Positions 1 through 40,183 of a stretch of 40,183 nucleotides of DNA are shown here, one piece after another; within the stretch, counting starts at the first letter, position 1, and each line of letters begins with the position of its first letter. The notes below the pieces were generated by a model. It saw nothing but the letters and a program-made list of their open reading frames with translations. It did no database searches and was not told the origin of the DNA. The translations under genes and the position numbers were made by a program. Source of the stretch: Paracoccaceae bacterium (GTDB taxonomy: Bacteria; Pseudomonadota; Alphaproteobacteria; Rhodobacterales; Rhodobacteraceae); NCBI GenBank assembly GCA_002683685.1, contig NYTV01000119.1, positions 1-40,183 of the forward strand, in the 5' to 3' direction.

Positions 1-335
<335 letters not shown>

Positions 336-723
336 GAAATACAGTTACCTGTATATCCTTGACGTTCGAACCTCTGCACATCGTCCCGCTGTTCAGGCGG
401 GACATCATTGCTGTTCATTGTGCTTCAGTTTCAAAAGAAACAAAAACCTAACAAACAGTGAAGCTGACCTTACATCATCGGACATCTCCAAAAAGAAGTA
501 GCCCTAGTAAGTCGATATGCAGGTGCTTGTTCATCGAATGAACCAAACCGCCCACATATCTCTTCAGATACTAAAATTTCAAATAACGTGACACAAAAAT
601 AAACATGTTACGCAAACATTTAATGCGCAAAATGATCAATCCGTATCGCTTGTCTTGCTCCGAACCGTAGTCTGTTTAACCCGTCGTTCGCACCATTGTC
701 GCTTAGCGCCGCCGGTAACGGAG
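336..723 (-). other. structured rrn leader
   Basis: This gene-free stretch upstream of 16S rRNA is AT-rich and contains four short perfect inverted repeats: 339-344/349-354, 383-389/397-403 (GTCCCGC/GCGGGAC, 7-nt loop), 428-432/437-441 and 529-534/538-543 (GTTCAT/ATGAAC). Such leaders carry processing stems and antitermination signals in rRNA operons, but I could not find a convincing boxA. The short ORFs here have no family resemblance and are taken as noise. The extent of the leader depends on which candidate promoter is used. Confidence 0.6.
568..596 (-). promoter_or_regulatory. possible secondary rrn promoter
   Basis: On the minus strand TTGTGT (591-596) and TAGTAT (568-573) are separated by 17 nt inside an AT-rich stretch. 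This would give a leader of about 225 nt before 16S rRNA. The -35 match is weak (3 of 6), so this is only a candidate. Confidence 0.25.
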
Positions 724-752
724 GGTTTAAGGTTCCCCGCTGAGAGTCGCAA
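724..752 (-). promoter_or_regulatory. candidate main rrn promoter
   Basis: On the minus strand TTGCGA (747-752) is followed after 17 nt by TAAACC (724-729). Directly upstream (about 753-795) is an A-rich run resembling an UP element. Rhodobacteraceae rrn promoters often have a TTGC-type -35 box behind such a tract. The -10 match is poor (3 of 6). Its position about 390 nt before 16S rRNA is reasonable for an rrn leader. Confidence 0.4.
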
Positions 753-987
753 GAGCTATTTTCATCTTTCTTTCATTTTTTTCATTTCCCACAATTTCGG
801 CAAATTTTGGAGGGACTGCGCAACATTTGAACCCAAAACGAAGAGCTACGGACACAATCAATCGCGCCGAACAGCTCAGCGCGATCTGTGCCTGCTGGAG
901 GCGCTTATTTGAAGCATCAATCCAAGAAACAGCCGCGAATCTATGCGCCTGCGTCGCGCCACTTTCGTCTCAAGCCAGCCCGTCCAG
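753..987. other. gene-free spacer between rrn and membrane protein gene
   Basis: I see no gene here. The left part (753-795) is the A/T-rich tract upstream of the rrn promoter candidate. At 861-867/879-885 there is a perfect 7-bp inverted repeat (ATCGCGC/GCGCGAT) with an 11-nt loop. It lies about 100 nt past the stop codon of the membrane protein gene and lacks a T-run, so it is not a textbook terminator. Confidence 0.4.
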
Positions 988-1416
988 CTAGGATGTTGTG
1001 GTCACGGCGATTCCCACCAGCACCAAAACCAAAGCACTGCGCGCCACCATAGGCAGGATCTTCATCAGCTTAGGGTTCAGGGCCTGGCCTTTTTTTGCCA
1101 TTGCCTGCGGATAGGTATTCATAAAGATCACCACCCCTAGCAAACCAGTCGCCCCTAGAAGTTTAATGTTGAAAGCCAGCCCGAGGTTCATGCCCCCATA
1201 GACACGATAGGCCAATCCAAACCCCGTCACCCACAGCAAGACAATTGCCACCAAGCCGATGCGCGCCAATTTCGCCATTGTTTTTTGCGTCGCGGCAGAG
1301 GGCAGTTCTTTCGCTATTTGATGCTCTTTCATCAAAAGATTATTGGCAACGCCCAAGCCACCGGCCAAGAATAGCCCTAGAAAGTGAAAGAATTTCAACG
1401 CTACAACAGATATCAT
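988..1416 (-). CDS. small four-helix membrane protein (DUF2269/CopD-like)
   Basis: This 142-residue protein is mostly hydrophobic, with four predicted membrane segments at about residues 3-22, 48-68, 80-100 and 122-140, and a short basic or polar loop after each pair. The overall pattern (an N-terminal LKFFHFLGLFLAGG helix, small size, four helices) resembles DUF2269/CopD-like integral membrane proteins, but I see no metal-binding or catalytic motif and would not assign a function. It lies downstream of rsmJ on the same strand behind a 61-nt AT-rich gap that could hold its own promoter. The ATG at 1416 has only a weak upstream AGG. Confidence 0.75.
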   Translation of the reverse strand: MISVVALKFFHFLGLFLAGGLGVANNLLMKEHQIAKELPSAATQKTMAKLARIGLVAIVLLWVTGFGLAYRVYGGMNLGLAFNIKLLGATGLLGVVIFMNTYPQAMAKKGQALNPKLMKILPMVARSALVLVLVGIAVTTTS

Positions 1417-1477
1417 ATGACCAACCTACTCACTAAATGATTATTTATTTATAAAAAGCCATATTCTTAAAGCCAGG

Positions 1478-2104
1478 TCAAACGGCAGTGCCTTCGCAGC
1501 CTGCATGACACATGAACACGTCATAGCGCGTGGATTTTCCCAAAATCTGATGCGAGTGCGGTTTGATCCCAGGCATTGGTGCAGCTTTGGCCGGCCATTT
1601 CAGGACCACCCGCTGGCGCGCATGGCGCAGAGCCACCTGCATCAGCGCCACTGCATCCTCATCAGTGCCGACAATCTCGCGCACCTGGCGCAGCTCGCGT
1701 TTAACCAAGGCGGAATTCTTACGCGGCGGATGCATGGGATCAATCAATATCGCCTCAGCGTTCAATTTTGGCAAAAGCGCTTTCGCATCCCCATGCAAGA
1801 GAGTCATGCGCGACAGAATCGTACCAAATATGCCCCCCTCCTGCCGCGCCCGCGTCATGCCGTCTCGCAGTAAACCATACATGACGTCAGAGCGCTCAAT
1901 CATCGTCACCTCTGCCCCAAGTGAGGCCAAGAGAAAGGAATCGCGACCAAGGCCCGCTGTGGCGTCAACAATTTTTGGCATTTTACCGGCGCGTAAACCC
2001 ATCGCCTTGGCCAAATCTTGGCCGCGCCCCCCACCAAAGCGCAACCGATGCGCTACAGCTCCAGTCACGAAGTCGACCCGTAAGGCGCCTTTTGCTGATG
2101 TCAC
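1478..2104 (-). CDS. rsmJ: 16S rRNA (guanine-N2)-methyltransferase RsmJ family
   Basis: RsmJ methylates G1516 of 16S rRNA using S-adenosylmethionine. Visible are the family N-terminal block (DFVTGAVAHR and FGGGRGQ, residues 11-29), the SAM-binding motif DATAGLGRD (47-55) and the catalytic-type motif DPMHP (122-126) followed by a RKNSALVKRE block. At 208 residues it lacks about 45-50 N-terminal residues of the E. coli protein (250 aa), starting just before the conserved core. The start is GTG at 2104, overlapping the TGA of the upstream ThDP enzyme gene by four bases (GTGA), so translation is probably coupled. An upstream start is ruled out only by this overlap, not by experiment. Confidence 0.85.
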   Translation of the reverse strand: MTSAKGALRVDFVTGAVAHRLRFGGGRGQDLAKAMGLRAGKMPKIVDATAGLGRDSFLLASLGAEVTMIERSDVMYGLLRDGMTRARQEGGIFGTILSRMTLLHGDAKALLPKLNAEAILIDPMHPPRKNSALVKRELRQVREIVGTDEDAVALMQVALRHARQRVVLKWPAKAAPMPGIKPHSHQILGKSTRYDVFMCHAGCEGTAV

Positions 2105-3687
2105 GATAAAATATTTGGCGACAGGTAAATCAATTTAGGACGATCCAATTCGAAAGCCGCTGTCACCGCCTCTTGCATCTGTGCCAATGTTTCCGGCGCA
2201 GATGCATCTGCCCCATAGGCCCTCACCAATTCCAGAAAATTTGGATTTTTCGCAATGACTGCATTGGGTGCAATTTGTGCGCTGCGCATACTGTCCTCAA
2301 TTTCCTTCAACTTACCATTGTCCCAGAGGATAATCGGGAGCGGTTGGCCAAGCTCAACGGCTGTGCCCAGCTCTTGCACAGAATACTGAAACCCATAATC
2401 CCCCGCAATCGCCAGCGTCGGTTTGCCGACCCGTGCCACTGCACCACCAATGGCGGCCGGCAGCGCATATCCCAGCGTACCAAAACCCGAGGGATGGTGC
2501 CAATGTTTCGCCCGGTTCATCGGCCAAATTTCATTGGCGACATAGGCAAATTGCGTCATATCTGAGTAAATCATCGCATCATCGGGCATAACCGCATGCA
2601 AAGCCTCAACGATCGCAATGATCCCCGGGCGCTCCGCTTCGATTTCACCCCGCCAAAGCTCGCGTTGATCCACTACCGATCCGGCCTGCCACTGCGAAAG
2701 GGACTCCGCCATCAAAGGTCTGAGGCTGGCCATCGCCTCTTCGGCCCGCGCGAGGATCGTCACCTCTGCGCGCTGCATATCCGCGAGACACTCAGGGTCA
2801 ATATCAATCCGATACAAAGGGCAGCGATGCCCTAGATGGGCACGCCATAAATCCACTTCCGCCAATTCAGTCCCAATTGCGACGACGCAATCTGCCTGTG
2901 CCACAATTTGCGCCGAACTGGGGCGTGCCAAAGCCGCCCCAAAGTTGAGAGGATAATCCCAAGGGACAATCCCGCGCCCTGCATAAGTCTCAAAACAGGC
3001 CGCCCCGCAAGCCTCAAGAACCGAAGCGAGATCGGCGCCGGCTTCCGCCGCCCCGCCGCCAATGACGAATAACGGCTTAGAAGCCTCAGACAGCGCATCG
3101 GCGAGTGGGCGTAGATCCGTAGAACACGCACCAACTGCTTCAGCAAGCCCCACCGGCCGGCGCGGCGCAGGCTCCGCCAGCCCTTCCAACTGAGCGATGG
3201 GCACTTGGATATGCTTGCTGCGGGGGCGGTGGGTTTGAAACTCAAGCATGGCGCGGTCAATCAAATCATAGGCCGCCTCGGCTGTATTGGCCTGGTAAGA
3301 CCAATCGCAAACGCTCCCAGCGGCAGCCTCTTGATCCAACATTTGATGCAACTGCCCGCGCTGGGCCGCGGTTTCATCCAAACAGCTCGACAACACCAAC
3401 ATCGACACGGAATCCGAAAAGGCTTGACCCATCGGTGTCATTATATTGCACAGCCCCGGTCCGGTAATGACATAAGCCACACCCGGCTTGCCACTGGCCC
3501 GCGCGTAGCCATCAGCCATAAAACCTGCGCCCTGCTCATGGCGTGCCAGGATGTGGCGAATACCGGCCTCTTCAATACCACGGTACATTTCTTGATTATG
3601 TACACCAGGAATTCCAAAAATAACATCCACGCCGCGATCTTTCAGCATATGTGAAATCTGTGCCCCCAGGGGTTTGTTGTCCGACAT
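2101..3687 (-). CDS. ThDP-dependent decarboxylase / acetolactate synthase-like enzyme (AruI-like)
   Basis: A 528-residue thiamine-diphosphate enzyme of the acetolactate synthase superfamily. The N-terminal pyrimidine-binding domain has the activating glutamate in HEQGAGFMADGYAR (residues 50-63, Glu51). The C-terminal ThDP domain has the GDY...N metal/diphosphate motif (Gly429 to Asn457). The FGIPGVHN and ITGPGL segments are closer to 5-guanidino-2-oxopentanoate decarboxylase (AruI, arginine transaminase pathway) than to IlvB, but substrate cannot be read with certainty. The ATG at 3687 has a good GGAGG Shine-Dalgarno and shares one base with the trkH stop (TGATG); an in-frame TTG just upstream is too close to the ribosome-binding site. 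It is followed by rsmJ with a 4-nt overlap. Confidence 0.85.
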   Translation of the reverse strand: MSDNKPLGAQISHMLKDRGVDVIFGIPGVHNQEMYRGIEEAGIRHILARHEQGAGFMADGYARASGKPGVAYVITGPGLCNIMTPMGQAFSDSVSMLVLSSCLDETAAQRGQLHQMLDQEAAAGSVCDWSYQANTAEAAYDLIDRAMLEFQTHRPRSKHIQVPIAQLEGLAEPAPRRPVGLAEAVGACSTDLRPLADALSEASKPLFVIGGGAAEAGADLASVLEACGAACFETYAGRGIVPWDYPLNFGAALARPSSAQIVAQADCVVAIGTELAEVDLWRAHLGHRCPLYRIDIDPECLADMQRAEVTILARAEEAMASLRPLMAESLSQWQAGSVVDQRELWRGEIEAERPGIIAIVEALHAVMPDDAMIYSDMTQFAYVANEIWPMNRAKHWHHPSGFGTLGYALPAAIGGAVARVGKPTLAIAGDYGFQYSVQELGTAVELGQPLPIILWDNGKLKEIEDSMRSAQIAPNAVIAKNPNFLELVRAYGADASAPETLAQMQEAVTAAFELDRPKLIYLSPNILS

Positions 3688-5135
3688 CAATTCCTCCAGA
3701 ACCTAAGTGTGAATAATGTATAGACCGCCAGAAGCTCCAACCGTCCAAGCAACATTGTGAAGGCCAAAATCCATTTTGCGCCATCGCTTAATGTGCTGTA
3801 ATTGCCCGAGGGACCAATCACCTCTCCTAAGCCCGGCCCAATATTGGCCAGAGCCGCCGCCGCACCAGAGAAGGCTGTTAACAAATCAAGCCCAGTGAGC
3901 GCCAAGGCCATCGCCGAGACCCCAAGCGAAACGAAGAATATCACCAAGAAAGAAATCACCGAATTGATGACTTCCATACCCACAATTCGGCCCTGATACC
4001 GCAGATTAAAGATGCCGTTAGGACTGTGGATTTTACGCAGCTGCATATGAATGGCTGAGACCAATAGTTGATAGCGAAACACTTTCACCGAGCACGAGGT
4101 TGACCCCGCGCAGCCCCCGACTAGCCCCGCATAGAAAAACACCACGACGGCCACCGGGCCCCAGCTGCTGTAATCAGCACTGGCGTATCCCGTCCCTGTT
4201 ATGATCGACACCACATTAAAGAGCGCTTTTCGAAAGCCCAATTCACCAGCCAATTGGTGACCCGTCCACAGCACAAGGGTTAAAAACCCGACGGTCACCA
4301 TTAGCACGATGAAAAATACACGCACTTGAGAGTCCTGAAATAACGAGCCAGGCGCGCCATTAATCAGCTGCACATATCGCACAAAGGGCAATGCTGCCAA
4401 ACACATGAACACCACCGCTGCATATTCGGTTGAAGCGCCAAATTTCACAAAAGAGCTATCGTAGGTCGAAAAGCCCCCCGTCGCGATGGTGGTCATTGCA
4501 TGCAGCACAGCATCAAAACTGCGCATACCCGTTGCAATATAGATCACCGCACAGGCCCCAGTGAGCCCAACATAGAGCCAAGCAACTTGCGCAGCGATTT
4601 CCGTTGCGCGCGGCAAAATTTTGCCGAATGTATCAAAACCCTCGGATTTAAAGATTTGCATCCCGCCTACGCGCAACTCCGGCAAAAACACCATCGCCAC
4701 AATAATAATCCCAATTCCGCCCAACCATTGCAGGATCGAGCGCCACAGCAAAAGGCCATCGGGCAGGTAATCCAAACCGGAAATCACCGTCGCCCCGGTG
4801 GTGGTCAGCCCGGACATGGCCTCAAAAAATGCATCGGTGAAACTCGAGTCCGTTGCCCCCAACGCGAAGGGCAAGGCGCCAAAAAATGGCAGGGCCAGCC
4901 AGACCCCTGAGGTCAGCAAGAACGTTTGTTGTAGGGTGAGACCCCGCGCCGCGTCTCGTCGCGTCGCCAAATAGATCATACTGCCAGTCAAACAGGTGAT
5001 CAAAGCAGATTCCAAAAAAACGCCCGCATGCCCATTGCTCCGAGACAGATCCAAAGCCATGGGAAATAACATGGTGAGCCCTAAGCAACTCACCAGCAAA
5101 CCGATCACATTGAAGACTGGACGCACATCGAACAT
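3687..5135 (-). CDS. trkH: Trk/Ktr-type potassium uptake protein, TrkH family
   Basis: A 482-residue inner-membrane potassium transporter subunit of the TrkH/TrkG/KtrB superfamily. All four pore-loop repeats with their selectivity-filter glycines are visible: MSGLTTTGATV, MTTIATGGFS, VSIITGTGYAS and LANIGPGLG, each between hydrophobic helices. The protein normally works with a cytoplasmic NAD-binding TrkA partner, which is not encoded in this window. The gene lies 40 nt downstream of folE2 and overlaps the next gene by one base (TGATG), so it is part of a minus-strand transcript with the ThDP enzyme and rsmJ. Length is typical. Confidence 0.95.
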   Translation of the reverse strand: MFDVRPVFNVIGLLVSCLGLTMLFPMALDLSRSNGHAGVFLESALITCLTGSMIYLATRRDAARGLTLQQTFLLTSGVWLALPFFGALPFALGATDSSFTDAFFEAMSGLTTTGATVISGLDYLPDGLLLWRSILQWLGGIGIIIVAMVFLPELRVGGMQIFKSEGFDTFGKILPRATEIAAQVAWLYVGLTGACAVIYIATGMRSFDAVLHAMTTIATGGFSTYDSSFVKFGASTEYAAVVFMCLAALPFVRYVQLINGAPGSLFQDSQVRVFFIVLMVTVGFLTLVLWTGHQLAGELGFRKALFNVVSIITGTGYASADYSSWGPVAVVVFFYAGLVGGCAGSTSCSVKVFRYQLLVSAIHMQLRKIHSPNGIFNLRYQGRIVGMEVINSVISFLVIFFVSLGVSAMALALTGLDLLTAFSGAAAALANIGPGLGEVIGPSGNYSTLSDGAKWILAFTMLLGRLELLAVYTLFTLRFWRN

Positions 5136-5175
5136 GTGTTAAGCGATGGCAACGAATGCCCCGCAAGTCAAGCAA

Positions 5176-6177
5176 TCAGCCGACGTGAAATAGGCTTGCG
5201 AAAGTACTGGGATCCATGCTGGTTTGCGCAAAAGTTGGACCCTCTGTCAGAACAGAAATGGCGTCATGGCTGTGCAGGCTTTCTTGATGGCTTGCGATCA
5301 CACGGAAATCTCCAATGCGCGGGTCACCCTGCAATTGCCAACAAAACAGTCGAGCGGCATCTTCAACAAAAATTGGATTAGCCGCATTTAGCTCCGCAAA
5401 GGCTTGCTCATCCTCGCGTTTGACCATGACCTGTGTTTCCGTTGCCACGGCTTTGCGGCACAGTTCAACCAAATCTTCAAACCAAAGGCGCGGTTGCCCC
5501 TCTACCAAGACAATCGAGATCCGTGCCACGGACCGCTGCGAATGTGGTGTGGCCAACTGCCCGCGCTGATGACGCGCATGTTCTGACAATTCCAATGAGC
5601 ACGGGCAAGTGGACGAATAGACATAGTCCAAATGTATAATCCTGTGACGCTGCTCCGCGCGCTCCCCAACTTCCAAAGCAATGTTGTAATATTGAAAGCC
5701 GCTCAACCCGCTGCGCAGGCTTTGCACCTGCATCGGAAAAGACAGGCGCATTTGCAGCCGTGCATCAAAACTCTCCAAATCGGTTTTGTAGTTGTCCAGC
5801 GTGCGCGCCATCACGTCAAAGCTGAATGTCTCCTCCGCATGGCGATAAAACGTGCGCATGATGCGCGACATATTAATGCCCTTTTTCTCAGCGTCCAAAG
5901 AGACCGAGCCCGTGACTGAAGTTTCCAGGACCAGAGGCTCTGAATCCCGCGTTTGAAACCGGATTGGTAGCCGAAAATTGGAAATGCCGACGTGTTGAAT
6001 AAATTTTTGCGCACCACGGATCAATGAGGTAGGGCCGTTTTGTAGATCAGGCAGGCTGCGGATATAGTCAGCATCCACCACAAAATCATGCGCGTAGTCA
6101 CGGCTCAGGTGTTGCGGCTCATCAGAGGCTTCCGCATTCGATGTTGCGTCCTCCATGGATGGAAGGTGAATATTCAC
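5176..6177 (-). CDS. folE2: GTP cyclohydrolase FolE2 (type IB)
   Basis: FolE2 converts GTP to 7,8-dihydroneopterin triphosphate, the first step of folate (and queuosine) synthesis. It replaces the zinc-dependent FolE. Diagnostic blocks are GINMSRIMR, the metal-ligand cysteine motif SSTCPCS and the C-terminal HSHDA. I chose the GTG at 6177 (333 aa) because it is preceded by AAGGGG and gives a normal-looking N-terminus (VNIHLPS). In-frame alternatives are ATG at 6231 and TTG at 6246, without a clear ribosome-binding site. The gene is between metZ and trkH on the same strand. A perfect inverted repeat (6207-6230) lies immediately upstream of the chosen start. Confidence 0.93.
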   Translation of the reverse strand: MNIHLPSMEDATSNAEASDEPQHLSRDYAHDFVVDADYIRSLPDLQNGPTSLIRGAQKFIQHVGISNFRLPIRFQTRDSEPLVLETSVTGSVSLDAEKKGINMSRIMRTFYRHAEETFSFDVMARTLDNYKTDLESFDARLQMRLSFPMQVQSLRSGLSGFQYYNIALEVGERAEQRHRIIHLDYVYSSTCPCSLELSEHARHQRGQLATPHSQRSVARISIVLVEGQPRLWFEDLVELCRKAVATETQVMVKREDEQAFAELNAANPIFVEDAARLFCWQLQGDPRIGDFRVIASHQESLHSHDAISVLTEGPTFAQTSMDPSTFASLFHVG

Positions 6178-6206
6178 GGCAATTTCCCCTTTCAAAGGTG
6201 CGGGCC

Positions 6207-6230
6207 TGATCCCCGTTACAGTGGGGATCA
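6207..6230 (-). repeat. 8-bp inverted repeat in the folE2 leader
   Basis: TGATCCCC (6207-6214) and GGGGATCA (6223-6230) are perfect inverted copies separated by 8 nt. The hairpin lies 30-50 nt before the preferred folE2 GTG start and after the metZ stop. There is no T-run on the minus strand, so it is not an intrinsic terminator. It could be a protein-binding palindrome or a leader hairpin. It does not look like the AT-rich Zur box often found in front of folE2. Confidence 0.45.
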
Positions 6231-6300
6231 TCGGACGGGATTTCAACTTCTTTCGAATAAAGTTAGTTTGCGTAGAAGAATTTCAAGCGCCTTTAACCGA

Positions 6301-7485
6301 TTATACCGCTGTACCCGCCGCATCCAGCGCCGCCATTAGATCAGCCTCAAGATCTCGAGCACTCTCAAGCCCCACCGAAAACCGCAACAATCCCGGCGTG
6401 ATGCCCAGCAGGTCTTTTTGCGCCTGCGGCAAGCGCTGATGCGTTGTGGTCGCAGGATGGGTGATAATCGACTTGGAATCCCCTAGGTTGTTGGAAATAA
6501 TAATGATCTCCAAAGCATTCATAAACCGAAATGCGCGGTCTTTGCTGCCAACATCCAAGGCCAGTACGGTCCCACCTGCGCCCATTTGCATCTGGCTCAG
6601 AACAAATTGAGGGTGCGTTTTCAAGCCAGGGTAGATCACACGGGCGAGATCTTTCCGGTGCAGCAACGCCTCTGCCAATGCCTGAGCAGTCTCAACCTGC
6701 GCACGCACGCGCAGCTCCAAAGTTTCTAAACTTTTTACCATCATCCAAGCGTTGAAGGGGCTCATCGCACCGCCGGTATGTTTCATAAACGGCTCAATGA
6801 TACCCCGGATGACGTCTTTTGTGCCGAGAATCACCCCGCCCAAGCCACGCCCCTGCCCGTCTATATGTTTGGTCGCCGAATAGATCACCACATCAACGCC
6901 CAACTCGATTGCCTTTGAATACACAGGGGTTGAAAAAACATTGTCCACCACAACGTGAGCACCCACCGCATGGGCCAGCGCGCAGACCTGCGCGATATCA
7001 ATCACCTCGAGAGTCGGGTTGGAAATACTCTCGAAAAATACCAGCCTTGTTTGCGGTGTAATCGCCTCAGCCCAGGCTTGCATATCTAAACCATCCACTA
7101 AGGTCACCTGCACGCCAAAGCGTGCCAAAACATCCTCTAAAACGTAAAGACATGAGCCAAACAGCGCCCGCGCCGCCACCACATGATCACCAGCTTTGGT
7201 CATCGCAGCCAAAGCCCCATGCACCGCCGCCATACCACTGGCCGTGGCAAACCCATCTTCGGCGCCCTCTAAAGCAGCGATCCGCTCCTCAAACATCCGC
7301 ACAGTGGGATTGCCGTATCTGGCATAAATAAACTCATCTGGCCCGGCCTGCTCAAACCGCGCCTCAGCCGCCTCAGCAGAGCCATAGGCAAAGCCCTGTG
7401 TCATATAAATAGCTTCAGACATTTCAGAAAACTGCGAGCGCCGAGTGCCGGCATGTACCGCCAGTGTACGTTTGTCGCGTGTCAT
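6301..7485 (-). CDS. metZ: O-succinylhomoserine sulfhydrylase
   Basis: MetZ makes homocysteine directly from O-succinylhomoserine and sulfide, a PLP-dependent step of methionine synthesis. The 394-residue protein has the Cys/Met-metabolism fold: YARYGNPT (54-61), the cofactor aspartate in VVVDN (Asp181) and the PLP lysine in SATKHIDGQGRG (Lys206). The motif following the lysine (HIDGQGRGLGG) is typical of MetZ rather than MetB or MetC. The ATG at 7485 has a strong AAGGAGG seven bases upstream; the open frame extends further upstream only through the riboswitch region. Expression is controlled by a SAM-II riboswitch and terminator in the 5' leader, which agrees with the function. Confidence 0.95.
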   Translation of the reverse strand: MTRDKRTLAVHAGTRRSQFSEMSEAIYMTQGFAYGSAEAAEARFEQAGPDEFIYARYGNPTVRMFEERIAALEGAEDGFATASGMAAVHGALAAMTKAGDHVVAARALFGSCLYVLEDVLARFGVQVTLVDGLDMQAWAEAITPQTRLVFFESISNPTLEVIDIAQVCALAHAVGAHVVVDNVFSTPVYSKAIELGVDVVIYSATKHIDGQGRGLGGVILGTKDVIRGIIEPFMKHTGGAMSPFNAWMMVKSLETLELRVRAQVETAQALAEALLHRKDLARVIYPGLKTHPQFVLSQMQMGAGGTVLALDVGSKDRAFRFMNALEIIIISNNLGDSKSIITHPATTTHQRLPQAQKDLLGITPGLLRFSVGLESARDLEADLMAALDAAGTAV

Positions 7486-7505
7486 TTGATCCTCCTTAAA
7501 GGCAC

Positions 7506-7531
7506 AAAAAAACCCACCGGTGAAAGGCGGG
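7506..7531 (-). terminator. intrinsic terminator in the metZ leader
   Basis: On the minus strand a 6-bp stem CCCGCC/GGTGGG (7526-7531 with 7513-7518, one G-U pair) with a 7-nt loop is followed directly by seven T residues (7506-7512). It sits between the SAM-II aptamer and the metZ ribosome-binding site. This is the expected place for a regulated terminator that forms when S-adenosylmethionine is bound. Confidence 0.8.
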
Positions 7532-7550
7532 GTCTCTGTAACAGCCCAAA

Positions 7551-7604
7551 CCCTTTTAGCAGCTTGTTTAACGTGGCCCGCAATCCGGTAACAAATCGCC
7601 ACAC
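7551..7604 (-). ncRNA. SAM-II riboswitch aptamer
   Basis: The minus-strand RNA has the hallmarks of the SAM-II (metA) pseudoknot. P1 is formed by GTGGC (7598-7602) and GCCAC (7573-7577). The loop carries the conserved GATTTG and ACCGGATTGC segments. The 3' side has CACGTTAAACAA and then GCTAAAAGGG (7551-7560). TTGTT in the P1 loop can pair with AACAA to form the pseudoknot. It is followed by a terminator and metZ, so high S-adenosylmethionine should switch off methionine synthesis. The class is known from alphaproteobacteria. Confidence 0.9.
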
Positions 7605-7608
7605 GCCA

Positions 7609-7637
7609 GGGATAATGACCCGGCCCAAGACGGTCAA
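7609..7637 (-). promoter_or_regulatory. metZ promoter
   Basis: TTGACC (7632-7637) and TATCCC (7609-7614) on the minus strand are 17 nt apart. The predicted transcript would start at about 7602, exactly at the first base pairs of the SAM-II aptamer, which supports the call. The -35 box matches 5 of 6 and the -10 box 3 of 6. Confidence 0.6.
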
Positions 7638-7717
7638 CACTCAAAATCGTCTAATTGCCTCTTGCGCTCAAAGCGATAGCCCAAATACTGGCCCTAGGCA
7701 GCAATAGGACAGACGCT

Positions 7718-8380
7718 ATGATCGATTTTTACTATTGGCCCACACCGACCGGATGGAAAATCGCAATTGCGCTTGAGGAGATGGACATTCCCTATACCAC
7801 GCATTTGGTGAATATCGGCAAAGGCGATCAATTCAAACCCGGTTTTTTGAAAATATCGCCCAACAACCGCATGCCCGCGATCGTCGATCACAACGGCCCT
7901 GACGGCGCGCCGCTCGCCCTCTTTGAAAGCGGTGCAATCTTGCAGTATCTCGCGCGCCAGACCGGAAAATTCTATGGTGCGACCTACCGCGATCAGCTGG
8001 TGGCCGATCAATGGCTGATGTGGCAAATGAGCGGGCTCGGTCCTATGGCCGGGCAAAATCATCACTTCAAAAAATACGCCCCGCTTATGGGTGAGAATTT
8101 AACCTACGCTCAAGACAGATACACCCAAGAAACCACGCGCCTGTACAGGGTTCTCAACACACAGCTGGCACAGAGTGACTATGTAGCGGGTGATTTTTTC
8201 TCAATCGCCGACATGGCAATCTGGCCTTAGGCTTCCTTGTGGGAGGGCCAAAAACAGACACTCGAGGATAAACCGCATATGGCCCGCTGGCTGCAAGCCT
8301 GCGCCGCGCGCCGCGGCGTAACTGCGGACCATGGGTTACCTTTAGATCTGCGTGAAACTTCACAAATTATTGATAAATAG
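7718..8380 (+). pseudogene. glutathione S-transferase (YghU-like) interrupted by an in-frame TAG
   Basis: Codons 1-170 encode a thioredoxin-fold N-terminal domain and most of the helical domain of a nu-class/YghU-like glutathione transferase: WPTPTGWKIAIALEE, NIGKGDQFKP, ISPNNRMPAI, FESGAILQYLA, WQMSGLGPMAGQNHHF and the C-terminal SIADMAIWP. Codon 171 (8228-8230) is TAG. The same frame then continues for 49 sense codons that look like the normal end of the family (LEDKPHMARWL, ACAARRG) and stops at 8378-8380. Relatives have tryptophan at codon 171, so TGG probably became TAG. The start ATG at 7718 has AGGA upstream. A product ending at 170 residues would lack the last helices. A consensus error is possible. 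Confidence 0.85.
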
Positions 8381-8424
8381 TACTTTAATTACCTATTCAA
8401 AGCGACATAGCCACCGTGGCCCAG

Positions 8425-9024
8425 TCAATCATCTTTTTCTAGCCCGTATTTTGCCAAAAGTGGCGCTTGAGTCATAAAAAAGCCGAACAGCACCGCCGTT
8501 AGGCCAAAGGTTTTAAAATACACCCAAGTATCCGTCGAGAAAAACCGCCAGATCACCTCATTCAGCACCGCCAGCCCAAAAAATGCCGCCGTGAATCGAC
8601 GCGTTAAAATCATCCAGCCCTCAACCTGCATCGGCAGCGCGTCTTGCATCACCAATCGGAGATAGGACTGCCCGCGCAGCAATCCAAATCCCAAAATTCC
8701 CGCAAAAATAAGATAGATGAGCGTTGGTTTCATTTTGATAAACCGATCGTCATTCAACCAAACTGTTAACCCACCAAAGACGGTCACCAAAACCGCCGTC
8801 ATGATCTGCATCGGTGAGATTTTTCCCGTTAGCTTCCACAAAATCGCCGTAGATACCAAAAGTAACGGCACAAACAGCGCGGTTACCAAAATAAACCCAT
8901 CGTACTCGGAACCGCCGAGCTTGTAGCTTGTGCCCTTCATCGCGAGATAGGCCACGAAGAAGGCCACCACAGGCCCAAACTCCAAAAGCGGCTTCACCCA
9001 TTTTGGTAGAGTGTCATTAGACAT
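8425..9024 (-). CDS. ispZ: septation protein A / inner-membrane protein YciB
   Basis: A 199-residue inner-membrane protein of the YciB/IspZ family, implicated in cell envelope synthesis and septation. It starts with the typical KPLLEFGPVVAFFVAY segment and contains about five hydrophobic helices, the GKISPMQ motif and the conserved NEVIWRFFSTDTWVYFK block near residue 155. The ATG at 9024 has AAGGAAGG upstream. The gene follows the EamA transporter after 15 nt on the same strand, so ftsY, the transporter and ispZ are probably cotranscribed, an arrangement often seen in Rhodobacterales. It converges with the broken glutathione transferase gene; no clear terminator is visible in the 44-nt gap. 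Confidence 0.93.
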   Translation of the reverse strand: MSNDTLPKWVKPLLEFGPVVAFFVAYLAMKGTSYKLGGSEYDGFILVTALFVPLLLVSTAILWKLTGKISPMQIMTAVLVTVFGGLTVWLNDDRFIKMKPTLIYLIFAGILGFGLLRGQSYLRLVMQDALPMQVEGWMILTRRFTAAFFGLAVLNEVIWRFFSTDTWVYFKTFGLTAVLFGFFMTQAPLLAKYGLEKDD

Positions 9025-9039
9025 AATTCGACCTTCCTT

Positions 9040-9942
9040 TTATCCTGCAAATTCAACTATCACAGCGCCCAGCGCAATCAAAGCCATCAAAGCCAAACGA
9101 CGCGGCCCGACGGTCTCTTTCAAAAATAGCCAGCCAATGAGTGCGGCAAAAATTGTCGATGTCTCACGCAGCACCGCGGCTTCGCCAACTTTATCCAATC
9201 GCGTGGCCAATAAGATTGCGCCAAAAGAGGCCATCGCCACCAATCCCCCGATCGGCGCGCGCCACATGAGGCCTTGTCGCGCCAAGGCAATGCCTTTGCG
9301 TCGCGCATAGACCAACGCCACAATCGGCATGCTCCAAGAATCAATCACAAAGAACCACGCTAAGAAGGTGAAAGGATCCGCCGCAGCTCGGATGCCATAG
9401 GCATCATAGGTTGTGTAAAACGCCACAAAAAATCCGGTAAATAGCGCCAGCGCCAATGCCAAACCCAGCGTCTCGCGCTCCAGTGTCACCGTACGCATAT
9501 TATACACAGCCAGACCAAATATCCCGCAAATAAGGACGACCACCCCCAACCATTGCCCACCAGTGAACACTTCGCCAAACAATAAATAGGCACCAATCAC
9601 CGTGAAAAACGGCCCCGACCCGCGCACCACAGGATATACAACCGTATAAGCGCCGCGGGTAAAGGCCATGGCCTGCAAGACCTTGTAGGCAGTGTGGATT
9701 GCCCAAGCCCCCGCAAAAATTGGCCATAAATGCGCCTGAGGCCATGGCACCACGAACAGAGCAAAGGGCAAAGCCATCAATCCGTAGCTGGCATCCATCG
9801 CCCCGCGCATCACCCAGGGGTCAATTCTTCCCTTTTGCATTGCGGCGAAAACTGCGTGTAACACAGCGGCCAATAATGCCAAAAGCATTGCGACCAAGCG
9901 GCCTGTGGGGCTGCCTTCAATCGCAAGGATCCACTCGGTCAC
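9040..9942 (-). CDS. EamA/DMT-family transporter
   Basis: A 300-residue drug/metabolite-transporter superfamily protein with about ten hydrophobic segments arranged as two EamA repeats. The first repeat includes YTVVYPVVRGSGPFFTVIGAYLLFGE split across a loop, and the second ends in ETSTIFAALIGWLFLKETV, both with the family's conserved acidic residue after the last repeat helix. Substrate cannot be inferred. The start is GTG at 9942, overlapping the ftsY stop by four bases (GTGA), which indicates translational coupling. The next gene downstream is ispZ, 15 nt away. Confidence 0.88.
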   Translation of the reverse strand: MTEWILAIEGSPTGRLVAMLLALLAAVLHAVFAAMQKGRIDPWVMRGAMDASYGLMALPFALFVVPWPQAHLWPIFAGAWAIHTAYKVLQAMAFTRGAYTVVYPVVRGSGPFFTVIGAYLLFGEVFTGGQWLGVVVLICGIFGLAVYNMRTVTLERETLGLALALALFTGFFVAFYTTYDAYGIRAAADPFTFLAWFFVIDSWSMPIVALVYARRKGIALARQGLMWRAPIGGLVAMASFGAILLATRLDKVGEAAVLRETSTIFAALIGWLFLKETVGPRRLALMALIALGAVIVEFAG

Positions 9943-11114
9943 TCAGAGACCCCGGTCAAGGCCGCAGCAAATTCCTGCGGATCAAAAGCGTCAAGATCAT
10001 CTATCTGTTCCCCCACGCCAATGGCATGAATAGGCAAAGCGAATTTATCTGCGAGCGAGACCAAGACCCCGCCCTTGGCGGTCCCGTCCAATTTGGTCAT
10101 CACCAGACCGGTGACATCCGCCATCCTTTGAAAAACTTCCACTTGGTTGACCGCATTTTGTCCAGTTGTCGCGTCGAGAACCAAGACCGTGTTATGTGGT
10201 GCATCAGGATCTTTCTTGCGGATCACCCGAATAATTTTGGACAATTCCTCCATCAAATCCGCCCGGTTTTGCAAGCGTCCCGCCGTATCAATCATCAAGA
10301 GGTCAGCGCCATCTTGCTCCGCCTGACCCATGGCTTCAAAGGCCAGGCTTGCAGGGTCTGACCCCTCGGCTGCGGTCATCACCGGCACCCCAGCCCGCTC
10401 GCCCCAAACTTGTAATTGGCCTACCGCGGCGGCGCGAAATGTGTCGCCAGCCGCGATCACTACAGATTTTCCGGCCCTCTGAAACTGGCTTGCGAGTTTG
10501 CCGATGGTGGTGGTTTTGCCCGAACCGTTCACACCCACCACCAAAATCACCTGGGGTTTCTTATTATAGATCGGCAAAGGTCGGGCCACAGGGTCCATGA
10601 CGCGGGCGATTTCCTCAGCCAAGGCCGATTTGATTTCCGCTGTCGAGAGTTTCTTGCCAAAACGCCCCTCGGCCAAATTCGCCGTGATCTGCACGGCCGT
10701 ATCCACCCCCATATCAGAGGAGATCAACAGCTCTTCGAGCTGCTCGAGCATGTCATCATCCAGCACGCGGCGCGGCGTACGCCCGAAAACACCAGTTTTT
10801 TGCGGCAAGGGATTAAGCGGCCGGCTATCCACCTCGAGCGGATCAATCGCGAGTTTCGGCGCGCTGGCGATTGGCTCTGCCGCCTTCTGTGGCGACACCG
10901 TCTGCTCGTGCTCTGGCACAAGTGGGCTGTCACCCACAGGATCGGGCACCGACAAAGCCTCGGGCTGTGCCACTTGCCCCGCCTCATCAGCTAGGGCCGG
11001 GCCGGCAGACGCTTCCTCAGGGGCAATATCTTCTTGGACGATTGCATCCAGACCCTCTTCAAGCTTGGCAGAGGATTTAAAAAGTTTGGATTTCAACTTA
11101 CCAAAAAAGGACAT
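9939..11114 (-). CDS. ftsY: signal recognition particle receptor FtsY
   Basis: FtsY is the membrane-associated GTPase that receives SRP-ribosome complexes for co-translational membrane insertion. The 391-residue protein has a variable acidic A domain (about 20-110) and the NG domain: P-loop [10 protein letters not shown] (194-203), [20 protein letters not shown] and [10 protein letters not shown]. The N-terminus [11 protein letters not shown] can form a basic amphipathic helix for membrane binding. I chose the ATG at 11114, which has GGAG eight bases upstream; an in-frame GTG at 11120 is too close to that site. The 3' end overlaps the EamA transporter gene by four bases. Confidence 0.96.
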
Positions 11115-11210
11115 TAACACGCTCCATTGCTCGCCGCGTGCTGCCAGGTCGCCGCAAGCGGTAACGCGAATGTAATCCTAGCCCCCGACAATGCCAATGG
11201 CAGCGGCGCG

Positions 11211-12896
11211 CTAAATTTCGTTCGGGAAATGCTTGATGACCGATTTGATCGGATTGGGTGCCGCTTGACCAAGCCCGCAGATCGAAGCCTCCACCATCGC
11301 CGCGGTCAAATCCTCTAAAAGCGGCTGATCCCAAGTCTCTGCCTGCATCAATTTTACCGCCTTTTCACAGCCAACCCGACATGGGGTGCACTGGCCACAA
11401 CTTTCATCCTCAAAGAATCGCAACATATTCAAAGCCGCCGCGCGCGGACTGTCGTGATCGGACAGAACTACCACAGCGGCCGAACCGATGAAAGTGCCGA
11501 GCGGCTGCAATGTGTCAAAATCTAAGGGCACGTCATTGATAGATGAAGGTAAAAGCCCCGAAGACGGGCCGCCAGGTTGGTATGCTGAAAAAATATGGCC
11601 GTCCAACATCCCGCCACAGGCGGCAATGATATCCGTGATCGTGGATCCGGCAGGCAACAGATGCATGCCAGGGTTTTTCACCCGCCCAGAAACGGAGTAA
11701 CTGCGCAGACCGGTCCGACCATTATGTTCCACCGCGCTCAGGCACTCGGGTCCTTCGCGCACCACACGCGCAACCCAGAGCAAGGTTTCAACATTATGCA
11801 CCAAAGTGGGGCGATTGTGGATCCCGACCGCCGCCACAAAGGGGGGGCGATGCCGCGGCAAACCGCGCTTACCTTCAATGCTTTCGATCATCGCGCTTTC
11901 TTCGCCGCAGATATAGGCCCCCGCCCCACGCCGCAGATCGATATAACCCGCCGGCACGAGCCCGGCCGTCTCCAAAGCGGCAATCTCTTCAACTAGAATA
12001 TGCAGAACCGCCGGATATTCGTCGCGCATGTAAATAAAACAGGTTTCCGCCTCAACCGCCCAAGCGGCAATCAACATGCCTTCGAGAAACAGATGCGGTT
12101 GACCCTCGAGATAATGGCGATCCTTGAACGTTCCCGGCTCGCCCTCATCTCCATTCACCGCCAAATAGCGCGGCCCCGCATTCCCGCGCACAAAGCCCCA
12201 TTTTGTGCCTGATGGAAAACCCGCGCCACCCAGGCCGCGCAGACCACTTTGTTTTATCTGCGCCTGAACCTCTTGCCAATCGCCGCCTGCGCGCAACTCT
12301 TCAAGCCGCGCATATCCGCCAGCCGCGCGATAGGCCGCGAGGTCTTCATAATCGGGTATATCAGCATGGGTGTGACCGCCAGAAATAGCCGCTAATACCT
12401 TTTCTGGCGTGGCATAATCGATATGACGGTGCCCCAGCTCAAGCACCGGGGCGGTGTCACAGCGCCCCATACAGGGCGCGCGAACAACCCGCACCGCTTT
12501 AGGATCCAGCCCCTGCTGCAAAGCCTCTTGCAATTGAGCAGCCCCGGCCAATTCGCACGATAAGCTGTCGCAGACCCGCACGGTCAAGGCTGGTGGCGGG
12601 GTCTCCCCCTCTTTGACTACGTCAAAATGGGCGTAGAACGTCGCGACCTCATAGACCTCTGCCTGGCTCAAGCGCATTTCCTCGGCCAAAGCGCGTAAAT
12701 GCGCAGCCGAGAGATGGCCATAAGCATCCTGAATAAGATGCAAAAATTCGATCAGAAGATCCCGCCGGCGCGGTCTTTGCCCCAGCAAGTCTTGCACCTG
12801 TGACCATGCCAAATCGTCGAGCTGACGCCCTTTTGGTCGCACCCGGCCTCTGCCCGGTCCAGATTTCCAAACACCTTTTGACGATTCGATAGACAT
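11211..12896 (-). CDS. fdsB: NAD-dependent formate dehydrogenase beta subunit (NuoE-NuoF fusion)
   Basis: A 561-residue flavoprotein fusing a thioredoxin-like NuoE domain to a NuoF domain. The N-terminal part has the 2Fe-2S cysteines VCDSLSC and PCMGRC. The NuoF part has the FMN/NADH-binding GLRGLGGAGFPSGTKW and GAGAYICGEESAMIESIEG segments and the C-terminal 4Fe-4S ligands in CGQCTPCRVGC plus a later Cys in SICGLGQ. In soluble molybdenum formate dehydrogenases and related NAD-reducing enzymes this subunit passes electrons from the catalytic alpha subunit to NAD. Here no alpha subunit, chaperone or other subunit gene is adjacent: ftsY follows after about 95 nt and xseA precedes. Start ATG at 12896 with GAGGAA upstream. 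All cofactor ligands appear intact. Confidence 0.88.
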   Translation of the reverse strand: MSIESSKGVWKSGPGRGRVRPKGRQLDDLAWSQVQDLLGQRPRRRDLLIEFLHLIQDAYGHLSAAHLRALAEEMRLSQAEVYEVATFYAHFDVVKEGETPPPALTVRVCDSLSCELAGAAQLQEALQQGLDPKAVRVVRAPCMGRCDTAPVLELGHRHIDYATPEKVLAAISGGHTHADIPDYEDLAAYRAAGGYARLEELRAGGDWQEVQAQIKQSGLRGLGGAGFPSGTKWGFVRGNAGPRYLAVNGDEGEPGTFKDRHYLEGQPHLFLEGMLIAAWAVEAETCFIYMRDEYPAVLHILVEEIAALETAGLVPAGYIDLRRGAGAYICGEESAMIESIEGKRGLPRHRPPFVAAVGIHNRPTLVHNVETLLWVARVVREGPECLSAVEHNGRTGLRSYSVSGRVKNPGMHLLPAGSTITDIIAACGGMLDGHIFSAYQPGGPSSGLLPSSINDVPLDFDTLQPLGTFIGSAAVVVLSDHDSPRAAALNMLRFFEDESCGQCTPCRVGCEKAVKLMQAETWDQPLLEDLTAAMVEASICGLGQAAPNPIKSVIKHFPNEI

Positions 12897-13020
12897 GATC
12901 TGTTCCTCAATTGATTGTGGCTGGTTTAGCCCGCAACGCGGCCCTGACATAGGTCGAAATACGACACCACTTGCAACAGATGCGTTTTCTCATGCCTCAA
13001 TAGACGTCACCCGATCACAA

Positions 13021-14574
13021 TCAGAACAATTGTCCCTGCTCGGGTGGTTTCGGCTTGGCGCGGCCCGCAGGGCGGGCAGCAGCAGTTTGCGCCGCCGCAA
13101 AGCGTCCATCAGCAAACTCGATTTCCAAGGATTTCGCCGCTCCAGCGCTCGCCACATTGGTAATCAACGCCTGCCCAGAACGTACCACCGCGTAACCGCG
13201 GCGCAGGGTCTCGCGATACCCCAGTGTTTCGCGCAGCCGGTCACAGGCCACAAGCTGTTCACGGCGTCTTTGCTCTTGCCGTTCAAACGTTTGCTTCAAC
13301 TGCATTTCAAGATCACCCAGATCTTTGCGCAATCGCCCAACTCGCTCCGCTAAAGGTGCTGGGCGCAGACGTGATGTGCAGCCCCCGAGCATGTGCCGTG
13401 CAGAGAGCGCAGCCCGGTCTAAACCCGCCGTCAGGCGCTGCCCCAGGGCATGCAACTGCCGCTTTTCTTGTGCCACTATCCGCGCCAATGCGGAGGGCTT
13501 AATTTGCCCCGCAGAGGCGATCAGGCGCAGCTGTTGCTTTTGCACTAAGCTGCGCAGCGCCACCGGCAAACGCCCCTCCCAATAGTCCAAACGCTGCTGT
13601 GCCGAATGCGTCAAGCTGTCCGGACGCGGCAAAGCACGGGACAAATCGGCCAAACTTTGTTTGCGCCGAGCCATGACATTGGCCAAACCCTGCGCCGCCC
13701 GGGCGCCCTTGGCACGGGTTTCAGCCAACAAGTCCAAACGCACAGGCACCGCCAATTCAGCCGCAGCACTTGGGGTTGGTGCGCGCATGTCAGAAACAAA
13801 ATCAATCAATGTTGTATCGGTTTCATGACCCACAGCGGAAATCAGAGGAATCTGCGAGGCCGCCGCCGCGCGTGCGACGATTTCTTCATTGAACCCCCAA
13901 AGATCCTCAATAGACCCCCCACCACGCGCAACGATCAGTAAATCTGGCCGCGGCAAAGCCCCTCCCGGTGTCAACGCATTGAACCCGGCAATAGCGCGCG
14001 CCACTTCGGCGGCGCAATTGGCCCCTTGCACCGCAACCGGCCAAACCAAGACTTTACGCGGGAAACGGTCGCGCAAACGGTGTAGAATATCGCGAATCAC
14101 CGCGCCGGTGGGAGAGGTCACAACCCCAATCACATCCGGCAAAAAGGGCAAAGCCTGTTTGCGCGCCGGATCAAATAAGCCCTCCGCCGCCAAAGCGGTC
14201 TTTCGCTTTTCCAACATGGCCATCAATGCCCCCACACCGGCGACAGCCACATCATCAACATTCAGGTTATATTTGGACTGCCCGCCGAAGGAGGTCATTT
14301 TGCCACTGACCACCACTTCCATCCCCTCCTCGGGAATTACAGAGAGTTTTGACACCTGCCCTTTCCAAGTGGTGCAAGCCAGAGAATTGCGTTCATCTTT
14401 GACATCGAAATACATATGGCCAGAGCGCGCCTGCACCACCCGCCCCACTTCGCCTTTCACCCTGATGCGGCCAAATTCCGTCTCCAGGGTCCGTTTCACA
14501 GCGCCAGAGATTTCTGAAACCGTAAATTCTGGGGCATTCTCGCCAAGACGGGGATCATCAATGAGATCAGACAT
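13021..14574 (-). CDS. xseA: exodeoxyribonuclease VII large subunit
   Basis: XseA is the catalytic subunit of exonuclease VII, which degrades single-stranded DNA. The 517-residue protein has an N-terminal OB-fold (FTVSEISGAVKRTLE, GHMYFDVKDE, SGKMTSFGGQSKYNL, about 17-110) and the catalytic domain with GVVTSPTGAVIRDIL, LIVARGGGSIEDLWGFNEE and SAVGHETDTTLIDFV. A long helical region and a basic Pro/Lys-rich tail follow. The small subunit xseB is not nearby, which is normal. It is divergent from purD with a 70-nt gap. Confidence 0.95.
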   Translation of the reverse strand: MSDLIDDPRLGENAPEFTVSEISGAVKRTLETEFGRIRVKGEVGRVVQARSGHMYFDVKDERNSLACTTWKGQVSKLSVIPEEGMEVVVSGKMTSFGGQSKYNLNVDDVAVAGVGALMAMLEKRKTALAAEGLFDPARKQALPFLPDVIGVVTSPTGAVIRDILHRLRDRFPRKVLVWPVAVQGANCAAEVARAIAGFNALTPGGALPRPDLLIVARGGGSIEDLWGFNEEIVARAAAASQIPLISAVGHETDTTLIDFVSDMRAPTPSAAAELAVPVRLDLLAETRAKGARAAQGLANVMARRKQSLADLSRALPRPDSLTHSAQQRLDYWEGRLPVALRSLVQKQQLRLIASAGQIKPSALARIVAQEKRQLHALGQRLTAGLDRAALSARHMLGGCTSRLRPAPLAERVGRLRKDLGDLEMQLKQTFERQEQRRREQLVACDRLRETLGYRETLRRGYAVVRSGQALITNVASAGAAKSLEIEFADGRFAAAQTAAARPAGRAKPKPPEQGQLF

Positions 14575-14582
14575 AGTGCACC

Positions 14583-14611
14583 TTGTGACCAGAGTTGATG
14601 CAGCTTAGAAC
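14583..14611 (+). promoter_or_regulatory. purD: candidate purD promoter
   Basis: TTGTGA (14583-14588) and TAGAAC (14606-14611) are 17 nt apart in the 70-nt region between the divergent xseA and purD. Each box matches the consensus at 4 of 6 positions. The transcript would start about 27 nt before the purD ATG, leaving room for the AAGGGGAG ribosome-binding site. Confidence 0.4.
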
Positions 14612-14644
14612 GCGATCAAGCAAAGGCCAAGGGGAGCGCGCGTC

Positions 14645-15907
14645 ATGAATATTTTAATTTTGGGAAGTGGAGGCCGCGAGCACTCATTGGCCTGGGCCGT
14701 CGCGCAAAATCCAAAATGTGACCGGCTGATGGTTGCGCCCGGCAATGCCGGTATCGCCAAAATCGCCGATTGCGTGGCTTTGGATATTTTGGATGGCACC
14801 GCTGTGCTTGCCTTTGTCCGCAGCCAGGACATAGACTTTGTTATCATAGGTCCAGAAGCACCTTTGGCCGCTGGCGTCGGCGATGTGTTACGGACTGCAG
14901 ATGTGCTCTGCTTTGGCCCCAGTCAGGCAGCAGCACAGCTGGAAACCTCAAAATTCTTTACCAAATCCATCTGCGACGCCGCAGGAGCGCCCACTGCCGG
15001 ATATGGCCATTTTACCGACCAGCAAAGCGCGTCAGACTATGTGCGCAAGATGGGTGCGCCGATTGTGGTCAAAGCAGATGGGCTGGCGGCAGGCAAAGGC
15101 GTTATTGTTGCCATGAGCGTAGAAGAAGCCCTGGAGGCTTTAGATGATATGTTCGGCGGCGAGTTTGGCAGCGCCGGAGCGGAAGTGGTGATTGAAGAAT
15201 TCATGGATGGGGAAGAAGCCTCCTATTTTGTCCTGTGTGATGGCCGTGATGTTTTGGCCATTGGCACCGCACAGGATCACAAGCGCGTGGGCGAAGGCGA
15301 CATCGGGCCCAATACTGGCGGCATGGGTGCCTATAGTCCTGCGCCAGTTCTGACAGATGATATTGCTGAGCAGGCCATGCGCGAAATTATCAAACCTACC
15401 ATGGCGGAAATGGCCCAACGAGGCACGCCGTATCAAGGGGTACTCTATGCCGGCTTGATGATTAATAACGGTCAAGCCCGCTTAGTGGAATACAACGCCC
15501 GCTTCGGCGACCCAGAATGCCAGGTGCTGATGATGCGGCTGGGTGCGCAAGCGCTGGATTTGCTGTTGGCCTGTGCTGAAGAACGGCTGTCAGAGGTGCA
15601 AGTCAACTGGGCCACAGACCATGCATTGACGGTTGTAATGGCAGCCAAAGGCTACCCCGGCACCTATGGGAAGGGCACAGTGATTTCCGGGTTGGAAGCT
15701 TTGCCCGACAATTCTTCAGCCACTTGCTTTCATGCTGGAACCGCGCAAATCGGTGCAGATATCACCGCGCAGGGTGGCCGGGTTTTGAATGTGACAGCGC
15801 GCGCTGCAAAGCTGAGTGAAGCCCGCAGCATGGCCTATGACATGGTCGATCAAATCAATTGGCGCGAAGGGTTTTGCCGCCGCGATATCGGTTGGCGGGC
15901 GCTTTAG
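14645..15907 (+). CDS. purD: phosphoribosylamine-glycine ligase
   Basis: PurD (GAR synthetase) joins glycine to phosphoribosylamine in purine synthesis. The 420-residue ATP-grasp protein begins MNILILGSGGREHSLAWA. It contains the GPEAPLAAGV segment (about 60-70), the ATP-binding VVKADGLAAGKGVIVA, the GPNTGGMGAYSPAPV block and YNARFGDPECQ with metal-binding residues near 280-290. Length and all family blocks are normal. Start ATG at 14645 has AAGGGGAG upstream. The gene appears to be a single-gene transcript ending before a 9-bp inverted repeat. Confidence 0.96.
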   Translation: MNILILGSGGREHSLAWAVAQNPKCDRLMVAPGNAGIAKIADCVALDILDGTAVLAFVRSQDIDFVIIGPEAPLAAGVGDVLRTADVLCFGPSQAAAQLETSKFFTKSICDAAGAPTAGYGHFTDQQSASDYVRKMGAPIVVKADGLAAGKGVIVAMSVEEALEALDDMFGGEFGSAGAEVVIEEFMDGEEASYFVLCDGRDVLAIGTAQDHKRVGEGDIGPNTGGMGAYSPAPVLTDDIAEQAMREIIKPTMAEMAQRGTPYQGVLYAGLMINNGQARLVEYNARFGDPECQVLMMRLGAQALDLLLACAEERLSEVQVNWATDHALTVVMAAKGYPGTYGKGTVISGLEALPDNSSATCFHAGTAQIGADITAQGGRVLNVTARAAKLSEARSMAYDMVDQINWREGFCRRDIGWRAL

Positions 15908-15915
15908 AGGCGCCT

Positions 15916-15948
15916 GTGGCCGCAGGTCCGAACAGTGAATGCGGCCAC
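15916..15948. terminator. 9-bp inverted repeat between convergent purD and ferredoxin genes
   Basis: GTGGCCGCA (15916-15924) and TGCGGCCAC (15940-15948) are perfect inverted copies around a 15-nt loop, located between two convergent stop codons (purD 15907, ferredoxin 15967). The position suggests a bidirectional transcription end or RNA 3' end, but neither strand has a clean T-run after the stem. Confidence 0.4.
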
Positions 15949-15966
15949 TATAATACCCGCAAGAGT

Positions 15967-16290
<324 letters not shown>

Positions 16291-16377
16291 TTATTTGTAT
16301 CTCACTAGACTGTTTCCCCTCTGAGGTAACATGTAATTCAAAAAATTCTAGCCCCCATAAAAGCGGAATAATGCCAC

Positions 16378-16405
16378 TTGCGATATTACTCAAATGTTCT
16401 ATTTA
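16378..16405 (+). promoter_or_regulatory. SOS promoter in front of the dnaE2 remnant
   Basis: TTGCGA (16378-16383) and TATTTA (16400-16405) are 16 nt apart. The -10 box is embedded in the LexA box at 16396-16410, the normal way LexA blocks RNA polymerase. The transcript should begin near 16412. Confidence 0.55.
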
Positions 16406-16410
16406 TGTTC
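16396..16410 (+). promoter_or_regulatory. LexA (SOS) box
   Basis: GTTC (16396-16399), seven bases, GTTC (16407-16410): a perfect match to the direct-repeat LexA operator GTTC-N7-GTTC of alphaproteobacteria. It overlaps the predicted -10 box and lies immediately upstream of a piece of dnaE2, a gene that is SOS-regulated in this class. The coincidence of motif, promoter and gene makes chance unlikely. Confidence 0.75.
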
Positions 16411-16411
16411 C

Positions 16412-16786
16412 ATGCTATTTGACTCTCCCAACACTTGGCCCAAGCCCCCCGCGGCCCTGCCCCATGCTATGCTGGAGCTGCCGCCAAATGGGGCAGGAGT
16501 TACGGTGGCGGGTTTGGTATTGGTGCGCCAAAGACCCGGTACGGCCAATGGAGTCATTTTCATCACACTGGAGGACGAGACCGGGGTGTGCAATGTGATC
16601 GTCTGGCGCAAACTCTATGAACGTTACCGGCGCGCCGTGATCTCAGGGCGTATGTTGCGAATTACCGGCCGCATTCAACGCGAAGGCGCTGTGTGCCATG
16701 TGATCGCTGAGCATGTGGAGGATATATCTTTCATGCTAGATGATCTCTTGCTGCCAGAAGCCAGTCGCGCCACCGAGCAGCCGTAA
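16412..16786 (+). pseudogene. dnaE2: C-terminal remnant of error-prone DNA polymerase DnaE2
   Basis: About 100 residues match only the extreme C-terminal OB-fold region of DnaE2 (ImuC): VTVAGLVLVRQRPGT, GVIFITLEDETGV, VIVWRKLYERYRR and ITGRIQREGAVCHVIAE. Full-length DnaE2 is about 1,000-1,100 residues, so the polymerase and PHP domains are absent, and imuA and imuB, the usual neighbours, are also missing. The reading frame is intact from about 16394 to the TAA at 16786. Candidate starts are ATG at 16412, almost at the predicted transcription start, or an internal ATG in HAMLEL; neither has a good ribosome-binding site. It could still make a small SOS-induced OB-fold protein. I treat it as a deletion remnant. 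Confidence 0.8.
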
Positions 16787-16796
16787 CCGCCTCGCA

Positions 16797-16823
16797 CTCA
16801 AAAGGGCGGCCCATAAGCCGCCC
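16797..16823 (-). terminator. intrinsic terminator after the Do protease gene
   Basis: GGGCGGC (16804-16810) and GCCGCCC (16817-16823) form a perfect 7-bp stem with a 6-nt loop. On the minus strand the stem is followed by TTTTGAG, so it ends the transcript coming from the protease gene, 26 nt after its stop codon. Confidence 0.75.
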
Positions 16824-16849
16824 CGTACGCACCATATCTTTTGCAGCTA

Positions 16850-18322
16850 TTACTGCACGGTAAGGGCCAAAAAGCGGGGATCGCCGCCGCGGCGCACGAG
16901 CAAAAGCATTGTTTTTCGGCCACTCTCAATGGTCGCGCTCATTTGCTCTTCAAACTCAGCAAGCGACGTGACCTTCTCCTGACCGGCCTCCACGATCACA
17001 TCCCCAGATTTTAAACCTTTTTCAAAGGCCTCAGAAGTTTCCAGAACATCCACGACAACCACGCCTTCCAAACCAACCGCAAGGTCCAAACCCTCACGAA
17101 TTTCATCGGTCAGATTCGACAGGGTAATCCCCAGATCCTTATAGTCTTTTGGCGAATCTTCAGGAACCTCAGATTCATCCGCGCGGGCCAGTTTTTCGTC
17201 GTCCCGCAGCCCAAGGGTGACGCTCAAAGTCACCTGCGCCCCGTCACGCACCACAACCACATCAACCGCTTTGCCCACCTCAGTATTGCCGACGGTTTGC
17301 ACCAAATCACGCACGTCCTCCACCTCATGACCATCAAAGATCACGATCACATCGCCTTGTAGAATCCCGGCATCTTTCGAGGGACCCTCTGGCACGCCGG
17401 TCACCACGGCCCCGGCGGCACGGTCCAAACCATCAATGCTTTCAGCGATATCTTCATCGACATCTTGGATCCGTACTCCCAGCCAACCCCGGCGGATTTC
17501 GCCATATTCCGTCAATTGATCAACCACCCGGCTGACCACATTTGACGCCATAGAAAAGCCAATGCCGATCGAGCCACCATTGGGCGACAAAATCGCAGTG
17601 TTCACGCCAACAACTTCTCCATTAAGATTGAACAAAGGCCCACCGGAATTGCCCCGATTAATCGCGGCATCTGTTTGGATATAGTCATCATAAATCCCAG
17701 ACAATGCCCGGTTTCGAGCAGAAACAATTCCCGCAGAAACAGAGAACCCTTGCCCCAAGGGATTGCCCATCGCTACGACCCAATCGCCCACGCGCGCGGT
17801 GTCACTGTCGCCAAAGCTGACGAAAGGCAGCGGTGCCTCCGATTCAACCTTTAAAACTGCGATATCCGTATTCTTATCAGTACCGATGACCTCAGCGGCC
17901 AGTCTTTCACCGGAGAAAAATTCTACCTCAATCTCATCGGCCCCTTCGATCACGTGGTTATTGGTGACAATGAACCCATCGGCAGAGATCACAAATCCCG
18001 ACCCTAATGCAGAAGAGCGGCTGGCCCCACCATTGCCGCCGCGGCGACGATCTTCGAATTCCCGAAAGAATTCCTCAAAAGGCGAGCCTTTTGGCACAAT
18101 ACCACGAGGCATTTCATCAGCACGACCGGCAATCACGGTTGTGGTGGTGATATTCACAACTGAGGGGCTAATCTCATCGGCCAGATCGGCAAATGTATTT
18201 GGCATCATTTGCGCTGCGGCGGTGAGAGCTTGTGAGATCAGCAGACAAACCGCCGCGGCAAAAACCCAAGTGGCGCGGTAAGCTGCAAAATCCTTCCGCT
18301 TAGATAAGGCAATCGAATTCAT
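16850..18322 (-). CDS. Do-like periplasmic serine protease (DegP/HtrA family)
   Basis: A 490-residue envelope quality-control protease. The N-terminus has a basic stretch and a hydrophobic helix (about 18-38) ending in TAAAQ, a probable signal peptide. The trypsin-like domain has the full triad: His123 (NNHVIEG), Asp153 (NTDIAVLK) and Ser226 (GNSGGP). Two PDZ domains follow, starting near GWLGVRIQDV and LGITLSNLTD. I chose the ATG at 18322, preceded by GGAG; an in-frame ATG 12 bases upstream overlaps that site. The gene lies downstream of hflK-hflC-DUF2065 on the same strand, a common Rhodobacterales arrangement, with a 166-nt gap that may hold its own promoter. Confidence 0.95.
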   Translation of the reverse strand: MNSIALSKRKDFAAYRATWVFAAAVCLLISQALTAAAQMMPNTFADLADEISPSVVNITTTTVIAGRADEMPRGIVPKGSPFEEFFREFEDRRRGGNGGASRSSALGSGFVISADGFIVTNNHVIEGADEIEVEFFSGERLAAEVIGTDKNTDIAVLKVESEAPLPFVSFGDSDTARVGDWVVAMGNPLGQGFSVSAGIVSARNRALSGIYDDYIQTDAAINRGNSGGPLFNLNGEVVGVNTAILSPNGGSIGIGFSMASNVVSRVVDQLTEYGEIRRGWLGVRIQDVDEDIAESIDGLDRAAGAVVTGVPEGPSKDAGILQGDVIVIFDGHEVEDVRDLVQTVGNTEVGKAVDVVVVRDGAQVTLSVTLGLRDDEKLARADESEVPEDSPKDYKDLGITLSNLTDEIREGLDLAVGLEGVVVVDVLETSEAFEKGLKSGDVIVEAGQEKVTSLAEFEEQMSATIESGRKTMLLLVRRGGDPRFLALTVQ

Positions 18323-18458
18323 CTCTATCTCCATCTATGCCCATCTGCATCACACAAACCGGGCGCCTGTTATTTTGTATGACTTAATGTAGTTCAGCAA
18401 GTTTTCAACGCAAACACCGATGAGACCCAGTCACCTTATCGTGAGGTCAAATTTCGGC

Positions 18459-18488
18459 AAAAAAACACTCATTGCGCCTGAGGGGCGC
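18459..18488 (-). terminator. possible terminator after hflKC-DUF2065
   Basis: On the minus strand a 5-bp stem GCGCC/GGCGC (18484-18488 with 18474-18478), directly after the DUF2065 stop codon, is followed eight bases later by seven T residues (18459-18465). An alternative CTCA/TGAG stem places the T-run closer. The stem is short, so it may be only partly effective. Confidence 0.4.
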
Positions 18489-18674
18489 CTACAGACTCAA
18501 CGCCAAGAGGATGCACCCGCCAAGACAAAGCATAGCCCCCATCTGTCGGCGCGCAGAGAGCGACAGGGTGCAAAGAGCTTTCAGCAGGGTTTCAAGGGCA
18601 TGAGGGGCCAGTAGATAGACCAGCCCCTCTGCAATCAAAACGGCCGCAAGGCCGATTAAGATGTTGTCAATCAC
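18489..18674 (-). CDS. DUF2065 small membrane protein
   Basis: A 61-residue protein with two hydrophobic helices (about 3-24 and 44-60) around a short basic linker, matching DUF2065 (YjeT-like) proteins. These are usually encoded next to hflK and hflC; function is unknown. The start is GTG at 18674 and overlaps the hflC stop by four bases (GTGA), so it is almost certainly translated together with hflC. Confidence 0.85.
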   Translation of the reverse strand: MIDNILIGLAAVLIAEGLVYLLAPHALETLLKALCTLSLSARRQMGAMLCLGGCILLALSL

Positions 18675-19558
18675 TCAGAAACACGCGGCGTCGCGGACTT
18701 CATATAGGTCAAAAATTCATGGTCTGGTGGGATCACCAAAGTTGAATTTCCGCCAAGGATAGAAGCCTCATAAGCCGCAAGCGAACGATAGAAATCGAAA
18801 AACTCAGGATCTGCACCAAAGGCATTTGCCAAAATCCGGGTGCGTTCCGCATCGGCTTCCCCTTCAATGATCAAAGCATCCCGCTTGGCAGCAGACAGCG
18901 TTTCTTCATAGGTCCGGTCCGCAACCGCTGTGACGCGCTGCGCCGCTTCGCGGCCTCGGGCGCGTTCATCAGTCGCTTCGCGTTCCCGCTCGGCGATCAT
19001 ACGCTGCAAAGTTGCATCGAAGTTTTGCTCCGGCAAGTTGGTCTGACGCAAACGCACATCTACCACATCCAGCCCCAGATCCTTCGCACGCGTTTGAGCC
19101 TCGGCACGGATCAGCTCCATCAAGCGGGACCGTTCTGGCGACAAAATGGCATTTGACGTCACCCCATCGGCCCCGAGAACCGCCCGGATCTGACCGTCGA
19201 GAATGTCATTGAGCTGAATGCTGGCTTCGCGCTCACCTCCCGCGCCCAAGGCCTGACGGAACTGCACAATATCAGCGATACGGTACATGACAAAAGCATC
19301 CACCTCGAGGCGACGGTCATCAGCCGGGGTCACCTCGATCACCGGAGTTTCCAAAGACAAAATCCGGTCATCAAAGCGCACAACTTGGTCCAGCCATGGG
19401 ATCTTAAAGCCCAGGCCAGGATCTGTTTTGACCTGTTTGATCTGGCCAAACCGCAGCACCAACACTTTTTCGCGCTCATCCACGATGAACAAGGACATCA
19501 ACCCAGCAACCGCGATCACGGCGGCAATGATCACTGCAATACGAGATCTCATAGACAT
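18671..19558 (-). CDS. hflC: membrane protease modulator HflC
   Basis: HflC, with HflK, forms a large membrane-anchored SPFH complex that encloses and regulates the FtsH protease. The 295-residue protein has one N-terminal membrane helix (about 8-26), then the SPFH/band-7 domain with EREKVLVLRFGQIKQV and the RLRQTNLPEQ...MIAEREREA segment, and a coiled-coil EAD-rich helix. It shares one base with the hflK stop (TAATG) and overlaps the DUF2065 gene by four bases. Confidence 0.96.
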   Translation of the reverse strand: MSMRSRIAVIIAAVIAVAGLMSLFIVDEREKVLVLRFGQIKQVKTDPGLGFKIPWLDQVVRFDDRILSLETPVIEVTPADDRRLEVDAFVMYRIADIVQFRQALGAGGEREASIQLNDILDGQIRAVLGADGVTSNAILSPERSRLMELIRAEAQTRAKDLGLDVVDVRLRQTNLPEQNFDATLQRMIAEREREATDERARGREAAQRVTAVADRTYEETLSAAKRDALIIEGEADAERTRILANAFGADPEFFDFYRSLAAYEASILGGNSTLVIPPDHEFLTYMKSATPRVSE

Positions 19559-20739
19559 TAGTTTGACCCTCCTGGTGATGATTTGCGCAATTCATTTAGC
19601 GGCAAATAGGGCACAACACCCTGGCCACCCTCACCATTGTCCATGATGATCTTATCCACATCGCCCAAGACTTTTTCTAAAGTCTCAATGTAGAGGCGAC
19701 GACGGGTGACCTCGGGAGCCTCTTTGTATTCGGCCAAGACTGCTGAGAATTGGCTGGCCTCCCCGAGAGCGGCGTTGACGACAGAGGCGCGATAGCCTTC
19801 TGCGGCCTCTAGCAGCTGCGCCGCAGCACCCCGCGCTTCAGCGAGACGTTGGTTGGCATAAGCATCCGCCTGACGCTCGCGCTGATCGCGCTCTTGCTCT
19901 GCGGCTTGCACATCGCGGAAGGCATCAATCACCGACACGCGCTTTTGCGCCCCGTCAGCGGCCGTCACGATCACCTGACGGCTCGGCGGATCCACTTTGT
20001 TAAAGTTGACCCGGACGACAGAAATTCCAGTCTCGCGCTCATCCAGTGTTTTTTGAATCAATTGCCGCACATTTGCTTCAATTGCAGCCCGGTCCCGGTT
20101 CAAAATAGGTGCCAATTCCGATTGCGCGATGACTTCACGCATCGCCGCTTCCGAAATTGCCCGTATAGATTGCTCCGGTTCTTTTAGGCTAAACAGAAAG
20201 TCCGACGAATTTTTGATGTTCCAAACCACTTGGAAGTCAATATCCACGATGTTTTCATCGGTGGTTAGCATCAAGCCCAAACCGCTGTCACGGCTATCAT
20301 TAATGCCAAGAGATTCTGTGCGGTTGGTGGTAACGTTGAACTTCTCATAGGTCACAAAAGGCCAGGGTGCGAAATTCAGACCATTGGTGCCAATTTCATT
20401 GAATTCACCGAGGAAGAGCTCAACAGATTGCTCCTCTGGCTTGACCGTGTAGAAAGATGCGAACAGCCACATACCAACAGCGGCAAGCCCAGCCAGGACG
20501 AAGGTGCTGCGCGGGATGCCCGCGTCTCCGCCGCCCGTTCCGCTGCCGCCACCTGTACCACCGCTGCCTTTACCGCCCATCAATACGCGCAATTGTTCCT
20601 GACCTTTGCGCATCAATTCATCAATTTCCGGGATTTGCGGCCCGTCTGGACCCCGATCATTCCCGCCGCCATTGCCTTTGTTGCCTCGGTTACCGCCGCT
20701 TCCGCCGCCGCCCCAAGGTCCACCGTTATTATCCGCCAT
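19558..20739 (-). CDS. hflK: membrane protease modulator HflK
   Basis: HflK is the partner of HflC. The 393-residue protein starts with a Gly/Asn-rich cytoplasmic tail (WGGGGSGG, NRGNKGNGGG and similar repeats, about 6-80), then one membrane helix (about 78-98), and the band-7 domain beginning VKPEEQSVELFLGEF. The FQVVWNIKN and AMREVIAQSELAPIL segments and the long charged helix (QERDQRERQADAYANQRLA) are typical. A 63-nt gap separates it from gor upstream on the same strand. Confidence 0.96.
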   Translation of the reverse strand: MADNNGGPWGGGGSGGNRGNKGNGGGNDRGPDGPQIPEIDELMRKGQEQLRVLMGGKGSGGTGGGSGTGGGDAGIPRSTFVLAGLAAVGMWLFASFYTVKPEEQSVELFLGEFNEIGTNGLNFAPWPFVTYEKFNVTTNRTESLGINDSRDSGLGLMLTTDENIVDIDFQVVWNIKNSSDFLFSLKEPEQSIRAISEAAMREVIAQSELAPILNRDRAAIEANVRQLIQKTLDERETGISVVRVNFNKVDPPSRQVIVTAADGAQKRVSVIDAFRDVQAAEQERDQRERQADAYANQRLAEARGAAAQLLEAAEGYRASVVNAALGEASQFSAVLAEYKEAPEVTRRRLYIETLEKVLGDVDKIIMDNGEGGQGVVPYLPLNELRKSSPGGSN

Positions 20740-20802
20740 TCAGCTGTTTCCCTTCACAGTCATTCTGCGCTCCAGTTCTATCTGTGCTCTGCTTTGAAAA
20801 TT

Positions 20803-22161
20803 TCAAGCGGTCCGCACAGGCGTTTTCATTGTCACAAGTTCTTCAGACACGGTGGGATGCACGGCACACACACGGTCGAAGTCTTCTTTCGTTGCTCCCA
20901 TTTTCACGGCTATCCCCGCCAGTTGGATCATCTCCCCTGCACCATCTGCGACGATGTGACAGCCCAAAATCTTACGGGTCTTTTGGCTCACTACTAATTT
21001 CATTAGCACTTTATTCGGCGCGTTAATAAAGGAAATATTCATTGGGCGAAAGGCAGTTGCATAGACTTCAATAGGCTCTTGCGCCCGGGCTTGCTCCTCG
21101 CTCAGTCCAATGGTGCCAAATTCCGGCTGGGTGAATACGGCCGTTGGGATCAATGCGTGATCCACAGGGGTCGGATTGCCCTTCAGGGCGGTTTCAACAA
21201 AGGCCATGCCCTCACGGATCGCCACCGGCGTCAGATTGACACGGTTGGTTACATCGCCAACCGCATAAATCGAAGGTACCGAAGTCTGAGAAAATTTATC
21301 TACCTGCACCGCGCCCGCTGCATCCAAACCAATTCCCAGAGCCTCAAGCCCCAATCCGGCGCTTTTAGGGCTGCGGCCTGTGGCATACATCACAACATCA
21401 AAATCATGGCGCGCTCCTTGGGTATCTGTGACGCTGTAGCCCGAGCCTTGCTTTTCAATGCGGGTCACATTGGTGCACATATGCATCTGGACACCACGCT
21501 CTTGCATGCCTTGCACAATCACATCCCTGGCCTCTGTATCAAAGCCGCGCAATACGGCCTCGCCCCGATACCAAAGATGGGTTTGCACCCCAAGACCGTT
21601 GAGAATGCCGGCAAATTCACAAGCGATATAGCCGCCTCCCACGATCAAAATCCGCTTGGGCAAAGCCTGTAGATGAAAAATTTCGTTTGAAGTGATGGCA
21701 TATTCGGCGCCAGGAACATCCGGCACTGAGGGCCAGCCGCCTGTGGCCAGCAAGATCACCTTGGCAGTCACGACCCGGCCATCGGCCAAACGCACCGCAT
21801 GCGGTGCGTCGACCGTCGCGCGCATGTCAAAGGTCTCGACACCAGAGTTTTGCAACAGGCGGCGATAGATGCCTTCGAGCCGGTCAAGCTCGCCGTCTAG
21901 ATTGCTCCGAAATCCAGGCCAGTTAAAACCGCCCATCTGCACGTCCCAACCATAGGCCGCAGCCTGCTCCATTGCAGGCGCGTAGGTTGAGGCAAACACC
22001 ATCAGTTTTTTCGGCACGCAGCCACGGATCACGCAGGTGCCCCCATAGCGGCTCTCTTCCGCCAAACCAACTTTGGCCCCGGTATCCGAAGCTGCGACAC
22101 GCGCGGCGCGCACACCGCCAGAGCCACCGCCAATTACAAAAAGATCATAATCAAAAGACAT
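20803..22161 (-). CDS. gor: glutathione-disulfide reductase
   Basis: A 452-residue FAD- and NADPH-dependent enzyme that keeps glutathione reduced. The N-terminal FAD motif is GGGSGGVRAAR (11-21), the redox-active disulfide is GGTCVIRGCVPKK (Cys43 and Cys48), the NAD(P)-binding site is IVGGGYIACEFA, and the second FAD segment is SIYAVGDVTNRVNL. The C-terminal catalytic histidine block is HPTVSEELVTM. The Cys-x4-Cys and following VPKK are standard for this class. ATG at 22161 has AGGGGA upstream; rpiA precedes it by 64 nt on the same strand. Confidence 0.95.
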   Translation of the reverse strand: MSFDYDLFVIGGGSGGVRAARVAASDTGAKVGLAEESRYGGTCVIRGCVPKKLMVFASTYAPAMEQAAAYGWDVQMGGFNWPGFRSNLDGELDRLEGIYRRLLQNSGVETFDMRATVDAPHAVRLADGRVVTAKVILLATGGWPSVPDVPGAEYAITSNEIFHLQALPKRILIVGGGYIACEFAGILNGLGVQTHLWYRGEAVLRGFDTEARDVIVQGMQERGVQMHMCTNVTRIEKQGSGYSVTDTQGARHDFDVVMYATGRSPKSAGLGLEALGIGLDAAGAVQVDKFSQTSVPSIYAVGDVTNRVNLTPVAIREGMAFVETALKGNPTPVDHALIPTAVFTQPEFGTIGLSEEQARAQEPIEVYATAFRPMNISFINAPNKVLMKLVVSQKTRKILGCHIVADGAGEMIQLAGIAVKMGATKEDFDRVCAVHPTVSEELVTMKTPVRTA

Positions 22162-22225
22162 ATTCGTCCCCTATTGAAGTCAGAGGTCCATCGCCTCTTG
22201 ATCCGAAACCCAAGCGCTTGGCCTG

Positions 22226-22945
22226 TTACGGCCGAACGTGCTCTTCAATGCGCCCATCGCTCGCGCCGAGAATGACTCGATCACAGATATGAATAAATAA
22301 GCCATTTTCAACCACACCCGGCACTTGATTGAGCGCGATCGCTAAGGCCGGCGCATCCGGGATTTGTTCCAAATGCAAGTCGAGAATGAAATTCCCCTCG
22401 TCGGTCACAAAGGGGGCATCGCCCTGCATGCGCATGGTGATATCGCGATCCACCAACCCATGATCGGCTAAAAGACGCGCGATATGTTCGCGCGATGAGG
22501 CCAAGCCAAACCCCAAAACCTCCACCGGCAGCGGGAATTTACCAAGATGCGGCACTTGCTTGTCAAAATCAGCAATCACAATCATCTGATCCGAGGCGGA
22601 GGCGACGATCTTTTCTTGCAAAAGCGCCCCGCCACCGCCTTTGATGAGGTTCAACGCACGATCAAATTCATCGGTGCCATCAATGGTGATATCCAGATGT
22701 CCAGCTTGATCCAGGCTCACCACGTCCAAACCCAGCTCACGGGCCAAGTCCGCTGTACGGGTCGAGGTGGGCACGCCTTGAATCCGCAGCCCTTCGGTTT
22801 TCACCCGATCCGCCAAACATCGCACCATCCAAGCCGCCGTTGAGCCAGTGCCCAGCCCGAGTTTCATACCATCTTCGACAAATTCAACAGCGCGCTTGGC
22901 CGCGACGTATTTTGCCTGATCGGCGGAAGATAAATCGGCAAACAT
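22226..22945 (-). CDS. rpiA: ribose-5-phosphate isomerase A
   Basis: RpiA interconverts ribose 5-phosphate and ribulose 5-phosphate in the pentose phosphate pathway. The 239-residue protein has the phosphate-binding LGLGTGSTAAW (about 29-39), the active-site ITIDGTDEFDRALNLIKGGG region and the ADFDKQVPHLGKFPLPVEV block. I start at the ATG at 22945, with CAGGAG upstream; the open frame continues further but without homology. It is divergent from sdaA, separated by 247 nt that hold both promoters, of which I could not define clear boxes. Confidence 0.95.
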   Translation of the reverse strand: MFADLSSADQAKYVAAKRAVEFVEDGMKLGLGTGSTAAWMVRCLADRVKTEGLRIQGVPTSTRTADLARELGLDVVSLDQAGHLDITIDGTDEFDRALNLIKGGGGALLQEKIVASASDQMIVIADFDKQVPHLGKFPLPVEVLGFGLASSREHIARLLADHGLVDRDITMRMQGDAPFVTDEGNFILDLHLEQIPDAPALAIALNQVPGVVENGLFIHICDRVILGASDGRIEEHVRP

Positions 22946-23192
22946 GTAAAGTGACTCCTGGTGATTTTCACAGCTATATAGACCGAAGTTGACACAATGC
23001 GCGAGGCCCGATTTCATCTTTCAAACTCAACACAGGCCGGGCATAGTTCCAACGTCGTGACGACAAAACGCTGCATATTCCCTTGCTCCATGAAAGGCGC
23101 AGACGTAGACCTAGGGAAAAGTGTCGCATTTCCGCCGACAAGGCCGGTCAAACCATGATCAACCCAAGCTACGCGCTCCCAAGAGGTCTGTA

Positions 23193-24566
23193 ATGTTTCT
23201 ATCTGTTTTTGACATGTTCAAAGTAGGGATTGGACCAAGCTCATCGCATACGATGGGCCCAATGGTTGCGGCAGGTATGTTTTTGGATCTGCTGCGCGCC
23301 AGCCCTTTTGAGGCCGCCGGCCTGAAGGCGCGCCTACATGGCTCTTTGGCCTTCACCGGCGTGGGACATGCAACAGATCGCGCAACGCTTCTCGGATTGG
23401 CTGGGTTTTCGCCCGAGACCTATGACGCCACCAAGGCTGAAGACACGCTAGAGGCCATGAAGCGCACCAAGGCGGTCAGCCCGGAAGGCCTTGGAACACT
23501 GTCTCTCGATCCAGCCAGTGACATCGCATTTGACTTTGGCCCATCCCTGCCAGGTCATACCAACGGTATGATCCTCATGGCGACGGATGCGCAGGGCGAT
23601 GTGATCTTGCAACAGACCTATTATTCGATCGGCGGCGGCTTTGTGGTCACAGCCGAGGAGATGGCCAGCGGAGTATCGACCGGTGACATGGATCCCTACC
23701 CCCATGAGTTCAATACGACCAATGAATTGCTGGCCCTTTGCGCCGCTCAGGGAAAATCCATCGCACAGATCAAACGCGAGAATGAGTTGAGCCGCCGCAG
23801 CGCTGCCGCGCTCGACCGCGGCTTGGCCAAAATTTGGGATGTGATGAATGATTGCATCAATCGCGGGCTTGAGCGGGGCGGCATCCTGCCCGGCGGTTTG
23901 AACGTGAAACGCAGGGCGAAACCCATTCACGAAGCCTTAGTGGCCGAGCGCGGGCTCAATATGCCCGCCCCGCATACGATCAATGATTGGATGAGCGTTT
24001 ATGCTATGGCGGTTAACGAAGAAAATGCCGCCGGCGGACAGGTCGTGACCGCGCCGACCAATGGCGCGGCCGGTGTGGTCCCTGCCACTTTGCGCTATTG
24101 GCTCGATCATGTGCCGGGGGCCACTGCAAGGCGCATCCCAGAATTTTTGCTCACTGCTGCCGCGATCGGCGGGCTCATCAAATTCAACGCCAGCATTTCG
24201 GGCGCAGAATGTGGCTGCCAAGCAGAGGTGGGCAGTGCTTCGGCCATGGCCGCCGCCGGTCTTTGCGCCGTCTTGGGCGGCAGCCCCGAGCAGGTGGAAA
24301 ACGCCGCAGAAATAGCTTTAGAGCATCACTTGGGCATGACCTGCGACCCTGTCAAAGGCCTGGTGCAAGTGCCTTGTATCGAGCGCAATGGTCTCGGTTG
24401 TATCAAAGCGGTCTCCGCCGCCAGCCTGTCGATGCGCGGCGATGGCACGCATTTGGTATCACTAGATGCCTGCGTAGAAACAATGCGGCAAACCGGTCTG
24501 GACATGCATGAAAAATACAAGGAAACTTCGCTGGGTGGATTGGCAGTAAATGTACCCAACTGCTGA
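23193..24566 (+). CDS. sdaA: L-serine ammonia-lyase (single-chain, Fe-S)
   Basis: SdaA deaminates L-serine to pyruvate. The 457-residue protein has the N-terminal regulatory domain ([20 protein letters not shown]) and the catalytic domain with the 4Fe-4S cysteines in [29 protein letters not shown]. The [15 protein letters not shown] block is also characteristic. The frame is open further upstream, but family proteins begin at MFLSVFD, so ATG at 23193 was chosen, with AGAGG eight bases upstream. An EamA transporter follows after 30 nt. Confidence 0.95.
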
Positions 24567-24596
24567 GCAATCCAAACCTCAATATGAAAGTAATCC

Positions 24597-25481
24597 ATGG
24601 CTCAGGATAACAATCGCTTAGGTCTCTTGTTGATGATTGGCTTTTGTGTTCTGGCGCCGGCCAGTGATGCTTTGGTCAAAATTTTAGGCGATGGAATTCC
24701 ATTGCTGCAAGTGGTCATTGCCCGGTTTATCACCCAGTTGTTTTTGGTGCGCCGCAACCTCTGGACCAATCGCCACGACACTTGGATGCGCGCGGATCGG
24801 CTTGGCTATGTCATTCTGCGGTCGATTTTGCATCTGGTGGCAATTTCTTTTTTCTTTCTCTCGCTGCGCTATCTGCCTCTCGCCGATGCCATTGCAATTG
24901 CCTATGTCCTGCCCTTCCTTATCTTGGGTGTCGGTTGGATGACCGGTGACCGGGCCAGCCCTTTGAGCCTCGGACTTTGCCTGCTTGGTTTCATTGGCAC
25001 CTTGATGGTGGTTCAGCCCAGCTTTGCCGAGGTCGGTTGGCCTGCGCTTTTGCCACTGGTTGTCGCCGTGTTATTTACCGGCTTTATGTTCATCACCCGC
25101 AAGATATCCAAACATATCGACCCCGTTGATTTACAGGCGGCAAACGGCGTCTGCGCCATGGTGATTCTCTTACCTATTGCAGCTTTTGGCTTGGCTTTGG
25201 GCATTCCATCTCTGACCATCATCCCGGTCACCGGATTTGAATTTTCCGCATTACTGGGCCTCGGAGTTTTAGGAACTTTGGCGCATTTGAGCATGACATG
25301 GGCGCTGCGCTATGCCTCTGCCCCCACGGTGGCACCCGTGCAATATCTCGAAATTCCTTTCGGCGCACTTTATGGCCTGTTGCTCTTCGACGATCTGCCC
25401 AATGGCATGGCGGCGGCTGGGATCATCGTGACGGTTACCGCAGGATTATTGGTGCTGCGCTTTACCAAAGCCTCTGTCTAA
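24597..25481 (+). CDS. EamA/DMT-family transporter
   Basis: A 294-residue membrane protein with ten hydrophobic helices in two EamA repeats. The first has SLRYLPLADAIAIAYVLPF and the second ALRYASAPTVAPVQYLEIPF, the standard helix-4 and helix-9 signatures of the superfamily. The substrate is not evident; following sdaA by 30 nt might hint at amino-acid export, but that is only context. Its last 36 bases overlap the 3' end of thiN on the opposite strand. Confidence 0.88.
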   Translation: MAQDNNRLGLLLMIGFCVLAPASDALVKILGDGIPLLQVVIARFITQLFLVRRNLWTNRHDTWMRADRLGYVILRSILHLVAISFFFLSLRYLPLADAIAIAYVLPFLILGVGWMTGDRASPLSLGLCLLGFIGTLMVVQPSFAEVGWPALLPLVVAVLFTGFMFITRKISKHIDPVDLQAANGVCAMVILLPIAAFGLALGIPSLTIIPVTGFEFSALLGLGVLGTLAHLSMTWALRYASAPTVAPVQYLEIPFGALYGLLLFDDLPNGMAAAGIIVTVTAGLLVLRFTKASV

Positions 25482-26120
25482 AGCGGCTAGAACACCCGCA
25501 AGGTCGCGACGCGGCAGAATTGCCAGAAGCCCTGGCCCATCCACGGAAATTTCCAGCGCACCGCCTAAGGCAATATTCGAAGTCGCAATCTGCCCCATCG
25601 GGCTCATAGCCGCAGTTGAAAGCGGCCAGCGCACCCCGCGCAAACTCGCTTCAATGGGCACCATGGGGTAAAACCCCACAGGTGTCTCAGCCTCCAGATC
25701 CATAGAGAATTCTTGCGGCACGACGAAAACCAGCTGCGCCTCGTCAACCAAAACCACAGGCCGCGGCTCATTGAGAAGGGCGGAGAAGGCCGCCAGTTGA
25801 TGATCCAACCGCCCGCCAAGAAACCCGACGCCCAAAAATACGTCAGCAGCGCAGACCGCGAGGCATTTTTGGAAATCCGTGGTCTCTTGATCTGCAATAT
25901 GCGCCACAGCCTGATCGATCGGCAGGTCTTGTTGCGAGTCCATATCACCCACCACCAAGATCACTTGAGCCCCTGCGTTTTTGGCCGCCCGAAAGCCCCC
26001 ATCAGCCGCCACGATCGCATCCGAAAAAACTGAAATTTCGCGGATCAATTCAGCAGTTGACGGGCCTGCACCAATTAACAAAGTTTTTGACGCGCGGCAC
26101 AAATAATTGTCATCAGTCAT
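25446..26120 (-). CDS. thiN: thiamine pyrophosphokinase
   Basis: This enzyme transfers pyrophosphate from ATP to thiamine, giving the cofactor thiamine diphosphate. The 224-residue protein shows the conserved motifs IVAADGG (37-43), VVGDMDS (56-62), the ETTDFQKCL block (about 79-87) and GFLGGRLDHQLAA (about 99-111). The C-terminal beta domain is present. It is translated toward the EamA transporter and overlaps it tail to tail by 36 bp. It may serve thiamine salvage here, because no thiamine synthesis gene is in the window. Confidence 0.9.
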   Translation of the reverse strand: MTDDNYLCRASKTLLIGAGPSTAELIREISVFSDAIVAADGGFRAAKNAGAQVILVVGDMDSQQDLPIDQAVAHIADQETTDFQKCLAVCAADVFLGVGFLGGRLDHQLAAFSALLNEPRPVVLVDEAQLVFVVPQEFSMDLEAETPVGFYPMVPIEASLRGVRWPLSTAAMSPMGQIATSNIALGGALEISVDGPGLLAILPRRDLAGVLAALDRGFGKAQHQ

Positions 26121-26252
26121 CTATTTACTCACCCTGTTTCTTTGCGCCAAATTTCGCGCTGCCCCGCGAAACTCCGACAGGCGCGGTATTAACATTTTTG
26201 AAGGTCAGCGAGCCTATGAAGAGTCCAAACAGATCGTCATCGGATTGCTCCC

Positions 26253-26693
26253 ATGCCCGCCAAACGTCCGGCCTCATTTCTACTCACTCCGCAGTATCGC
26301 GTCGACGAGTTATGGTTGACTGGCGCAGGTCCTGAGGTCAAGACCGAAGCCCCGCCTGCCGCGGTACCTCCGAACGAGACCCCTGCCCCCTTTGTCGATC
26401 TGCAAGGGCTAGAAGGCTTGCTGCGCAAACCCGATCCGAAAATCGTGCCCTCCTTGCCCGAAGATGCGGAGTTGATAGATCAGCTGCACAAGCTGACCGG
26501 GAAAATGCCAAAGTTCGCGCAATTTACCCCACCACCGCCCGTACCGAAACCCGAGCAGCCGGCACCCGAGCAACCTCCTCCCACCGCGGCCGAGGAGACA
26601 ACGGCCGAAGAGACAAAGGTGCCAAGCGCGCCCACTATGGATCTTTGCGATCTAACCTCCGGCCGGCGTCGCAAACACGCAGCCGCAGAGTAG
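26253..26693 (+). CDS. hypothetical Pro/Glu-rich protein
   Basis: A 146-residue open frame that I do not recognise. The first 50 residues (KRPASFLLTPQYRVDELWL) look like ordinary coding sequence, then a region rich in proline, alanine and glutamate (about 85-125) leads to a short end with LCDLTSGRRRK. There is no signal peptide or membrane helix. An in-frame stop at 26217 limits the start to ATG 26253 or later, and no good ribosome-binding site precedes it. It is divergent from thiN and converges with DUF2842. It could be a lineage-specific protein or a degraded gene. Confidence 0.5.
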   Translation: MPAKRPASFLLTPQYRVDELWLTGAGPEVKTEAPPAAVPPNETPAPFVDLQGLEGLLRKPDPKIVPSLPEDAELIDQLHKLTGKMPKFAQFTPPPPVPKPEQPAPEQPPPTAAEETTAEETKVPSAPTMDLCDLTSGRRRKHAAAE

Positions 26694-26770
26694 CATAGGC
26701 AGATCCATATGCATGGTTTTCGACAAGGCCGGGCCATCGTGACCCCGCGCGAGACATCCTGCAAATGTGT

Positions 26771-26998
26771 TTAAGAGTCGTCACCTGCATCGGGATCCAC
26801 TTGACCGATGCCTTTAAAGACAAATTTCAGTGGAAACGCCCATGCGGTGCCGAGCACAACATATAAGATGAATTCCAAGAGCTTTGGCAGCACAGGCAGC
26901 AGCGCCACAAGGTTCACGGCCAAGACTGCATAGACCGGCAAGCCGATAACCAAGATCAGCAGCGACCAACGACGGCGGGCTTTGTAACTCAGAGCCAT
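26771..26998 (-). CDS. DUF2842 family membrane protein
   Basis: A 75-residue protein that starts [13 protein letters not shown] and has two hydrophobic helices (about 12-33 and 42-62), with GTAWAFPLKFVFKGIGQVDPD near the end. These are the features of DUF2842, a small alphaproteobacterial membrane protein of unknown function. The ATG at 26998 overlaps the purA stop by one base (TGATG), so it is cotranscribed and translationally coupled with purA. Confidence 0.85.
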   Translation of the reverse strand: MALSYKARRRWSLLILVIGLPVYAVLAVNLVALLPVLPKLLEFILYVVLGTAWAFPLKFVFKGIGQVDPDAGDDS

Positions 26999-28290
26999 CA
27001 GTCTGCAAACGGATCTGTAACGAGGATGGTGTCTTCGCGCTCTGGCGAAGTCGAGACCAGCGCCACGGGGCAATCAATCAGCTCCTCAATACGCCGCACA
27101 TACTTAATCGCCTGCGCAGGTAAATCCGCCCAAGAGCGCGCGCCGGCGGTACTGCCGGACCACCCTTCGATGGTTTCATAGATCGGTGTCACGCGGGCTT
27201 GCGCATCGGCGGCGGTGGGCAGGTAATCCAGCCGTTCGCCATCCAAATCATATGCCACACAAATTTTCAGCTCTTCAAACCCGTCTAACACGTCCAATTT
27301 GGTCAGTGAGATGCCATTCACACCAGAGGTCGCGCAGGTTTGCCGAACCAGACAGGCGTCAAACCAGCCGCAGCGGCGCTTGCGCCCGGTGGTGGTGCCA
27401 AATTCATGCCCACGTTCGCCAAGTTGCTGGCCATCGGCATCATCCAACTCCGTGGGAAACGGACCTTCACCGACGCGGGTGGTATAGGCTTTGGTGATTC
27501 CCAATACATAATCAATCGCACCCGGTCCAATGCCCGTGCCTGTGGCCGCTTGACCGGCAATCACATTCGAGGATGTCACGAAAGGATAGGTGCCAAAGTC
27601 AATATCCAGAAGAGCACCCTGCGCCCCCTCAAATAAGATCCGCTTCCCAGCCTTGCGTTTTTCGTTCAACACTTTCCAGACCGGCGCTGCAAAGGGCAAT
27701 ATCTGCACCGCAATTTCACGCAACTGCGCCAATAAGCCTGCGCGGTCTACAGGCTCAAGACCCAGACCTTTGCGCAAGGGGTTATGATGCAGCAAGGCGC
27801 GATCGACGCGCAGTTCCAGAGTGACTGTATCCGCCAAATCGGCCACACGGATCACCCGTCGACCGACTTTATCTTCATAACACGGGCCAATGCCGCGACC
27901 CGTTGTGCCGATTTTCGCAACCGATACCTGACCTTCACGCGCCCGATCCAGCTCACCATGATAGGGCATAATCAAAGGAGTATTTTCCGCGATCATTAGG
28001 TTTTCTGGCGTTATATCAACTCCCTGACCGCGAATTCCGTCAATCTCTTTGACCAGGTGCCAAGGATCCAGCACCACACCATTGCCAATGACCGATAATT
28101 TGCCGCCGCGCACGACGCCGGAGGGTAAAGCATGCAGCTTATAGACAGCCTCCCCGATCACGAGCGTATGACCGGCATTGTGACCGCCTTGGAAGCGCGC
28201 AATCACATCGGCGCGTTCGGAAAGCCAATCCACGATCTTGCCTTTGCCTTCGTCACCCCATTGGGTGCCCACCACAACAACATTGGCCAT
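26998..28290 (-). CDS. purA: adenylosuccinate synthetase
   Basis: PurA makes adenylosuccinate from IMP, GTP and aspartate, the first committed step to AMP. The 430-residue protein has the GTP-binding [13 protein letters not shown] at the N-terminus, [22 protein letters not shown], the IMP-binding region [23 protein letters not shown] and the C-terminal KLDVLDG motif. Length is typical. AGAGG precedes the ATG at 28290. It is divergent from secG. Confidence 0.96.
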
Positions 28291-28474
28291 AACTTGTCCT
28301 CTTTCGATCGGATCAAAACGAGGGCCGTATAGCGGGGATCAAGGGCAAGGGAAACTGCTAACTTGCCGCGGAATGGCAAAGCTGCGTTTTGGAGCAATTT
28401 AGAGCGCAAACCCAGGCACCAACTCAGACCGCGGCCCATGAAGCGCCATATGGGGCCGATGCCTCAGTTTTGAC

Positions 28475-28503
28475 TTGGCAAATGAGTTATCCTTGCTTAG
28501 ATA
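28475..28503 (+). promoter_or_regulatory. secG: candidate secG promoter
   Basis: TTGGCA (28475-28480) and TAGATA (28498-28503) are spaced by 17 nt, about 27 nt upstream of the secG ATG. The -35 box matches 5 of 6 and the -10 box 3 of 6. The rest of the 239-nt purA-secG intergenic region shows no other clear feature. Confidence 0.4.
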
Positions 28504-28529
28504 GCCTCTGACCTGAATTGGAAATTCGT

Positions 28530-28883
28530 ATGCAAAATGTCGTCTTGATCATCCACCTTCTTCTGGCCATCTCGTTGATTGGCCTGGTTCTGTTGCAACG
28601 CTCTGAAGGTGGCGGCCTTGGAATGGGCGGCGGCGGTGCTGGCGGTGGCGCAATGTCTGGTCGCGCAGCGGCCTCGGCTTTGACCAAGCTGACCTGGGGT
28701 CTGGCGATTGCCTTCATCTGCACCTCTCTGGCCTTAACTATTCTTCAAGTGCAAAAATCTTCTGGCAGCTCAGTTGTGGATCAATTGATGCCAGCCTCGG
28801 AGCAAAACACACCGGTCGATGCTGACGCGCTTTTGCCGCCTTCGGCTGAGGGTTCCGCGCCGCTTTTGCCAGTTGCAGAATAA
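28530..28883 (+). CDS. secG: preprotein translocase subunit SecG
   Basis: SecG is the small auxiliary subunit of the SecYEG translocon. The 117-residue protein has two membrane helices (about 3-24 and 51-72) around a Gly-rich loop (LQRSEGGGLGMGGGGAGG), the standard SecG pattern, and an extended polar C-terminal tail, as in other alphaproteobacteria. The ATG at 28530 has a weak GGAA upstream; an in-frame TTG 12 bases earlier is less likely. PyrG follows after 151 nt without an obvious terminator. Confidence 0.92.
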   Translation: MQNVVLIIHLLLAISLIGLVLLQRSEGGGLGMGGGGAGGGAMSGRAAASALTKLTWGLAIAFICTSLALTILQVQKSSGSSVVDQLMPASEQNTPVDADALLPPSAEGSAPLLPVAE

Positions 28884-29034
28884 TCCACCCCTAAATATGG
28901 CAGCACCAATACATTTAACCGCTTTATCTTGATCATCAGATTGCAGAATCACCTCGGAGCTGTTACTACTTTAATCCCGTGGTGAGGCGCATGCTTCTTG
29001 CCGAAAATTCGAAACTACGGGGATCTCTTTATTT

Positions 29035-30678
29035 ATGGCGCGTTATGTATTTATCACCGGCGGTGTTGTGTCTTCTCTTGGCAAAGGCTTGGCATCTGCG
29101 GCCCTAGGCGCCCTCCTACAGGCCCGCGGCTTTTCCGTAAGACTGCGGAAACTTGATCCCTATCTCAACGTTGATCCCGGCACGATGTCCCCCTTTGAAC
29201 ATGGAGAGGTCTTCGTCACCGATGATGGCGCGGAAACGGATCTGGATTTGGGCCATTACGAACGGTTCACCGGTGTGGCCGCAAGGATGACTGATTCTGT
29301 CTCTTCGGGTCGAATCTATTCAACCGTTTTGGAAAAAGAACGCCGTGGCGACTATTTGGGCAAAACCATTCAAGTTGTGCCCCATGTGACCAACGAAATT
29401 AAAGAGTTTTTGAAAGTCGGCGATGATGAGGTCGATTTTATGCTCTGCGAAATTGGCGGCACAGTGGGCGATATTGAAGGCCTGCCGTTTTTCGAAGCCA
29501 TTCGCCAATTCTCCCACGACAAGCCGCGCGGGGAATGTATTTTTATGCATCTCACGCTTTTGCCTTATCTTGCCGCCAGCGGCGAGCTAAAGACAAAACC
29601 CACGCAGCACAGCGTTAAAGAATTGCAATCCATTGGGATTGCTCCAGATATTTTGGTCTGCCGGTCCGAACACCCCATTCCCGACAAAGAACGGGAAAAA
29701 ATCGCCCTATTTTGCAATGTGCGCCGCGATGCGGTGGTCGCCGCATATGATCTTAATTCCATCTATGAAGCTCCCTTGGCCTATCACGCCCAGGGGCTTG
29801 ACCAAGCCGTTTTGGATGCTTTCAATATCTCCCCCGCGCCACAGCCCGAGCTAAGCAAATGGGAAGATGTACAAGACCGGGCAAACAATCCAGAGGGTGC
29901 GGTGAAGGTCGCTATTGTCGGTAAATACACACAGCTAGAAGACGCCTATAAATCCATAAAAGAGGCGCTCACCCATGGCGGCATGTCCAATCGGGTGAAG
30001 GTCAATGTCGAATGGGTTGATGCCGAAGTCTTCGATCACGAAGACGCCGCGCCGCATCTCGAGGGGTTCCACGCCATATTGGTCCCTGGCGGTTTTGGCG
30101 AGCGCGGCACGGAAGGCAAAATCAAAGCGGCGCAATTCGCGCGTGAGCGTCAAGTACCCTATCTCGGTATCTGCCTTGGTATGCAAATGGCGGTGATAGA
30201 AGCCGCCCGTAACCTATCCAACGTGGCAAATGCCGGATCAGAAGAATTTGACCATGAGGCCGGCGAAAAGCGTTTTACCCCTGTGGTCTATCACCTGAAA
30301 GAATGGGTGCAGGGCAATCACCGGGTGCGGCGCAACGAAGATGACGATAAGGGCGGCACCATGCGCCTTGGTGCCTATAATGCCACTTTGAACCCAGAGT
30401 CATTGGTGGCGAAAATCTATGGCAGCACCGCCATCGAAGAGCGCCATCGTCACCGCTATGAAGTCGACATCCAATTTCGCCAGCAGCTCGAAGAGAAAGG
30501 GCTGATCTTCTCAGGCATGTCCCCTGACGGACGCTTGCCAGAGATTGTTGAGGTTAAAGACCACCCCTGGTTTATTGGTGTTCAATTTCATCCAGAATTG
30601 AAATCCAAACCATTCGCACCGCATCCTTTGTTCCGCGATTTTGTCCGCGCTGCCAAAGAAATGAGCCGTTTGGTCTAA
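29035..30678 (+). CDS. pyrG: CTP synthase
   Basis: PyrG converts UTP to CTP using ATP and glutamine. The 547-residue protein has the N-terminal synthetase domain ([20 protein letters not shown], then [20 protein letters not shown]) and a C-terminal class I glutaminase domain with GGFGERG, the nucleophilic cysteine in [10 protein letters not shown] and the His/Glu pair in VQFHPE. All known blocks are present and the length is typical. Start ATG at 29035 has only a distant GGGGA upstream. DUF1330 follows after 18 nt. Confidence 0.97.
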
Positions 30679-30696
30679 CAAACAATGGAGGGCCCT

Positions 30697-30990
30697 ATGG
30701 CCAAAGGATATTGGATCGCCCACAATCAGATCAGTGATGCTGAGGCCTATGAGGCCTATAAGATCGCTGCTGCGCCCGCTCTGCGTGCCTATGAGGGCAA
30801 GTTTCTTGTGCGCGCGGGTGCCGCTGAATTTCCCGAAGGCCAGATGCGCCCCCGAACCATTGTGATTGAATTTCCAAGCCTTCAAGCGGCGCAAGATTGT
30901 TACAACAGTTCGGCATATCAAGCGGCAAAAGCCCTGCGCACTCCCGTCTCCATTGGGGATCTGGTAATTGTCGAAGGATATGACGGCTAA
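30697..30990 (+). CDS. DUF1330 family protein
   Basis: A 97-residue single-domain protein of the DUF1330 family, with a dimeric alpha-beta barrel (ferredoxin-like) fold. The typical segments are KGYWIAHNQISD at the start, the YEGKFLVRAG block and VIEFPSLQAAQDCYNSSAYQ. Function is unknown. The ATG at 30697 has a good GGAGGG; the frame is open from an upstream ATG overlapping that site. It is 18 nt after pyrG, probably in the same transcript. Confidence 0.9.
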   Translation: MAKGYWIAHNQISDAEAYEAYKIAAAPALRAYEGKFLVRAGAAEFPEGQMRPRTIVIEFPSLQAAQDCYNSSAYQAAKALRTPVSIGDLVIVEGYDG

Positions 30991-31023
30991 TCAGCGCCGC
31001 AGTCCCAACTCTTGAGGCCCCTT

Positions 31024-31443
31024 ATGTTTGCATCTTTGTTTTCGTCAAAATCCTCGGACAAGGCTCGGGATATCACCGCCCCTGAAGCCATGGCCGCCCT
31101 GATGGTGCGAATTGCCAAATCGGATGATGAATATTCCGCCACAGAAATCGCAAGGATTGATGCCGTACTTGGCCTGCTTTATCAATTGACCGCGGATCAA
31201 GCTGCCGACCTGCGCCAGACTGCCGAGGCGCTTGAGGCCGAAGCACCCGACACTGTGCGCTTCACCCGCGCAATTAAAGAAGAAGTCCCCTATGAGGAGC
31301 GCTTCAATGTCGTGCGGGCGCTGTGGCAAGTTGTTCTGGCCGACGGGGCCCGCGATGCGGAAGAAGACGCGCTGATGCGCCTTTTGGCAAGTCTGCTTGG
31401 TGTGAATGACCGCGACAGCGCGATTGCCCGCAAACAGGCCTAG
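31024..31443 (+). CDS. TerB-like tellurite resistance family protein
   Basis: A 139-residue, all-alpha protein with the TerB-like fold: an N-terminal IT.PEAMAALMVRIAKSDDEYSATE segment, and the second half with ALWQVVLADGARDAEEDALMRLLASLLGV containing acidic metal-binding-type residues. Most such proteins have no proven tellurite role; in proteobacteria they are annotated only by fold. The start ATG at 31024 is preceded by GAGG. It is followed by the PhnD-like gene after 4 nt, so the two are probably translated together. Confidence 0.85.
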   Translation: MFASLFSSKSSDKARDITAPEAMAALMVRIAKSDDEYSATEIARIDAVLGLLYQLTADQAADLRQTAEALEAEAPDTVRFTRAIKEEVPYEERFNVVRALWQVVLADGARDAEEDALMRLLASLLGVNDRDSAIARKQA

Positions 31444-31447
31444 TCCC

Positions 31448-32164
31448 ATGATCGCGCATCTGCCGATGTATGACGTGCCAGCCAATCGCGCCGCACACCG
31501 GCGTCTTTGGCAGGCGCTACAAGACCACCTGCCCGATGCGCCGAATTTAAACCCGCCAAGCGCGGATTTGATGGACGATTGGCTCAGCCCAAATCTCTAC
31601 CTGTCCCAGACCTGCGGCCTGCCCTATCGCGCGGCGCTGCACGGCCAGGTGCAGCTGATTGCCACGCCAGACAATCACAGTCCAAATTGCCCGCCAGGTT
31701 ATTACTGCTCGGTGCTCCTGGCCCGTCAGGGCGCTGCTCCAGACCTTGCGGCCAATGATTTTACCTTGGCTTACAATGAGCGGCTGTCGCAATCGGGCTG
31801 GGCCGCTCCACAGTCGATCGGCCTCACAGGCGCAAAACGGCTGCAAACCGGTGGGCATGCTGCATCTGCCCGCGCTGTTTTGGAAGGACGGGCTGATCTG
31901 GCTGCTGTGGATGCGCTGACCTGGCATTTTCTGAAACGCGATTGGGACAAGGCGGATGGGCTGGAAATCTGCGCCACCACTCCTGCGACGCCAGCACTGC
32001 CCTATATCACCGCTTTGGGCCAAAACGCCGCCGCCCTCCGCGAGGCTCTGCGACAGGCGATTCTTTCGATTAGCCCCAAAGACCGAGAAACACTTCAAAT
32101 ATTTGGTCTCACTGAGATCAGCGCAGAGGCTTATTTAAAACTACCGCTGCCTCCGTCCCCTTAA
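31448..32164 (+). CDS. PhnD/SsuA-type substrate-binding-like protein without signal peptide
   Basis: A 238-residue protein with the periplasmic-binding type II fold seen in PhnD/SsuA families. Visible blocks are LSQTCGLPYR in the first lobe, YYCSVLLARQGA, and the second lobe's GGHAASARAVLEGRADLAAVDALTW, a pattern close to phosphonate- and phosphite-binding proteins. Unlike those it has no N-terminal signal sequence and begins MIAHLPMYDVPAN, so the product is likely cytoplasmic or a sensor. The ligand is unknown. It starts 4 nt after the TerB-like gene and ends 78 nt before the ABC-transporter operon. Confidence 0.8.
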   Translation: MIAHLPMYDVPANRAAHRRLWQALQDHLPDAPNLNPPSADLMDDWLSPNLYLSQTCGLPYRAALHGQVQLIATPDNHSPNCPPGYYCSVLLARQGAAPDLAANDFTLAYNERLSQSGWAAPQSIGLTGAKRLQTGGHAASARAVLEGRADLAAVDALTWHFLKRDWDKADGLEICATTPATPALPYITALGQNAAALREALRQAILSISPKDRETLQIFGLTEISAEAYLKLPLPPSP

Positions 32165-32187
32165 TTTGACCAGATGCCGCTTTTGGA

Positions 32188-32217
32188 TTGCGAGACGCGC
32201 CCTTCCTCGCCTAGTAT
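32188..32217 (+). promoter_or_regulatory. candidate promoter of the ABC/amine operon
   Basis: TTGCGA (32188-32193) and TAGTAT (32212-32217) are 18 nt apart. The transcript would begin about 20 nt before the GTG of the ATPase gene, consistent with a short leader. The -35 box resembles the one at the rrn candidate. Confidence 0.45.
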
Positions 32218-32242
32218 CTGCTCTTGAAAGGCGGGGGTTTTC

Positions 32243-33016
32243 GTGAGTGACCAAAATATACCTGTGATTGAAATAAGAGATCTCCATAAAGCCTATGGCG
32301 ATCTTGAAGTTCTAAAAGGCATCGACATCACCGCAAAGCGTGGTGATGTGGTAGCGCTGATTGGCTCGTCTGGATCTGGGAAATCCACCTTGCTGCGCTG
32401 CTGCAATATGCTGGAGATCAGCCAAGAAGGCACGATTATTTTCCAAGGTGAGGCCGTTCTCTGGAGCTCTGCGGACCACAACCGTCGTCCGGCAGATCCC
32501 ACGCAAGTCACTCGGCTGCGTACCAACCTGTCGATGGTCTTCCAACAGTTCAACCTCTGGGCGCATATGACTATCTTGCAAAATGTCATGGAAGCTCCGG
32601 TAACTGTTCTCAAGCAGGACAAAGTCGAAGTAGAAGCCCGTGCCCGCAAGCTTCTCGACAAAGTGGGTATCGGCGAAAAATGCGATGTCTACCCGGCCCA
32701 GCTGTCTGGCGGGCAACAGCAAAGGGCGGCCATCGCCCGCGCTTTGGCCATGGAACCCGAAGCTCTTTTGTTTGATGAACCCACTTCCGCCCTTGATCCC
32801 GAATTGGAGCAAGAGGTGATCGGCGTCATCAAGGATCTGGCCGCGGAAGGGCGCACCATGCTCATCGTCACCCATGACATGGCCATGGCGCGCGATGTGG
32901 CCAATCACGTTATTTTCTTGCACCAAGGGGTAATTGAGGAACAAGGTCCCCCCGAGACCCTCTTCGGTGCACCGAAATCACAACGGCTTCAGCAGTTTCT
33001 TTCTGCCGTCGCTTAA
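32243..33016 (+). CDS. polar amino acid ABC transporter ATP-binding protein
   Basis: A 257-residue ABC ATPase of the HisP/GlnQ/OccP group. Walker A is GSSGSGKSTLL, the Q-loop segment is SMVFQQFNLWAHMT, the signature is LSGGQQQRAAIARAL and Walker B is LLFDEPTSALDP; the H-loop histidine is in VTHDM. The insert before the Q-loop (about 65-90) is typical of HisP-type ATPases. The start is GTG at 32243 behind a G-rich ribosome-binding site. It is the first gene of the operon that continues to the right edge. Confidence 0.95.
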   Translation: MSDQNIPVIEIRDLHKAYGDLEVLKGIDITAKRGDVVALIGSSGSGKSTLLRCCNMLEISQEGTIIFQGEAVLWSSADHNRRPADPTQVTRLRTNLSMVFQQFNLWAHMTILQNVMEAPVTVLKQDKVEVEARARKLLDKVGIGEKCDVYPAQLSGGQQQRAAIARALAMEPEALLFDEPTSALDPELEQEVIGVIKDLAAEGRTMLIVTHDMAMARDVANHVIFLHQGVIEEQGPPETLFGAPKSQRLQQFLSAVA

Positions 33017-33049
33017 CAACACTCAGCCACATATCTTAGGGAGATACAT

Positions 33050-33763
33050 ATGAACAAGCTGATCTTGACCACCGCCACTTTGGCACTGACCGCTGGCATG
33101 TCTTTTGCCGATACAATCCGGATGGGCACCGAAGGTGCTTACCCCCCCTATAACTTCATCAACGATGCTGGCGAAGTTGACGGTTTCGAGCGTGAATTGG
33201 GCGATGAGCTCTGCACACGCGCTAAGCTGACCTGCGAATGGGTTGTTAACGACTGGGACAGCATCATACCAAACCTTGTGTCCGGCAACTACGACACCAT
33301 CATTGCTGGCATGTCGATCACAGCAGAGCGTGATGAGGTGATAGACTTCACGCAGAACTACACCCAACCTGATCCTTCCGCCTATATGGCGCTCTCAGCT
33401 GATGTGGATCTTTCTGGCGCTGTGATCGCCGCGCAAACCAACACCATTCAAGCCAGCTTTGTGGCCGCCTCTGGCGCCACGCTTGTGGAATTTTCAACAC
33501 CTGAAGAGACCGTTGCGGCCGTGAAAAACGGTGAAGCCGATGCAGTCCTGGCTGATAAATCCTATCTCGCCCCCGTGGTAGAGGGCGATGCCGAGCTGGT
33601 GCTTTTGGAGCAACAAGAGTTGATCGGTGGCGGCGTTGGCATGGGGCTCCGCGAGTCCGATGCAGAGCTGCGCGGCAAATTTGACGCAGCCATTGGCTCT
33701 ATGAAATCGGATGGCTCATTGAACGCCCTGATCGCCAAATGGGGCGTTGGCGAACAATTCTAA
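33050..33763 (+). CDS. periplasmic amino-acid-type substrate-binding protein
   Basis: A 237-residue binding protein of family SBP_bac_3 (LAO/HisJ type). It has a clear signal peptide (MNKLILTTATLALTAGMSFA, cleaved before Asp21). The mature start TIRMGTEGAYPPYNF and the disulfide pair in ELCTRAKLTC are typical of lysine/arginine/octopine-binding relatives. The conserved arginine in GMSITAERDEVIDF and the DAVLAD segment suggest an amino acid or amine head group as ligand. GGGAGA lies upstream of the ATG at 33050. Confidence 0.95.
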   Translation: MNKLILTTATLALTAGMSFADTIRMGTEGAYPPYNFINDAGEVDGFERELGDELCTRAKLTCEWVVNDWDSIIPNLVSGNYDTIIAGMSITAERDEVIDFTQNYTQPDPSAYMALSADVDLSGAVIAAQTNTIQASFVAASGATLVEFSTPEETVAAVKNGEADAVLADKSYLAPVVEGDAELVLLEQQELIGGGVGMGLRESDAELRGKFDAAIGSMKSDGSLNALIAKWGVGEQF

Positions 33764-33776
33764 CTGGCGAAGTTTT

Positions 33777-33799
33777 GGGGCGGGGTTCATCCTCGCCCC
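33777..33799 (+). other. stable hairpin after the binding-protein gene
   Basis: GGGGCGGGG (33777-33785) pairs with CCTCGCCCC (33791-33799) through nine pairs (one G-U) around a 5-nt loop. There is no following T-run. Hairpins at this spot often protect the mRNA of the abundant binding protein and reduce readthrough to the permease genes; that role is inferred. Confidence 0.6.
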
Positions 33800-33897
33800 C
33801 ATTGCGCCGTAACGCCGCCGCATGAGACGGTGCTGCGGCTTTAGAAAAACAATCACCGAAACAGGCCAGCCGATGCCATACTGAAGGTCCCAGTCCG

Positions 33898-34764
33898 ATA
33901 TTTAGCTATTGCTCAGATCCAAGCCTCCTTACCAGCCTGCCTTGGCTCAGCTGCTATCTGACCACGGGCAAGCACCTGTTGTTTTACCAATCCTTCGCAA
34001 CTGTGCTCATCCTTTTGGCTGTCACTGCACCCACGGCGCTTGTGTTCGGCTTTGGCGGCGCCACCTTGGCCCGCGCCCGGCTCTTGCCATTACGACTGAT
34101 CGGCAAAACCTACATCTCCGCTGTGCGCGGCGTGCCCGACATCGCTTTTTTCCTATTTTTCGTGATCGCTTTAGATCAGGGTTTCGAATGGCTGCGCCAC
34201 CAAGCCTTTTGCCCCGATTGGACCGCGCCTATTCGCCAAGGCAATGATTTTGTCGTCTGCGCTGCTGCCAAGCTGCCCTTGGGCACTTCTCCGCAATATG
34301 TGCATGAGATTTACGGGTTTTTTACCGCGGTGCTGACCTTCGCAATCGTCTTTGGAGCCTTTGCCGCCAATGTTCTTTACGGCGCAATGCGCGCTGTGCC
34401 CCAAGCCCAGATAGAAACAGCACAGGCCTATGGTATGCGGCCCGCACAGATATTTTGGCGCATTCTAGTGCCGCAAATGTGGGTCTATGCCCTGCCAGGG
34501 CTGTCTAATCTTTGGATGGTCTTGATCAAAGCCACACCTTTGTTGTTTTTGCTAGGCGTAGAAGATGTCGTCTACTGGGCGCGTGAATTGGGCGGCACAA
34601 AACAGGCGAAATTCTCGGCCTATCCCCATGGCGATTGGCGTATGCAGTATTTTCTGTTTCTATTGGCCTTTTACCTCGTCTTTACCAAAGTCTCTGAAAT
34701 TGTGCTCGAGCGCGTGATGAAGCGCCTCACCCATGGGCAAGGCACATTGGGAGCACGCCCATGA
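33898..34764 (+). CDS. amino acid ABC transporter permease (first), apparent ATA start
   Basis: A permease of the HisQ/HisM class that moves substrate through the inner membrane. The first canonical start in frame is TTG at 33979, but conserved-looking coding sequence (DPSLLTSLPWLSCYL, then TTGKH) continues upstream to ATA at 33898, with GAAGG ten bases before it and no ATG, GTG or TTG back to an in-frame stop at 33823. I therefore take ATA as the start (288 aa). About five helices and the EAA-type ATPase-contact segment IETAQAYGMRPAQIFWR are visible. A loop of about 50 residues between early helices (about 90-140), with two cysteines, is longer than in HisQ. It overlaps the second permease gene by four bases (ATGA). 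Confidence 0.85.
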   Translation: MFSYCSDPSLLTSLPWLSCYLTTGKHLLFYQSFATVLILLAVTAPTALVFGFGGATLARARLLPLRLIGKTYISAVRGVPDIAFFLFFVIALDQGFEWLRHQAFCPDWTAPIRQGNDFVVCAAAKLPLGTSPQYVHEIYGFFTAVLTFAIVFGAFAANVLYGAMRAVPQAQIETAQAYGMRPAQIFWRILVPQMWVYALPGLSNLWMVLIKATPLLFLLGVEDVVYWARELGGTKQAKFSAYPHGDWRMQYFLFLLAFYLVFTKVSEIVLERVMKRLTHGQGTLGARP

Positions 34765-35564
34765 GCTGCCAGCAAACCATTTTGGACTATGGGCTGCGCT
34801 CTTTAGGCTATGGCGAACGCCTGCTGCCCAAGTCTGATTTCACCCTCTGCCAACATTTCACCTTGATAGGGTCGGGCCTCATTTGGAACATCTACTTCGG
34901 AGCTTTGGCACTTTTGATAGGGTTTTTCATTGCCAATGCGATGGCGCTCGCCAGGGCCAGCCCCCGCGCGATTCTGCGCCGGCCGGCCGAATGGTTTATT
35001 CTGATTTTCCGGGGATCTCCGTTATTTATCCAATTTTTCTTGGCCTATTTTATCTTTCTACGCCTCAAGCAGCAAGGCCTTCTGCCTTGGCTGACTGCGG
35101 CACAATTTGGGGCGCTCTTGGTACTGATCCTCAACACCACCGCCTATTCTGCCGAAATATTTTACGGCGCGTTGCGCTCAGTGCCTAACGGGGAGGTCGA
35201 GGCCGCCGATGCCTATGGCCTGACGGGCTGGTCACGCTTTCGCCGCGTGATCTGGCCCACCAGCCTGCGTCTGGCTTGGCCGGCCTATACCAATGAGGCA
35301 ATCTTTCTGTTTCATGCGACGACCTTGGTATTCTTCTCAGGCTTTCCAGCCTGGCAACAGCGCGGAGATGCTCTCTATTACGCCAGCTATTTCGCAGATA
35401 AGACCTTCAACCCTTTCATCGCCTATCCCATTTTGGCCTTTTACTTCATCCTGCTCACTTTGGTGATCATCGGCATTTTTGGCCTTGTCAACGCGCGTCT
35501 CAATCGACATCTTCCAAGCCAAGCGCGCCCGAAACTGCGCTATAGACCACAGGTCATAAGATGA
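34761..35564 (+). CDS. amino acid ABC transporter permease (second)
   Basis: A 267-residue permease of the same class, partner of the preceding one. An N-terminal extension with two cysteines precedes the first helix (about 45-65). The RGSPLFIQFFLAYF segment and the EAA-type loop VEAADAYGLTGWSRFRRVIWP are typical, as is the NEAIFLFHATTLVFF stretch. ATG at 34761 overlaps the first permease stop (ATGA), and its own stop overlaps the following ligase gene by four bases, so three genes are translationally coupled. Confidence 0.93.
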   Translation: MSCQQTILDYGLRSLGYGERLLPKSDFTLCQHFTLIGSGLIWNIYFGALALLIGFFIANAMALARASPRAILRRPAEWFILIFRGSPLFIQFFLAYFIFLRLKQQGLLPWLTAAQFGALLVLILNTTAYSAEIFYGALRSVPNGEVEAADAYGLTGWSRFRRVIWPTSLRLAWPAYTNEAIFLFHATTLVFFSGFPAWQQRGDALYYASYFADKTFNPFIAYPILAFYFILLTLVIIGIFGLVNARLNRHLPSQARPKLRYRPQVIR

Positions 35565-36838
35565 GTGAATCCCTTCGTGTCGCAGCTGTTGATCTCAATG
35601 GTCAATTGCGCGGCAAACGCGTCCCGAAAGACAAAAGCGGCAAGCAAATGCGTATGCCGCTTTCTGTCCTCAATATTGATGTGTTCGGCGCAGATATCGA
35701 ACATTCGCCGCTTGTGTTTGACTCCGGCGATCAAGATGGCGTCATGGTGCCGGCGGGCCGTGATCTTATCCCTCTGCCTTGGGTGGCAGGCGAGGCAGAA
35801 TTGGACCTGCGGGTGATGCACAAGGAAGACGGCTCCCCATTTGAAGGCGACCCGCGCATCGCTTTAAGCAATGTTTTGGACCGTTACGCCCGTCAAGGCT
35901 GGCAGGTCATTGCTGCCTGTGAGCTTGAATTTTTCTTACTCGAAGATGGCGGCAATCTCGTTCCCCCCGTGAACCCCAAAACCGGCCGCAGGTTGACCGG
36001 AACAGAAATTCTGTCTCTGCGGGAATTGGATGGATTCGATCTTTTCTTCAACGATATCACCAATGGGGCGAAGCTAATGGGGCTCGGTGATTTAACCATC
36101 ACTACCGAAGCCGGCGTTGGGCAGTTCGAAGTCACGATGACCCATGGCCCAGCGCTTCACATCGCCGATCATGTCATTTTGCTTAAAGAATTGATCAAGG
36201 GCACCGCACGCAATCACGGCATGGCTGCAACCTTCATGGCCAAACCCTTTTCTCAAGAAAGTGGCAACGGGCTGCATACACATTTCTCAGTTATCAATCA
36301 GGCGGGTGAGAATATCTTCTGTAACCAAACAATGTTGCAGTCCGCAGTCGCAGGCTGCCTCGAAGCCTTCGAGGCTAGCACGCTGTTGTTCGCCCCCTAC
36401 ACAAATAGTTTTGAGCGTTTCATAGCTGGCGCCCATGCTCCGACCGCCGCCACCTGGGGCTATGAAAACCGCACCGTAGCAATACGCATTCCCAGTGGCC
36501 CAGAAGCGGCTAGGCGGATTGAACATCGCGTCGCAGGCGGTGACGCCAACCCTTATTTGTTGTTCGCCGCCATTTTCGGCGCCGCTTTGGAGGGTATTGA
36601 ACGCAAAGCCGTTCCGCCTGCTCCGATTGAGGGCAATGCCTATGAGCACCCCGCACATCTGCCTGGGCTGCTGCCTGATCTTTCAGCGGCGATTAAGGGG
36701 CTTGAGGCGCCGCTCCTTAAACAATTCATGCCCCCTCTCATTTTGGAAAATCTCGCGGCCACAAAATCACAAGAGCGCGATCTGTTTAACAAACTTTCGG
36801 ATCATGATGCCCTTATGGCCCTTATTGATGCGGCCTAA
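35561..36838 (+). CDS. glutamine-synthetase-family ligase 1 (gamma-glutamylamine synthetase-like)
   Basis: A 425-residue enzyme of the glutamine synthetase superfamily, closest in type to PuuA-like ligases that join glutamate to amines. Metal and substrate motifs are AACELEFFL, VGQFEVTM, GNGLHTHFS (metal-ligand His) and the arginine motif ENRTVAIRIP, followed by RIEHRVAGGDANPYL. It is not a typical GlnA: no adenylylation-site tyrosine block is seen and its neighbours are amine-catabolism genes. The natural amine substrate is unknown. ATG at 35561 overlaps the permease stop by four bases (ATGA). Confidence 0.9.
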   Translation: MSESLRVAAVDLNGQLRGKRVPKDKSGKQMRMPLSVLNIDVFGADIEHSPLVFDSGDQDGVMVPAGRDLIPLPWVAGEAELDLRVMHKEDGSPFEGDPRIALSNVLDRYARQGWQVIAACELEFFLLEDGGNLVPPVNPKTGRRLTGTEILSLRELDGFDLFFNDITNGAKLMGLGDLTITTEAGVGQFEVTMTHGPALHIADHVILLKELIKGTARNHGMAATFMAKPFSQESGNGLHTHFSVINQAGENIFCNQTMLQSAVAGCLEAFEASTLLFAPYTNSFERFIAGAHAPTAATWGYENRTVAIRIPSGPEAARRIEHRVAGGDANPYLLFAAIFGAALEGIERKAVPPAPIEGNAYEHPAHLPGLLPDLSAAIKGLEAPLLKQFMPPLILENLAATKSQERDLFNKLSDHDALMALIDAA

Positions 36839-36858
36839 ACAAGTCTTTTCAAACCTGC

Positions 36859-36897
36859 GGAACCTGCATAGGGTACGCGCATTCTACAAGAGGTTCC
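36859..36897 (+). repeat. inverted repeat over the amidotransferase ribosome-binding site
   Basis: GGAACCT (36859-36865) and AGGTTCC (36891-36897) are perfect inverted copies around a 25-nt loop. The right arm contains part of the AGAGG Shine-Dalgarno just before the ATG at 36899, so folding would hide it. The loop is long and the site could be incidental. Confidence 0.35.
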
Positions 36898-36898
36898 A

Positions 36899-37600
36899 AT
36901 GCTGATCGGCATTTTACAATGTGGCCATGCGCCGGATGAGGTACGTGCCCAGCACGGCGATTTTGACGCTATGTTTGCCGCTTTGTTTCAAAGCTATGAT
37001 TTCACTTTCCAAACCTGGAACGTGGTGGATGGAGATTTTCCCACCACCATTGACGCGGCAGATGGCTGGTTGATTTCCGGCTCCAAACATGGCGCCTATG
37101 AGGATCATGCTTTCATCCCCCCTTTGAGCGATTTAATTCGCGAAATCTACGCCAGCGCGCGCCCCATGGTCGGTATTTGCTTTGGCCACCAGATCATTGC
37201 GCAAGCGCTGGGGGGGCATGTGGAAAAGTTTGAAGGAGGCTGGGCTATTGGCCGACATGATTACAGCTTTAATGGCCACAGTTCGGTGACGTTGAATGCT
37301 TGGCACCAAGATCAGGTCACGGCCCTACCTCCAGAAGCACAGGTCATCGGCAGCAGCCCGTTTTGTCAATTTGCGGCGCTCCTCTACGGAGAAAAAGCCT
37401 TCACGGTGCAACCCCACCCTGAGTTTAGCAATCCAGTTTTTAATGATTATGTAAAATCGCGACGCTCAAGCCCAGCCTATCCCGCCGCCGTTATGCAACG
37501 CGCAGATCAATTGCGCGATGTGCCGATCCAGAATTCCGCAATTGCTGCGGATATAGCCGCCTTCCTCAAAGGTGAATATAGAGCGGAGATATCGTCATGA
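36899..37600 (+). CDS. class I glutamine amidotransferase (PuuD-like hydrolase candidate)
   Basis: A 233-residue stand-alone class I glutamine amidotransferase. The catalytic triad is present: nucleophile Cys94 in GICFGHQII, and His173 and Glu175 in HPEFS. The glycine-rich SGSKHGAYED precedes it. In Puu-type pathways a related hydrolase removes the gamma-glutamyl group from the oxidised product; between two ligase genes, that is the likely role, but the classical PuuD is only distantly similar and a GMP-synthase-like or amide-transfer role is possible. ATG at 36899 follows AGAGG. Its stop overlaps the second ligase gene by four bases. Confidence 0.88.
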   Translation: MLIGILQCGHAPDEVRAQHGDFDAMFAALFQSYDFTFQTWNVVDGDFPTTIDAADGWLISGSKHGAYEDHAFIPPLSDLIREIYASARPMVGICFGHQIIAQALGGHVEKFEGGWAIGRHDYSFNGHSSVTLNAWHQDQVTALPPEAQVIGSSPFCQFAALLYGEKAFTVQPHPEFSNPVFNDYVKSRRSSPAYPAAVMQRADQLRDVPIQNSAIAADIAAFLKGEYRAEISS

Positions 37601-38949
37601 GTTGGAAAGACAGCCTACCGGACAGTGCCAAAGCCTATATTGGCGAGCGGCAATTGGATGAGGTTGAATGCATAATCTCCGATTTTCCAGGCGTGGCGCG
37701 CGGCAAAGCTGTTCCGGCATCAAAATTTGCCAAACAAGAGCATTTCTACCTGCCCAACTCTATTTACCTGCAAACTCTCACGGGCGAATGGGCGGAAGCT
37801 GCGGGCGACGAAGGTTGGGTGGAGCCTGATATGACGCTGCGGCCCGATCTCGACACCGCCACCGCAGCGCCCTGGGCCACCGATGCCACCTTACAGGTCA
37901 TTCATGATGCCTATGATCGCGATGGTGCGCCGATACCAACCGCGCCGCGTAATGTCCTCAAGCGGGTGGTGGAATTGTTTCGCGACAAAGGGCTTGAGCC
38001 TGTGGTTGCCCCAGAGATGGAATTTTTCCTTGTCGCCCGCAATACAGATCCGGCCCAACCGATTGTGCCCATGATGGGGCGCTCAGGACGGCCAGCGGCG
38101 GCGCATCAAGCCTATTCGCTGTCGGCTGTTGATGAATATGGCCCAGTTATCGACGATATTTATGACTTTGCCGAGGCCCAAGGTTTCGAAATTGATGGCA
38201 TTACCCAAGAGGGTGGCGCAGGTCAGGTTGAGATTAATTTGCGCCATGGCGATCCGGTAAAACTCGCCGATGAAGTGTTCTTCTTCAAACGTCTGATCCG
38301 CGAAGCGGCCCTAAAGCACGATTGTTTTGCTACATTCATGGCTAAACCCATCGCCGATGAACCCGGCTCAGCCATGCATATTCATCACTCGTTTTTGGAT
38401 GCAGAGGGAGAAAATATTTTTGTGGGCCCACAGGGCGGTGAAACCGATGTATTTTACCATATGATCGCCGGGCTGCAAAATCATCTGCCGTCGGTCATTG
38501 CCATACTGGCACCCTATGTGAACAGCTATCGGCGCTACGTCAAAGATCACGCAGCCCCGATCAATCTCGAATGGGCCCGGGACAATCGCACCACCGGAAT
38601 TCGCATCCCCCTGTCGTCACCCGAGGCTCGCAGGATCGAAAACCGCCTGGCCGGAATGGATTGCAATCCCTACCTTGGCATTGCCGGCTCCCTGGCCTGT
38701 TGCTATCTGGGGCTTGAAGATCAGGAGCGCCCAGACAAGCAATACCGTGGTGATGCCTATGACAGCGAAGAGGCGATCCCCTATGACCTCTTCACTGCTA
38801 TGGATATTTTTGATGATGCTAAGCGCCTGCATGAGGTGCTTGATCCCGAATTTGCCCGCGTCTATTCGATCGTCAAGCGCACGGAATATAGCGAGTTTTT
38901 GCAAGTCATATCCACTTGGGAGCGCGAGCATCTGTTATTGAATGTCTGA
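37597..38949 (+). CDS. glutamine-synthetase-family ligase 2 (PuuA-like)
   Basis: A 450-residue enzyme of the glutamine synthetase superfamily, of PuuA type (gamma-glutamylputrescine synthetase). Motifs are ECIISDFPGVARGKAVP in the N-terminal domain, VAPEMEFFLV, GAGQVEINLRH, SAMHIHHSF (metal-ligand His), ARDNRTTGIRIP and RIENRLAGMDCNPYL. It differs from the first ligase over most of its length, so it is a paralogue, not a recent duplicate. ATG at 37597 overlaps the amidotransferase stop (ATGA), and the end overlaps the oxidase gene by eight bases, showing tight coupling. Confidence 0.92.
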   Translation: MSWKDSLPDSAKAYIGERQLDEVECIISDFPGVARGKAVPASKFAKQEHFYLPNSIYLQTLTGEWAEAAGDEGWVEPDMTLRPDLDTATAAPWATDATLQVIHDAYDRDGAPIPTAPRNVLKRVVELFRDKGLEPVVAPEMEFFLVARNTDPAQPIVPMMGRSGRPAAAHQAYSLSAVDEYGPVIDDIYDFAEAQGFEIDGITQEGGAGQVEINLRHGDPVKLADEVFFFKRLIREAALKHDCFATFMAKPIADEPGSAMHIHHSFLDAEGENIFVGPQGGETDVFYHMIAGLQNHLPSVIAILAPYVNSYRRYVKDHAAPINLEWARDNRTTGIRIPLSSPEARRIENRLAGMDCNPYLGIAGSLACCYLGLEDQERPDKQYRGDAYDSEEAIPYDLFTAMDIFDDAKRLHEVLDPEFARVYSIVKRTEYSEFLQVISTWEREHLLLNV

Positions 38950-40183
38950 TTTTCTCTATGTCAACGATCAAGCAGGAAACTATCCCGCCAGCTGGTATGC
39001 CCAAAGCATCCAAGAACATCCGGTGCGCCCGGCACTGACGGAAGTGATATCCTGTGACATCTGCGTTATTGGTGCAGGTTTCACCGGATTGTCTTGCGCG
39101 CTGCATTTGGCGCAAAAGGGCTATAATGTGATCGTGCTAGATGCCCATCGGGTCGGCTTTGGCGCCTCGGGCCGCAACGGCGGGCAGGTCGGTTCGGGAT
39201 ATAACCTTGACCAACAGGCGCTTGAAAAGATATTGGGCCATGATGCCGCCCACCAGCTTTGGGATATGGCGCAGGCCGCCAAATCTTTGACGCAAGACTT
39301 AGTGGCGCAACATGCGCCAGAGGCTGACTATCAATCTGGGGTCGCCGAAGCAGATTTCAGTGCGAGAGACCGAGCCAGCAGCCACGCAAAGGCGGATTAT
39401 CTGGCCCGGCATTATGGCTATGAAGAGATAGAGTGCCTCAGCAAGATTGATATCGCAGATCTCATAAAATCTCCGCGCTATGCAGGCGGGATCATAGATT
39501 GGGGCGCAGGGCATCTGCATCCGCTGCGCTACGCGCTGGGTCTGGCCAATGCAGCTGAAGCTGCCGGAGCGCGCATTTTTGAGCAAAGCGCTGCGGTTTC
39601 GGTGCAAGACGGCCCGCCGAGCTTCGTGCACACTGCCAAGGGCCAACTGCGCGCCGACTATGTCATCCATGCCACCAACGGCTATCACAGCAGCCTCAAC
39701 CCCAGCCAAGCTGCCAAAGTCATGCCGATCAATAACTTTCTGGTGGCCACTGCACCACTGGACCGGCCGCAAGAGGTTTTGCGCAAGCCCATCGCTGTGG
39801 CAGATAATCGGTTCGTGCTCAATTACTACCGCCTCAGCCATGACAATCGGCTGATTTTTGGCGGTGGCGAAAGCTATGGCGCAAGGTTTCCCAAAGATAT
39901 TTTTGCCAAGGTCCGCAAGCCCCTGTGTGAAATTTTTCCGCAGCTGGCCGATGTGCCGCTGACCCATGCTTGGGGCGGAACGCTGGGGATCACGACACGG
40001 CGTCTGCCCCTCTTTGCCCGTGTTGGGCCGCAACAGCTCACCGCCTCGGGATATTCCGGGCATGGGGTGGCGCTGGCTGGATTCGCCGGGCAGGTCTTGG
40101 CAGAAACAATTGCAGGAGATGCCGAGCGCTTTGACCTTTTGTCTCAGCTTCCGACCCCCTCCTTTCCGGGTGGGCAAAGCCTG
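38942..40183 (+). CDS. FAD-dependent amine oxidase (PuuB-like), partial at right edge
   Basis: An open frame of 414 codons without stop runs to the last base of the window. The protein is an FAD-dependent oxidoreductase of the DAO family: dinucleotide-binding VIGAGFTGLSCALHLA (44-58 region), GASGRNGGQVGSG (74 onward), YADNRF-like second half with FGGGESYGARFP, and the C-terminal GITTRRLPLFARVG and GYSGHGVALAGFAGQ. These match gamma-glutamylputrescine oxidase PuuB, which oxidises the glutamyl-capped amine to an aldehyde. ATG at 38942 lies inside the end of the ligase gene (8-nt overlap). The family is usually about 425-435 residues, so roughly 15-20 residues lie outside the window. Confidence 0.9.
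   Translation, partial: MSDFLYVNDQAGNYPASWYAQSIQEHPVRPALTEVISCDICVIGAGFTGLSCALHLAQKGYNVIVLDAHRVGFGASGRNGGQVGSGYNLDQQALEKILGHDAAHQLWDMAQAAKSLTQDLVAQHAPEADYQSGVAEADFSARDRASSHAKADYLARHYGYEEIECLSKIDIADLIKSPRYAGGIIDWGAGHLHPLRYALGLANAAEAAGARIFEQSAAVSVQDGPPSFVHTAKGQLRADYVIHATNGYHSSLNPSQAAKVMPINNFLVATAPLDRPQEVLRKPIAVADNRFVLNYYRLSHDNRLIFGGGESYGARFPKDIFAKVRKPLCEIFPQLADVPLTHAWGGTLGITTRRLPLFARVGPQQLTASGYSGHGVALAGFAGQVLAETIAGDAERFDLLSQLPTPSFPGGQSL

Follow-up and report, generated by a model that had tools for sequence, protein, structure and literature searches.

A conserved OB-fold gene behind a LexA box in Rhodobacteraceae is probably the detached C-terminal part of a split DnaE2

The stretch of DNA analysed here (the window) comprises 40,183 bases of the genome of a Paracoccaceae bacterium and carries, next to a ferredoxin gene, a short open frame preceded by a LexA box. 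The original prediction, made from the sequence alone, had read this frame as a scrap of the error-prone polymerase gene dnaE2, left in place when one deletion removed an imuA-imuB-dnaE2 cassette. The features of the locus are as follows.

15967-16290, minus strand: divergently oriented gene for a presumed 2Fe-2S-type ferredoxin, as named in that prediction; a conserved neighbour outside the system (divergent homologue near the OB gene in relatives)
16378-16383, plus strand: -35-like element TTGCGA (46 loci aligned on the LexA box)
16396-16410, plus strand: LexA (SOS) box GTTC-N7-GTTC, overlapping the -10-like TATTTA at 16400-16405 (sequence; homologous loci)
16412-16786, plus strand: standalone DnaE2 OB-fold gene, 124 aa plus stop (profile and Pfam matches, homologues, dN/dS)
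16436-16462, plus strand: conserved N-terminal WPxPPAALP segment (14 aligned copies)
16499-16723, plus strand: OB-fold domain (PF01336), residues 30-104 (Pfam, E = 4.8e-12)

Against the DnaE2 profile NF004225 the window frame matched the C-terminus only, at positions 948-1039 of 1047 (E = 2.4e-30), which together with the PF01336 match bears out its assignment to the C-terminal OB-fold of DnaE2. Its start had to be corrected, as the frame originally listed began at an ATG at 16394, ahead of the box, and the conserved ATG lies at 16412, 1 nt after it. The product is a DnaE2-derived part and not a DnaE2. It lacks the C-terminal SRDF[H/R] motif, and none of the 49 standalone OBs examined carries an SRDFH tail. 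Residues W9, P10, P12 and P13 of the N-terminal segment are invariant in 14 aligned copies of the protein; a similar segment, WPRPPACL, forms the linker preceding the OB domain in the fused DnaE2 of one relative (G327) and is absent from the other 11 fused rows of the OB tree described below. Comparison with the five closest copies gave dN/dS values of 0.040-0.053, rejecting a lack of selection, and pN/pS was 0.094 for residues 25-112 and 0.345 for the N-terminal part. The gene is under purifying selection. An AlphaFold model of the protein alone was poor (mean pLDDT 61). As judged from its sequence, the window gene is thus a conserved small gene rather than a scrap.

The box, GTTCTATTTATGTTC (16396-16410, plus strand), is an exact GTTC-N7-GTTC located where it had been predicted, and is the single occurrence in the 40,183-base window with both strands counted. 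Its predicted overlap with the -10 element of a promoter was also confirmed: TATTTA (16400-16405) is separated by 16 nt from TTGCGA (16378-16383), of which the first T, second T, G and C are conserved in 46, 36, 44 and 30, respectively, of 46 homologous loci aligned on the box, and the distance of the TTG from the box is constant over these loci. The whole genome (2.23 Mb) contains 38 exact GTTC-N7-GTTC compared to 94 occurrences of the reversed control pattern, and hence shows no enrichment of the pattern as such; the evidence for a LexA box is its fixed position across relatives. An exact box lies at the OB gene in 47 of 49 homologous loci, which are best matches rather than a random draw (the exceptions being G033 and G284), and near it in 79 of 80 named loci, the best 80 of 580 relatives, with some genomes shared between both sets; the chance expectation is about 0.001 per 60-bp stretch. 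The standalone OBs of G119 and G302 also lack an exact box. In 42 of the 46 aligned loci, 1-3 nt separate the box from the ATG, and the OB mRNA is probably leaderless because transcription is predicted to begin close to this codon. The window gene thus has a LexA box at its promoter, as do members of the LexA regulon, and is likely under SOS control; the small SOS-induced OB-fold protein that the original prediction had thought possible is a likely product of this conserved, box-bearing gene.

The short OB gene is present in 16 of the 20 genomes of the genus, the 15 copies besides the window's being 74-97% identical to it, and each of the 16 genomes has a single OB match. At least 134 of the 296 genomes of the family sample had an OB match in a frame of less than 700 aa among the matches listed, to which all our family counts refer. 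Removal of G127 and G201 as pieces near contig ends left a standalone OB gene in at least 132. Candidates at G028:C2 (L044) and G201:C29 (L258) were rejected because they are the terminal parts of fused genes lying close to contig borders, and G127:C45 was set aside from its position alone as a probable contig-edge piece. The 80 named loci belong to Planktomarina, Ruegeria, Shimia, Roseovarius, Marivita, Roseivivax, Rhodovulum, Palleronia, Salipiger and other genera. The divergent ferredoxin gene lies beside the OB gene in 48 of the 49 loci and near it in 78 of the 80, more than 1 kb away in four of the 78. One further genome, G021, has a decayed OB gene next to the ferredoxin (L045 4937-5065 / L050 2139-2267), and both of its matched DnaE2 OBs and both of its ImuBs belong to fused cassettes.

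The mutasome cassette is indeed absent from the window, as had been noted: no ImuB, DnaE2 core or ImuA match was found on its contig. Searching the whole genome with an OB-less DnaE2 adjoining imuB in L104 revealed a single DnaE2 core, located at G000:C127:6761-9640 within a 1031-aa open frame, against the predicted loss of SOS mutagenesis. This core is 75% identical to another OB-less core, scores 1207 bits against NF004225 (cut-off 939), and contains the Pol3 core with its catalytic motif, missing from the window gene, as PDIDVDF (residue 407 of the matched stretch), together with the clamp-type motif PLPLF. It spans positions 8-938 of the 1047-position DnaE2 profile and the window gene spans 948-1039: the core stops just before the OB domain, with no C-terminal OB on the same chain, and the two halves cover the parent protein and, as shown below, co-occur, as the parts of a split protein should. 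No second DnaE2 OB match was found in this genome at E values up to 1. The core also lacks the SRDF[H/R] motif. Pfam found the HhH part on it and no PHP domain at E 0.001 (L108), and matched PHP at 1.4e-09 on the fused DnaE2 of G012 (L039); the PHP part of our core may have diverged in sequence.

A LexA box lies about 80 nt upstream of the core match, and one was found upstream of all 13 genus cores whose matches reach the 5′ end (L107-L119), a count that excludes three shorter matches. Outside the genus (L138-L166), only 6 of 29 cores have an exact box close upstream, which counts against uniform control of the cores. The 52 OB-less cores compared end 0-80 residues past the domain border. An HPR-type tail terminates 8 of them, which hints that the OB domain was excised from between core and tail; the cores of L140, L148, L151 and L153 end in HPR followed by RHF or RFFS, resembling an SRDFH remnant. 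The core of G005 is broken into two frames.

Among the 20 genus genomes, 15 have both halves, three have a fused DnaE2 and neither half (G010, G012 and G019), and one each has only the OB (G003, 77% complete) or only the core (G013, in which the ferredoxin gene starts 62 bases from the contig end and the OB site is missing). OB and core are therefore jointly present or jointly absent in 18 of 20. In the family, a core without an attached OB was found in 126 of the 132 listed genomes with a standalone OB, the ends having been read for only some of these 126 cores. The figure comprises 125 genomes by listing, with one OB match each except for G074, whose second is a fused copy, plus G216, in which the OB lies 1.2 kb from the core. 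Outside the 126 are G183, with two core matches, G249 and G302, with one further OB match each, and G089, G099 and G330, which have the OB but in which no core was matched at E 1e-150. Conversely, G083, G102, G186 and G203 have an OB-less core and no OB match, and the OB may accordingly be dispensable there or merely have been missed. At least 16 of the 20 listed OB-less genomes (30 in all) also lack the core and ImuB, and the remaining listed rows are, where they can be judged, fused DnaE2s. Shared descent can partly explain this co-occurrence; it explains less easily the pattern within the genus, where a fused DnaE2 replaces both halves, and the case of G021.

The search for the partner proteins gave no ImuA and no ImuB match in the window's own genome, which is 80% complete. 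Split genomes have a distinct ImuB, found as a variant type in 16 of the 20 genus genomes and in pieces in G018. Sequences such as L097 4324-5979 form a distinct lineage, and their alignment with cassette ImuB is interrupted around residues 162-175, much as an insertion would do. ImuA matches were found in 17 of the 20 genus genomes, 15 of them diverged (partial in G015 and G017) and two in fused cassettes; a joint loss of ImuA and the SRDFH tail in split genomes was rejected, diverged ImuA being found at its own locus. The genes are not contiguous as in an imuA-imuB-dnaE2 cassette, the parts usually lying at separate loci: on the single contig of G011, core, ImuB, ImuA and OB map to 0.02, 0.51, 2.37 and 2.92 Mb. 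In G326, imuB and the core are still adjacent. A LexA box precedes imuB at all eight loci fetched from split genomes, leaving out the fused L039 and L106, and imuA at 24 of 25 (all but L269), leaving out L266, L267 and L283 from fused genomes and L284. A second, weak ImuA-like frame in G012, which carries a fused cassette, also has a LexA box (L283, G012:C56) and may be left over from the split system.

In a core tree built from 59 of 92 core-matching loci, 42 split rows formed one group (100/99), and a neighbouring group with weak support (87/77) united the fused G286 and G327 with the split G216 and G119. L251 (G302), entered in this tree as split, was rejected as such, since its OB domain and RNFR tail show it to be fused. 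In the OB tree (62 rows; L065 was left out as no start was found), 48 standalone rows came together (83/85) and G327 grouped with G216 (99/80), so that the main groups of both trees are concordant. G216 (L249 2627-7370) carries a core with a LexA box, then an inverted unrelated gene, presumably for a dimethylarginine dimethylaminohydrolase, and then an OB with an SRDFH tail and its own LexA box; with this arrangement it probably represents an intermediate stage of the fission. The WPRPP linker of standalone OBs also occurs in G327, although its DnaE2 is fused. All fused forms examined end in SRDFH except for L250 (AREFR) and L251 (RNFR). The position of G216 and G119 beside the fused G327 and G286 in the core tree fits either two fissions or one fission followed by re-fusion. 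Within the genus, the fused DnaE2 of G010 (L041 / L106) is divergent and is accompanied by an ImuB type of its own. A phage search returned one weak match, and the plasmid matches (best 40 of 806 records) were annotated as error-prone DNA polymerase or not at all.

The explanation that we consider probable is that DnaE2 has undergone fission within a dispersed mutasome, with the core encoded elsewhere, the OB domain encoded separately behind its own LexA box, and the two joined in trans. Complementary halves, co-occurrence, joint absence, purifying selection and LexA boxes support it directly, and we infer the assembly in trans. The DnaE2 of this lineage would have been split so that the core, at another locus, ends just before the OB domain, which would be made as a separate protein from its own LexA-controlled promoter; in most split relatives ImuA and ImuB would be supplied from further loci with LexA boxes. 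Upon DNA damage LexA would leave these genes, and the OB protein would bind the core, or the template next to the core, in trans, thereby returning the ssDNA-binding part to a lesion-bypass polymerase of the ImuA-ImuB-DnaE2 type. Even an OB-less core could associate with ImuB and ImuA, and the OB would then contribute the part that binds ssDNA. In the modelled M. tuberculosis mutasome, as given in the accessible part of its description (PMC12926913), the main DnaE2-ImuB contacts are in PHP and HhH and not in the OB; since PHP is not reported on our core, an ImuB contact through PHP is less sure here. Core and OB being encoded at separate loci with separate LexA promoters, the OB could act as a limiting, separately timed switch, so that in many genera of the Rhodobacteraceae an idle or weak core would become an active lesion-bypass polymerase once, and not before, SOS reaches a given level; we offer this two-key mutator tentatively and consider it less likely than not.

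Alternatively, the OB could have left the polymerase to become a small protein, induced by SOS, that binds ssDNA or regulates the replisome, with the core functioning without it. The four genomes with an OB-less core and no OB match and the three with an OB and no core fit such independence, as do the modelled contacts (PMC12926913, in part), which spare the OB, and the OB-less DnaE2 and DnaE3 members in the accessible part of PMC3919608, whose existence suggests that such cores may work. We nevertheless find this improbable given the concordance of OB and core in 18 of 20 genus genomes, their joint presence in 126 of 132 listed family genomes, and the conservation of the OB domain itself (pN/pS 0.094 against 0.345 for the N-terminal part). 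The local deletion first proposed, joining a cassette's SOS promoter to the end of dnaE2 and leaving a decaying remnant, had described frame and promoter well, but can hardly be right: in relatives from many genera the short gene recurs with start, box and neighbour unchanged and with no cassette at the site, which is what the original prediction had itself named as evidence against it; dN/dS is 0.04-0.05; a DnaE2 core exists elsewhere in the same genome; and the three genus genomes with a fused DnaE2 have it on another contig than the ferredoxin, with no OB beside the latter. A recent duplicate of a complete DnaE2 elsewhere, for which one might cite G074, with its fused cassette on a 126,304-base plasmid besides split halves on the chromosome (G074:C1 and G074:C4; L254, L257), is just as implausible, as no such donor was detected in the window's genome, no more than one OB match occurs in any of the 16 genus genomes that carry the short gene, and in the OB tree the plasmid OB of G074 groups with the fused and its chromosomal OB with the standalone forms.

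A DnaE2 split in this way would locate the missing OB domain of the polymerase in a large part of one abundant family, even though C-family polymerases have already been surveyed over thousands of genomes. With the OB domain on a gene of its own, this natural system would allow one to remove, titrate or swap that part of a C-family polymerase and so to test its role in lesion bypass directly. It also cautions that a short orphan "OB-fold" gene can be part of a polymerase and that here a contiguous cassette alone can mislead about the presence or absence of SOS mutagenesis.

The literature, supplements and most subscription papers aside, yielded no description of a separate DnaE2 OB gene. None is mentioned in the accessible part of PMC3919608; the main text of PMC12926913 does not contain "OB domain", "OB-fold" or "Rhodobacter"; and the D. 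shibae literature, as far as accessible and apart from site lists in supplements, mentions a plasmid cassette and LexA sites and not the OB gene. For Phaeobacter inhibens, a co-fitness of R = 0.80 between imuB and dnaE2 in transposon data is reported in PMC10883770. The closest known system is the fused DnaE2 of the ImuA-ImuB-DnaE2 mutasome (e.g. G012, L039), which the split form resembles in sequence, summed domain content, LexA boxes and, in most of the split genomes searched, the presence of ImuA and ImuB as partners. The split form differs in having two genes at two loci, the OB half with its own LexA box, in its scattered imuA and imuB, and in the 49 standalone OBs without SRDFH, of which there is at best a remnant on some cores; the C-terminal SRDF[H/R] motif is reported, in the part of Timinskas et al. 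(PMC3919608) available, from about 77% of DnaE2s. The same part mentions intein-split cyanobacterial polymerase sequences, likewise a C-family polymerase in two genes, whereas here the break is at a domain border, 52 cores ending 0-80 residues past it. In DnaE2X systems, as far as PMC12926913 could be consulted, a mutasome subunit also exists as two proteins, but it is ImuB that is split there (iPolY plus ImuB-C), and the polymerase DnaE2 here. Finally, several DnaE2s and DnaE3 members without an OB domain were described by Timinskas et al. (PMC3919608, accessible part) and share the OB-less core; unlike these, the cores reported here have a separate OB gene that co-occurs with them and bears a LexA box. 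Judged against these partly accessible sources, OB-less DnaE2s were thus known, and what is new is the separate, co-occurring OB gene with its LexA box.
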